From a virus, in the IMG/VR virus record IMGVR_UViG_3300022538_000399, positions 1-38,921 of that record: 38,921 bases of DNA; one strand, written 5' to 3'. This document shows, piece after piece, positions 1 to 38,921 of the stretch. Made by a program: the position numbers and the translations under genes. The notes beneath the pieces are model-generated. The model saw only the letters and a program-made list of their open reading frames with translations, was not told the origin of the DNA and searched no databases. The stretch's first letter is position 1, and each line of letters begins with the position of its first letter.

Positions 1-693
1 ATCCGTAACTAATCCAGTTTCCCATGATCCTATATCTTGATTAAAAAATGTCACGTCATTGAACATATTGCTCATATCTGTAACACTTGAAGTATCCCAA
101 GAACTTATATCTTGATTAAAATTAGTGGCAGTATGGAACATAGTTTTCATGTCTGTAATACTTGATACATCCCAACTATTCATTGATGGAACTGTGATGA
201 GAGAAGTACAACCTCTAAAGGCATTTTCAAGTGTTGTAGTCCCAGTCATATCCAGAACATCTGTAGCAGTTATAGTAAGATTAGAGCATCCAAAGAAATA
301 GCCATTGTTATTACCCAGCAGTAACGGCCCCCAAGACTTGATTTCTCGGATTAGAGTCTTGTCGCCAGTATTAGCAAAACGCCAACCTGTTATTGTGCCA
401 GTGATACGAACCAAGTATGTCCCTGCGCTAGAGTAACTGTGATTAGCAGCTGCATCATCATAGGCTGTGATTACGTCAGAACCGCCATCACCCCATTTAA
501 CTTTAAAATCGTATGTACCGCCGTTATAGATAGGAAGCTGGAACGTATCTGCGCCAGTTGTGGTTACGGTAAACTTAAATACATTTCTAAATGCCTTACG
601 CCTGTGCTTTAAATATCCATGTCCAGCTAAAGACGGAACGACAAAAGCGAATAAGGTAAATAAGGTTATAATAAAAGTTAAAAATCGTTTCAT
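1..693 (-). CDS. Secreted BspA-like DUF285 repeat protein, partial (C-terminus beyond the left edge)
   Basis: The visible 231 residues begin at an ATG preceded by GGGAGGT. Residues 1-24 are a Sec signal peptide (MKRF, a hydrophobic core, then SLAG). A PKD-like region follows, with the hallmarks WGDGG and [13 protein letters not shown]. From about residue 150 there are roughly 25-residue repeats of the type [23 protein letters not shown], the signature of DUF285 (BspA-like) surface leucine-rich-type repeats. The frame stays open to position 1, so the C-terminus is missing. Proteins of this family are usually surface adhesins. Here the gene lies 9 bases downstream of another signal-peptide gene at the end of a phage structural operon, suggesting an adhesin or host-surface protein. 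The repeat assignment is firm; the role is inferred. Confidence 0.85.
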
Positions 694-702
694 ACTACCT
701 CC

Positions 703-2391
703 CTACCAAGCTGGTACTGCGCCTGATTTATTATATTGAATAGTAATTCCAAAAAGCCACGCATCTTCGGTCATGTTATCCACGCTTGTATCTCTCCAGA
801 TTTCAAACAATATTAAGTCTCCGAGAGCCGGAGTTCCGCCTACAGTAACGTCAGGGCTTGCCGCTGTTATCTGCATATCAGTACCGTTATCTTCAAGTAA
901 AACATCGCCTATGACTTCGCCTGCATCACCGAAAGCAACGTCTATGACAGCACTATCTGAATATGCCTGTCCCTTAATGCCCCATTGGCAAGTATCGTCT
1001 TGTGAACTGCTGGTAGCTGAAGACCAGTCGAACTTAACATTTATTGTGCCTAAGTCCCAATTTTCAGGCATTTTAAGTTTAAACTGTACTCGTTCTTCGG
1101 TAGCACCACCGTCAAAAGCAAAGTAATCAAACTCCATATCATTCGTGCCGTATTCGTTAGTTCCTGACTCTGCTCCGCTTGTAGTGCATCCGAACATAGC
1201 ACCAGCATCAACATATATGGTATCGTATTCGCTGTTTATTGCTATGGTATTTACACTTACATCTCCGTCTTTATCCCATGAATAATTAACAACTGTACCA
1301 GTTTTTGCTGTAGTAATCTTAGGTACTCCTGGGTCTGCGGCAACAGTTCTGATTATCTTAATCCAGTAACCAGCGGTTGTTTCGCCCACGCCAGGATCTC
1401 CGTCATTAGTCCAGCTTGCTGAAATATCTCCAAGAGTCCACCTAATAATACCACTCTTCTGAAAGCCATTAGTATCATCAGAAGGATAGAATTGAGTCCA
1501 TGTAGTTGATGAAGTGCTGTACCAGAATGTAGGATTAATCGATCTGGTAGCATTGGTGTTCATTATAACTTCTATTTCAGAAAATTGAGTCGCCGCCGAA
1601 TCTACACCCACATAAATTTCATCGGAATTACGAAAAAACACTTCTGCTGCCGTAGTTACAAAGTCTATTCCGTCAGCCCATGTAGTTCCACCGCTAATCT
1701 TACGTCCTGCAAATTCTGTCTGGGATGGGGTTGAATAAGAACCTATAACTTGGATTAATGGGTTTACATTAGCGTGTGTTCCAATAGCATATACATCGCC
1801 AGAGGGAGCACCATTAGATACGGCAACATCAAACATATGCATAGTACTTGCTGCATTTAAATTTGTTCCGTCAATAATTATATCATACCCTGTATATTCT
1901 GCTCCCGCATCTGTGCCAGTGGTTAAGTCATGTCTGATTTTACCATCGTCTATATGTATAGCATTTTGCCCCTCGATTGCATGAAGACAGAGATTATCCA
2001 TATGTGGAGAATAGGTTATATCTACTCCGCTAAAATCAATACACATACCATGAAGAATAACATCAACTGCAGTCGGATCTAAATTATCACCACTAATATT
2101 AATACCATCCCAATGCGCCGCCGCCGTTGATATTATATTTTCAGGCGAAATATCTATAATCTGAGCAGAACCAGTATGTGTAGGATTAAGGTCAAGAAGT
2201 TGAGCGCTGTCCGATTCAATCGTAACTTTAGTAAATGTAGCTACATCAGGTGAAACATCACCTATAATGCCAGGAGTACCTAAGTTTCTTACGCCACTGC
2301 GTAGAAATATAATCTCATTAGTACCCATTACAGGGGCAGTCATAAACAGCACTAAAAACAAAGTCAGTAATATTTTTTTATAAATTTTCAT
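703..2391 (-). CDS. Signal-peptide-bearing phage structural/fibre-like protein
   Basis: 562 residues with an ATG preceded by GAGGTAGTT. Residues 1-23 form a Sec signal peptide (MKIYKK, hydrophobic core, APVMG). The body is rich in Thr, Ser, Asp and Gly and looks all-beta. The last ~140 residues (EERVQFKLKMPENWDLG, then WGIKGQAYSD, then GDLILFEIWRD) resemble a C-terminal domain I recall from structural proteins of many environmental phages; this is recall, not a search. The stop is followed closely by the DUF285 gene, and the start lies 2 bases past the stop of the 159-residue exported protein upstream, so the three are probably co-transcribed. The likely role is a virion surface or fibre component. 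The leader peptide is odd for such a protein. Confidence 0.75.
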   Translation of the reverse strand: MKIYKKILLTLFLVLFMTAPVMGTNEIIFLRSGVRNLGTPGIIGDVSPDVATFTKVTIESDSAQLLDLNPTHTGSAQIIDISPENIISTAAAHWDGINISGDNLDPTAVDVILHGMCIDFSGVDITYSPHMDNLCLHAIEGQNAIHIDDGKIRHDLTTGTDAGAEYTGYDIIIDGTNLNAASTMHMFDVAVSNGAPSGDVYAIGTHANVNPLIQVIGSYSTPSQTEFAGRKISGGTTWADGIDFVTTAAEVFFRNSDEIYVGVDSAATQFSEIEVIMNTNATRSINPTFWYSTSSTTWTQFYPSDDTNGFQKSGIIRWTLGDISASWTNDGDPGVGETTAGYWIKIIRTVAADPGVPKITTAKTGTVVNYSWDKDGDVSVNTIAINSEYDTIYVDAGAMFGCTTSGAESGTNEYGTNDMEFDYFAFDGGATEERVQFKLKMPENWDLGTINVKFDWSSATSSSQDDTCQWGIKGQAYSDSAVIDVAFGDAGEVIGDVLLEDNGTDMQITAASPDVTVGGTPALGDLILFEIWRDTSVDNMTEDAWLFGITIQYNKSGAVPAW

Positions 2392-2393
2392 AA

Positions 2394-2873
2394 CTACCTC
2401 GCAAAGTAATAAACTATTATCTCACCAGATGCGTCCGTAACGCTATTGCCTAATATTGCAACCGTTAATGCTCCGTCAACCGGCATTGATACATAACCGC
2501 CCTCTGTTGCATTATATGGCTGTATATATTCAGTAGCAGTTGCACTCCTGTTGGCAAGAGCACCGCCCATAATATCTAAACCATACTGATTTGTAAGGGT
2601 AATATCGTAACTGGCTGTAGGGGCAGAAGCATCACTGGGAAGGGTTTCAACGCCCAATACCAAACCGTTTATATTACGAGTTATGAAATCCGTAATAGAA
2701 GTGCTTTCTGATGCAGTTGTCCATGATACTACTAGAAAATTCAAACTGCCGAATTGAGAGTGGTCTTGAGTTGTTTCGGCCATAGAATAAGAAACAGATA
2801 GCATCAATAATAGAACAGCTATGATTAATTTTGCTATCAGCCCCTTGTTTGTTTTACGTTTAATTTTAATCAT
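2394..2873 (-). CDS. Small exported structural-type protein
   Basis: 159 residues with a long basic n-region (MIKIKRKTNKGLIAK), a hydrophobic core and a likely cleavage after SYSMA, so a Sec signal peptide of about 32 residues. The mature part is a small Thr/Ser/Ala-rich, probably beta-sandwich protein that ends in a beta-strand-like segment (IIVYYFAR). The start is preceded by AAAGGAGATACAGGTT. It sits between the polyvalent protein gene and another exported structural-type gene. I do not recognise the family; a small head- or tail-surface protein is a guess from position. Confidence 0.7.
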   Translation of the reverse strand: MIKIKRKTNKGLIAKLIIAVLLLMLSVSYSMAETTQDHSQFGSLNFLVVSWTTASESTSITDFITRNINGLVLGVETLPSDASAPTASYDITLTNQYGLDIMGGALANRSATATEYIQPYNATEGGYVSMPVDGALTVAILGNSVTDASGEIIVYYFAR

Positions 2874-2887
2874 AACCTGTATCTCCT

Positions 2888-5800
2888 TTATTTATATTGT
2901 ATAATTCTTTTTACACCCTTTATTTTTTTAGCTTTTTTAGCCTTTTCTACTTCAGTACCAAAAAGAATATGCTGTGCCGCCTCTATTGCGTCTCTGTTTT
3001 TCTCATAATATCCTAAAGGTTTAGCATTATATCTATCGTCTAGTGCGCTTCTTATCTGTCTTAAAACAGCCCTGTCTATTCCTTTATAGTCTGTGAATCC
3101 TTCTATTGCATTCATAACATCATTATAAAACGGTATGAATGAATCACCAGCTTTTGTGATATTATTAATTACTCTGCCCAATGCTTCTTTATCTCCGGTT
3201 ACGGCATTTATAGCATCAGTTGTAAAAGTTCCTATCTGTTCCTGCATACCAGTTGCAAGTCCGCCAAGTGATAAATCGCCAATAATAGATACTGGAGAAT
3301 ATGGCGCTCTTTTGTCGCCTGTAATTTTTTGATATATCCACCCTGCGATTGCACCCATTATTATCATACCGCTAATAGACTTTACTGCACGTCTTCGACC
3401 AGCGATAGGCTTTTCTATTGCTTTCTGCCCTGATAATATTTTCTTAAAATCAAGAACTGCCCGCTGGACATAACCTTTTCTAAAAGTTAATAAATTACTT
3501 GCAACCCTGCTTAATTCTGTACCCTGTTCGGCAGGTGACCTTTCTGACCTCTCATAAAGAAAATGTACCTTTTTAGTTACGGCATGAGCAACAGACCTGA
3601 CCATAGCATCTTCCCCCTTAGTAGCGAGTAGATTGAGAGCATGAAGCCGTTCCATTGGTTGTAGATCACCCCACTTGGACTTCTTCATCATTGCTGTTAA
3701 TTCTTTAGGGTCAGTCTTGTATTTAGGATGTTTTTTAATAGCATTTCTTACCGATTCAAGTTTCATTTTAAAAGCAATCAGCCTGTTGGCTGTATCGGTT
3801 CTGCCCATTACATTTACTATATCAGCAATTTTGTTTAATTTACCTAAGCCGGGAACACCTTTATAGTCCTGATATAACCAGTCTCTTGCGATTCCTTTTT
3901 CCTGTGAAACATAAATCTTAAAATATCTTTTATCTGCGGAAGACAAAGGTTTCATTTTTACAAAATCTTTCATGCTCGGATAAAAAGCTAAATTCTGGAA
4001 TAGATTTCTTATCCCTTTTCGCAAATCAAGAAAAATAGCCCTTGCCGCTTGAGAATATGCCCTTATTATGTATTCTTCAAAAACTTGTAAGTCCTGTTTC
4101 TGTCCTAATCGTTCTTTTACATTTCTTGTTAAAAGGTCAGCCATTCTGCCGGGTTCTTTAAATCTGTGCTTATGAGATTCAAACAACTCCACCCAAGCAT
4201 TAATCAATGGCTTCATTTCAGTTCTGTATGTCATCTGCCGTTCATAACTTGCGAATCTTCTTAAAATGTCTTTTTCCGCTTTATGATATTGAATGCTTTC
4301 CCTTGCACGAAGACCTCTTTTGCCAAAGCCTGGTCTTATTTCTGTTGTTTTAATTGTCGGGCTTATGACTTCTCCAATATCATATCCGCTTCTTATTACC
4401 CCCCAGTCTCGACCAGCAAGCCATTTACGCAAGGCAGTATCACCCTGAGTTTCAAGTATTTTGGTTGCTTTGGTTAATTCTGCTTTAGGCGCATTAGGAA
4501 TTTCAACCCCATGTTCTCTCCATTCGTAAAATCTATTATATCGAACATCACCTTCCCACTCTTTTAATCTCTTGATTATTGCATCTGCGACTGCAATTTC
4601 AGGTTCGGTAATATCTTTAGGATATTTAGGTTTTCCCTTTACATAATCCGATAATTTAGAAGCGATATAATCATTTATTCTTTCAATGGCGACTTCATCT
4701 TTAGAGATATTAATAAAAGCTTCTCCACCTGCTTTTTTTATAGCATCAATTTTCTGGTCTATTTCCCAATCAAGTTTGTGTTTTTTCTCGCTTATAAGTT
4801 CGTTCAATTGACCAAAAGGCTGACCCGTCTGTTTTTCCATGAGGTCTGAAAAATGGTGCATATCAAGAGTTGAAGCTAATCTTGTTCTCTTTAAAGCCTT
4901 ACCTACCTGTTCTTTTTTAAAATGCTCTTTTAGTTTTGTTGTTTCGGTTTGTACGGCAGGCATTTCTTTAACTCCCTTTTCCACCCTTGCCTGCATCTTA
5001 GCTATTGGAACAGCCTTGAGCATTTTATCTAAAACTTCCTTACCTTTAGATTCTGTAATAAACCTACGCTTGCTTATATAAATAGGTTCTGTAATTCTCA
5101 TAGAGTCTAAAATATCAGTATAACTTTCTTCTGTTATTTCGGCTCTACTCATAAGATTTTGTTTTAGTGTAATTATTCTGTTTTCTGTTTCTTTTTTTAT
5201 TACAGTTTTAAATCCGATTCTTCTTGGTCGTACCTTTGCAATTTTACCTAATATGGTTTTTAACTGCCCAGCGGTAATTGCTTTATGTAGAGTAGATAAA
5301 TGACCAGTTTCTTTTCTTACTATTTCGGTTAATTGTTTTTTAGTTAATCCTTTATATTCTTTCCATGCGTGAATAGTCTGTCGGAGTTTACGCATTTCTA
5401 AGGGAGTAGTTATTGTACCACCAATGAATTTAAGTTCATTCTGAAGCCTTTTAGCTTCTATTTTATTTCCAGCTTCGTCAGCAATTTCTATTGCTTTTGA
5501 ATAAAGCTCGTTAATTTCCTCTTTTACCCCTATCCTTGCTATTGGTTCAGGTGTTATCGTTGGCTTAACGGCTTCTGGTGGCTTCTTAGGTACTAAATCT
5601 GGATATTCGGCTAATACTTCTTTAGGAATAGACTCGCCTTTTTTAAGGGCTTGTTCTATGAAATATTTGCGTGGGTCTTTAATATTAGCTGGAATTGTAA
5701 AATCAGCTTTACCAGGAACAACACCCATACCTGAAATCTCTTGTGGTTTCCCACCCCTTTCAATTATAGATATTCTTAATTCTTCTTTTGCACCTATCGG

Positions 5801-7009
5801 TAAATTTTCATGTCTAATTAAATCAATAGTACCCTTACCTTTATCGGCATAAGCTGATGAAGCTCTTAAATTTTTAGTAACCCCACCGGTTATTTTTTCT
5901 TTACCATAAAAAGGATGCGTTCTACCTTTTCCATGATACCAAAAAGTAGCTTCAAATTCACCCTTTGTCATCTCCCAAGGCTCTTTTACAGCTTTCTTAG
6001 GTGCAACTTTAGGCTTCACAACAGGCTTTTCAACCTTCTTCCCTTTCATTATCGCTTGTTTAGCGACTTTTCTTACTTCACCAACCAATCCTATATCATC
6101 TAATATTTTCTCGGCTTCTAATTTAGTAACTTTTGGTTTTGCAACAACTTCTTCAATAGGTTTTATAGCGAGTTTTTCTTTTATAGGAGTTTTAAGTTCT
6201 CTTTCTATTTCAGGTTCAAGCGTTCCTTCTCTAAATTCTTCGGCTACTTGTTTTGGGTGCTTGCCTGTTTCGCTATATATCTTACGCAACTTCGCAGGAG
6301 TGGCTGTTGCTACTTTTAATGCTCCTAATAATAAGAAAGCATCTTGAAAATCCTGTGGTTCTGGTAGTTGTCCTTCTAATGCCGCTGGAACGGTTGTCAT
6401 AGCACCTATTTGAGCAGGAAACTTTAACCCTCTAGGAGCTACCTTGCCTGCTACTCCTGTAACCAATCCAGTTAAATATCCCTTTGAAGTTTCTGCTAAT
6501 GCTCCTTTAAATTTTTCAAAGAACTCTTCCGCTGACTTAACTTCTCCTTTTTCATATTTATCCATTAATACTTTACGAATACCTGCTGGTAATGCAAAAG
6601 CTCCGCCAGCCGCAGTAATCGGCCCACCTGCACCACCTATTATCCCTCCTGTTATATAAAAAGGTAAATCAGGAAAAAGAGTTGCCGCTTGCTGTGTCAA
6701 TCTACCAAGTTGTGTTTTAGGTCTAAATTCTTCTGGTAATTGTTCACGTATCATCATGCCAGGAATAGATGCTTGCAATCCTGTTTTAATTGCTCTCGGT
6801 ATCTCAGTAGTAGGTCTAAATAATTCTTCCTGAGTAGGTAATGGCTTGCCTGTAATAGCAGATATACCAGGTCTGCTTGGAGGTGGTGTATAACCTGGTC
6901 TTTTTCTTGGTTTTTTTACCTTTTCAGGCTTTTCTCCAAGAAATTCCTCAATAGACCGAATTGCAGGCTTATTACTAATGTATTCTGCTATTGAACGTAT
7001 CTCTGGCAT
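2888..7009 (-). CDS. Large polyvalent / internal virion protein
   Basis: 1373 residues. The N-terminus holds two copies of an IRSI-E-(Y/F)-x-KP motif (residues 4-28). Residues 115-145 and 180-235 are glycine-rich hydrophobic stretches. Long Lys/Pro/Glu linkers follow, then a domain at about 345-480 with FWYHGKGRTHPFYG and AYADKGKGTIDLI that ends in IPKEVLAEYPDLVPK, a linker typical of phage polyvalent proteins. The middle is highly charged and helical. Near the C-terminus (about 1210-1230) there is a transmembrane-like segment (SGMIIMGAIAGWIYQKI). Such proteins are packaged in podophage heads and ejected into the cell with the DNA. It overlaps the upstream gene by 35 bases. No catalytic site could be assigned with confidence. 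Confidence 0.8.
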   Translation of the reverse strand: MPEIRSIAEYISNKPAIRSIEEFLGEKPEKVKKPRKRPGYTPPPSRPGISAITGKPLPTQEELFRPTTEIPRAIKTGLQASIPGMMIREQLPEEFRPKTQLGRLTQQAATLFPDLPFYITGGIIGGAGGPITAAGGAFALPAGIRKVLMDKYEKGEVKSAEEFFEKFKGALAETSKGYLTGLVTGVAGKVAPRGLKFPAQIGAMTTVPAALEGQLPEPQDFQDAFLLLGALKVATATPAKLRKIYSETGKHPKQVAEEFREGTLEPEIERELKTPIKEKLAIKPIEEVVAKPKVTKLEAEKILDDIGLVGEVRKVAKQAIMKGKKVEKPVVKPKVAPKKAVKEPWEMTKGEFEATFWYHGKGRTHPFYGKEKITGGVTKNLRASSAYADKGKGTIDLIRHENLPIGAKEELRISIIERGGKPQEISGMGVVPGKADFTIPANIKDPRKYFIEQALKKGESIPKEVLAEYPDLVPKKPPEAVKPTITPEPIARIGVKEEINELYSKAIEIADEAGNKIEAKRLQNELKFIGGTITTPLEMRKLRQTIHAWKEYKGLTKKQLTEIVRKETGHLSTLHKAITAGQLKTILGKIAKVRPRRIGFKTVIKKETENRIITLKQNLMSRAEITEESYTDILDSMRITEPIYISKRRFITESKGKEVLDKMLKAVPIAKMQARVEKGVKEMPAVQTETTKLKEHFKKEQVGKALKRTRLASTLDMHHFSDLMEKQTGQPFGQLNELISEKKHKLDWEIDQKIDAIKKAGGEAFINISKDEVAIERINDYIASKLSDYVKGKPKYPKDITEPEIAVADAIIKRLKEWEGDVRYNRFYEWREHGVEIPNAPKAELTKATKILETQGDTALRKWLAGRDWGVIRSGYDIGEVISPTIKTTEIRPGFGKRGLRARESIQYHKAEKDILRRFASYERQMTYRTEMKPLINAWVELFESHKHRFKEPGRMADLLTRNVKERLGQKQDLQVFEEYIIRAYSQAARAIFLDLRKGIRNLFQNLAFYPSMKDFVKMKPLSSADKRYFKIYVSQEKGIARDWLYQDYKGVPGLGKLNKIADIVNVMGRTDTANRLIAFKMKLESVRNAIKKHPKYKTDPKELTAMMKKSKWGDLQPMERLHALNLLATKGEDAMVRSVAHAVTKKVHFLYERSERSPAEQGTELSRVASNLLTFRKGYVQRAVLDFKKILSGQKAIEKPIAGRRRAVKSISGMIIMGAIAGWIYQKITGDKRAPYSPVSIIGDLSLGGLATGMQEQIGTFTTDAINAVTGDKEALGRVINNITKAGDSFIPFYNDVMNAIEGFTDYKGIDRAVLRQIRSALDDRYNAKPLGYYEKNRDAIEAAQHILFGTEVEKAKKAKKIKGVKRIIQYK

Positions 7010-8726
7010 TATTTAATGATCTTCCATGTAAAATATATTGTTTCATTTGTTTAAGTATTTTTATTTGTTTTGGTGAATATACACGTTTAGTCTTTTTATG
7101 AGCTTTTAAAAATTCTGCATTTTGATCTGGATTTAAATATCCTCTTATATAAGCATCAATCCGACTGGCTGTAAGACCACCCCTTTTCTTTTCAAACAAA
7201 CTAGTTTCTTTAGTAAAATTTTTAATAAAGGCTACTCGTAATTGATTAAATTTTTTGTCTTTTATCATCCCATGAAGCAAATCTCCTATTACTGCTTGTT
7301 CTAATAATAATGGATTATTTTTTAATCTTTCGTCATAAATTTCAATTACATTTGTTTTTTGTTGCGTTGGATGACCAAATTCTTTTGGACCAACTTCTTC
7401 TTTAGGCCACCATTCAAGACCACCACCGCCACCAATTTTCTTATTCAAATTTATTCTTTCTGGTGTTGCAAAAATAATTTGTGTGTTATCAAGATTGAAA
7501 TTTTTACCCAAGCCCTTTTTTTCTATCAATATTTTTTGCAATATTTTATTAAATTTCGCTCTAGGTATTATTTCTAGTTTTTTTTTTACACCAAAACTAT
7601 CAATAATCTTCCATTTTTTTAAAACTTCTTCTACCGTTACACCAGCCCTATCAGCCTCTTCTTGAACATCTGTCGGAGTTATACCCTTGTTTATTATACT
7701 TTTAGGTAACTTAACAAACTTTGTTTCGTTCAACCATTTTGTATCATAATAAGCGACTTCGTTTCTTTTATTCTCAGTATTATAAACACTTCCGTATGCT
7801 TTATAGGTAGCTTCGTCCGTCTGTATTGCTGCTCTAATATCAGCCATCTTTGTTTTTTTTGCAAATCTTTGTGCTTCTGTAGGTTCTTTTTTAAATCCTT
7901 TAATCGGTTTAGCTACTAACTCACCAGAAGGTGTTCGTGTAATTTCCTGTCCTTCCATAATCTTCGGAAGCGGTTCTTCTTCCGTTAACTTTTCCAGTTT
8001 CTTTTCATATCTTGTAATCTGTTTATCAATCCTTTTAGTATTCCTACCCTGTGCTTCCAATGCTAAACTTACTTGCTGACCTATATTAATTTTATTCTCA
8101 TATTGTTTAATAAGAAAATTAGTATATGGTGTTTGGTCTGTCTTGGGATTTTGTTTAGCATACATAGCGGCTTGTAATTCAGGATTTTGCATGACTTCCT
8201 TAACATCAGGAGCTTCTGGATCGGTCTTCATATGTTCCGCAAGGTCTTCCATTTGCTTTGCTGGATCAGTAACTGTTGAATAAATACCGAACATCATTGG
8301 CATTTGTGCTTCAAGTTCTCCTTGAGTAACAAGAGTATCATCATCTTTTCTATATAAATTTCCATCTTCTTTAGTCGTCCAGCCGGATGCTTCATTGAGG
8401 GCAGGTAAAACATCTGACGTAAAATGCAGAATATTTAACGGAGACATTCTATCCGTGCCGAATATTTGATTAACATAACTCATATTGGCAGGCTGACCAC
8501 GCCTCTCTTGCTCTCTTAATTCTTCTTGCGCTGTTCCAATCTGTGCCTGCTCTATGGGTAATCTGCGCTGTTTTTCCTGCTCCCTGAGTTCATCCTGTTG
8601 TATCATACGTTCTACACTAGCCCTTCTCAGTCCCATTTCAGCCTGACCGAGTGCTATATCACCCCTTTGCCTAAAACCTCTCTCAATCGTGCCTCCAATA
8701 TCCCGTAACGCTCTTTGTACCGGCAT
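6975..8726 (-). CDS. Internal virion protein with polyvalent-type C-terminus
   Basis: 583 residues. I chose the ATG at 8726 because GAAAGGAG lies 7 bases upstream and overlaps the end of the preceding gene; an in-frame ATG 18 bases earlier has no such site. Residues 1-80 are Arg/Gln/Glu-rich coiled coil. The middle is charged with no clear motif. The C-terminal ~150 residues contain TNVIEIYDERLKNNPLLLEQ and ASRIDAYIRGYLNPDQN followed by a YSPKQIKILKQMKQYI segment, a combination I recall from large polyvalent or internal proteins of podophages. Its place between two other large internal-type proteins supports the assignment. The biochemical role is unknown. Confidence 0.7.
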   Translation of the reverse strand: MPVQRALRDIGGTIERGFRQRGDIALGQAEMGLRRASVERMIQQDELREQEKQRRLPIEQAQIGTAQEELREQERRGQPANMSYVNQIFGTDRMSPLNILHFTSDVLPALNEASGWTTKEDGNLYRKDDDTLVTQGELEAQMPMMFGIYSTVTDPAKQMEDLAEHMKTDPEAPDVKEVMQNPELQAAMYAKQNPKTDQTPYTNFLIKQYENKINIGQQVSLALEAQGRNTKRIDKQITRYEKKLEKLTEEEPLPKIMEGQEITRTPSGELVAKPIKGFKKEPTEAQRFAKKTKMADIRAAIQTDEATYKAYGSVYNTENKRNEVAYYDTKWLNETKFVKLPKSIINKGITPTDVQEEADRAGVTVEEVLKKWKIIDSFGVKKKLEIIPRAKFNKILQKILIEKKGLGKNFNLDNTQIIFATPERINLNKKIGGGGGLEWWPKEEVGPKEFGHPTQQKTNVIEIYDERLKNNPLLLEQAVIGDLLHGMIKDKKFNQLRVAFIKNFTKETSLFEKKRGGLTASRIDAYIRGYLNPDQNAEFLKAHKKTKRVYSPKQIKILKQMKQYILHGRSLNNARDTFNSRIH

Positions 8727-8727
8727 T

Positions 8728-10500
8728 TTATAGCTCCTTTCCATTTAGGCTGGAATTGCTTGCAAGTTCGATGCAAACATTAGCTCCATTTGGATAAAAT
8801 AATTTTTTTGAACTAGTAAGTTTTTTAGTAAGACTACAAATTCCCCAAAATATATGACTTGTCATTCTTGCCACCAATGATGGTTTTTTATGTATTTCAA
8901 GTTTATGTTTCATGGTTTGCAATACTGGTTCAGCAAGAAATCGCTTAACATGTTTAACTATGCTCGGATGTGCCTTACAAAGACTAATTATTTTTTTAGC
9001 AACCTGATAATAACCAATCAATGTTTCAGGATGTAGTTTTCTTGCACAATATACCCTCGTTACATGCGCTTGTCGAGAATCAGCACCGTATAGATATGAA
9101 AATAGGATACAACCAACAACACGGGTAACCTCTTTTGCGACTTGTGCCATTGGCCTAAGTGGTTCTTTTACAGCTTTTCTAACGACTCGCATACCTTCCT
9201 TGCCAACTACATCCTCTCTAACTCTTCTTGTTTCTTGTTCAATATCACCCCAATAACGTCTATGTTCTTCCTCTAATTTTTTTCCTGTTGCTTCGGTCGC
9301 TTCTGGTTCCATAGCCATCATGGCAGGCAAGGCAAGCATTCCCCAAGGAGTCATGCCCATTCCTATCAAATAAGCAGTCCAAGTAGCAGTTCCAAGCAAT
9401 CCATATCCATGCTGATGAGATGCCTTTGCTCCAAGCATTTTTGACCCATAATATCCCATAGGATAACCCATCATCCCATACCCAACAGCAGAGACTGGGC
9501 CTGTACCAGCAAGGGGGCCTCCTGCTGCTGGTGTAGCAGTTGCAGGAGTTGCCATTGATACTTCGGCTCCGGCTCCTGCTCCGGCTCCTGCTCCTTGCGT
9601 ATAAGCACTGGGAGCAGTAATTAAGCCTGCTTCAGCTCCTGCTCCGGCCTCTAAACCCAAAGCTCCTGCTCCTGATTCAGTAAAAAGAGCCGCTTCCACG
9701 CCAGGTGTAAGTCCAGCGACTTGTCCGCCTGCACCACCAAACTTTGCTGAAAGGGCGGTATATTCAGGTGAGCCATAAATTAATGCGCCACTTGCTGTCC
9801 TACTTGCTAAGGCATATGGCGCTGCCATCGCTTGAGTAGGTCCTTCTAATGCCATCTTTGTTTGTTGAGAAAGAATATCAGGTGCTACCTGTCCCTCTTG
9901 TCCAGAAACTAATGCTTTCATTGTTTGTTCTGCGGTTACTTGTTGACTCGGAGCAGCTGCTCTCGTCATAGTTCCTGCCTCTAATGCCTGTTGCGCTTCT
10001 ACCGTAGTAGCCATTGCTTGTCTGGTTGCAAGTGGTAATGCTTCTGGTCTATTTATAGCAAACAGCTCAGCACCTGGATAAGGTGGAGCAGCTAAACCTC
10101 CAGTTCCAGTTATTGCTGGAACAGTACTTGCTGCTGGTGCAAGCGCATTATACATCTGATAACCCTGAAGTGCCTGCATGCCTAATTGAGCAGCTTGCAA
10201 GCCCTGACCTATTCCAGTTTGCCTTTGCTGTAATCCCTGCTGACTTTGCATAAAAGCTAATTGTTCTTGCTCAAATGCTTCCTGAGCCGTCATTTGCTCT
10301 CGCTGTAAACCTAATCGTTCTCTACCAAGTTCTATTTCCCGACCTCTTGCAAGTTCGGTTTGAGCCATTTCCCGCCCAGTAAGTTTTTCCTGTTCTCTCT
10401 GGGCATATAAAGAAGTTAAATAGGGTATTTGTGACTCTATTAAAGCCCTATAACTTGGTCGTCTTCGTCTGCCAGTAACTGCACCGAATTGGTAAGCCAT
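8728..10500 (-). CDS. Internal core/ejection-type protein, Ala-Gly-rich, with Cys-led C-terminal domain
   Basis: 590 residues. Residues 35-110 are an Arg/Glu/Gln coiled coil. Residues 110-330 are Ala/Gly/Pro/Gln low complexity, including an alternating Gly-Ala tract. Residues about 335-395 are hydrophobic and Met/Gly-rich (MGYPMGYYGSK, then PWGMLALPAMMAM), suiting membrane insertion. The C-terminal ~130 residues start with CILFSYLYG and continue ARKLHPETLIGYYQVAKKI. That arrangement resembles a degenerate Cys-led (CFI-box-like) C-terminal domain seen on other phage proteins, but this is only similarity by eye. No good ribosome-binding site lies close to the ATG; the nearest, GAGGGAG, is about 20 bases upstream. 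Confidence 0.65.
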   Translation of the reverse strand: MAYQFGAVTGRRRRPSYRALIESQIPYLTSLYAQREQEKLTGREMAQTELARGREIELGRERLGLQREQMTAQEAFEQEQLAFMQSQQGLQQRQTGIGQGLQAAQLGMQALQGYQMYNALAPAASTVPAITGTGGLAAPPYPGAELFAINRPEALPLATRQAMATTVEAQQALEAGTMTRAAAPSQQVTAEQTMKALVSGQEGQVAPDILSQQTKMALEGPTQAMAAPYALASRTASGALIYGSPEYTALSAKFGGAGGQVAGLTPGVEAALFTESGAGALGLEAGAGAEAGLITAPSAYTQGAGAGAGAGAEVSMATPATATPAAGGPLAGTGPVSAVGYGMMGYPMGYYGSKMLGAKASHQHGYGLLGTATWTAYLIGMGMTPWGMLALPAMMAMEPEATEATGKKLEEEHRRYWGDIEQETRRVREDVVGKEGMRVVRKAVKEPLRPMAQVAKEVTRVVGCILFSYLYGADSRQAHVTRVYCARKLHPETLIGYYQVAKKIISLCKAHPSIVKHVKRFLAEPVLQTMKHKLEIHKKPSLVARMTSHIFWGICSLTKKLTSSKKLFYPNGANVCIELASNSSLNGKEL

Positions 10501-10529
10501 TGTTTTTATACGTTTTTCAACGTCTCCCT

Positions 10530-11114
10530 CTATTTAAAACAACTATTATTTTTTAAATACTCTTCAAGCTGTTCTTTATTATTATTGCCGTAACCGTATT
10601 GATGGTGAAAATTTACATGACACTTTTTACAAAAAGTTATTCCATTTTGGATAGCTATTTGTAATTCAGGATTATCTCTATAAGATTCTATATGATGAGC
10701 ATTAAGATTTCCGCCTTTTTTATCTCCACAACATTGGCATTTGTAATTATCTTTTTTATAAACAGCCTCCCGCCATTCAAAATAATCAGGGTATGCCCTA
10801 TTATTATAACGATCTTCATTAGTAAGATTCGGATTCCACCTATGATTGTTTTTACCACTCATTTTCATACATGACTCTTTTGAATGTTTCCTACCAGAAG
10901 ATGCTTCCGATAATTTTTTTCGTGTTTCTTTTGAAAGATTTTCTTTCTTATGCACTTCAACCATTTTTTTTAGTGTTTTTTTTGAGTGCTTTATACCACG
11001 ACGATTATGCCCTTTTATAAAACGAACAGGTTGATCTTTTTTCCAACCATGACAAGATCGAGTTCGTTTAGCTATTGGTGCTGGATTTCCACAGCCACAT
11101 TCACAAAGTTTGAT
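10530..11114 (-). CDS. HNH endonuclease with NUMOD3-like repeats; probable ATC start
   Basis: The ATG at 10964 gives 144 residues, but the frame continues upstream with no ATG, GTG or TTG. The extension reads KLCECGCGNPAPIAKR followed by PVRFIKGHNRRG, which I recognise as the usual N-terminus of phage HNH endonucleases of this type, normally beginning MKLCECGCG. Exactly where that Met should be there is ATC (11112-11114), 8 bases after AAGGAG. I therefore model 194 residues. Basic NUMOD3-like repeats (LSKETRKKLSEASSGRKHS) precede the HNH core: CQCCG, AHHIE, then FCKKCHVNFH. It probably acts as a free-standing homing nuclease inserted between structural genes. Confidence 0.75.
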   Translation of the reverse strand: MKLCECGCGNPAPIAKRTRSCHGWKKDQPVRFIKGHNRRGIKHSKKTLKKMVEVHKKENLSKETRKKLSEASSGRKHSKESCMKMSGKNNHRWNPNLTNEDRYNNRAYPDYFEWREAVYKKDNYKCQCCGDKKGGNLNAHHIESYRDNPELQIAIQNGITFCKKCHVNFHHQYGYGNNNKEQLEEYLKNNSCFK

Positions 11115-11115
11115 T

Positions 11116-11586
11116 TTAGTAACTCCTTGTTCCCATCATTCTTGCTATATCCAGGTAAGCTTTAGCCATTTTTTGTTTTTGTTTCATTCCCTGCCAGCCG
11201 ATAAGACCAGATACTCCGATACCAGCTACACCTAAAGCGGTGGATATAGGCAGTTGTTTTTTACCGAACTCAAATTGTTCACGCCTGAGTCCAAGCAAGG
11301 ACTGTTCTGCTCTCATTCTACTCTCAAATCTTTCTTTACCGAGAGTCAGTTCTTCTTTTCCAAGTTCATACCGTTGCGTTTGAGTCTTGGCTCTTAATGC
11401 CAGTTGTTTTTTACGATATTTCTTTTCAGCTCCAAGCCGTGTTGATTGAATCATCTTTCTTGATTCTACATCTCCAAAGCTCTCATCAAGCATAGCAGTA
11501 TTAACAATCGCTTTTTGGTCAGGAGTCATTCTTCGTAGTTTTAATAATGCTCTCTGGTATCTTGGATGTTCATTCCAGTTAATCAT
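11116..11586 (-). CDS. Small coiled-coil protein with C-terminal membrane segment (internal virion candidate)
   Basis: 156 residues. Residues 50-115 are a strongly charged Arg/Lys/Gln/Glu coiled coil (KKYRKKQLALRAK, then LGLRREQFEFGKKQ). Residues 117-135 are hydrophobic and Gly-rich (STALGVAGIGVSGLIGW), compatible with a transmembrane helix. The design (coiled coil then Gly-rich hydrophobic segment) mirrors the N-terminal half of the 590-residue protein two genes downstream, so a small ejection or core protein is plausible. The start ATG overlaps the previous gene's stop by 4 bases. Family not recognised. Confidence 0.6.
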   Translation of the reverse strand: MINWNEHPRYQRALLKLRRMTPDQKAIVNTAMLDESFGDVESRKMIQSTRLGAEKKYRKKQLALRAKTQTQRYELGKEELTLGKERFESRMRAEQSLLGLRREQFEFGKKQLPISTALGVAGIGVSGLIGWQGMKQKQKMAKAYLDIARMMGTRSY

Positions 11587-12014
11587 TGCTGCTCCTTAAC
11601 AATCGTTTTTATGTTTTGTGTCCATTCTTTATTGCCTTCATTCCATATATATTTATTTCCATCATCCGGCATTAGAGTTGGAGCTTTCCATCTACAATCT
11701 TCATCTAAAACCCATGACTTATAAGGTTTTTGTGGAATAAAAGCATTTTTATTTTCGTTAAAAGTGTATCCAATACCAGCATAATTTTTTCTTATTTTAC
11801 CTGTGTAAGACGTTTGTTTCCAGTTTCCACCTAAAAGTTTATTGCAAAAAGCTATACCTGTGGCTTCGTCTGGTGCGTCTGCATCGCTTACTACGATAAC
11901 TCTTAAAACTTTATTGTTTTCATCTAATTCTGCAAAATAAGATACATTATTTTCGCCAAATGCTGAAAAACTTAAAAGCGAGAATATGATTATTGTTAAA
12001 AATAATCTTTTCAT
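11583..12014 (-). CDS. Exported small virion protein of marine-phage type
   Basis: 143 residues. Residues 1-20 are a Sec signal peptide (MKRLFLTIIIFSLLSFSAFG). The mature protein starts YFAELDENNKVLRVIVVSD and continues NWKQTSYTG, YAGIGYTFNENKNAFIPQKP, YKSWVLDEDCRWKAP and a final DDGNKYIWNE segment. This order is highly characteristic of a small structural protein common in cyanophages and other environmental phages, which normally starts at the equivalent of the Phe-Ala position and has no leader peptide. The added signal peptide is therefore unusual. It overlaps the next gene by 4 bases. Confidence 0.75.
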   Translation of the reverse strand: MKRLFLTIIIFSLLSFSAFGENNVSYFAELDENNKVLRVIVVSDADAPDEATGIAFCNKLLGGNWKQTSYTGKIRKNYAGIGYTFNENKNAFIPQKPYKSWVLDEDCRWKAPTLMPDDGNKYIWNEGNKEWTQNIKTIVKEQQ

Positions 12015-12023
12015 TCACTTCTC

Positions 12024-12857
12024 CTATTTATATTGATAACGAACAACCACGATACCTGAACCACCGGAAGCTCCAGCCCCCGTTGAACCACCACCACCTC
12101 CGCCGGTATTAGCAGTTCCGTTTGTAGCTGACCCTATTCCAGCAAATCCAGCCCCTCCACCATATGATGCCGTTCCTGCTGTATAGCCACCTTCGCAACC
12201 ACCACCGCCTCCGCCAGCGTAATTCAAAGCAGCGCCTGAAATTGAAGAAGACGATCCAGCTCCACCATTGCCACCACCTACAAGCGTTACTCCATTAGCT
12301 CCTACTGCACCTGCACCACCACCGCCGCCGCCTGGGTATGAGTCGCTTCCAGCACCACCGTCACCACCAGCTTCACACTGTCCAGCAGGAGTGGCTGAAC
12401 CGCCAGTTTTATTATAACCGCCTCCGCCACCAGAACCTCCAGCAACTCCATTTACATTAGCAGCACCACCATTACCACCACCAACTGATATGATAGAATC
12501 AAATACAGAATTTGATCCCCCTGCACCAGGCGCACCGCCAGCACCTATTGTTACTGTTTTTGCACCTGGCGTTATTACAAGAGTGGTTGTTCTATATCCG
12601 CCAGCACCACCAGCTCCGTTTTTTCCACCAGCACCGGCAGCAACTACAAGATAGGTAACCGTACCGCCGTTTGAAACTGTTAGTGTTCCAGTACTAGTAA
12701 AGGTATGGATTTTGTAATCACCATCAGTGGTTTCAGTTCCACCTGAAGCTATTAAAAATTTTCCACCAGCCGTTCCTAAAATAGCTGGTCTAAGTATTGC
12801 ATAGGCAGTCCCAACCATAACAAAAACAATCAGAATGCTTAATAATATTTTTTTCAT
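12024..12857 (-). CDS. Exported glycine-rich adhesin / tail-fibre tip protein
   Basis: 277 residues. Residues 1-19 are a Sec signal peptide (MKKILLSILIVFVMVGTAYA). After a short beta region (KIHTFTSTGTLTVSNG, then YLVVAAGAGG) nearly the whole protein is Gly-rich, with many runs of 4-6 glycines separated by short turns, and ends GGSGIVVVRYQYK. This is the architecture of the Gly-rich phage tail-fibre/adhesin domain (the phage S16-type adhesin forms a polyglycine-II sandwich). It lies in a block with other fibre genes. The adhesin assignment is good; the specificity is unknown, and the leader peptide is unexpected. Confidence 0.8.
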   Translation of the reverse strand: MKKILLSILIVFVMVGTAYAILRPAILGTAGGKFLIASGGTETTDGDYKIHTFTSTGTLTVSNGGTVTYLVVAAGAGGKNGAGGAGGYRTTTLVITPGAKTVTIGAGGAPGAGGSNSVFDSIISVGGGNGGAANVNGVAGGSGGGGGYNKTGGSATPAGQCEAGGDGGAGSDSYPGGGGGGAGAVGANGVTLVGGGNGGAGSSSSISGAALNYAGGGGGGCEGGYTAGTASYGGGAGFAGIGSATNGTANTGGGGGGSTGAGASGGSGIVVVRYQYK

Positions 12858-12860
12858 ATT

Positions 12861-13922
12861 TTATGCACCGCCGTCTGTTACTGTTGTTCCGACACCAGAT
12901 GATACCATCCAGTCATAAGCACCGGCTCCGGTTTGAAATGCCCAAAACGTCATTGAATTACCTACCGCTGGAGTTGCAATAGAAGCCTTGTCTCCGTCAG
13001 TTAATGCTGTTCCATTTAGATATATTTTATCGCCAGTATTAGCCTTTAAATGAAATGCACCTGCTCCAGCCGTTGCAATATGAACGATTCCATTAAGCCC
13101 TTCGGCTGCGGCAGGAAGTGTTTGCGTGTTCGCTGCCCCCTGACCATAATTATTTATAAATGTTCCTGAGCATTCCGCAGCAGTAAGTGTGTCTGTAGCT
13201 GCCTGAACTACTTCTGTGGCTGTTATTATTGTGGCTGCTATCTGACTCTGCATCTGGAAATTAGTACCGTCATATACTACTGTTAGTATTTGACCAGCTT
13301 CGATATCTCCAGTAGCAGGATCTTGGTCATGTAATTTTTTTATATCAATTGCACCAAGAGCATTTACATTTAAGGTACATGCTCCTGTATTAGCTGTCTT
13401 AGCGTAAAAATGTACTACCATGCCTGTTACATAGGCTGCTACCGCTGGGACATAGGTAGCTACGTAAGTGTCCGAAGCTTGAGCATCAGCCACATAAGTC
13501 ATTGTTCCAGCTTGAAGCACGTAAGCAAGATTGTCTGGCACAAGCGCCTTATCTGTAGCAGTACCAGCTATTGCTTCTGTGTTGGTAGATATTTCAATCG
13601 TACCTTCCACCGTAGTTGAAGCAGCAGGTTTTACTTCTGTTAATAACCACCTTTTATCTCCGGCATTTGTGTCGGGTGAAATAATATCCGGTGAGCTTTC
13701 AGTAGCGGCAGAAGTAGAATCAAGTACATAAAAATAAGTTCCTGTCGATATTCTAACCGTGCAAACATCACCATCGCTTAAAAGCGAACCGTTTATGGCA
13801 TCAAGACAACCAGAAGTGCCACCTGTTAAGACATATGCTCCGTAAGACTCTACGGTGGCATGAGCAATACCGCCCATAAAAATAAAACAAGTTATGAATA
13901 ACGATAATAATAATTTTTTCAT
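12861..13922 (-). CDS. Exported tail-fibre protein with phage_fiber_2-like repeat
   Basis: 353 residues starting with a Sec signal peptide (MKKLLLSLFITCFIF, cleavage near GGIAHA). Residues about 95-130 read STTVEGTIEISTNTEAIAG followed by TDKALVPDNLAYVL, the fibre repeat found in many phage tail fibres. The C-terminal half is Ala/Gly/Thr-rich beta sequence ending WMVSSGVGTTVTDGGA. The start codon overlaps the stop of the 966-residue tail protein (TAATG) with GGAAGGA just upstream, showing translational coupling to a bona fide tail gene. A fibre is likely; receptor unknown. Confidence 0.8.
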   Translation of the reverse strand: MKKLLLSLFITCFIFMGGIAHATVESYGAYVLTGGTSGCLDAINGSLLSDGDVCTVRISTGTYFYVLDSTSAATESSPDIISPDTNAGDKRWLLTEVKPAASTTVEGTIEISTNTEAIAGTATDKALVPDNLAYVLQAGTMTYVADAQASDTYVATYVPAVAAYVTGMVVHFYAKTANTGACTLNVNALGAIDIKKLHDQDPATGDIEAGQILTVVYDGTNFQMQSQIAATIITATEVVQAATDTLTAAECSGTFINNYGQGAANTQTLPAAAEGLNGIVHIATAGAGAFHLKANTGDKIYLNGTALTDGDKASIATPAVGNSMTFWAFQTGAGAYDWMVSSGVGTTVTDGGA

Positions 13923-16822
13923 TATCTATCCTTCCTTACAAAAGAATATTCCATCCCCCATGCTATAGGTTGGAATCCTTTAGCCGAATCATCAGTTGTT
14001 AATTGAAATCCAAAACCATGCGCCCAACCTAATATATCTAATATTCCTGTTGTTCTTACCAATCGGTACATTCCTTCAGCCAAACTTAATTCTAAAGAGC
14101 CAAGACCGGCAGAACTCCATATAAAATCATCTGTATCAGTCCATACAAAAGCCGAAGTATCTGCCCATACAAAATCTGTGCCTTCTGACATATTAGTATC
14201 GGCATAATAACTTAATTTTAAATCGTGGTCTTCGGTTATTCTTTTTGCGACAATCTTTACTCGCCTGACTCTGGTTTTATCCCATATACTGCCTGTCGGC
14301 CAAAAATCGCCAGTTACAACCTTTTGAGTAATACCTGTTCCATTCCAGCTTGTACCGTCTTCTAGTTGCATCATATATCCAGAATCTATTCCGGCATAAA
14401 TATATTGAGTTCCATATTCATCTATAACCCTGAAAGCGCATTGAGGACGTCCTGCTGAACCTGTTGATTTTTCGTACCATTTCTTTCTTACAAGATCATA
14501 AACAAACCATTTATTATTAGTTATCTGACTTGCGCCGGAAGGAATTAATAAATTATATTCCTTATAGGTAGCATCAAACCAGCCTCTTGAATTTTCAATT
14601 GCATCAAAATTAATACAGTCTGTTTCATTGGGGTCAAAATATTTATCAATCCCACGAATCGGAATTAGTACAGCTCCGTCAAATATCATCGGGCCAGCAT
14701 AAGATAACCAGATAGCAACATTTCTCTCAATATCTGTTGCTATTTGAAATCCTACTTCTGCATTATCTAAAGTCAATGGTGCAGGACAGCCGACAGTGAA
14801 CGATACTGGAAGTATTTTAAAATTTTCCGGCCCATCTCCGGTTAATAAATAGGTTTCGCTATTTTTCAGACCAAGCCATGAAACAATAACATTAGAACCG
14901 AACCTGTTATATATTTGTGTTCCACAGGTAAGATCATCGGAATTTCCAAAATATAAACTCTGTTCTTTATTCTTGCTTGATTCATCACCGTTAAGCATTT
15001 GGGGGGAATTAGATACAGAATAATCAACCCTGTTTCCCTCTTTTCCTTCAGTATCCCCGCATAAAAGAAGTCTGTTTCTATAAGATGACGGAAACTTATA
15101 TGCTCTGATAGTTTGCTGTGACGGTACGCCAGCTACAAGGTCAATAACTATTTCTGGTTCTCTATCAATAGTAAAAACTACCGTGTCTCCAGAAGCCTCG
15201 TCTGCTCCAAGAGTATCGTTGGTAATAGTAATAACTGTGGATGTAACCTTAACTACTGCAAATACGCCGTTGTTTGTGTCTGTTCCTGCAACTTCAATAT
15301 ATTCTCCGGCTTTAACTCCAGCGGTTACAAAATTCCCTGCTGCCGTAGTAATAGTATCCGGGTCGTTTGTTTTGCTAAAAGTTATATCGGTTCTTATATA
15401 TTTAGGAGTTGAACCGGAAAGAGTCGCACTTGAAACTATTTTGTAGGCATAACCTTTTTTGCCGAATAATTCTGTTTTAGTTTCGTCTGTTTCGGATGGC
15501 GGATTCCAACTCGCCAAACCGCTTTGACCGAATACTTTACTATTAGCCACAGTACCATCAGTAACAGTCCCAACAGTTGTCCATGTAACACCTTGTCTGT
15601 AATAGATTGTAGCTGTTGCAGCATTCTGGTTTACAAGAGTTCCCAAGAGCGTATAATTAATCGCCGACATACGTTCTTCAAACATTACAACTATATAATC
15701 AGACGTAGTTAAACCATCAAGAATACCACCTATGGGAAGTTCTTCATAAGACGAAGCGTTTACCTGAAGCGTATAATCCTCAAAAGTTCCGGTTGAATCC
15801 CTATATATCTGAAATGCTATCGGCTGTCTTTTAACTCCATCCCATATATCAACAATATCCTGCCAGGGAGCATTAACCGTAACAAAACTGACTGCTGGAC
15901 TTCCGTCAGTAATCGCAAACTGATAAGCATATAAATAAAGATTCTCAAAGTGAAATGGTTTTGCGGTATCAACAGTCGAGTCGAAAGTCATTGTGCCGGA
16001 CTGAGCTAAAGACTTACCACTGGAAGATGTATTGTCAGATAAATTACCTACTGATACAAAACTTGAACCATTCCAAACTTTACCGCTTGTAGTTGAAGTA
16101 GCGGTATTGGCTGTTTTTACTGTATATTTAACCGCTTGAATTGGTCTTGGAGTAAATACAAGCCAGTTTCTTGTAGTAGCACCGATTAAAACAATGTTGT
16201 TGGGAGAATCATCAAGGGTGGTATTAACTCTTTCAGTATATTCTATCGGATTGGTACGACTTGAATCAGAACAGGTAAAAAATGCCGAACATCGCTGTTC
16301 ATTACCTGCCCAGATAATTACCTCTTTACCGTTGCAGTATATTACATCATTACTTACTGTAGTAAATAAACCAAGTCCTGAACCGGAAACATCGGTATGT
16401 AAAACATCTGGAGAAAAATCACCCTGACTTCCAATATCTGTCTGATTTTGTAATACCTGCGAAGAAGTTAGACCAGCATTTTCGGCTTGGACAATAACAT
16501 ATGAATCTATATCGTAATTTGTTCTTAATTGATGACCATTCCTAATTTTAAGAGAAGTAGTTAAAGCAGTAGTATTTACTTTTGTATATCCAGAAATACC
16601 TTCTAAACGGTCATCTTTATAACGTAAATTCTGTAATATTTTAAAATTATTCGGGCCGATATTAGCAGGGTCGATATCCGGCATCCATGCTCCGTTAAAC
16701 GGAAACTGGACGTACTGGTATGCTTGTCTGTCTTGTGCATGTGCGCTAACACAAAACAATACTGCAAAAATCAGACATATAAATAATTTACCGCTTCGGA
16801 GCGTCTGCCTCTTCTTTTTGAT
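13922..16822 (-). CDS. Large podoviral tail protein with an N-terminal signal peptide; probable ATC start
   Basis: A TTG at 16759 gives 945 residues, but it would cut through a hydrophobic leader. The frame is open back to 16827 and reads KKKRQTLRSGK, then LFICLIFAVLFCV, then SAHAQ, a textbook Sec signal peptide. The only start-like codon that includes it is ATC at 16820-16822, 6 bases after AGGAG; this gives 966 residues and a 35-base overlap with the adaptor gene. The mature N-terminus (PFNGAWMPDIDPANIG, then LQNLRYKDDRLEGISGYTK) matches a podophage tail/stopper-type family as I recall it. A DPDTIT-type domain (DNA about 15170-15390) is shared with the connector-like protein upstream. Role: tail or nozzle component. 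Confidence 0.75.
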   Translation of the reverse strand: MKKKRQTLRSGKLFICLIFAVLFCVSAHAQDRQAYQYVQFPFNGAWMPDIDPANIGPNNFKILQNLRYKDDRLEGISGYTKVNTTALTTSLKIRNGHQLRTNYDIDSYVIVQAENAGLTSSQVLQNQTDIGSQGDFSPDVLHTDVSGSGLGLFTTVSNDVIYCNGKEVIIWAGNEQRCSAFFTCSDSSRTNPIEYTERVNTTLDDSPNNIVLIGATTRNWLVFTPRPIQAVKYTVKTANTATSTTSGKVWNGSSFVSVGNLSDNTSSSGKSLAQSGTMTFDSTVDTAKPFHFENLYLYAYQFAITDGSPAVSFVTVNAPWQDIVDIWDGVKRQPIAFQIYRDSTGTFEDYTLQVNASSYEELPIGGILDGLTTSDYIVVMFEERMSAINYTLLGTLVNQNAATATIYYRQGVTWTTVGTVTDGTVANSKVFGQSGLASWNPPSETDETKTELFGKKGYAYKIVSSATLSGSTPKYIRTDITFSKTNDPDTITTAAGNFVTAGVKAGEYIEVAGTDTNNGVFAVVKVTSTVITITNDTLGADEASGDTVVFTIDREPEIVIDLVAGVPSQQTIRAYKFPSSYRNRLLLCGDTEGKEGNRVDYSVSNSPQMLNGDESSKNKEQSLYFGNSDDLTCGTQIYNRFGSNVIVSWLGLKNSETYLLTGDGPENFKILPVSFTVGCPAPLTLDNAEVGFQIATDIERNVAIWLSYAGPMIFDGAVLIPIRGIDKYFDPNETDCINFDAIENSRGWFDATYKEYNLLIPSGASQITNNKWFVYDLVRKKWYEKSTGSAGRPQCAFRVIDEYGTQYIYAGIDSGYMMQLEDGTSWNGTGITQKVVTGDFWPTGSIWDKTRVRRVKIVAKRITEDHDLKLSYYADTNMSEGTDFVWADTSAFVWTDTDDFIWSSAGLGSLELSLAEGMYRLVRTTGILDILGWAHGFGFQLTTDDSAKGFQPIAWGMEYSFVRKDR

Positions 16823-17438
16823 CTTTTACTCCTAACCCCTGTAAAAACATTTTATAATAAAAAGTCGCTTTTGCACCGCCATCTGCTGAAATATCCACAT
16901 CTTTAGAATATGCCCTGTAAAGAAGATAATTAACCAAAACGTGTTTATAAATATCATCAAGATTAATATTTGAAGATATTGCAGATATAGTTGGCGGGAT
17001 TGAGGCATAAATCATGTCAACATAACCAAAACTGCTCGAAGGCTGTGGCGGGTACACATAAAAACGTGTAGGATCTCTCGAATCAAACATAAAATGTTCA
17101 ACCGTTGCTGATGCTGTAGCCTTATGCCAACTCCTGTCAATTGCATCAAAAGACTTTTTATCAATTAGCGTAATAACATCTCCAATGGTAGAACCGTTTG
17201 TTCCCATATTCCTGACAATATCAATTAAATGAATAGCGCCAGAAGGAAGGGATTGCCTTGTTCCTTCAACGAGAACAACATCATCATTGATTATATATAT
17301 ATCCGGTTTATGAATTGCTGTTTCTTTCTCTCCGTCTTTTAGATATCCAAATAGCTCTGCTTCTGTCCAATGGTCATTATCTGAATCCATTAAAATCAGT
17401 TCAGCATCATCAACTACGGATTGTGCGGTTATACTCAT
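16788..17438 (-). CDS. Head-tail adaptor protein (gp8/gp11-like, DUF6682 type)
   Basis: 216 residues. The N-terminus has the pattern SVVDDAELILMDSDNDHWTEAELFGYLKDGEKE, typical of podophage adaptor proteins in which a helix and a WTEAELLxWLNDGQ-like motif precede a run on loading and position (text split here: WTEAELFGYLKDGE). Further matches are IVLVEGTRQSLPSGAIHLID-like and PTRFYVYPPQPSS segments, and a helical C-terminus (LLYRAYSKDVD). The adaptor ring joins portal and nozzle. It is preceded by the connector-like gene and followed by the large tail protein, as expected. Confidence 0.8.
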   Translation of the reverse strand: MSITAQSVVDDAELILMDSDNDHWTEAELFGYLKDGEKETAIHKPDIYIINDDVVLVEGTRQSLPSGAIHLIDIVRNMGTNGSTIGDVITLIDKKSFDAIDRSWHKATASATVEHFMFDSRDPTRFYVYPPQPSSSFGYVDMIYASIPPTISAISSNINLDDIYKHVLVNYLLYRAYSKDVDISADGGAKATFYYKMFLQGLGVKDQKEEADAPKR

Positions 17439-17439
17439 A

Positions 17440-18306
17440 TCACGCCCTTATTCCAAAAGTTGCTCTTGTGTATCGCTTAAAACTCTTATTCCATGCCTGA
17501 TTGCGACCAATTATGTAACGAGCAGCAAAATAATTAGATAATTCAAGATTTGCCCAGGGTTTACCTATCATGCTGTATAATTTTGCCTTTGCTCCGTCAG
17601 AAATAACTTCTTCATAATCATCATAGAAAAAGTCCTCAACACTTGTCGCTGTAAGTAAAGGTTTTAAATATACCCATACTTCAAGACCGTTTTCGATTTC
17701 TTCCTGCGGCGCTCGGACAAGCCACATTTTCCTGCTCGGCCCCATGCAGTAATAAACAGGTTGCGTTGACATTTCTGTTCGCCACTTACTAACATTACTA
17801 TCAAGCCAGTTTTCAGTCTTTGGAATTAGTTTTTTTCCGTCAAACTTTGCATTAGCTATACTAATAATATCTCCGTCAGATGAAGAAATTTCGTATTCGG
17901 GAACACTAATATAAATAGAATCGCCAGCATCATCAGCAACTACGGATTCATTAGAATCCAGAGTTAATAATAGAGCGGCAACCGTACCTAACAGATATGG
18001 CCCTGTATTATCTTTCTCATCTTCTTCGGATGTAACGTGGTCTGTTACTATTGTCATGCCAGCCGCAAGACCTGCGGATGTAAAACTTGTTGATGTACTT
18101 GTAATGGTGTCTGGATCAGAAGCAACAAAAGCGATATCTGTTGCAGCCTCGACAACAACAATGTTTATAGGCGACAGTCTTTTTTCCCAAATCTTAGTAT
18201 ATTCACAAAAGCGTCTGAGAATATCTACGACAATACCCTCGATAATAGGATTCGGGCAGTTAGGCATATCAACTTTTTCAACCCAATCAGATATATCAGT
18301 TGACAT
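17440..18306 (-). CDS. Connector/neck-like virion protein with inserted DPDTIT domain
   Basis: 288 residues. Residues 1-56 (MSTDISDWVEKVDMPNCPNP, then VDILRRFCEYTKIWEKRLSPI) and 135-288 (ending KSFKRYTRATFGIRA) appear to be one helical/beta fold interrupted by residues 57-134. That insert (SDPDTITSTSTSFTSAGLAAG, then a GDSIYIS end) is the same module found inside the large tail protein. The gene lies immediately upstream of the adaptor with a 1-base gap, so a neck or connector role is likely. Exact family not named with confidence. Confidence 0.6.
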   Translation of the reverse strand: MSTDISDWVEKVDMPNCPNPIIEGIVVDILRRFCEYTKIWEKRLSPINIVVVEAATDIAFVASDPDTITSTSTSFTSAGLAAGMTIVTDHVTSEEDEKDNTGPYLLGTVAALLLTLDSNESVVADDAGDSIYISVPEYEISSSDGDIISIANAKFDGKKLIPKTENWLDSNVSKWRTEMSTQPVYYCMGPSRKMWLVRAPQEEIENGLEVWVYLKPLLTATSVEDFFYDDYEEVISDGAKAKLYSMIGKPWANLELSNYFAARYIIGRNQAWNKSFKRYTRATFGIRA

Positions 18307-18315
18307 AGTTTCTCC

Positions 18316-18843
18316 CTAAATTAGGTCTTCTGGAGATACATCATACCCGTACTTCTGAATGTTCCGTTTGGTTTGTTTCGTGCCTTTTTTCTTAACATCT
18401 AAAAACTCTTCTTGAGTTGCTTCCCCAATAACTTCATACGGATATGTTTTAATCCATGATATTGTCTTTCTATTTTTCCCAGGAATTTGCCTTGTTTGAG
18501 GATATGTCGCATGGTCAGCATCTTCCTTGTATCTCTCAGAAATCACAATTTCTCTTTCTCTCTGTGCAATTAGTGTCGCACCATTTACAGAAAGAATCAC
18601 ATCATCCGTATCGTTTGGAGAAGATTTTGCATTAAATTTTACTCTATAGAATTTTTCTTTGGGTGGTTTTGGAACAGGTTTCTTTTTTATCCCGAAACCA
18701 CCACCTTCTAAAGACACTACTTCACAATCCACAAGTTTTTTATTACTCATAGTTAATACTGCTGCCTGTTTAGTTTTAAACGGTTCATCAGCAGAAGTTA
18801 GAATAATAGGCTCTTGGTTTTTTGAAAACTCTTGGCTTTCCAT
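18316..18843 (-). CDS. Conserved virion-region protein (SVNG-type)
   Basis: 175 residues. The central part (KFYRVKFNAKSSPNDTDDV, then LSVNGATLIAQREREIVISE) resembles a family common next to N4-gp56-type capsid genes, where a V-x-SVNG segment is followed by a charged helix and a strand that reads like ISWIKTYPYEVIGEAT. N- and C-termini are Lys/Glu-rich. Its position between the putative decoration protein and connector is as expected for a head or neck protein. No function is known to me. SD: AGGAGAAATT before the ATG. Confidence 0.55.
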   Translation of the reverse strand: MESQEFSKNQEPIILTSADEPFKTKQAAVLTMSNKKLVDCEVVSLEGGGFGIKKKPVPKPPKEKFYRVKFNAKSSPNDTDDVILSVNGATLIAQREREIVISERYKEDADHATYPQTRQIPGKNRKTISWIKTYPYEVIGEATQEEFLDVKKKGTKQTKRNIQKYGYDVSPEDLI

Positions 18844-18888
18844 AATTTCTCCTATGTAGTTTGGCCTTCCATGAAGCTCAATTGTTAA

Positions 18889-19566
18889 TTACCGATAAGT
18901 TCCGGCTTCAAAAACCATCATATCTGTCGCAGCATCAAGAAGATACGTTGTATCAGATATAATAATGCCGGCTTTTGTTATCGTGCCTGAAGCCTGTGCA
19001 ACCCAGTCATACATATTGGTAAGATACTGAATTGTACCTGACTTTAAGGCTTCGTTAAGGGTTACTTCGTTATCATCTGCACCATTGCTAGATATAGCTA
19101 CAACAGTTGCCCACTTACCATCTACACAGATTCTTGAACCGATACCAACATAGGTAGTACTACAAACAGCATTCCACTTACCTGTTCTGTTTGAAGAGTT
19201 CTGTAATGTCCAAGTATCAATATCATCACCAGTACCCGAAGCTCTCTTATCAGGATTCTCTTCTTTGGCAAGATAAGTAGTTGTCGAAGGCGTTGTGCCT
19301 GAACCTATAGCAGCACCGCCTCTGTAAATAGCTGCACCTTCACCGAAGGCAAGATCATGAACATCAAATGCTTCGTCATCATCGCCTACCTGTGCATAAC
19401 CTTCGATCGCAGCAAGCACACGCATGTTAATGTTCCAGTCAAGAATCATGTCTTCACCATCAGACGCATTGTACAGTCTGAAATAGTCAGGCATAAATCC
19501 TAACCCAAGATATATTGCGGCATTCTGCTGTTTAAATGTACCGCTTATAAGTTGTGTAGGTTTCAT
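18889..19566 (-). CDS. Putative head decoration/stabilisation protein
   Basis: 225 residues, immediately downstream of the major capsid gene. Sequence is compact and mostly beta with Gly/Thr/Asp-rich loops (YLGLGFMPDYFRLYNASDG, then RICVDGKWATVVAIS, then ITKAGIIISDTTYLLD). No signal peptide, membrane segment or catalytic motif is visible. I do not recognise the family. The gene order capsid-this gene-connector suggests a decoration or head-associated protein. SD AAAAGGAGAATTGTAAT precedes the ATG. Confidence 0.5.
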   Translation of the reverse strand: MKPTQLISGTFKQQNAAIYLGLGFMPDYFRLYNASDGEDMILDWNINMRVLAAIEGYAQVGDDDEAFDVHDLAFGEGAAIYRGGAAIGSGTTPSTTTYLAKEENPDKRASGTGDDIDTWTLQNSSNRTGKWNAVCSTTYVGIGSRICVDGKWATVVAISSNGADDNEVTLNEALKSGTIQYLTNMYDWVAQASGTITKAGIIISDTTYLLDAATDMMVFEAGTYR

Positions 19567-19627
19567 ATTACAATTCTCCTTTTCCTATTTAGTTACTTAT
19601 TTTTCTTTAATAAAATTAGTTACTTAC

Positions 19628-20647
19628 TCAAGATGGATCAGCAGTTGCTGCACACTCAAGCCTAGCAAGCCAGTTCTGATTAAGAATTACCGCTGCTTGA
19701 TATGTTATCCATCCAACACCACCGACCTGACCGAGAATATCACCAGCAGTCGGTTTTGGATTAACAACTGATACCTTCATAGAACCAAAACCCTGCAATG
19801 GCACGATACCGTAAGCATCTCTGGCAACAATTATCAGCGGATAAACATCGCATTGTGCTTCTGAGCTTACTTCAACTCCGCCTGATAAATAGGTTGTTCC
19901 GCTTACACCTGATGTTTCCCATGACTCAAACATCGGAGTAAGGATAATCCTGAACTCTTCAACAGACCCTATTTCACCGGGTAATGCTTTTGAACTATCA
20001 GAATATTGCGCTACCGGAATAAATCCAGAAATAGCCCTGATGTCTGCTTTAAGGTCTGTATGACCCATTGCAAAATAAGCTGGTTCTACTGGCTGTGTGC
20101 TTATTTTTGCAGAAGCTCTTACGATTTCAGTAATTTCCCTTGCCTTGTTATTTTTAAGGGAACGATATATTCTCCTGAAATCGCCTCTTAACGGAGGTGA
20201 ATCAACTGTTGCACGTGTGCTTACGTTATTAGCGTAAAAAACATTCGTGCCAGCCCTAATTACGTTAATTCTCATTTCCTCGATAGTTTCGGCAGCCTGC
20301 TCACCTAATATTTTCATCGACTCACGAAGAACGGGATCTTCATGTGTATCTCGAATAACATCAGTGAGTTCAATCGTGTCACCAAATTGTTCCAAAGTTG
20401 CTGAAATATCTACATAAGTTAATTTCTGCCCCTTTGGAGGAATGCCCTCTGCCAATGGTGCTGTTGCCCGTGCAAGAGACAAATACCGTCTCCATTTGGA
20501 TGTCTTAGTTTTGTTCCTCTGTTGCGGGTCAACCTGCCCAAAACGCTCCACCACCATAAGGTGCTGACCTCGTTCAAGCAGCATTGCTTTGGCGATACCT
20601 CCTGTTCTTGGAGATATATCACCGTAGGTATTAAAATTATTACTCAT
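19628..20647 (-). CDS. Major capsid protein, N4-gp56 family
   Basis: 339 residues. The pattern is that of N4-gp56-family HK97-fold capsid proteins: an N-terminal region without a long delta domain, then RYLSLARATAPLAEGIPP, TYVDISATLEQFGDTIELTD and later EEMRINVIRAGTNVFY, FRRIYRSLKNNKA and GHTDLKADIRAISGF. The C-terminal half (YPLIIVARDAYGIVPLQG) is also typical. No signal peptide is present, in contrast to the fibre genes. The ATG is preceded by AAAGGAGACAAGGACT. A strong terminator-like hairpin lies 60 bases upstream, so expression may depend on read-through, anti-termination or an unseen promoter. Confidence 0.9.
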   Translation of the reverse strand: MSNNFNTYGDISPRTGGIAKAMLLERGQHLMVVERFGQVDPQQRNKTKTSKWRRYLSLARATAPLAEGIPPKGQKLTYVDISATLEQFGDTIELTDVIRDTHEDPVLRESMKILGEQAAETIEEMRINVIRAGTNVFYANNVSTRATVDSPPLRGDFRRIYRSLKNNKAREITEIVRASAKISTQPVEPAYFAMGHTDLKADIRAISGFIPVAQYSDSSKALPGEIGSVEEFRIILTPMFESWETSGVSGTTYLSGGVEVSSEAQCDVYPLIIVARDAYGIVPLQGFGSMKVSVVNPKPTAGDILGQVGGVGWITYQAAVILNQNWLARLECAATADPS

Positions 20648-20707
20648 AGTCCTTGTCTCCTTTTCTAGTGATTAAAATGAGTCTCAAGGACTTCTGAATT
20701 GTATTAA

Positions 20708-20755
20708 TAAAAAAACCCAATCAAGTACGTAGAAAATTCTACACTCTCGATTGGG
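20708..20755 (-). terminator. Rho-independent terminator upstream of the capsid gene
   Basis: On the minus strand CCCAATC (20755-20749) pairs with GATTGGG (20722-20716), enclosing an inner stem GTAGAA/TTCTAC. The hairpin is followed by seven or more T residues (20715-20708). It lies between the Com-like zinc-finger gene and the major capsid gene on the same strand, inside the operon rather than at its end. Confidence 0.85.
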
Positions 20756-20787
20756 CTTCTGTTGAGCCTCTAAATTTTATAAAAAAC

Positions 20788-20970
20788 TTATACTACTCTA
20801 AACGTGTTTAACTCTCCGCATCTCGGACACTTTGCTTCTACTTCTGAACCAGATGCTAAGTACCCTACAAAGAACATCTTTTTACAGAAAAAGCACCTGA
20901 ATTGACCTTCCTGAATCTTGCCCCTTATATATGCAGCCTGTTTAATTTCGTTATTACTTTGCATGTTCAT
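20788..20970 (-). CDS. Com-like zinc-finger protein
   Basis: 60 residues from the ATG at 20970, chosen because GAGAAGG lies 6 bases upstream; an ATG 6 bases later is also possible. The protein has CFFCKKMFF and, 17 residues on, CPRCGELNTFRVV. This two-CxxC arrangement with a following hydrophobic strand matches the small Com family, best known from phage Mu, where Com binds mRNA and permits translation of mom. The gene overlaps the end of the scaffold gene and precedes the capsid terminator. No mom-like gene is visible, so a general RNA- or DNA-binding role is all that can be inferred. Confidence 0.65.
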   Translation of the reverse strand: MNMQSNNEIKQAAYIRGKIQEGQFRCFFCKKMFFVGYLASGSEVEAKCPRCGELNTFRVV

Positions 20971-21949
20971 CAAACGCCTTCTCATCTTCATCTGGTTGAA
21001 TTTCATCTGTTTGTGAAACGATAGTTTTGCTTTTTATAGTGCCTTTATGCAAGTCATCGCTCTTTTTCTTTTTATCTTTCTTCTTTTTGTCAAACTCCTC
21101 AACATTCCCTTTTGCAATATCTTTTTTGTACAAGTCAATAATAGTTATCGCATCTGCTGGTGTTTGAAGGGCTTTTGCCAAAGCCTGAATACCCTTTGAC
21201 TGTTTCTCAAGCCACACTTCCTTAAATGCAGAATCTTTATTGATTTTAATTGCATCTGCATGGACTTCCATAACCTCGTTCCAGAATTTAAGGTCAGATA
21301 CTTCCTGATATAAACTATTCATAGCTTTGGTTGCATCTTCTCTAAAACTATCAACCGATTTCTGAGTTACAACCACACCTTTTTCAATAAGGTCTTCAAC
21401 CATTTTCTGGGCAATTGTCGCACTTAAAATCTTGGTAGCATTAAATTCTTCTGGGTATTCTTTAGCGTATTCTTTAAGATTTATAGTATCATTGCCGATT
21501 ATAACCTCACCTGGAAGCTCATCATTATTAATCAATTTTAAGTGGTCTGCGATAACTTCCTTTGTTAATGCAGGAGAGGTTGTTCCTTTTGGCGGTTCTT
21601 CTAACCCCTCCTGCTTTGAATCGGATGAAGGAGGTTGGTCATCCGATGATGGGGGCAGTTCTTCTTCAATACCCCTTTCTTTTATTATCTGATCGAGTTT
21701 GTCTTCAGGTTCAAGTTCTTCTTCTGGTTCCTCTTCTTTATCATCTTCCTTTTTTTCTTCCGGTTTTTTCTCATCCTCTACCTTTTTTTCAGACTCTTCC
21801 GACTTTTTATCTGTTTCAACTTTTTTATCTGTTTCTGGTTCTTCTTCTTCCGCTACTTCTGTGTCAGAAACAAAAGTATCAAAATCAGGTTCGCCTTCCT
21901 TATCTTCGATTTGCTCTGAGATTTCTTCTTCTATTACATCCTCTGGCAT
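20954..21949 (-). CDS. Capsid scaffolding protein (by position and composition)
   Basis: 331 residues. The first ~130 residues are extremely acidic (Glu/Asp with Lys, for example EEEPETDKKVETDKKSEESE), followed by a helical middle (LKFWNEVMEVHADAIKINKD) and a Lys-rich C-terminus with DKKKKDKKKKSDD. Charged helical proteins directly upstream of the capsid gene are characteristic scaffolds. No protease motif was seen. The ATG has AAAAGGAGAAAAAA before it. The acidic tract yields long shadow frames on the other strand, which are artefacts. Confidence 0.7.
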   Translation of the reverse strand: MPEDVIEEEISEQIEDKEGEPDFDTFVSDTEVAEEEEPETDKKVETDKKSEESEKKVEDEKKPEEKKEDDKEEEPEEELEPEDKLDQIIKERGIEEELPPSSDDQPPSSDSKQEGLEEPPKGTTSPALTKEVIADHLKLINNDELPGEVIIGNDTINLKEYAKEYPEEFNATKILSATIAQKMVEDLIEKGVVVTQKSVDSFREDATKAMNSLYQEVSDLKFWNEVMEVHADAIKINKDSAFKEVWLEKQSKGIQALAKALQTPADAITIIDLYKKDIAKGNVEEFDKKKKDKKKKSDDLHKGTIKSKTIVSQTDEIQPDEDEKAFDEHAK

Positions 21950-23070
21950 TTTTTTCTCCTTTTTTTTCTAACTTTAACTTGTTGTGAACACTCTCTTAAT
22001 TGTATTTCTAAAATTGCCAACCAAGTTACCTGCACAATTGCAGTAACCCCAATACACCACAGCCATGAATAGCAACTATGCACTAATATTACTATTAATG
22101 CTGTTGTTGAAATAAGAGCTTCTTTTGTAAATCTTTTAAATATATTAGTAAGATATCCTGCAATTAAAATCCATGCTCCGATTCCCATTTCAAAAAGCAC
22201 CTGAAAAAAGTCATTATGAGCATGCAACTGCTTGGTTACTAATTTCCAATGTCCAAGCCCGTAACCTAATATCCAATATTCTTTATAATATTCCCAACCG
22301 ACTTTCCAAATATCTACTCTTCCAATTATAGAAAGAATTTTACATCTTTGTACATATTCAATAACAGCCAATAAAGATACTATAATACATCCAATTATTA
22401 TCCGATACGAAAGTCCTGAAAAAAACAGATAAAAACCCAAGCCTACATATACTGCAATCATTCCACCAGCATCCTTTGTAACAAACAGACCTATAGCTAT
22501 GATTATAAGTCCCCATCTTAAATAACGGTTAATAAGAAACGCTGACGCTGTAATAGCAAGCAAACCCGAAGCTTCGTTACTCATTGTCATTAAACCTGTT
22601 GGATTGCCAGACATTGTAGATTTCATAAATCCAAAAGTAAATGTTCCATATGGGTCTAACCCAAAATGTTGATAAATTAAAAATATAGTATGAACAAAAG
22701 CTATCCCGCACATCGCCCACATTAAAAACTTAACCGTATTTTTATTAAATACTAAAACAATTATCATATACCAGACTATTCCAAAAAAAACAGAATTACG
22801 AGTTAGTAAAGCATTTTCATCAGCCAATGGATAAAAAAACGAAAATACTGCAAGTAAAGCAAAAAACCCTATCCATTTATTACCTTTATATACAACAAAA
22901 AAACCTAACGCTAACAGAATACCTGTTTCTATAATAATTCTAATAATGTCCCTGCTTTGTCCTATCCCAGCAGGCAATCGTAATACTGACATTAAAAATA
23001 ATATTATTGCTATAATAATTCCTAATCTATATTCAGCAACTATGGGTTTTTTACTAATCTTTTTACCCAC
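21934..23070 (-). CDS. Wzy_C-family membrane protein (O-antigen ligase / PglL-like), copy 2
   Basis: 378 residues with about ten hydrophobic transmembrane segments. The start is GTG at 23070 behind GGAGAAAAC, overlapping copy 1 by 31 bases. The C-terminal third contains the periplasmic-loop signature YGLGHWKLV followed by AHNDFFQVLFEMG, that is His-Asn-x9-Gly as in O-antigen ligases and bacterial protein O-oligosaccharyltransferases. It is paralogous to copy 1: both continue GYLTNIF(K/R)RFTKE and end with a W(L/M)AIL segment. Acceptor (lipid A core, protein or other) cannot be read from sequence. The location between an exported fibre gene and the scaffold is unusual. Confidence 0.75.
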   Translation of the reverse strand: MGKKISKKPIVAEYRLGIIIAIILFLMSVLRLPAGIGQSRDIIRIIIETGILLALGFFVVYKGNKWIGFFALLAVFSFFYPLADENALLTRNSVFFGIVWYMIIVLVFNKNTVKFLMWAMCGIAFVHTIFLIYQHFGLDPYGTFTFGFMKSTMSGNPTGLMTMSNEASGLLAITASAFLINRYLRWGLIIIAIGLFVTKDAGGMIAVYVGLGFYLFFSGLSYRIIIGCIIVSLLAVIEYVQRCKILSIIGRVDIWKVGWEYYKEYWILGYGLGHWKLVTKQLHAHNDFFQVLFEMGIGAWILIAGYLTNIFKRFTKEALISTTALIVILVHSCYSWLWCIGVTAIVQVTWLAILEIQLRECSQQVKVRKKRRKKCQRM

Positions 23071-24158
23071 GTTTTCTCCAACTCAATTTGTAAAATAGCC
23101 ATCCATGTAATTGCAACTATGGCTGTCTGGGCTATATGGAATGGGAAATTAACCACACAATTTGCAATAATAATAACTATCGCAGTTATCGGTATAACTG
23201 TTTCTTTTGTAAATCTTCTAAATATATTAGTAAGATATCCTGTAATTATAACAGCAAATCCTATCCCCATTTCCAACAGACCTTGAACAAACTCATTATG
23301 AGCATATACCCACCACGAATCTATTACTTTATGCTGATAAGCCATGCCAAAGACTTGTTTCCAATGACCTATTCCGTAACCAAAAATCCAACGAGTTTTA
23401 TAAAATTCTATCCCTTTAGTCCATGCTTCCATTCTTTTAAAAGTCGGACTACTTATAAAAACACAATAAAAGAAACTCATTGATATAAAACACATAAATA
23501 AAATTATTGTTAACTCACTCTTTGTACAGAATCTTGATAATGGATTTGTTACAATAACATAGAACGCCATACCTATAAAAAACGATAGTGTTCCGCCAAT
23601 TGTCATTGTCAAAGCCAATCCCAATAAGACTATGGATAAAAAATATTTCCATCGACCTATTAAAAACGCCGGACTGCAAAATGCTATCAAAGCGCTAACT
23701 TCATTTTGATTTGCTAATAAACCAACTCTTAATGTTGTTTCTTCCCATAATTTTGTCGGGACTGTTAATGGGTCTAAACCAAAAAACTGTAACCCAAGCC
23801 AGAATATATTAACAAAACAAATAATCCTTATTCCATGCAATAGCCATTTTACATCTTTTACTGTTAAAACTAATACTGAATACCATAATATTCCAAAAAA
23901 TACGTACCTGAAAGCAAAAATGGAATCTTCAGTATTAAACGGATGCAAGGCTGAACCAAAGGCTAATATTAAAAACAGCCCGCACCACAAATTTATCTTA
24001 GCGATACCGATTGCCAGGGCAAGAACAATTATTACTTCAAACATTACTTGCCCCGACAATCGAACATCGGTTATGGTTAATAATGGCGTACCCAATACCG
24101 CAAAAATAAGCAGTATTGAAAGTGCATTAGAGACCTTTTGTGTACGTCCAGATAGCAT
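23040..24158 (-). CDS. Wzy_C-family membrane protein (O-antigen ligase / PglL-like), copy 1
   Basis: 372 residues, about ten transmembrane segments. The ATG is preceded by GGAAGTAAGCA and overlaps the end of the exported fibre gene by 32 bases. The ligase-type signature is YGIGHWKQV, then AHNEFVQGLLEMG in a predicted periplasmic loop. The short cytoplasmic N-terminus and multi-pass topology fit the O-antigen ligase / polymerase / PglL superfamily, whose members transfer undecaprenyl-linked glycans in the periplasm. Phages use such genes to change host surface sugars (seroconversion), but usually as morons outside the head operon. Substrate unknown. Confidence 0.75.
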   Translation of the reverse strand: MLSGRTQKVSNALSILLIFAVLGTPLLTITDVRLSGQVMFEVIIVLALAIGIAKINLWCGLFLILAFGSALHPFNTEDSIFAFRYVFFGILWYSVLVLTVKDVKWLLHGIRIICFVNIFWLGLQFFGLDPLTVPTKLWEETTLRVGLLANQNEVSALIAFCSPAFLIGRWKYFLSIVLLGLALTMTIGGTLSFFIGMAFYVIVTNPLSRFCTKSELTIILFMCFISMSFFYCVFISSPTFKRMEAWTKGIEFYKTRWIFGYGIGHWKQVFGMAYQHKVIDSWWVYAHNEFVQGLLEMGIGFAVIITGYLTNIFRRFTKETVIPITAIVIIIANCVVNFPFHIAQTAIVAITWMAILQIELEKTWVKRLVKNP

Positions 24159-25773
24159 TGCTTACTTCCAAACTGTCTGTGCTTGTATCCGTATCGTCTC
24201 TCCAATAATTAAATGTAACTCTCATGCCCGCAGCATACGTCTGAAGTGCAGGTGTAAGTGTTACTTGCTGAGGACTCGTGTAATAAGCAGGATCAAGTTC
24301 AACTGCTGTTTCAGGATCAGGTGAAGAAGCTATTGCAGAACCAGCAATTTCAATAAGCTGCTCAAAATCAACGCTTGGCGGATCAAGAGCACCAGAACGA
24401 GTACACATTAATTCATATACACCACCGGAAGCATAGTCATCCGGCACATGAAATGTTACCTGTCGTTTGGTTAGCTCGGCAGCATCAGTCCAAACCAACT
24501 TAGCTTTTCCATCATTTATTGCTAAAGTCGGATCTGTACTTTCGCTAATTAACCCAGTATTACTATTGGTATCTACAAATGTTCCTATCAACGGAAATGA
24601 TATATTGCCTTCTTTAGTAACTGTAACAACACCATCAAATCGAACCGTTCCGTCAACTTCAAGCGTACCCTCGATATAAGCATCTTCCGCATCCATAGAT
24701 ACATCTTCACCAGTACCGTTTCCTACTCTTAAATTACCAGTAAGCACCTGCAATGAAGTTGTCCCATCTGGTAAAGTAATCGTTAAGTGTGAGGTATCGA
24801 CTTTAGCAATAAGCACTCTTTCATCAGTAGCATCCTGAAAGATAAGATTCGGTGAAGCTCCGCTATTATCGTTTATGTAAACATCACCATCAATACTTGA
24901 AGCAATAGTAAGTGTATCAGATGAATCGTCACCAATGTCAGCATTGCCAGTAGCGGTAAATGTTCCAGATATACTCATTGTACTATTTGCGTCTATAGCA
25001 CCGTCTAACCTAACTGCACCATCAACCTCAAGTTCACCATCAACATAAGCATCCTCTCCGTCCATTGAAGCTGTATCAGGAGTACCATCACCTACTCTAA
25101 AGTTTCCTGTAAGTATTTGTAACGCAGTTGATGCGTCTGGCGTGGTAACTGTTAAATGTGAGGTATCAACTTTAAGAATCGTTACCCTTTCATCAGTTCC
25201 GTCCTGAAAGATTATTGCTGGTGTTGCACCACTATCATCATTCATAAAAAGAGTGGCATCAACGCTGGCACTAATAGTAAGTGAGTCTGAAGAATCATCA
25301 CCGATATCAGTATCACCATCTAATCTTGTATTGCCATCAACTTCTAATGTACCCTCAAGGTAAGTATCCTCTCCGTCCATAGATACATCTTCGCCGGTAC
25401 TATTACCCACCCTCAAATTACCTGTGAGTATCTGTACCGATGTAGTTCCGTCAGATGTAGTAATCGTCAGATGTGAAGCATCAACTTTGGTTATTGTTAT
25501 TTTTTCGTCTGTTCCATCTTGAAATATAAGATTTGGTGCAGCCCCACTGTTGTCATTTAAAAAGACCGTACCATCAATGCTTGCACTAATGGTAAGACTA
25601 TCATTGGAAGCATCACCTATATCCATATCTCTCTTAGTCTCTACTTTCTGCTGAAACCTATGCTCCCCATTCCAAAGCATATCATTAGAATCTGTCAACC
25701 ATGCTTGAGCCGAACTTGTCATAAATAAACCGACAAGCAGCATCCCAAACAATCCGTAAAAAATCTTTTTCAT
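24127..25773 (-). CDS. Exported repetitive fibre-like protein
   Basis: 548 residues. The ATG at 25773 overlaps the upstream stop (ATGA) with GGGAGAG before it, so the 21-residue longer frame is not used. Residues 1-24 are a Sec signal peptide (MKKIFYGLFG, then FMTSSAQA). Residues 51-379 are three tandem modules of about 100-120 residues, each running DIGDxSxDxLTIxxSxD, a (F/M/I)NDxSGAxP block, FQDxTDExxxI, a SHLT(I/V)T block, LTGNxRVGxxT and LEVDGxxRxDG. The C-terminus (TPALQTYAAGMRVTFNYWRDD) is a separate beta domain. The fibre character is clear from composition and repeats. It sits next to the portal block and two glycosyltransfer-type genes. Confidence 0.75.
   Translation of the reverse strand: MKKIFYGLFGMLLVGLFMTSSAQAWLTDSNDMLWNGEHRFQQKVETKRDMDIGDASNDSLTISASIDGTVFLNDNSGAAPNLIFQDGTDEKITITKVDASHLTITTSDGTTSVQILTGNLRVGNSTGEDVSMDGEDTYLEGTLEVDGNTRLDGDTDIGDDSSDSLTISASVDATLFMNDDSGATPAIIFQDGTDERVTILKVDTSHLTVTTPDASTALQILTGNFRVGDGTPDTASMDGEDAYVDGELEVDGAVRLDGAIDANSTMSISGTFTATGNADIGDDSSDTLTIASSIDGDVYINDNSGASPNLIFQDATDERVLIAKVDTSHLTITLPDGTTSLQVLTGNLRVGNGTGEDVSMDAEDAYIEGTLEVDGTVRFDGVVTVTKEGNISFPLIGTFVDTNSNTGLISESTDPTLAINDGKAKLVWTDAAELTKRQVTFHVPDDYASGGVYELMCTRSGALDPPSVDFEQLIEIAGSAIASSPDPETAVELDPAYYTSPQQVTLTPALQTYAAGMRVTFNYWRDDTDTSTDSLEVSNAIWTYTKGL
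24637..24939 (-). repeat. Fibre module 3 of 3
   Basis: Residues 279 to about 379; the distal end is approximate. More similar to module 1 in its VGNGTGEDVSM segment. Confidence 0.7.
24940..25308 (-). repeat. Fibre module 2 of 3
   Basis: Residues 156-278. This copy ends with an extra segment (IDANSTMSISGTFTATGNA) that the others lack. Confidence 0.75.
25309..25623 (-). repeat. Fibre module 1 of 3
   Basis: Residues 51-155 of the exported fibre-like protein; DNA and protein similar to the two following modules. Confidence 0.75.
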
Positions 25774-26033
25774 AGCTCTCTCCCTTCTGTTTTTTGGTAA
25801 TACTCTCCTGCCTTTCTGGGAAGGTCTAAGAGCCAATTTGCCATATTTATTTGCCCTAATATAAAAACTAAGTCTTTCTTTAAATCTTCATCACATCGCA
25901 TTGGTTTTTTCTTTCTTAATTCTTCACGCTTAATCTCTACTGCATTTAATAAAGCCTTTGATGCTCCGATATGATGAGCATCCTTTAAGTTTAAAATCTC
26001 GCCTGAAGTTTTTAAGTATTTAATTATATTCAT
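25770..26033 (-). CDS. Small helical protein downstream of portal
   Basis: 87 residues, mostly helical and Lys/Glu/Leu-rich (KALLNAVEIKREELRKKK, then FILGQINMANWLLDL). The start overlaps the portal stop by 4 bases, and the stop overlaps the next gene's ATG. No family recognised. Confidence 0.65.
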   Translation of the reverse strand: MNIIKYLKTSGEILNLKDAHHIGASKALLNAVEIKREELRKKKPMRCDEDLKKDLVFILGQINMANWLLDLPRKAGEYYQKTEGREL

Positions 26034-28027
26034 TTACTTTCTGTTTTCGGTGTTGGTACGGTCTTCAAAGCCACCTCATGTTCAAACTCAACATCTTCCA
26101 TCTCTAAAGCATTTTCATGTTTTGCATCTTCTTTGTCTATTTCTCTGTCTAAGTCGGTATCTTTTTGTTCTTCTTCTACCATAAGAGCATCATCTCGCAT
26201 TCGTTTTGCTTTTGCCTCCTGCATTGCTATCATCTGTAACTGCTGTTCTTGTTCCTGTTGTTTTTCATCTGGAGTCTTTAAAATCTGTGATGGTTCTAAA
26301 TCAAGTGCTTTATAAATTTCCTCAAGTAAATCCCTGAACTTAACTTCCTGTGCTAATCTATCATCCGATAAAGCAAGATTAATAGCCTGCATTATTTTCT
26401 GGACTCTGATTATTTTATCCTGAAAACTTGTAAAACCTAATGCCTTTGCTATGAAATTCCCCTTACCTTTCTCAACTTCAGGATCATCCATAATATAATG
26501 GTAAAAATCGGTAACTACAGGTTCGATTATGCCTTCATCAAAGTTTTTAATCACAGACCCAAGATACTTGCCTGAGTTTTGCTGAAGCATATGAAGTTCG
26601 CCAAGCGTGTCGGGCTTTTGCTTTTCCAGAACCGAACCGGCAAGTAACTTTGGAAGCATACTTGATTCATCAGCGTATCTCTCAAATAAAGCAATTCCGC
26701 TAAGTAACGTCTCCCCTACATCTGCAACTATAATCTGCTGAAAAGCCATCCTTGCATCATCAACTTCTTCAGCTACTTCAATAAATTGTCCGGGCTTAAA
26801 TGATCCATCCCAATCAGGCATAAGTCTGCTTTTACCAGCACCCATGACATTTGCGGATAATTTCTTGTTATTCTCAAAAGCCCTAATCATACCATTAAGA
26901 ACTTTTTGAACATCTTCAAGATTGTCTGCAACTCCAATACCCTCTGCATGATCGGGTTTCATCTCCCACTCAACACGGTAAAAAGGTCGCTTGCCTTCCT
27001 CAGCTTTTGCGTATCTTGTAACTTCGGCATCACTCATAACAGCCATTATTTCTGTTTCATTACCGTCATATTCAAGCTGTATATCTGTCGTAAAGTGACC
27101 TTTTTTCTTTAAATCTTTTTCAAACTGCTCGACTATTTCTGTTGGAACTCTAGTCCAGAACTCAAGATTTTCTATTGTATTATGTCTGTTAGTAATTGTT
27201 CTTAAAAACGGCGGCAAAGAACTGGTATCACTTGTAGAGCCTGTAGAAGACGTATCCCCTGGCTTTCTGGCGTTTTTAATCGCCCTATCAATTGCATCAT
27301 CTATCCAGAATGGCTGACCTTTTTTCTTTCTAAGCCAAAACGGTGAAACAAGGTCTCTTTCAATATCTGCTAATCCTGTCTGCAAATCATTGGTTTCAAG
27401 GTCTCTGAAAAAATTCCAGTTAGATATATGCCTGTATGCCGGAGCATCCTTAGTTTTTTTGAAAGCCTCAAACCTGTCATATTGACCCTGCTGGTCTTGT
27501 AAACCCTGTGGAGCAAGTGAAATCTTCTTATAACCTGTTCTAATGACTTCATGGACATACTTCTTACCAATAGTCTCACCATAGATTGCACCACTCATTA
27601 TATTCTTCATCATTTCTCTATCTGCACTGCAATCCTGAAACTGCTGATTAATTAAATCCTCCATTTCGTCTATATCGTCTTCAAGTCTTTTTTTCTGTTC
27701 TTCGGGTAAATCTTTAAAAACCATTGTATCCCAGGGACTCGGAAGTAACGAAAAAGGAATTTTACCACCCTGTAAAATAATATCCACTATCATTGAATAG
27801 GCAGTTACAATCTTTTGTTTGGTCAGTTTTATAAAAGTATCAGACCGCCAGCCTTCAGTTTCACCCTCTTTCCAATATTCACTGTTAACAACCGCATTAA
27901 ACGCATCAATATTCTTTTGCCACTTGGGTTCAATTGTCGCTTCCCGTTCCTTGCGTAATTTATCGTAAATATTATCACGCAGGTATTCGGCTAACGCTGA
28001 TGGATTAGTGGGTGTTATTATGGTCAC
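26030..28027 (-). CDS. Portal protein
   Basis: 665 residues. The N-terminal region (RDNIYDKLRKEREATIEPKW, then NIDAFNAVVNSEYWK) and the central parts (IMSGAIYGETIGKKYVHEV, FYRVEWEMKPDHAEGIGVAD, VLNGMIRAFENNKKLSANV) match the podophage portal pattern. The C-terminal ~90 residues are Gln/Glu/Asp-rich coiled coil (barrel extension). The size fits a portal ring subunit, and neighbours (terL and staple-like protein upstream, scaffold and capsid downstream) agree. The ATG overlaps nothing but follows the coiled-coil protein by 3 bases. Confidence 0.8.
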   Translation of the reverse strand: MTIITPTNPSALAEYLRDNIYDKLRKEREATIEPKWQKNIDAFNAVVNSEYWKEGETEGWRSDTFIKLTKQKIVTAYSMIVDIILQGGKIPFSLLPSPWDTMVFKDLPEEQKKRLEDDIDEMEDLINQQFQDCSADREMMKNIMSGAIYGETIGKKYVHEVIRTGYKKISLAPQGLQDQQGQYDRFEAFKKTKDAPAYRHISNWNFFRDLETNDLQTGLADIERDLVSPFWLRKKKGQPFWIDDAIDRAIKNARKPGDTSSTGSTSDTSSLPPFLRTITNRHNTIENLEFWTRVPTEIVEQFEKDLKKKGHFTTDIQLEYDGNETEIMAVMSDAEVTRYAKAEEGKRPFYRVEWEMKPDHAEGIGVADNLEDVQKVLNGMIRAFENNKKLSANVMGAGKSRLMPDWDGSFKPGQFIEVAEEVDDARMAFQQIIVADVGETLLSGIALFERYADESSMLPKLLAGSVLEKQKPDTLGELHMLQQNSGKYLGSVIKNFDEGIIEPVVTDFYHYIMDDPEVEKGKGNFIAKALGFTSFQDKIIRVQKIMQAINLALSDDRLAQEVKFRDLLEEIYKALDLEPSQILKTPDEKQQEQEQQLQMIAMQEAKAKRMRDDALMVEEEQKDTDLDREIDKEDAKHENALEMEDVEFEHEVALKTVPTPKTESK

Positions 28028-28030
28028 TTA

Positions 28031-28186
28031 CTATTTTCCTGTTTTCTTGAGCTTTTTAACTTTAGTGTTCAGTCTTTGAACACGCCTCTCTAGTTTCTCT
28101 ACTTTCTCAATAAGTTCTGGAACGATTTTTCTTACTGTACCCTTAACTTCATCTCTTAAAAACTGTTCTAATTTAACATCAAACAT
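28031..28186 (-). CDS. Short coiled-coil protein
   Basis: 51 residues from the ATG at 28186, which has GGAAAGGAGAAATAGT upstream; the longer frame overlapping the previous gene is rejected. The C-terminal two thirds (LIEKVEKLERRVQRLNTKVK) form a leucine heptad coiled coil. Located just before portal; function unknown. Confidence 0.65.
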   Translation of the reverse strand: MFDVKLEQFLRDEVKGTVRKIVPELIEKVEKLERRVQRLNTKVKKLKKTGK

Positions 28187-28187
28187 A

Positions 28188-28526
28188 CTATTTCTCCTTT
28201 CCTGAATATTCATCAAACGCTGTTTTATCGTCCGCCTTATCCGCAATCCCAATTTCATGTATCTGAATTTCAACAGTTCGGCGTTTACGTTTATCGTCTT
28301 CGCTGTCTATAACAGAAACTTCAGTAACCTTGCCAACAGCTTTAATCAAAACCATAGTTCCTGCTTCAATAGTTTTAAGTGCTGAAATTTTGGCTATTTC
28401 ATCTTGATCTAATCGCAACCTAAGACCGTATGGATATCGGTCTTCATTTACAAGTGATGGTTCAACTGTTTGTGCTTTTATTTCTTCTTTAGTAAGTTTC
28501 GGTTTCTTCATATTTACTAAGTGCAT
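28188..28526 (-). CDS. Capsid-staple-like small head protein
   Basis: 112 residues. After KKPKLTKEEIK the protein contains NEDRYPYGLRLRLDQDEIAK, a central VGKVTEVSVID stretch and a terminal VEIQIHEIGI strand. The YPYGL motif followed by a short helix and a strand with VxLQIT-like ending characterises a small family annotated as capsid staple in several phages, recalled rather than searched. AAAGGA lies 7 bases before the ATG at 28526; an alternative ATG is at 28511. It lies between terminase and portal as in relatives. Confidence 0.55.
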   Translation of the reverse strand: MHLVNMKKPKLTKEEIKAQTVEPSLVNEDRYPYGLRLRLDQDEIAKISALKTIEAGTMVLIKAVGKVTEVSVIDSEDDKRKRRTVEIQIHEIGIADKADDKTAFDEYSGKEK

Positions 28527-28701
28527 TCTTTAATCCTTTTTGTGCTATTATTCTTAATTTTTCTGTTATCTCTTTAGCTAAAGTATCACTTATTTGTATA
28601 TATCGCTGTCCTTCAGGAATATCTTTTATATTACCCAATCTAACTGATCTTTCTATACCGTTTGCTATATCTAACATATAGTTTTTATCTATTTCGTTCA
28701 A
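28489..28701 (-). CDS. Small helical phage protein, probable TTG start
   Basis: 70 residues. The best start is TTG at 28699-28701, with AAAAAAGGA 6 bases upstream and 2 bases after the previous stop; the ATG at 28752 lies well inside the upstream gene and lacks a site. Sequence is charged helix (SDTLAKEITEKLRIIAQK). Family not recognised. Confidence 0.6.
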   Translation of the reverse strand: MNEIDKNYMLDIANGIERSVRLGNIKDIPEGQRYIQISDTLAKEITEKLRIIAQKGLKNALSKYEETETY

Positions 28702-28703
28702 TT

Positions 28704-29321
28704 TTAATCCTTTTTTCTGTAAGGAAAACGTTCTATTCCTATCAATAAACACGCAAGAGCATACACAGCGGGAAGCATCTGCTTATCTCCACCTTTAACC
28801 ACGCCAAGCTGTTCGTGCAAAATACTACCTTCTTTCATCTTTATTCGCTTTGTCTTAACTTGTTTCCATATAACGTGATGCGCTTCATCATCATCTATAA
28901 ACGGCACGGAAATCAGATAAGGTTTCGGGTTAATCATTTTCGACCTGATTATCTCAAGTCTATATTTCTTCGCCGTCTCAAACGGCTGATTATAAAAGAA
29001 CTTCCTTGCATAATATCTTGCCCATGCTTTATTCAGCCATGAACCAAGTCCGTAATATTCAATCATCTGAGTTTTGTCGTCTATGATATTATCTATTGTT
29101 ACAAACTCTATCTGCTCGAATATTGTAATTATCTTTGTTCTAACGTCCTGACCGCCTAATAGAGCGCATCCCTGAACGTCCCTTACCCCTGCCCTCTCAA
29201 AAGTGATTGGGAAGCATATACCGCCTCTGACGTAGTATTCGTTGCCTTCTTCGGTCTCACTAAAGAACAGGACAGTTGTGTCGTTCTTTTCGTTATAATG
29301 ACGCTCAATAGGCTTTCTCAC
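28704..29321 (-). CDS. Conserved phage protein of unknown function, pre-portal
   Basis: 205 residues, mixed alpha/beta, with aromatic-rich N-terminus (TTVLFFSETEEGNEYYVRGG), a His-rich central segment (IDDDEAHHVIWKQVK) and a hydrophobic C-terminal helix (LPAVYALACLLIGIERF). Overlaps the preceding gene by 4 bases. No domain recognised. Confidence 0.6.
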   Translation of the reverse strand: MRKPIERHYNEKNDTTVLFFSETEEGNEYYVRGGICFPITFERAGVRDVQGCALLGGQDVRTKIITIFEQIEFVTIDNIIDDKTQMIEYYGLGSWLNKAWARYYARKFFYNQPFETAKKYRLEIIRSKMINPKPYLISVPFIDDDEAHHVIWKQVKTKRIKMKEGSILHEQLGVVKGGDKQMLPAVYALACLLIGIERFPYRKKD

Positions 29322-29590
29322 TGCAATCTCTTACCATCTGCTCCAATAAGACTTCTATCACGTGTTAATATCTTCTTCTCAACTATTCCTTTTTCGTTAA
29401 GTTCGCCACGCTTGGCTTTATCTATAAAATAATTAACTATTGCTCTTTTTGCCGCATCCATCCAAGATTGAGCTACATGCAAATCCTGCGGAAATCCATT
29501 TACCTGCACCCCACCATCACTCATTATGATAATTTTAATCGCCCCTATTGGCGCTACTCCTTTTGGCTGCTCTTTGGCTGTCTTTTTCAT
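29318..29590 (-). CDS. Small conserved phage protein (GFP-motif type)
   Basis: 90 residues. The segment IKIIIMSDGGVQVNGFPQDL followed by a helix (SWMDAAKRAIVNYFIDKAKRG) matches a small family common near phage terminase genes, in which a strand-GFP-helix unit recurs. The function is unknown to me. SD AAGGAGAAAT before the ATG; follows terL by 8 bases. Confidence 0.6.
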   Translation of the reverse strand: MKKTAKEQPKGVAPIGAIKIIIMSDGGVQVNGFPQDLHVAQSWMDAAKRAIVNYFIDKAKRGELNEKGIVEKKILTRDRSLIGADGKRLQ

Positions 29591-29598
29591 ATTTCTCC

Positions 29599-31113
29599 TT
29601 AAATTAATACTCCGTCTAAACTAGTTGGGTCATAAATTCCCTGTTTAACATCTTCAATCAATCTTGACAGGTGTGCAAAAGCATCTGTGTCATCATCAAA
29701 GGTTGCATTCGGGAAACCAAGCATCCATTCCTTAAAATCCTCAAACCAGTCTGCATTAAACGAAAATAACCACTGTCCCTGTCGCATCTGTCCCTGACCT
29801 GTTCTTGCTCTGGCTATTTTATCGCCTATTGGAACTAAGAATTGAGAATTAATGGTAACTTTTGCGTCTTTCATCTTACGTATTACTGTCGGCCAAATAG
29901 CTTTCCTGATTTGCCCTTCCTCAAATCCGAATAGTAAAGGTTTATATTTTCTCTGAACATTAACTATTTCATCAGCAATACCGTCTGCATCATCTTTAAA
30001 CCTGATACGATCAATCAGGATATTCTCACCTTCAGGACTAATTGCTGCAACATCAATCACATTCCAATCATTTTGCTGTTTTTCGCCAATCGCAAAATCC
30101 ATAGCAGCATAGATTGAAACATAATGTCCATTTTTTCTCCAAGACTCTAATAATACAGACGTATCACCAGCATCTATAAACCAATGGTCTTTAAAGTAAT
30201 TTCCTTCTTTTGCTCTCGGAGTTTGCTGATATAATGCTCCGAACAAATAACCGCCAAGAGCCTTTTTGATTGTAAGTAATTCATTTATTGGAAATCTCGG
30301 ACTTAATGCTTCACCTGCTTTTCGACCAAGAGGGTCATCATTATCTGCAATTCCAGGTAAGCTTATAACTTCCCAATCTTCGCCTGTCCCTTCTTTCATC
30401 TCTGCTAATAATCTGCCAGCCATGTCGTCCTGATGCCAGCGTGTCATAATAAGAACAATAGCTCCATTCGGGTCTAAACGAGTTCTTAATGTTGACCTGT
30501 ACCACTGCCAGACCGATTCTCTTACGGTTGCTGATGCCGCTTCCTCATAATTCTTAAATGGATCATCAATTATCGCAACACTTGCACCCCGACCTGTTAT
30601 CGGCCCGCCCACACCAGCAGCTATCAAACCCCCCTTGCGTCCTTCCAGTGTCCAATGTTTAACAGCTCTTGCCTGTTGTGATACACCGATATTCGGGAAT
30701 ATCTCTCTTTCATCCTGTATCGTATTTCGGGCAATCCTTGAAAAGTCAAAAGCCAAATCAGCGGAATACGATGTAATCATTATATATCTGTCAGGAAACT
30801 TTCTGAGATACCATGCTGGAAACTTCTTAGAACATACCTGAGATTTTCCATGACGAGGAGGCATAAATACCATTAATCGCTTAATCTTGCCCTGTGCTAC
30901 ATCCTCAAGTTTATTACATAATATATCAAGATGCGGTTCATTCTGCCATGCACCACGTCCCTCATATTCCATGTAATCAACAAGTTTTTCGGTCTTTCCT
31001 GCAACATTGTCGGCCGATACAAGTGACTCCAGCAACCCCGGCTGTAACTGGCTTGCTAATAATGCCGCAAATTCTTCAGGCGGTGGTAGTTCTGTTGGAT
31101 GTGTGGTTGTCAT
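29599..31113 (-). CDS. terL: Terminase large subunit
   Basis: 504 residues. ATPase: Walker A MPPRHGKSQ (GKS at 89-91), Walker B VAIIDD (179-184), coupling motif IVLIMTRWHQDD (219-230). RNase H-like nuclease: MDFAIGE (Asp339), FGFEEG (Glu398/399) and DDDTDAF near 473-479. Length and motifs are typical of phage packaging motors, which cut concatemers and pump DNA through the portal. The ATG at 31113 comes immediately after the T-tract of a terminator-like hairpin and has no clear ribosome-binding site, although no better start exists before the ATPase domain. terS lies 3.6 kb upstream instead of adjacent. Confidence 0.93.
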   Translation of the reverse strand: MTTTHPTELPPPEEFAALLASQLQPGLLESLVSADNVAGKTEKLVDYMEYEGRGAWQNEPHLDILCNKLEDVAQGKIKRLMVFMPPRHGKSQVCSKKFPAWYLRKFPDRYIMITSYSADLAFDFSRIARNTIQDEREIFPNIGVSQQARAVKHWTLEGRKGGLIAAGVGGPITGRGASVAIIDDPFKNYEEAASATVRESVWQWYRSTLRTRLDPNGAIVLIMTRWHQDDMAGRLLAEMKEGTGEDWEVISLPGIADNDDPLGRKAGEALSPRFPINELLTIKKALGGYLFGALYQQTPRAKEGNYFKDHWFIDAGDTSVLLESWRKNGHYVSIYAAMDFAIGEKQQNDWNVIDVAAISPEGENILIDRIRFKDDADGIADEIVNVQRKYKPLLFGFEEGQIRKAIWPTVIRKMKDAKVTINSQFLVPIGDKIARARTGQGQMRQGQWLFSFNADWFEDFKEWMLGFPNATFDDDTDAFAHLSRLIEDVKQGIYDPTSLDGVLI

Positions 31114-31163
31114 AAATAAAAAAGCCCTAATCTAATGACATTGTAAATCATCAGAAGAGAGCT
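31114..31163 (-). terminator. Terminator-like hairpin abutting the terL start
   Basis: On the minus strand a 16-bp imperfect stem (31163-31148 with 31138-31123; about 14 pairs including G-T) and a 9-base loop are followed by GCTTTTTTATTT and then the terL ATG. It has the form of a rho-independent terminator, but placed in the leader of the next gene. Confidence 0.75.
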
Positions 31164-31180
31164 TTGTGCGCTTTCTGCTT

Positions 31181-31214
31181 AGTATAGCAGGCTACCGAAG
31201 TGAGATACTATACT
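31181..31214 (-). repeat. Inverted repeat in terL leader
   Basis: AGTATAG (31181-31187) and CTATACT (31208-31214) are perfect 7-bp inverted arms around 20 bases. Together with the adjacent hairpin it forms a two-stem leader between the 33-residue gene and terL. Confidence 0.6.
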
Positions 31215-31228
31215 GTTATGTTGTTATA

Positions 31229-31330
31229 TTATATCTTTTCTCCTTTTAACACCTTCTTCAACTGCCCGACCAAAAAGCCGAGTCCTTTGATAATTGCCTT
31301 TAATAATTCTTTTGTGTCTATGTCACTCAT
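31229..31330 (-). CDS. Very small amphipathic-helix protein
   Basis: 33 residues (MSDIDTKELLKAIIKGLGF, then LVGQLKKVLKGEKI). Its ATG overlaps the previous stop as ATGA. Helical projection suggests a Lys face and a Leu/Ile/Val face. Coupled translation supports reality. Function unknown; holin-like or membrane-active is only a guess. Confidence 0.6.
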   Translation of the reverse strand: MSDIDTKELLKAIIKGLGFLVGQLKKVLKGEKI

Positions 31331-31692
31331 TTATTTTGCTCTATATAATACCTGTCAATCCAATCCATAAATGCCTGTCCTGCTTCGTCTATATTATCAT
31401 AAGTGAAGACAGGTTTACTGTCTATAATCTCTAATGTTAATACTGGCTTATCTGAACCACCACACCATACTATGTTATGATACTTATATTCAATTCTACC
31501 ATCTATATATAATTCACCGTCACCCTCTCGTTCCATAGTTACATAGCAATCACCAATACCTTCTCCGTATGTAACTGTACCCTTAGCATATTCAACTTGC
31601 TTCTCTCCACTAAAAGTCCTGACTAGTGCATACCCAAATAGAGACAGGGCAATAAGAACTAATATTATTAAGAATATCTTAGGCTTGGTCAT
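31327..31692 (-). CDS. Membrane-anchored small protein, MTKPKIFL type, copy 2
   Basis: 121 residues from the ATG at 31692, which overlaps the upstream stop (ATGA); an ATG 39 bases earlier is not preferred. One N-terminal transmembrane or uncleaved signal segment (MTKPKIFLIILVLIALSLFG) precedes a soluble domain with GEGIGDCYVTMEREGDG and two Cys. The first eight residues are identical to the neighbouring copy although the soluble parts are unrelated by eye. Function unknown; likely periplasm-facing. Confidence 0.65.
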   Translation of the reverse strand: MTKPKIFLIILVLIALSLFGYALVRTFSGEKQVEYAKGTVTYGEGIGDCYVTMEREGDGELYIDGRIEYKYHNIVWCGGSDKPVLTLEIIDSKPVFTYDNIDEAGQAFMDWIDRYYIEQNK

Positions 31693-31964
31693 ATTTTCAC
31701 TTTTAAATAATCTAATATTTCCTTTGCGCACTGTGGAGAAATTCCCGCAAGTGGGTTTGAAATCAACGTTTCAAGATCCTCTTTTGTTAAATTTGTGTTT
31801 ATTCCTGTCCCACATGGTAGTTTTACCATTATGTCCTTTCCATCATTTACAACATATGTGGGATAGAAATAGATACGATCAGTGGTAGCATTAATTATCC
31901 AAATAGAAGAAAACACCACCACGATAACGATTAATGCGGTTAGAAATATCTTAGGTTTGGTCAT
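31689..31964 (-). CDS. Membrane-anchored small protein, MTKPKIFL type, copy 1
   Basis: 91 residues from ATG 31964, chosen because it overlaps the upstream stop by the ATGA arrangement. N-terminal transmembrane segment (MTKPKIFLTALIVIVVVFSS) and a short soluble domain ending in a helical part with SPQCAKEILDYLKVK. Two Cys could form a disulfide outside the cytoplasm. Function unknown. Confidence 0.65.
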   Translation of the reverse strand: MTKPKIFLTALIVIVVVFSSIWIINATTDRIYFYPTYVVNDGKDIMVKLPCGTGINTNLTKEDLETLISNPLAGISPQCAKEILDYLKVKI

Positions 31965-32098
31965 AATAGTGGCCACATTAAATATAGTTGATAACTACTC
32001 CAAATAATAAAACCCAACAGAAAAATACAGCAAGCAGGAATTATCGTCCAAAATGCTCCCCACCAAAATTTATCCCAAAAACCATCCCAATTAGCCAT
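31961..32098 (-). CDS. Tiny single-pass membrane protein
   Basis: 45 residues (MANWDGFWDKFWWGAFW, then TIIPACCIFLLGFIIW). Trp-rich N-terminus and one transmembrane helix. GGGAGACT directly precedes the ATG, and the stop overlaps the next start, giving a coupled trio with the two MTKPKIFL proteins. Confidence 0.7.
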   Translation of the reverse strand: MANWDGFWDKFWWGAFWTIIPACCIFLLGFIIWSSYQLYLMWPLL

Positions 32099-32102
32099 AG
32101 TC

Positions 32103-32199
32103 TCCCATATTATTGCCGAAAGGCAGAAGATGATATCTTAACTCCAATGACAAGCTCTACTAAATCTTGACAATTCCGCACTCTCCGGCAATTATCTTA
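32103..32199 (-). ncRNA. Possible structured leader before the membrane-protein trio
   Basis: On the minus strand ATTGCCG near 32190 and CGGCAAT near 32115 are complementary and enclose about 70 bases with a smaller AAGAT/ATCTT hairpin. The pairing would fold just upstream of the 45-residue gene. It may simply be chance or remnant coding sequence, as the frame is open here. Confidence 0.25.
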
Positions 32200-32376
32200 T
32201 AAAAATAGTTTATGCTTTTCTCTAAATATATCAGCAGCTTTAAAGAAGTCTATTATAATCCTACCATCTTTTTCTACTGAAAAACCATTTACTACTGACA
32301 TATAATATACACATTGCCGTAAAATCCTTTTCGCTACCCATCCATTTGATTCTTTAATTCTATGTAAACACCACAT
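32197..32376 (-). CDS. Small basic protein of unknown function
   Basis: 59 residues (MWCLHRIKESNGWVAKRIL, then FFKAADIFREKHKLFL) starting behind TTTAGGAGAAT, a strong site. The same frame stays open for 29 further codons after the TAA, ending SSAFRQ, so the gene may be a shortened form of a longer one. Family not recognised. Confidence 0.6.
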   Translation of the reverse strand: MWCLHRIKESNGWVAKRILRQCVYYMSVVNGFSVEKDGRIIIDFFKAADIFREKHKLFL

Positions 32377-32560
32377 ATTCTCCTAAATATTAGCCAAGAG
32401 AGTTAGAGCTTATCTTTCTTTTAGTAAATCTGGCTATAATTATTTATAATGATCATTTTGGCTCTGCTTGAGATAATCATCATTGATAAACTCTTGATTT
32501 TAATCCTTAACCAATAGGTTTTCGCTTTACCCTAACCCTCTCGACTAAACTGTATATTTC

Positions 32561-33103
32561 TTAAAAGTGCAAAGCTACACCACACGTTATCATGGTATAT
32601 TCCACCATGTCCATATCTCCAAATCCCACGACATAAGCACCCTCAAGTCCAAGAGAAACATTATCCTCAATAAAGTAGTCAACACCGATTCCGGCTTTAC
32701 CGCACATATCACTTTCTGATGCTGTTAGAGCTTGACCAAGATATGATACGGTAAGATCACCCCTCATAACTCCGATACCGCCTGTAAAATACGGCCTGAC
32801 TTTCTCTCCGGTTGACAGCTTACCGGCAAGCATAAGTGTCTCGATGTCGGCATCTGCGCTTAAACCATCATAGCTCCAAGAGAACCCGGGGAGATAATCA
32901 TAGGTAAGTTCAACTGCGAATGTATCTGTTATATTACATCCGGCTCTTAAATTCAAGCCTTCGGTGTTATCAAAATCTATTAAACCTGTATCAAAGTTCT
33001 CAATCGCATAAACACCGCCTATGCTGATATAGGTGTCCTCTGCCATCGCTGGTACTGACATTAACAATACCGCCATAAATGCTAATATTAGTCTCTTAAT
33101 CAT
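32561..33103 (-). CDS. Outer-membrane beta-barrel protein (OmpA/OmpX-like)
   Basis: 180 residues. Signal peptide 1-21 (MIKRLILAFMAVLLMSVPAMA). Alternating beta strands follow (TYISIGGVYAIENF, AVELTYDYLPGF, RPYFTGGIGVMRG, MCGKAGIGVDYFIEDNVSLG), and the protein ends GVALHF with a C-terminal Phe, the BAM recognition signature. Size fits an eight-stranded barrel. The gene follows a lipoprotein gene by 3 bases. A phage-encoded barrel may alter phage receptors (superinfection exclusion) or act in host adhesion or serum resistance; nothing in the sequence decides. Confidence 0.85.
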   Translation of the reverse strand: MIKRLILAFMAVLLMSVPAMAEDTYISIGGVYAIENFDTGLIDFDNTEGLNLRAGCNITDTFAVELTYDYLPGFSWSYDGLSADADIETLMLAGKLSTGEKVRPYFTGGIGVMRGDLTVSYLGQALTASESDMCGKAGIGVDYFIEDNVSLGLEGAYVVGFGDMDMVEYTMITCGVALHF

Positions 33104-33106
33104 TCT

Positions 33107-33352
33107 TTAACCTCCTTGTTTTATTTCTTCTTTATGATTATAATGCACAAGTTCAGGGTTAACCAGCCTATATGCACCGTCTTCTGCTTTCTTATAAACC
33201 GCAACTGCCCGAGGTTCTTCATACTTGATTATAACATATAACTCTGAATCTTGATCCTTTGCGGACTGTACGCTGGTCATAACCCCTGGAAACTTTAATG
33301 TACATCCACAAAAGAATATAAGCATTATTAAGATTATGAACCTCTTTACCAT
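33107..33352 (-). CDS. Small lipoprotein
   Basis: 81 residues with a lipobox: MVKRFIILIMLIFFCGC, acylated Cys probably at 17. The mature part is short and charged (YVIIKYEEPRAVAVYKKAED). Its start overlaps the HExxH gene by 7 bases and its stop is 3 bases from the OM barrel start. A pair of a lipoprotein and a barrel recalls phage receptor-blocking devices, by analogy only. Confidence 0.75.
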   Translation of the reverse strand: MVKRFIILIMLIFFCGCTLKFPGVMTSVQSAKDQDSELYVIIKYEEPRAVAVYKKAEDGAYRLVNPELVHYNHKEEIKQGG

Positions 33353-33669
33353 ATTACCTCCTTTAACTTTGGATTATCTACTAATACTTGATATATCCCT
33401 TCGGAAATAGCCACTATACGCTTTTCTCCTTCATCTCCAACAAACATATTGTATCCTGAATTTCTATCTATCGCATGTAAAATTTCATGTATAAGAGATA
33501 CTGTAATGCCTGAATCAGCAATCGGAACAGCAGCATCTTGATCGGTTAATCTAATTTCTTTAGTTGAAGGATCATGATCCCCGACACGATCATATCTCTC
33601 ATTAAAAACATAAGGAAATATAATCTTATATTGATGTCCGCCGATCTTTATTGTCTTGGGCATCTTCAT
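33346..33669 (-). CDS. Putative phage HExxH metallopeptidase-like protein
   Basis: 107 residues. N-terminus KTIKIGGHQYKIIFPYVF, a middle DPSTKEIRLTD strand and then SLIHEILHAIDRNSG with HExxH at about 68-72, followed by a later conserved-looking SEGIYQVLVDNP helix. This is a widespread small phage family with the zincin motif but no proven substrate. SD AGAGGTGCT before the ATG. Confidence 0.7.
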   Translation of the reverse strand: MKMPKTIKIGGHQYKIIFPYVFNERYDRVGDHDPSTKEIRLTDQDAAVPIADSGITVSLIHEILHAIDRNSGYNMFVGDEGEKRIVAISEGIYQVLVDNPKLKEVIW

Positions 33670-33686
33670 AGCACCTCTGATATTAT

Positions 33687-33845
33687 TTATTTCTTAATCA
33701 ATAATTCTCTTATATCTACTAAAACCTCAGCTATCACATTTAATATTAAACCATTATTAAGTGCAATTTCATCTGTATAATTATTAGATTTACTCTGCTG
33801 TAATGCAGCCAACAACTTCTCTTGTATCTCTTCTTTCGTTCTCAT
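33687..33845 (-). CDS. Small helical protein
   Basis: 52 residues (MRTKEEIQEKLLAALQQSKS, then LNVIAEVLVDIRELLIKK) behind GGAGGTTAAATA. Two helices are likely. Too short for the usual gene-finding cut-off but the site is excellent. Function unknown. Confidence 0.65.
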   Translation of the reverse strand: MRTKEEIQEKLLAALQQSKSNNYTDEIALNNGLILNVIAEVLVDIRELLIKK

Positions 33846-33869
33846 TATTTAACCTCCATCCCTATAACG

Positions 33870-34121
33870 TCATGTCTTAGGCGCTAATATGCTCTCAGAT
33901 AATGGGTTGACCTGAATATCTGCTCGTTTCCTTTTTGACTCCTTTAACTCAGCCGCTATTCTTTTCTTTATTCTCGCAGCCGATAACCGAATGTTCTCCC
34001 TGAACCTATCCGAAAAATCTCCCCAATTCTTGTTCCTACGGATAAATCCTTCCTCGCTTAAATCATAATTGGGTGAATACATATCATCAAGGCCAGTAAC
34101 TATTATCTTCTTCCGTGTCAT
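33870..34121 (-). CDS. Basic small protein of unknown function
   Basis: 83 residues (MTRKKIIVTGLDDMYSPNYD, then SAARIKKRIAAELKESKRKR). The ATG overlaps the upstream stop (ATGA), coupling it to the Phd-like gene. Basic helical middle could bind nucleic acid; it shows no toxin-family motif that I recognise. Confidence 0.6.
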   Translation of the reverse strand: MTRKKIIVTGLDDMYSPNYDLSEEGFIRRNKNWGDFSDRFRENIRLSAARIKKRIAAELKESKRKRADIQVNPLSESILAPKT

Positions 34122-34378
34122 GGCTTACCCTTAGGTTGTGGGTTAAAGTACTGATTGCTTCTATTTATTTCATCAAGTATCGACCCCGTAGAAGAAGTTG
34201 TCTTTTGTCTATTATTACAGATAATTGGCTTTTCGGCTTTTGGCTCAATAGCTTCACTTTTACCCTCTTGTGTACACACTTGAGCAATAATTCGACCATT
34301 CTTTGTTACGCTAAACGGTAAATCCTCTAATTGTGTACTCAATTCCTTGCGTAATGTGCGTATATTAACTTCCCTCAT
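34118..34378 (-). CDS. Phd/YefM-like protein (antitoxin-type DNA-binding N-terminus)
   Basis: 86 residues. The first ~35 residues (MREVNIRTLRKELSTQLED, then FSVTKNGRIIAQV) have the fold pattern of Phd/YefM antitoxins, which begin with a strand, an RxxL helix and a strand ending in T-x-x-G-R-x-I-A. The C-terminal part, normally the toxin-binding segment, is Lys/Pro/Asn-rich. It is coupled to the 83-residue basic protein, the usual place of a toxin, but that protein resembles no known toxin. Could instead be a lone regulator. Confidence 0.5.
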   Translation of the reverse strand: MREVNIRTLRKELSTQLEDLPFSVTKNGRIIAQVCTQEGKSEAIEPKAEKPIICNNRQKTTSSTGSILDEINRSNQYFNPQPKGKP

Positions 34379-34438
34379 GGTCGCCTTTTATATCTCCAAA
34401 ATACACCGGGCAAAAAAACACACATATACTATCGTAAG

Positions 34439-34506
34439 ATACTGCCCCCCATCCCCGTATATACCATGTAGTAGGTACTTGGTATCTATGGAGTATGGGG
34501 AAGTAT
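34439..34506. repeat. Long imperfect inverted repeat
   Basis: ATACT (34439-34443) pairs with AGTAT (34502-34506), CCCCAT with ATGGGG inside it and ATACC with GGTAT around a 15-base centre. A second alternative hairpin GGAAG-tatg-CTTCC overlaps the right arm (34499-34512). It lies between the DUF551 and Phd-like genes. No T-tract follows directly. Confidence 0.5.
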
Positions 34507-34531
34507 GCTTCCTCTCTTGTTAATTCTTGCC

Positions 34532-34744
34532 TCATTTCAGTAACTTAGGTGGCTCTGGTAGTGGCATCCAATGGGTAACAATAAAATCCCACTCACATTC
34601 ATAACCACTTATACCAAAAAACCTCCACTCAATTTTATCGTAAGACTTTAAATCCACTATTGCTGTTGCAATTACATCACCATCAGTTATTAAAACTTGT
34701 TGCAAATGCTCTGGCTCACGGTTTTTTATATCAATCCATTCCAT
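34532..34744 (-). CDS. DUF551 protein
   Basis: 70 residues. Pattern of the small phage/plasmid family DUF551: MEWIDIKNREPEHLQQVLI at the start, an AIVDLKSYDKIEWRFFG middle and the diagnostic end THWMPLPEPPKLLK. The function is unknown for the family. The start lies 1 base after the terS stop. Confidence 0.75.
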   Translation of the reverse strand: MEWIDIKNREPEHLQQVLITDGDVIATAIVDLKSYDKIEWRFFGISGYECEWDFIVTHWMPLPEPPKLLK

Positions 34745-34745
34745 A

Positions 34746-35327
34746 TTATTTCAGTAACTTAGTGTCCTTTGCAATCAATAATAACGCCGCCTTAACTGCA
34801 ATAGCATACCTCTCCGGCAAAACTCCCGTTATAAGCATAAGAGTTTTATCATCAATCCCAATGGTTAGCTTGTCATTTAACATCCCTAAATGTTTTGCAA
34901 CACTATCTAATGCACCTTTTTTATCAGCAAACTTAATCTTTTTTAGTGTATCAAACCTTAAACTTTCTTTATTAAACCTTGTGCTTACATCCATACCTGT
35001 TAATGCTGCCGCTACATCTTTAGGAAGTTCGGTTACGGGAAGTAGATTACCTTCATCATCATAAAACTTCTGCGGATCTAAGAAAGCTAACCTTGCATAT
35101 TCTTTTAAAACTCTATCCTGTGTGATCTCTGTTCTATTCTCTCTTTTTTTAACCTCTTCTTGGATCTCAGCCTGTATGTAGTCCTTTGTTAGTAAGTGAA
35201 AGGCCTTCTGTCTTGGGTGGGTATTATGTGGGAATGTTGCTCTTGCTGCTCTTGAGCCGTTGAAGTCTATTATATATTCTTTACAGAACATTTTCATTTT
35301 AGGTGTGAGTTTACCGTTGCCTTTCAT
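34746..35327 (-). CDS. terS: Terminase small subunit
   Basis: 193 residues of the Terminase_2 type: LTPKMKMFCKEYIIDFNGSR (helix-turn-helix DNA-recognition start), AARATFP, IQAEIQEEVKKRENRTE, ITQDRVLKEYARLAFLDPQK and DDEGNLLPVTELP. It recognises the packaging site and regulates TerL. The ATG overlaps the stop of the 50-residue gene (ATGA). The usual terL neighbour is 3.6 kb downstream, beyond an accessory island. Confidence 0.85.
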   Translation of the reverse strand: MKGNGKLTPKMKMFCKEYIIDFNGSRAARATFPHNTHPRQKAFHLLTKDYIQAEIQEEVKKRENRTEITQDRVLKEYARLAFLDPQKFYDDEGNLLPVTELPKDVAAALTGMDVSTRFNKESLRFDTLKKIKFADKKGALDSVAKHLGMLNDKLTIGIDDKTLMLITGVLPERYAIAVKAALLLIAKDTKLLK

Positions 35328-35476
35328 TTCTTTCTTACCATGCCTACTTTATGTTTAACTTCACCGGGGTAACTCTTGCCGTCTTTAAAGCATATATGTA
35401 TGTAACGGTTATCGCTTAGTTTTTTTGTGCGTATGCGTCCGCCTGCTTTTCTGCATTTTTCAAAGGCTTCGGGCAT
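35324..35476 (-). CDS. Small basic phage protein
   Basis: 50 residues (MPEAFEKCRKAGGRIRTKKL, then YIHICFKDGKSYPGEVKHK). The C-x-x-GG-R-x-RT pattern and terminal KxGEVKxK are common in a family of small phage proteins near terminase. SD AAAAGGATAAT; stop overlaps terS start. Confidence 0.7.
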   Translation of the reverse strand: MPEAFEKCRKAGGRIRTKKLSDNRYIHICFKDGKSYPGEVKHKVGMVRKK

Positions 35477-35512
35477 ATTATCCTTTTAACGCTCCTGCGC
35501 TTATTGTTGGCC

Positions 35513-35728
35513 TCAGCTACATGATCTTACACTTACATTATTAAGCGGTTTCATCTGTCCGTCCACTTCGACTGATGCCTGGTCATTATACATTATAGCT
35601 TGTGATGTAGTTTTACCATTATAAACTATGGCATGATATGGGATAACATAGACTTTTGAGCCTATCGGATGATCCCTGTTCCAGAGCTTTACGGCTTGGA
35701 TCTGCTTAGATGTTTCAAGCATATTCAT
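35513..35728 (-). CDS. Small phage protein (WN-x-HP-x-G type)
   Basis: 71 residues. KLWNRDHPIGSKVYVIP then SQAIMYNDQASVEVDGQMKP match a widespread small phage family in which WNxxHPVGTxV is followed by a TxSxA strand and a PVVxVxG strand. No ribosome-binding site is clear before the ATG, and a hairpin (GGGGA/TCCCC) sits just upstream, so translation may be coupled to an upstream mini-ORF. Confidence 0.6.
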   Translation of the reverse strand: MNMLETSKQIQAVKLWNRDHPIGSKVYVIPYHAIVYNGKTTSQAIMYNDQASVEVDGQMKPLNNVSVRSCS

Positions 35729-35749
35729 AATGTTAGCAGGGGACAGCGA

Positions 35750-35845
35750 TTAAGCCATCCCCGCACCATGAGTCGAAACTACATGGGAAGTTTGTTGTTC
35801 ATTAAGATCGTCTCTTTTCAGTAAACCATCCAGCAAAACAATCAT
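35750..35845 (-). CDS. Possible 31-residue ORF
   Basis: MIVLLDGLLKRDDLNEQQTS followed by HVVSTHGAGMA, with GGAAGTAC before the ATG. Its stop lies within the hairpin before the next gene, so it might be a leader peptide. Weak support. Confidence 0.25.
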   Translation of the reverse strand: MIVLLDGLLKRDDLNEQQTSHVVSTHGAGMA

Positions 35846-35945
35846 GTACTTCCAAAAATTTTATAGTTGTTTTATTAAAACCTTTATAGTTCTTGTCTTC
35901 TTGTGCTGTTCTACATGCGAGATCAAAAATCCAAAAATAAAACAT
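35802..35945 (-). CDS. Possible 47-residue ORF
   Basis: MFYFWIFDLACRTAQEDKN then TTIKFLEVHDCFAGWFTEK; overlaps the 31-residue ORF in another frame and has only a weak site. Either or neither may be real. The whole stretch 35729-36155 otherwise has no convincing gene; it holds the promoter and leader of the leftward operon. Confidence 0.25.
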   Translation of the reverse strand: MFYFWIFDLACRTAQEDKNYKGFNKTTIKFLEVHDCFAGWFTEKRRS

Positions 35946-36105
35946 ATAATTTTACACCGTTGTTTAGGAAATTTCTTCTTTGACTGTCATTTATATCCTT
36001 ATTCATGCTCCGGCCAGTTAGCTGCAACCCCTTTATGTCAATAGTGTGTTGAATTGAGTACCAGCCGGAGCCATGGAGGTAACTACCCAATAGAGTAGTA
36101 TTTAC

Positions 36106-36134
36106 TGCATACTAAATCAGATTGCTGTTGTCAA
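36106..36134 (-). promoter_or_regulatory. Leftward sigma70-type promoter of the structural operon
   Basis: TTGACA (36134-36129) and TATGCA (36111-36106) on the minus strand are separated by exactly 17 bases. It is the best promoter seen upstream of the long leftward gene block. Confidence 0.6.
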
Positions 36135-36155
36135 GCATAAAGATAACATTCGTTA

Positions 36156-36587
36156 TTATAGTCCATACTTATCTATCTTATATCTTAATGATCTCAATGA
36201 TATGTTTAACATTTTAGATGCTAGTCTCTTGTTGCCTAAAACCACATCTAACGCATCTTTAAGATATTTACGTTCAGTTTTTATCATTTCAGCATCAAGA
36301 TCAATACCTGTAAATGTCTCATCGCTAATTAGTTGTATTTTATTAGCATTTTTATAGATATATGCTGTCAATTCTGCTTTAGGTTCATACCACTCACCTC
36401 TTATCTGATACTTTTTAAACTTATAATGCAGTTGTCCCTCTCTTGTTTTATTACCTTCAATAGTTCCGACAAGATAGAGTTTTTCAGGACATCCAACTTG
36501 TAATTCTTTCAATTTTTCTTTAGCTCCATTATTAGTGCGCCCTATTTTGATAGGTCCTAAACTTCCCGCTTGAATAAAATAAATCAT
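36156..36587 (-). CDS. GIY-YIG-like (T5orf172) protein fused to a Fis-type HTH
   Basis: 143 residues. Residues 1-75 follow the T5orf172/MUG113 subset of the GIY-YIG fold: IYFIQAGSLGPIKIGRT, then CPEKLYLVGT, then EGQLHYKFKKYQIRGEWYE. The classical GIY is replaced by FIQ-like residues, so nuclease activity is uncertain. Residues 111-143 (DALDVVLGNKRLASKMLNIS, then LRSLRYKIDKYGL) are a near-canonical Fis/NtrC C-terminal DNA-binding helix-turn-helix. The gene is the first leftward gene of a divergent control region containing two palindromes. It could be a sequence-specific nuclease or a regulator derived from one. Confidence 0.75.
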   Translation of the reverse strand: MIYFIQAGSLGPIKIGRTNNGAKEKLKELQVGCPEKLYLVGTIEGNKTREGQLHYKFKKYQIRGEWYEPKAELTAYIYKNANKIQLISDETFTGIDLDAEMIKTERKYLKDALDVVLGNKRLASKMLNISLRSLRYKIDKYGL

Positions 36588-36633
36588 AACTTTTTCTTCT
36601 TTTTTAAGATAGTTACAATCCTTTTACTATAAC

Positions 36634-36648
36634 TGACAATTTTTGTCA
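36634..36648. promoter_or_regulatory. Operator-like palindrome 1
   Basis: TGACAA-TTT-TTGTCA, a 15-bp perfect inverted repeat with 3-bp centre. On the minus strand its end supplies a TTGACA (36649-36644), so it could overlap the -35 of a leftward promoter. Confidence 0.6.
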
Positions 36649-36723
36649 AGAATAAACATTTTTTGTATGTTATTAATATTGTTATAATTATTATATGTTT
36701 TATGATGATTTTTATGGGCTTAT

Positions 36724-36738
36724 TGACAATAATTGTCT
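36724..36738. promoter_or_regulatory. Operator-like palindrome 2 with overlapping rightward -35
   Basis: TGACAA-TAA-TTGTCT matches palindrome 1 in arms and spacing. TTGACA at 36723-36728 may be a rightward -35; a TATGTA-like -10 lies near 36748-36753 with a loose 19-base spacing. The 36588-36904 region holds no gene. Confidence 0.55.
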
Positions 36739-36904
36739 GATAATCACTATGTAAACTTTTTAAATACTTATGCCTTATAAATTATTATTACTTATGCTTT
36801 CAGCAACTTATATGTTTTATTATTATTATTATAATTATTGGCACACAGTTTGCTTGTATATAATGGCAACGAAAACAAAAAACCTTAAACAATGGAGGTA
36901 TGAC

Positions 36905-37069
36905 ATGGAATTTACACAAGAAGAAATTAGAAAGGCATGGAATATTTTAAATATAGCGGTTACTGATAAAATTGATGATGATTTTTTAAATAAAAAAACC
37001 AAGATCCGTGAGTTTAAATGGATGCGACAATTGCAAGATATTGGCATATATCTTGGTTATATACGCTAA
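36905..37069 (+). CDS. Small early-region protein
   Basis: 54 residues (MEFTQEEIRKAWNILNIAVT, then TKIREFKWMRQLQDIGIYL). AATGGAGGT lies 5 bases upstream of this ATG. A 99-residue version starting at 36770 crosses a very AT-rich stretch and has no site, so it is rejected. First gene of the rightward cluster; family not recognised. Confidence 0.65.
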   Translation: MEFTQEEIRKAWNILNIAVTDKIDDDFLNKKTKIREFKWMRQLQDIGIYLGYIR

Positions 37070-37110
37070 CTAAACGGAGAGTTAAACTTAAACAATGGAG
37101 TGAATGATAA

Positions 37111-37317
37111 ATGAAATGTCCAAAATGTAATAAAAATATCGAGCATTTACTTAATGTTACAAGTGGATTTAATACTTATGAGCTTTTTCCTGGCGGCCAA
37201 TACGATCAAATTAATGATTTTGAACCCGATCATAATATTAATGATTTCCGTTGCCCTGAATGTGATGCAATATTATTTAAAGATGAAACCGAAGCCATTG
37301 AATTTTTAACCCCTTAA
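37111..37317 (+). CDS. Zinc-ribbon protein
   Basis: 68 residues with CPKC near the N-terminus and CPEC at about 47-50 (FRCPECDAILFKDETEA). Metal-binding through these four Cys is likely. Small phage zinc ribbons often bind nucleic acid or protein; role unknown. Confidence 0.7.
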   Translation: MKCPKCNKNIEHLLNVTSGFNTYELFPGGQYDQINDFEPDHNINDFRCPECDAILFKDETEAIEFLTP

Positions 37318-37333
37318 ATTAAGGAGGCTTAAC

Positions 37334-37456
37334 ATGAAATGTAAATGCAAAAGATGCGGATATAAATGGGAATCAAGGGTTAAGGATCCGAAAGTATGCC
37401 CTCGATGTAAAAGATATGATTTTGATAAGGATAAAGACCGGCAAGCTGCCGAATAA
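37334..37456 (+). CDS. Very small zinc-ribbon protein
   Basis: 40 residues (MKCKCKRCGYKWESRVKDPK, then VCPRCKRYDFDKDKD) behind AAGGAGGCTTAAC. CxRC...CPRC forms a rubredoxin-like knuckle pair typical of tiny phage and archaeal proteins. Confidence 0.7.
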   Translation: MKCKCKRCGYKWESRVKDPKVCPRCKRYDFDKDKDRQAAE

Positions 37457-37465
37457 GGAGGTATA

Positions 37466-37636
37466 ATGCAACGAATAGCGCACCTAATACAAGCGGACAA
37501 TGAGATTTTTCATGCTGAAATCCGGGACAAATACGGGGCTATCGAGGCTGAAATAACAGCCAAAACAGCAATCAAAGTTCATTCATGGGCGTATGAGCAA
37601 GGTTGCGGGTCGATTAAACTTGAAGGTAGAATATAG
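37466..37636 (+). CDS. Small early-region protein
   Basis: 56 residues (MQRIAHLIQADNEIFHAEIR, then AKTAIKVHSWAYEQGCGSIK). AAGGAGGTATA precedes the ATG, 9 bases after the previous stop. Mixed alpha/beta; family not recognised. Confidence 0.65.
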   Translation: MQRIAHLIQADNEIFHAEIRDKYGAIEAEITAKTAIKVHSWAYEQGCGSIKLEGRI

Positions 37637-37649
37637 GAGGTATAAGATA

Positions 37650-37847
37650 ATGGAAAGGTCAGAAGAAATGCAAAAGTTTTTAGATGAATTTACACAAAAT
37701 GCCTTTGGTAGAACTCAAAAAGACAATGTTTGTGTTACTTGCGGGAATGATAAAATACAACCAAATGATTTTAAAGACGACTTATCCCGTAAAGAATTTT
37801 CTATTAGCCACATGTGCCAGAAATGCCAAGATTCTGTTTTCGGATAA
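37650..37847 (+). CDS. Small Cys-pair protein
   Basis: 65 residues from the ATG after TAGGAGGTATAAGATA, not the 84-residue version that overlaps the previous gene. CVTCGNDKI and CQKCQDSVFG form a second zinc-ribbon type. DDLSRKEFSISHMC lies between. Function unknown. Confidence 0.7.
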   Translation: MERSEEMQKFLDEFTQNAFGRTQKDNVCVTCGNDKIQPNDFKDDLSRKEFSISHMCQKCQDSVFG

Positions 37848-37891
37848 ATATATCAAAGACCAGCGAAAACAGTAACCAATAACTAATTAGA

Positions 37892-37911
37892 ACATAGCAT
37901 GAGAGCTATGT
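37892..37911 (+). promoter_or_regulatory. Hairpin just upstream of a ribosome-binding site
   Basis: ACATAGC-atgaga-GCTATGT, a perfect 7-bp stem, ends 1 base before AAGGAGG of the next gene. Could modulate ribosome access or stabilise the mRNA 5' end after processing. Confidence 0.45.
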
Positions 37912-37927
37912 CAAGGAGGGAATTATT

Positions 37928-38122
37928 ATGAAAACAATCGTTGTTAAGTGGATCCCAGAAAAAACTTTTGGTTATGGTAAAGCAATGAGGGTAATTGAAT
38001 CAGATCATATAAGATTTATCAAGGGGTCAAGATTTGATTATGGTTTCTTCAATATTGCTACCGACGAGGGATATGCAATAATCTCATTACCAATGGACAA
38101 GGAGGGCAGATGCAAACGATAG
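37928..38122 (+). CDS. Small early-region protein
   Basis: 64 residues (MKTIVVKWIPEKTFGYGKAM, then EGYAIISLPMDKEGRCKR). Strong AAGGAGGGAATTATT site. Overlaps the next gene by 13 bases. Family not recognised. Confidence 0.65.
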   Translation: MKTIVVKWIPEKTFGYGKAMRVIESDHIRFIKGSRFDYGFFNIATDEGYAIISLPMDKEGRCKR

Positions 38123-38277
38123 AGAAAATTAAGAAACAGCTATATAAGGCAAAGGGGGATGATAGGCTGAAAAGTCCAACAGCAACCATAGTTGAAAATG
38201 CACCTTTAGCTTTGGTACAACTTGAATTGGAAACAACCATAAGGGTATTAAAATGGGTTTTAAAGGAGGACTCATAA
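38110..38277 (+). CDS. Small early-region protein
   Basis: 55 residues (MQTIEKIKKQLYKAKGDDRL, then LELETTIRVLKWVLKEDS). AAGGAGGGCAG site inside the preceding gene; TAATG junction with the next gene. Helical; function unknown. Confidence 0.65.
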   Translation: MQTIEKIKKQLYKAKGDDRLKSPTATIVENAPLALVQLELETTIRVLKWVLKEDS

Positions 38278-38495
38278 TGCAAATACAATGGAAAGTTATA
38301 TGGCAAGAAAGCAGAGAGGAATTTATGCACTGGTTTATAATCATAATGATTATTGTATGGTTTTTCTTTATCCTCGACATAGCCACCCGACAAGCCGCCC
38401 ATGAAGAAGCTGTAGAGTCCGGTCATGTATTCTATGCGCCGGAAGGAGACGGATTCTTTAATGCCGTGATAACGGATGAAGACATGAGAGGCTAA
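38277..38495 (+). CDS. Small membrane protein
   Basis: 72 residues from the ATG that overlaps the previous stop (TAATG). A basic N-terminus is followed by one transmembrane helix (MHWFIIIMIIVWFFFILDI) and a polar tail with EGDGFFNAVITDEDM. Could be a holin-like, exclusion or host-interacting protein; nothing decides. Confidence 0.65.
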   Translation: MQIQWKVIWQESREEFMHWFIIIMIIVWFFFILDIATRQAAHEEAVESGHVFYAPEGDGFFNAVITDEDMRG

Positions 38496-38505
38496 CGTCC
38501 TTAAT

Positions 38506-38529
38506 CAGCCGCACCTTCTGTGTCGGCTG
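38506..38529. terminator. Possible hairpin between converging genes
   Basis: CAGCCG (38506-38511) pairs with CGGCTG (38524-38529) between the last rightward gene and a leftward gene. No T-tract is present, so termination is uncertain. Confidence 0.35.
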
Positions 38530-38539
38530 CATAGGTGGG

Positions 38540-38716
38540 TTATATTTCGTCTTCGCCACTATATCCATCAATACATTCTTTACAAAATTCACAACCAATA
38601 ATTACAACAGACCCACATCCGCATAATTCAGGTGAACCTATTGGAATAGTCTCTCCCATATCCTTATCCTTTGGATTGAATTTTCTTACCCAGTCTTTAG
38701 GAATGTGCAATTTCAT
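38540..38716 (-). CDS. Small Cys-rich protein
   Basis: 58 residues (MKLHIPKDWVRKFNPKDKDM, then LCGCGSVVIIGCEFCKECID). GAGGTAAATT precedes the ATG. Cys arrangement suggests a zinc site. Leftward, convergent with the early cluster. Confidence 0.65.
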   Translation of the reverse strand: MKLHIPKDWVRKFNPKDKDMGETIPIGSPELCGCGSVVIIGCEFCKECIDGYSGEDEI

Positions 38717-38746
38717 AATTTACCTCAAGAAATATAACAATTTAGC

Positions 38747-38911
38747 TCACAGGCGGCGAATTGGACATACTCCGCCGAACATATTTGTAGAACCGCACGT
38801 TGGACAAAACTCTTTTTCTAAATCAATATCACCTTCGCTGTCCGGTGCAGCGGTGGTTAGGGGACGCTTAAATATCCACTCTGTCTCTCTATGAAAGAGT
38901 ATAACCGCCAC
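38747..38911 (-). CDS. Small zinc-ribbon-type protein, GTG start or continuing past the right edge
   Basis: The frame ends KEFCPTCGSTNMFGGVCPIRRL before TGA. A GTG at 38911 with GGGAG five bases upstream gives 54 residues; the frame is also open to the window edge, so the start may lie outside. CPTC and a later Cys point to metal binding. Confidence 0.5.
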   Translation of the reverse strand: MAVILFHRETEWIFKRPLTTAAPDSEGDIDLEKEFCPTCGSTNMFGGVCPIRRL

Positions 38912-38921
38912 CAACTCCCAT

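Follow-up and report, generated by a model that had tools for sequence, protein, structure and literature searches.

How can a nuclease gene be expressed when its reading frame holds no start codon at the position where one is expected? This question is raised by a putative HNH endonuclease frame of 194 codons (10530–11114, minus strand, as are all genes and motifs located below), which runs from an ATC to a TAG at 10530 in a viral stretch of 38,921 nt, here called the window (IMG/VR record IMGVR_UViG_3300022538_000399, positions 1 to 38,921). An earlier note on this DNA had placed the opening of the frame at the ATC with AAGGAG 8 nt ahead, and the sequence confirms it: the start region reads TGA TGG GAA CAA GGA GTT ACT AAA ATC AAA CTT TGT GAA TGT GGC TGT GGA, with the ATC at 11112–11114 and the Shine-Dalgarno (SD) motif AAGGAG at 11123–11128. 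As had also been claimed, ATG, GTG and TTG are absent back to the in-frame TGA (11138–11136), and the earliest in-frame ATG is codon 51, at 10964, 50 codons downstream of the ATC and past the N-terminal finger of the protein. The upstream gene, encoding a 156-aa protein (11116–11586), ends with its TAA at 11116, one base ahead of the ATC. Predicted binding to the anti-SD sequence amounts to -8.0 kcal/mol at the ATC site, compared with -8.4 kcal/mol for the 156-aa gene and -8.7 kcal/mol for the capsid gene. Little folding is predicted for the start region, no more than for its shuffles (z +1.5), which suggests that the ribosome-binding site is open. The gene thus presents what is expected of AUC initiation, namely the absence of a canonical start and an SD at working distance, and translation presumably begins at the ATC.

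Judged from its translation, the gene is an intact, real HNH nuclease frame. The Pfam HNH model (PF01844), which has a cut-off of 21.4 bits, scores 25.8 bits over residues 126–171 of 194; matches to several PHROG HNH families were also obtained, and the H-N-H and CxxC residues can be recognised by inspection (CQCCGDK...AHH...NGITFCKKCHVNFH). NUMOD3 stays below its cut-off (E 0.34), and the model of the RNA-guided nuclease IscB (NCBIfam NF040563) reaches 36.5 bits, over the HNH part only, against 175 required. Solved structures gave no sequence match, and the HNH protein is absent from all 18 capsid-related virus records searched. The N-terminus consists of a 39-codon finger module, KLCECGCG...GHNRRG (10995–11111; phrog_25114, E 1.4e-8).

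This finger (KLCECGCGNPAPIAKRT...GHNRRG) forms a module of its own, which in many phage proteins stands ahead of various HNH domains. Scanning with a finger profile gave 80 viral loci which, together with one plasmid locus, represent 70 distinct sequences; the genome contigs scanned yielded repeat-motif (NUMOD3-like) matches only and no finger homologue. In all 70 homologues the finger is preceded by an in-frame ATG, GTG or TTG, and in none does the Met lie further downstream, the outcome that the earlier note had named as refuting its reading. A downstream start in the window gene would therefore delete a conserved module. The start codon stands directly ahead of the finger (KLC or GLC) in 15 of the 70 (12 ATG and 3 GTG), whereas the majority of the remaining homologues start 2–8 codons earlier. 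The claim that the ATC occupies the usual position of Met holds in so far as this is the commonest position, with ATG as the commonest codon there (12/70); it has to be relaxed in that a start may lie anywhere from 1 to over 10 codons ahead of the finger. Phage proteins of the phrog_25114-like type, for example those at loci L078 and L083, have the finger followed by an HNH domain as here; unlike every one of these homologues, the window gene has no canonical start ahead of its finger.

The origin of this arrangement is indicated by a sister phage (IMGVR_UViG_3300033153_004456, hereafter G020), in which homologues of the two flanking genes adjoin and the HNH gene is absent between them. These flanking genes encode the 156-aa protein, 62% identical in G020, and a 590-aa virion protein (8728–10500), of which the first 12 residues are identical in G020 with 63% identity over 110 residues. 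Its C-terminal part (8728–9150) is poorly conserved relative to G020, with additional residues beyond about position 455. DNA homology extends across the end of the 156-aa gene and the SD region, its last base lying immediately ahead of the 590-aa ATG. In the window, the homologous region ends at ...AACAAGGAGTTACTAAA, where the HNH frame begins with the ATC, and 614 bp further on homology is found again at ATGGCTTACCAATTC (ATGGC). The segment absent from G020 (10501–11114) has a GC content of 0.32, against 0.40 and 0.45 in its flanks. The dinucleotide AT is common to both junctions; consequently the limits of the segment are uncertain by 1–2 bp, and the AT of the ATC may derive from the old ATG of the 590-aa gene. 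The ATC is one of three things: a junction codon, the nuclease gene's own Ile codon left after loss of its ATG, or a point mutation.

Profile searches with the 156-aa and 590-aa proteins identified G020 as the only relative carrying both flanking genes; the HNH locus was not found a second time, either with the 156-aa protein as sole query or by scanning viral contigs for the exact pattern. Since the comparison involves this single relative, we infer rather than observe its polarity, that is, an insertion in the window phage and not a deletion in G020. On the basis of the alignment, AAGGAG is most likely the former SD of the 590-aa gene, captured by the nuclease, and would once have been the ribosome-binding site of the 590-aa gene in this very lineage. 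The HNH gene lies between genes, outside any intron or intein, with both flanking genes complete and an empty allele in a relative, as expected of a free-standing homing endonuclease gene. An intron was rejected, as Rfam gave no match in the window. It is most likely a mobile free-standing nuclease gene of the homing-endonuclease type, and its product may be capable of homing.

We consider it rather likely that the HNH gene entered at the start of the 590-aa gene, captured its SD and is translated weakly from the ATC with the help of coupling. A mobile HNH gene would have landed precisely where translation of the downstream virion gene began, placing its frame behind the AAGGAG of that gene with ATC replacing the former ATG; an HNH-less allele would then be expected to read AAGGAGTTACTAAAATGGCTTACC. 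The captured SD would then drive translation from the ATC at a reduced rate, probably aided by re-initiation of ribosomes that finish the 156-aa gene at its TAA. Both this coupling and a low output of nuclease appear plausible from the arrangement. The odd codon would thus lie at an insertion junction: the peculiarity is real, its origin commonplace. Of the three explanations in the earlier note, a rare start behind a real ribosome-binding site is supported, a deliberate device for low expression is not borne out, and a sequence error has become less likely. The note lacked the main cause, namely an insertion at the start codon of the next gene whose SD was taken over.

The displaced 590-aa gene would now depend on a new leader (about 10501–10530), in which GAGGGAG is followed by a predicted ACGTT-GAAA-AACGT hairpin and, after 9 nt, by the ATG. 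The stem has a probability of 0.995 in the 37-nt leader, whereas a fold of 45 nt favours another structure. The small hairpin may bring GAGGGAG near the ATG. In the hairpin-bridged ribosome-binding site of T4 gene 38, a hairpin between SD and ATG likewise shortens the effective spacing; the hairpin of the 590-aa leader, by contrast, is a prediction and is not preferred in the longer fold.

Near-cognate start codons (AUU, AUC and AUA) occur in bacteria, the AUU of infC being the well-known case. The HNH gene resembles such genes in having a near-cognate codon behind a strong SD with low output expected, and differs in that its putative start lies at a phage insertion junction. It also resembles the mob and seg genes of T4-like phages, free-standing HNH/GIY-YIG homing endonuclease genes, which are intergenic nuclease genes, present or absent between relatives and located beside structural or essential genes (PMC2988022). 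However, the free-standing homing endonuclease genes of T4 start at AUG, with only mobA at GUG (PMC2988022), whereas the window gene has AUC and a ribosome-binding site apparently taken from its displaced neighbour. Translational coupling to an upstream stop (UAAUGA) has been proposed to limit MobE in T4 (PMC2988022), and the window gene would go further, coupling an AUC start to a stop one base upstream. Published measurements make AUC a weak start that nevertheless retains activity: in E. coli it reached about 0.1–0.3% of AUG activity in one context and non-AUG codons at most 3% in another, while in two clostridia AUC gave 5–20% of AUG in one leader and alternative codons 40–100% in another (PMC9680021). 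Given the weak E. coli values, the ATC could be nearly silent in the host of this phage.

The insertion exemplifies a specific way in which phage nuclease genes can arise without a start codon of their own, by landing on the ribosome-binding site of another gene. If AUC works here, it would be a simple way to hold a nuclease at low dose, and it would account for mis-annotation of such genes. Gene-calling software that accepts no start codons other than ATG, GTG and TTG would place the beginning of the nuclease at 10964, with loss of the finger.

The coding strand was scanned for other SD-preceded frames of at least 60 codons with no canonical start nearby. Only two real genes were found, the HNH gene and a 945-codon structural gene (13922–16822), and both open at ATC; the remaining matches are shadow frames, located at the right end or inside the genes of the 590-aa and 277-aa proteins. 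In the structural gene, GGAG lies 6 nt before the ATC (16822–16820) and the anti-SD energy is -6.8 kcal/mol, while a TTG at 16759 is not preceded by an SD (-0.7 kcal/mol) and, as a start, would halve a signal-peptide-like leader which is complete from the ATC, (M)KKKRQTLRSGKLFICLIFAVLFCVSAHAQ. By the crude rule used, about 1% of stop-free random frames have such a leader, and neighbouring tail genes have similar ones. The same bases are found at this ATC in a second assembly (L008/L136), perhaps not an independent sample. A weak point is that the G020 homologue starts with ATG and has a different N-terminus without such a leader. On balance, the ATC is a probable start of the 945-codon gene.

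That AUC would be a working start codon for this phage and its host in at least two genes, one of them large, structural and required by the virion in quantity, is a proposal that we put forward tentatively and regard as doubtful. If true, initiation in the host would be far more tolerant of AUC than it is in E. coli, and in this lineage genes would be overlooked by gene finders or assigned wrong starts. Should the second ATC gene prove real, the initiation stringency of the uncultured host becomes a testable question, and this gene is the lead most worth following.

The HNH gene could instead have lost its start, its own ATG having been cut off by the insertion or mutated from G to C, leaving a freshly silenced and as yet undecayed gene that yields too little full-length nuclease to be of use. 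Such a lost start may, by comparison with the homologues, have been an ATG at the ATC position or slightly further upstream. Ile directly precedes KLCxCGCG in 8 of the 70 homologues (once as MIKLCECGCGNPAPIAK, locus L070), with Met further upstream, so the ATC could be a native Ile codon, and the very weak activity of AUC in E. coli (PMC9680021) points the same way. Against this, all 194 codons are stop-free with the catalytic residues intact, the ATC stands at an ideal distance behind a full-strength SD, and a second gene of the same phage has the same arrangement. We therefore regard silencing as unlikely, though deserving of consideration. An error of assembly or base calling, with ATG as the true sequence at 11114–11112, appears still less probable. 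ATG is the commonest codon at this place in the homologues and a single contig covers 11112, as the near-identical contig G001 stops at window position 12349, 1.2 kb short of the HNH locus. However, the consensus is accurate, an overlapping contig being identical over 18.3 kb and differing at 1 base in 8,345, and the two assemblies agree in every base on the second ATC candidate.

Were translation to begin at the internal ATG (10964), the product would be a 144-aa HNH protein that lacks the finger; in favour of this, the HNH domain lies wholly downstream and many relatives have other N-termini. This ATG lacks an SD (+1.8 kcal/mol), and its use would throw away a finger that 70 homologues retain, while a perfect SD would stand idle; we consider such a start very improbable. 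Least credible, and close to negligible, is a +1 frameshift at TAC-TAA-A fusing the 156-aa protein to the HNH frame: that frame is indeed +1 to the 156-aa gene, has no start codon and is approached by an SD-like AGGAG ahead of the stop, but the P-site tRNA-Tyr would re-pair poorly on ACU, the spacing from SD to shift site differs from that of prfB, and G020 has neither the arrangement nor the HNH gene. Rejected as well were a recoded TGA (a further TAG lies just upstream in the HNH frame, still without a start), sequestering of the ribosome-binding site in RNA as in T4 I-TevI (shuffled sequences fold at least as well as this site) and a tRNA with altered anticodon (no tRNA genes in the window, G001 or G020).

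Some further features of the window were observed. Signal-peptide-like N-termini, which are unusual for virion proteins, are present in the genes at 693, 2391, 2873, 12014, 12857, 13922, 16822, 33103 and 33352, and for two of these late or tail genes the leader is absent in the G020 homologues. Two adjacent multi-membrane-span proteins located between virion genes (21934–24158) have the look of O-antigen ligases or polymerases (Wzy-like), and NCBIfam gave no match for them. The right end of the window (38733–38921) lies inside a repeat, its 189 bp matching G001 twice (L135, 5783–5971 and 6656 onward); at this repeat, an ORF of G001 (MKYEYKSKRTDDTDPFRGSV...) is present in two copies about 870 bp apart, and the repeat is probably where the assembly stopped.
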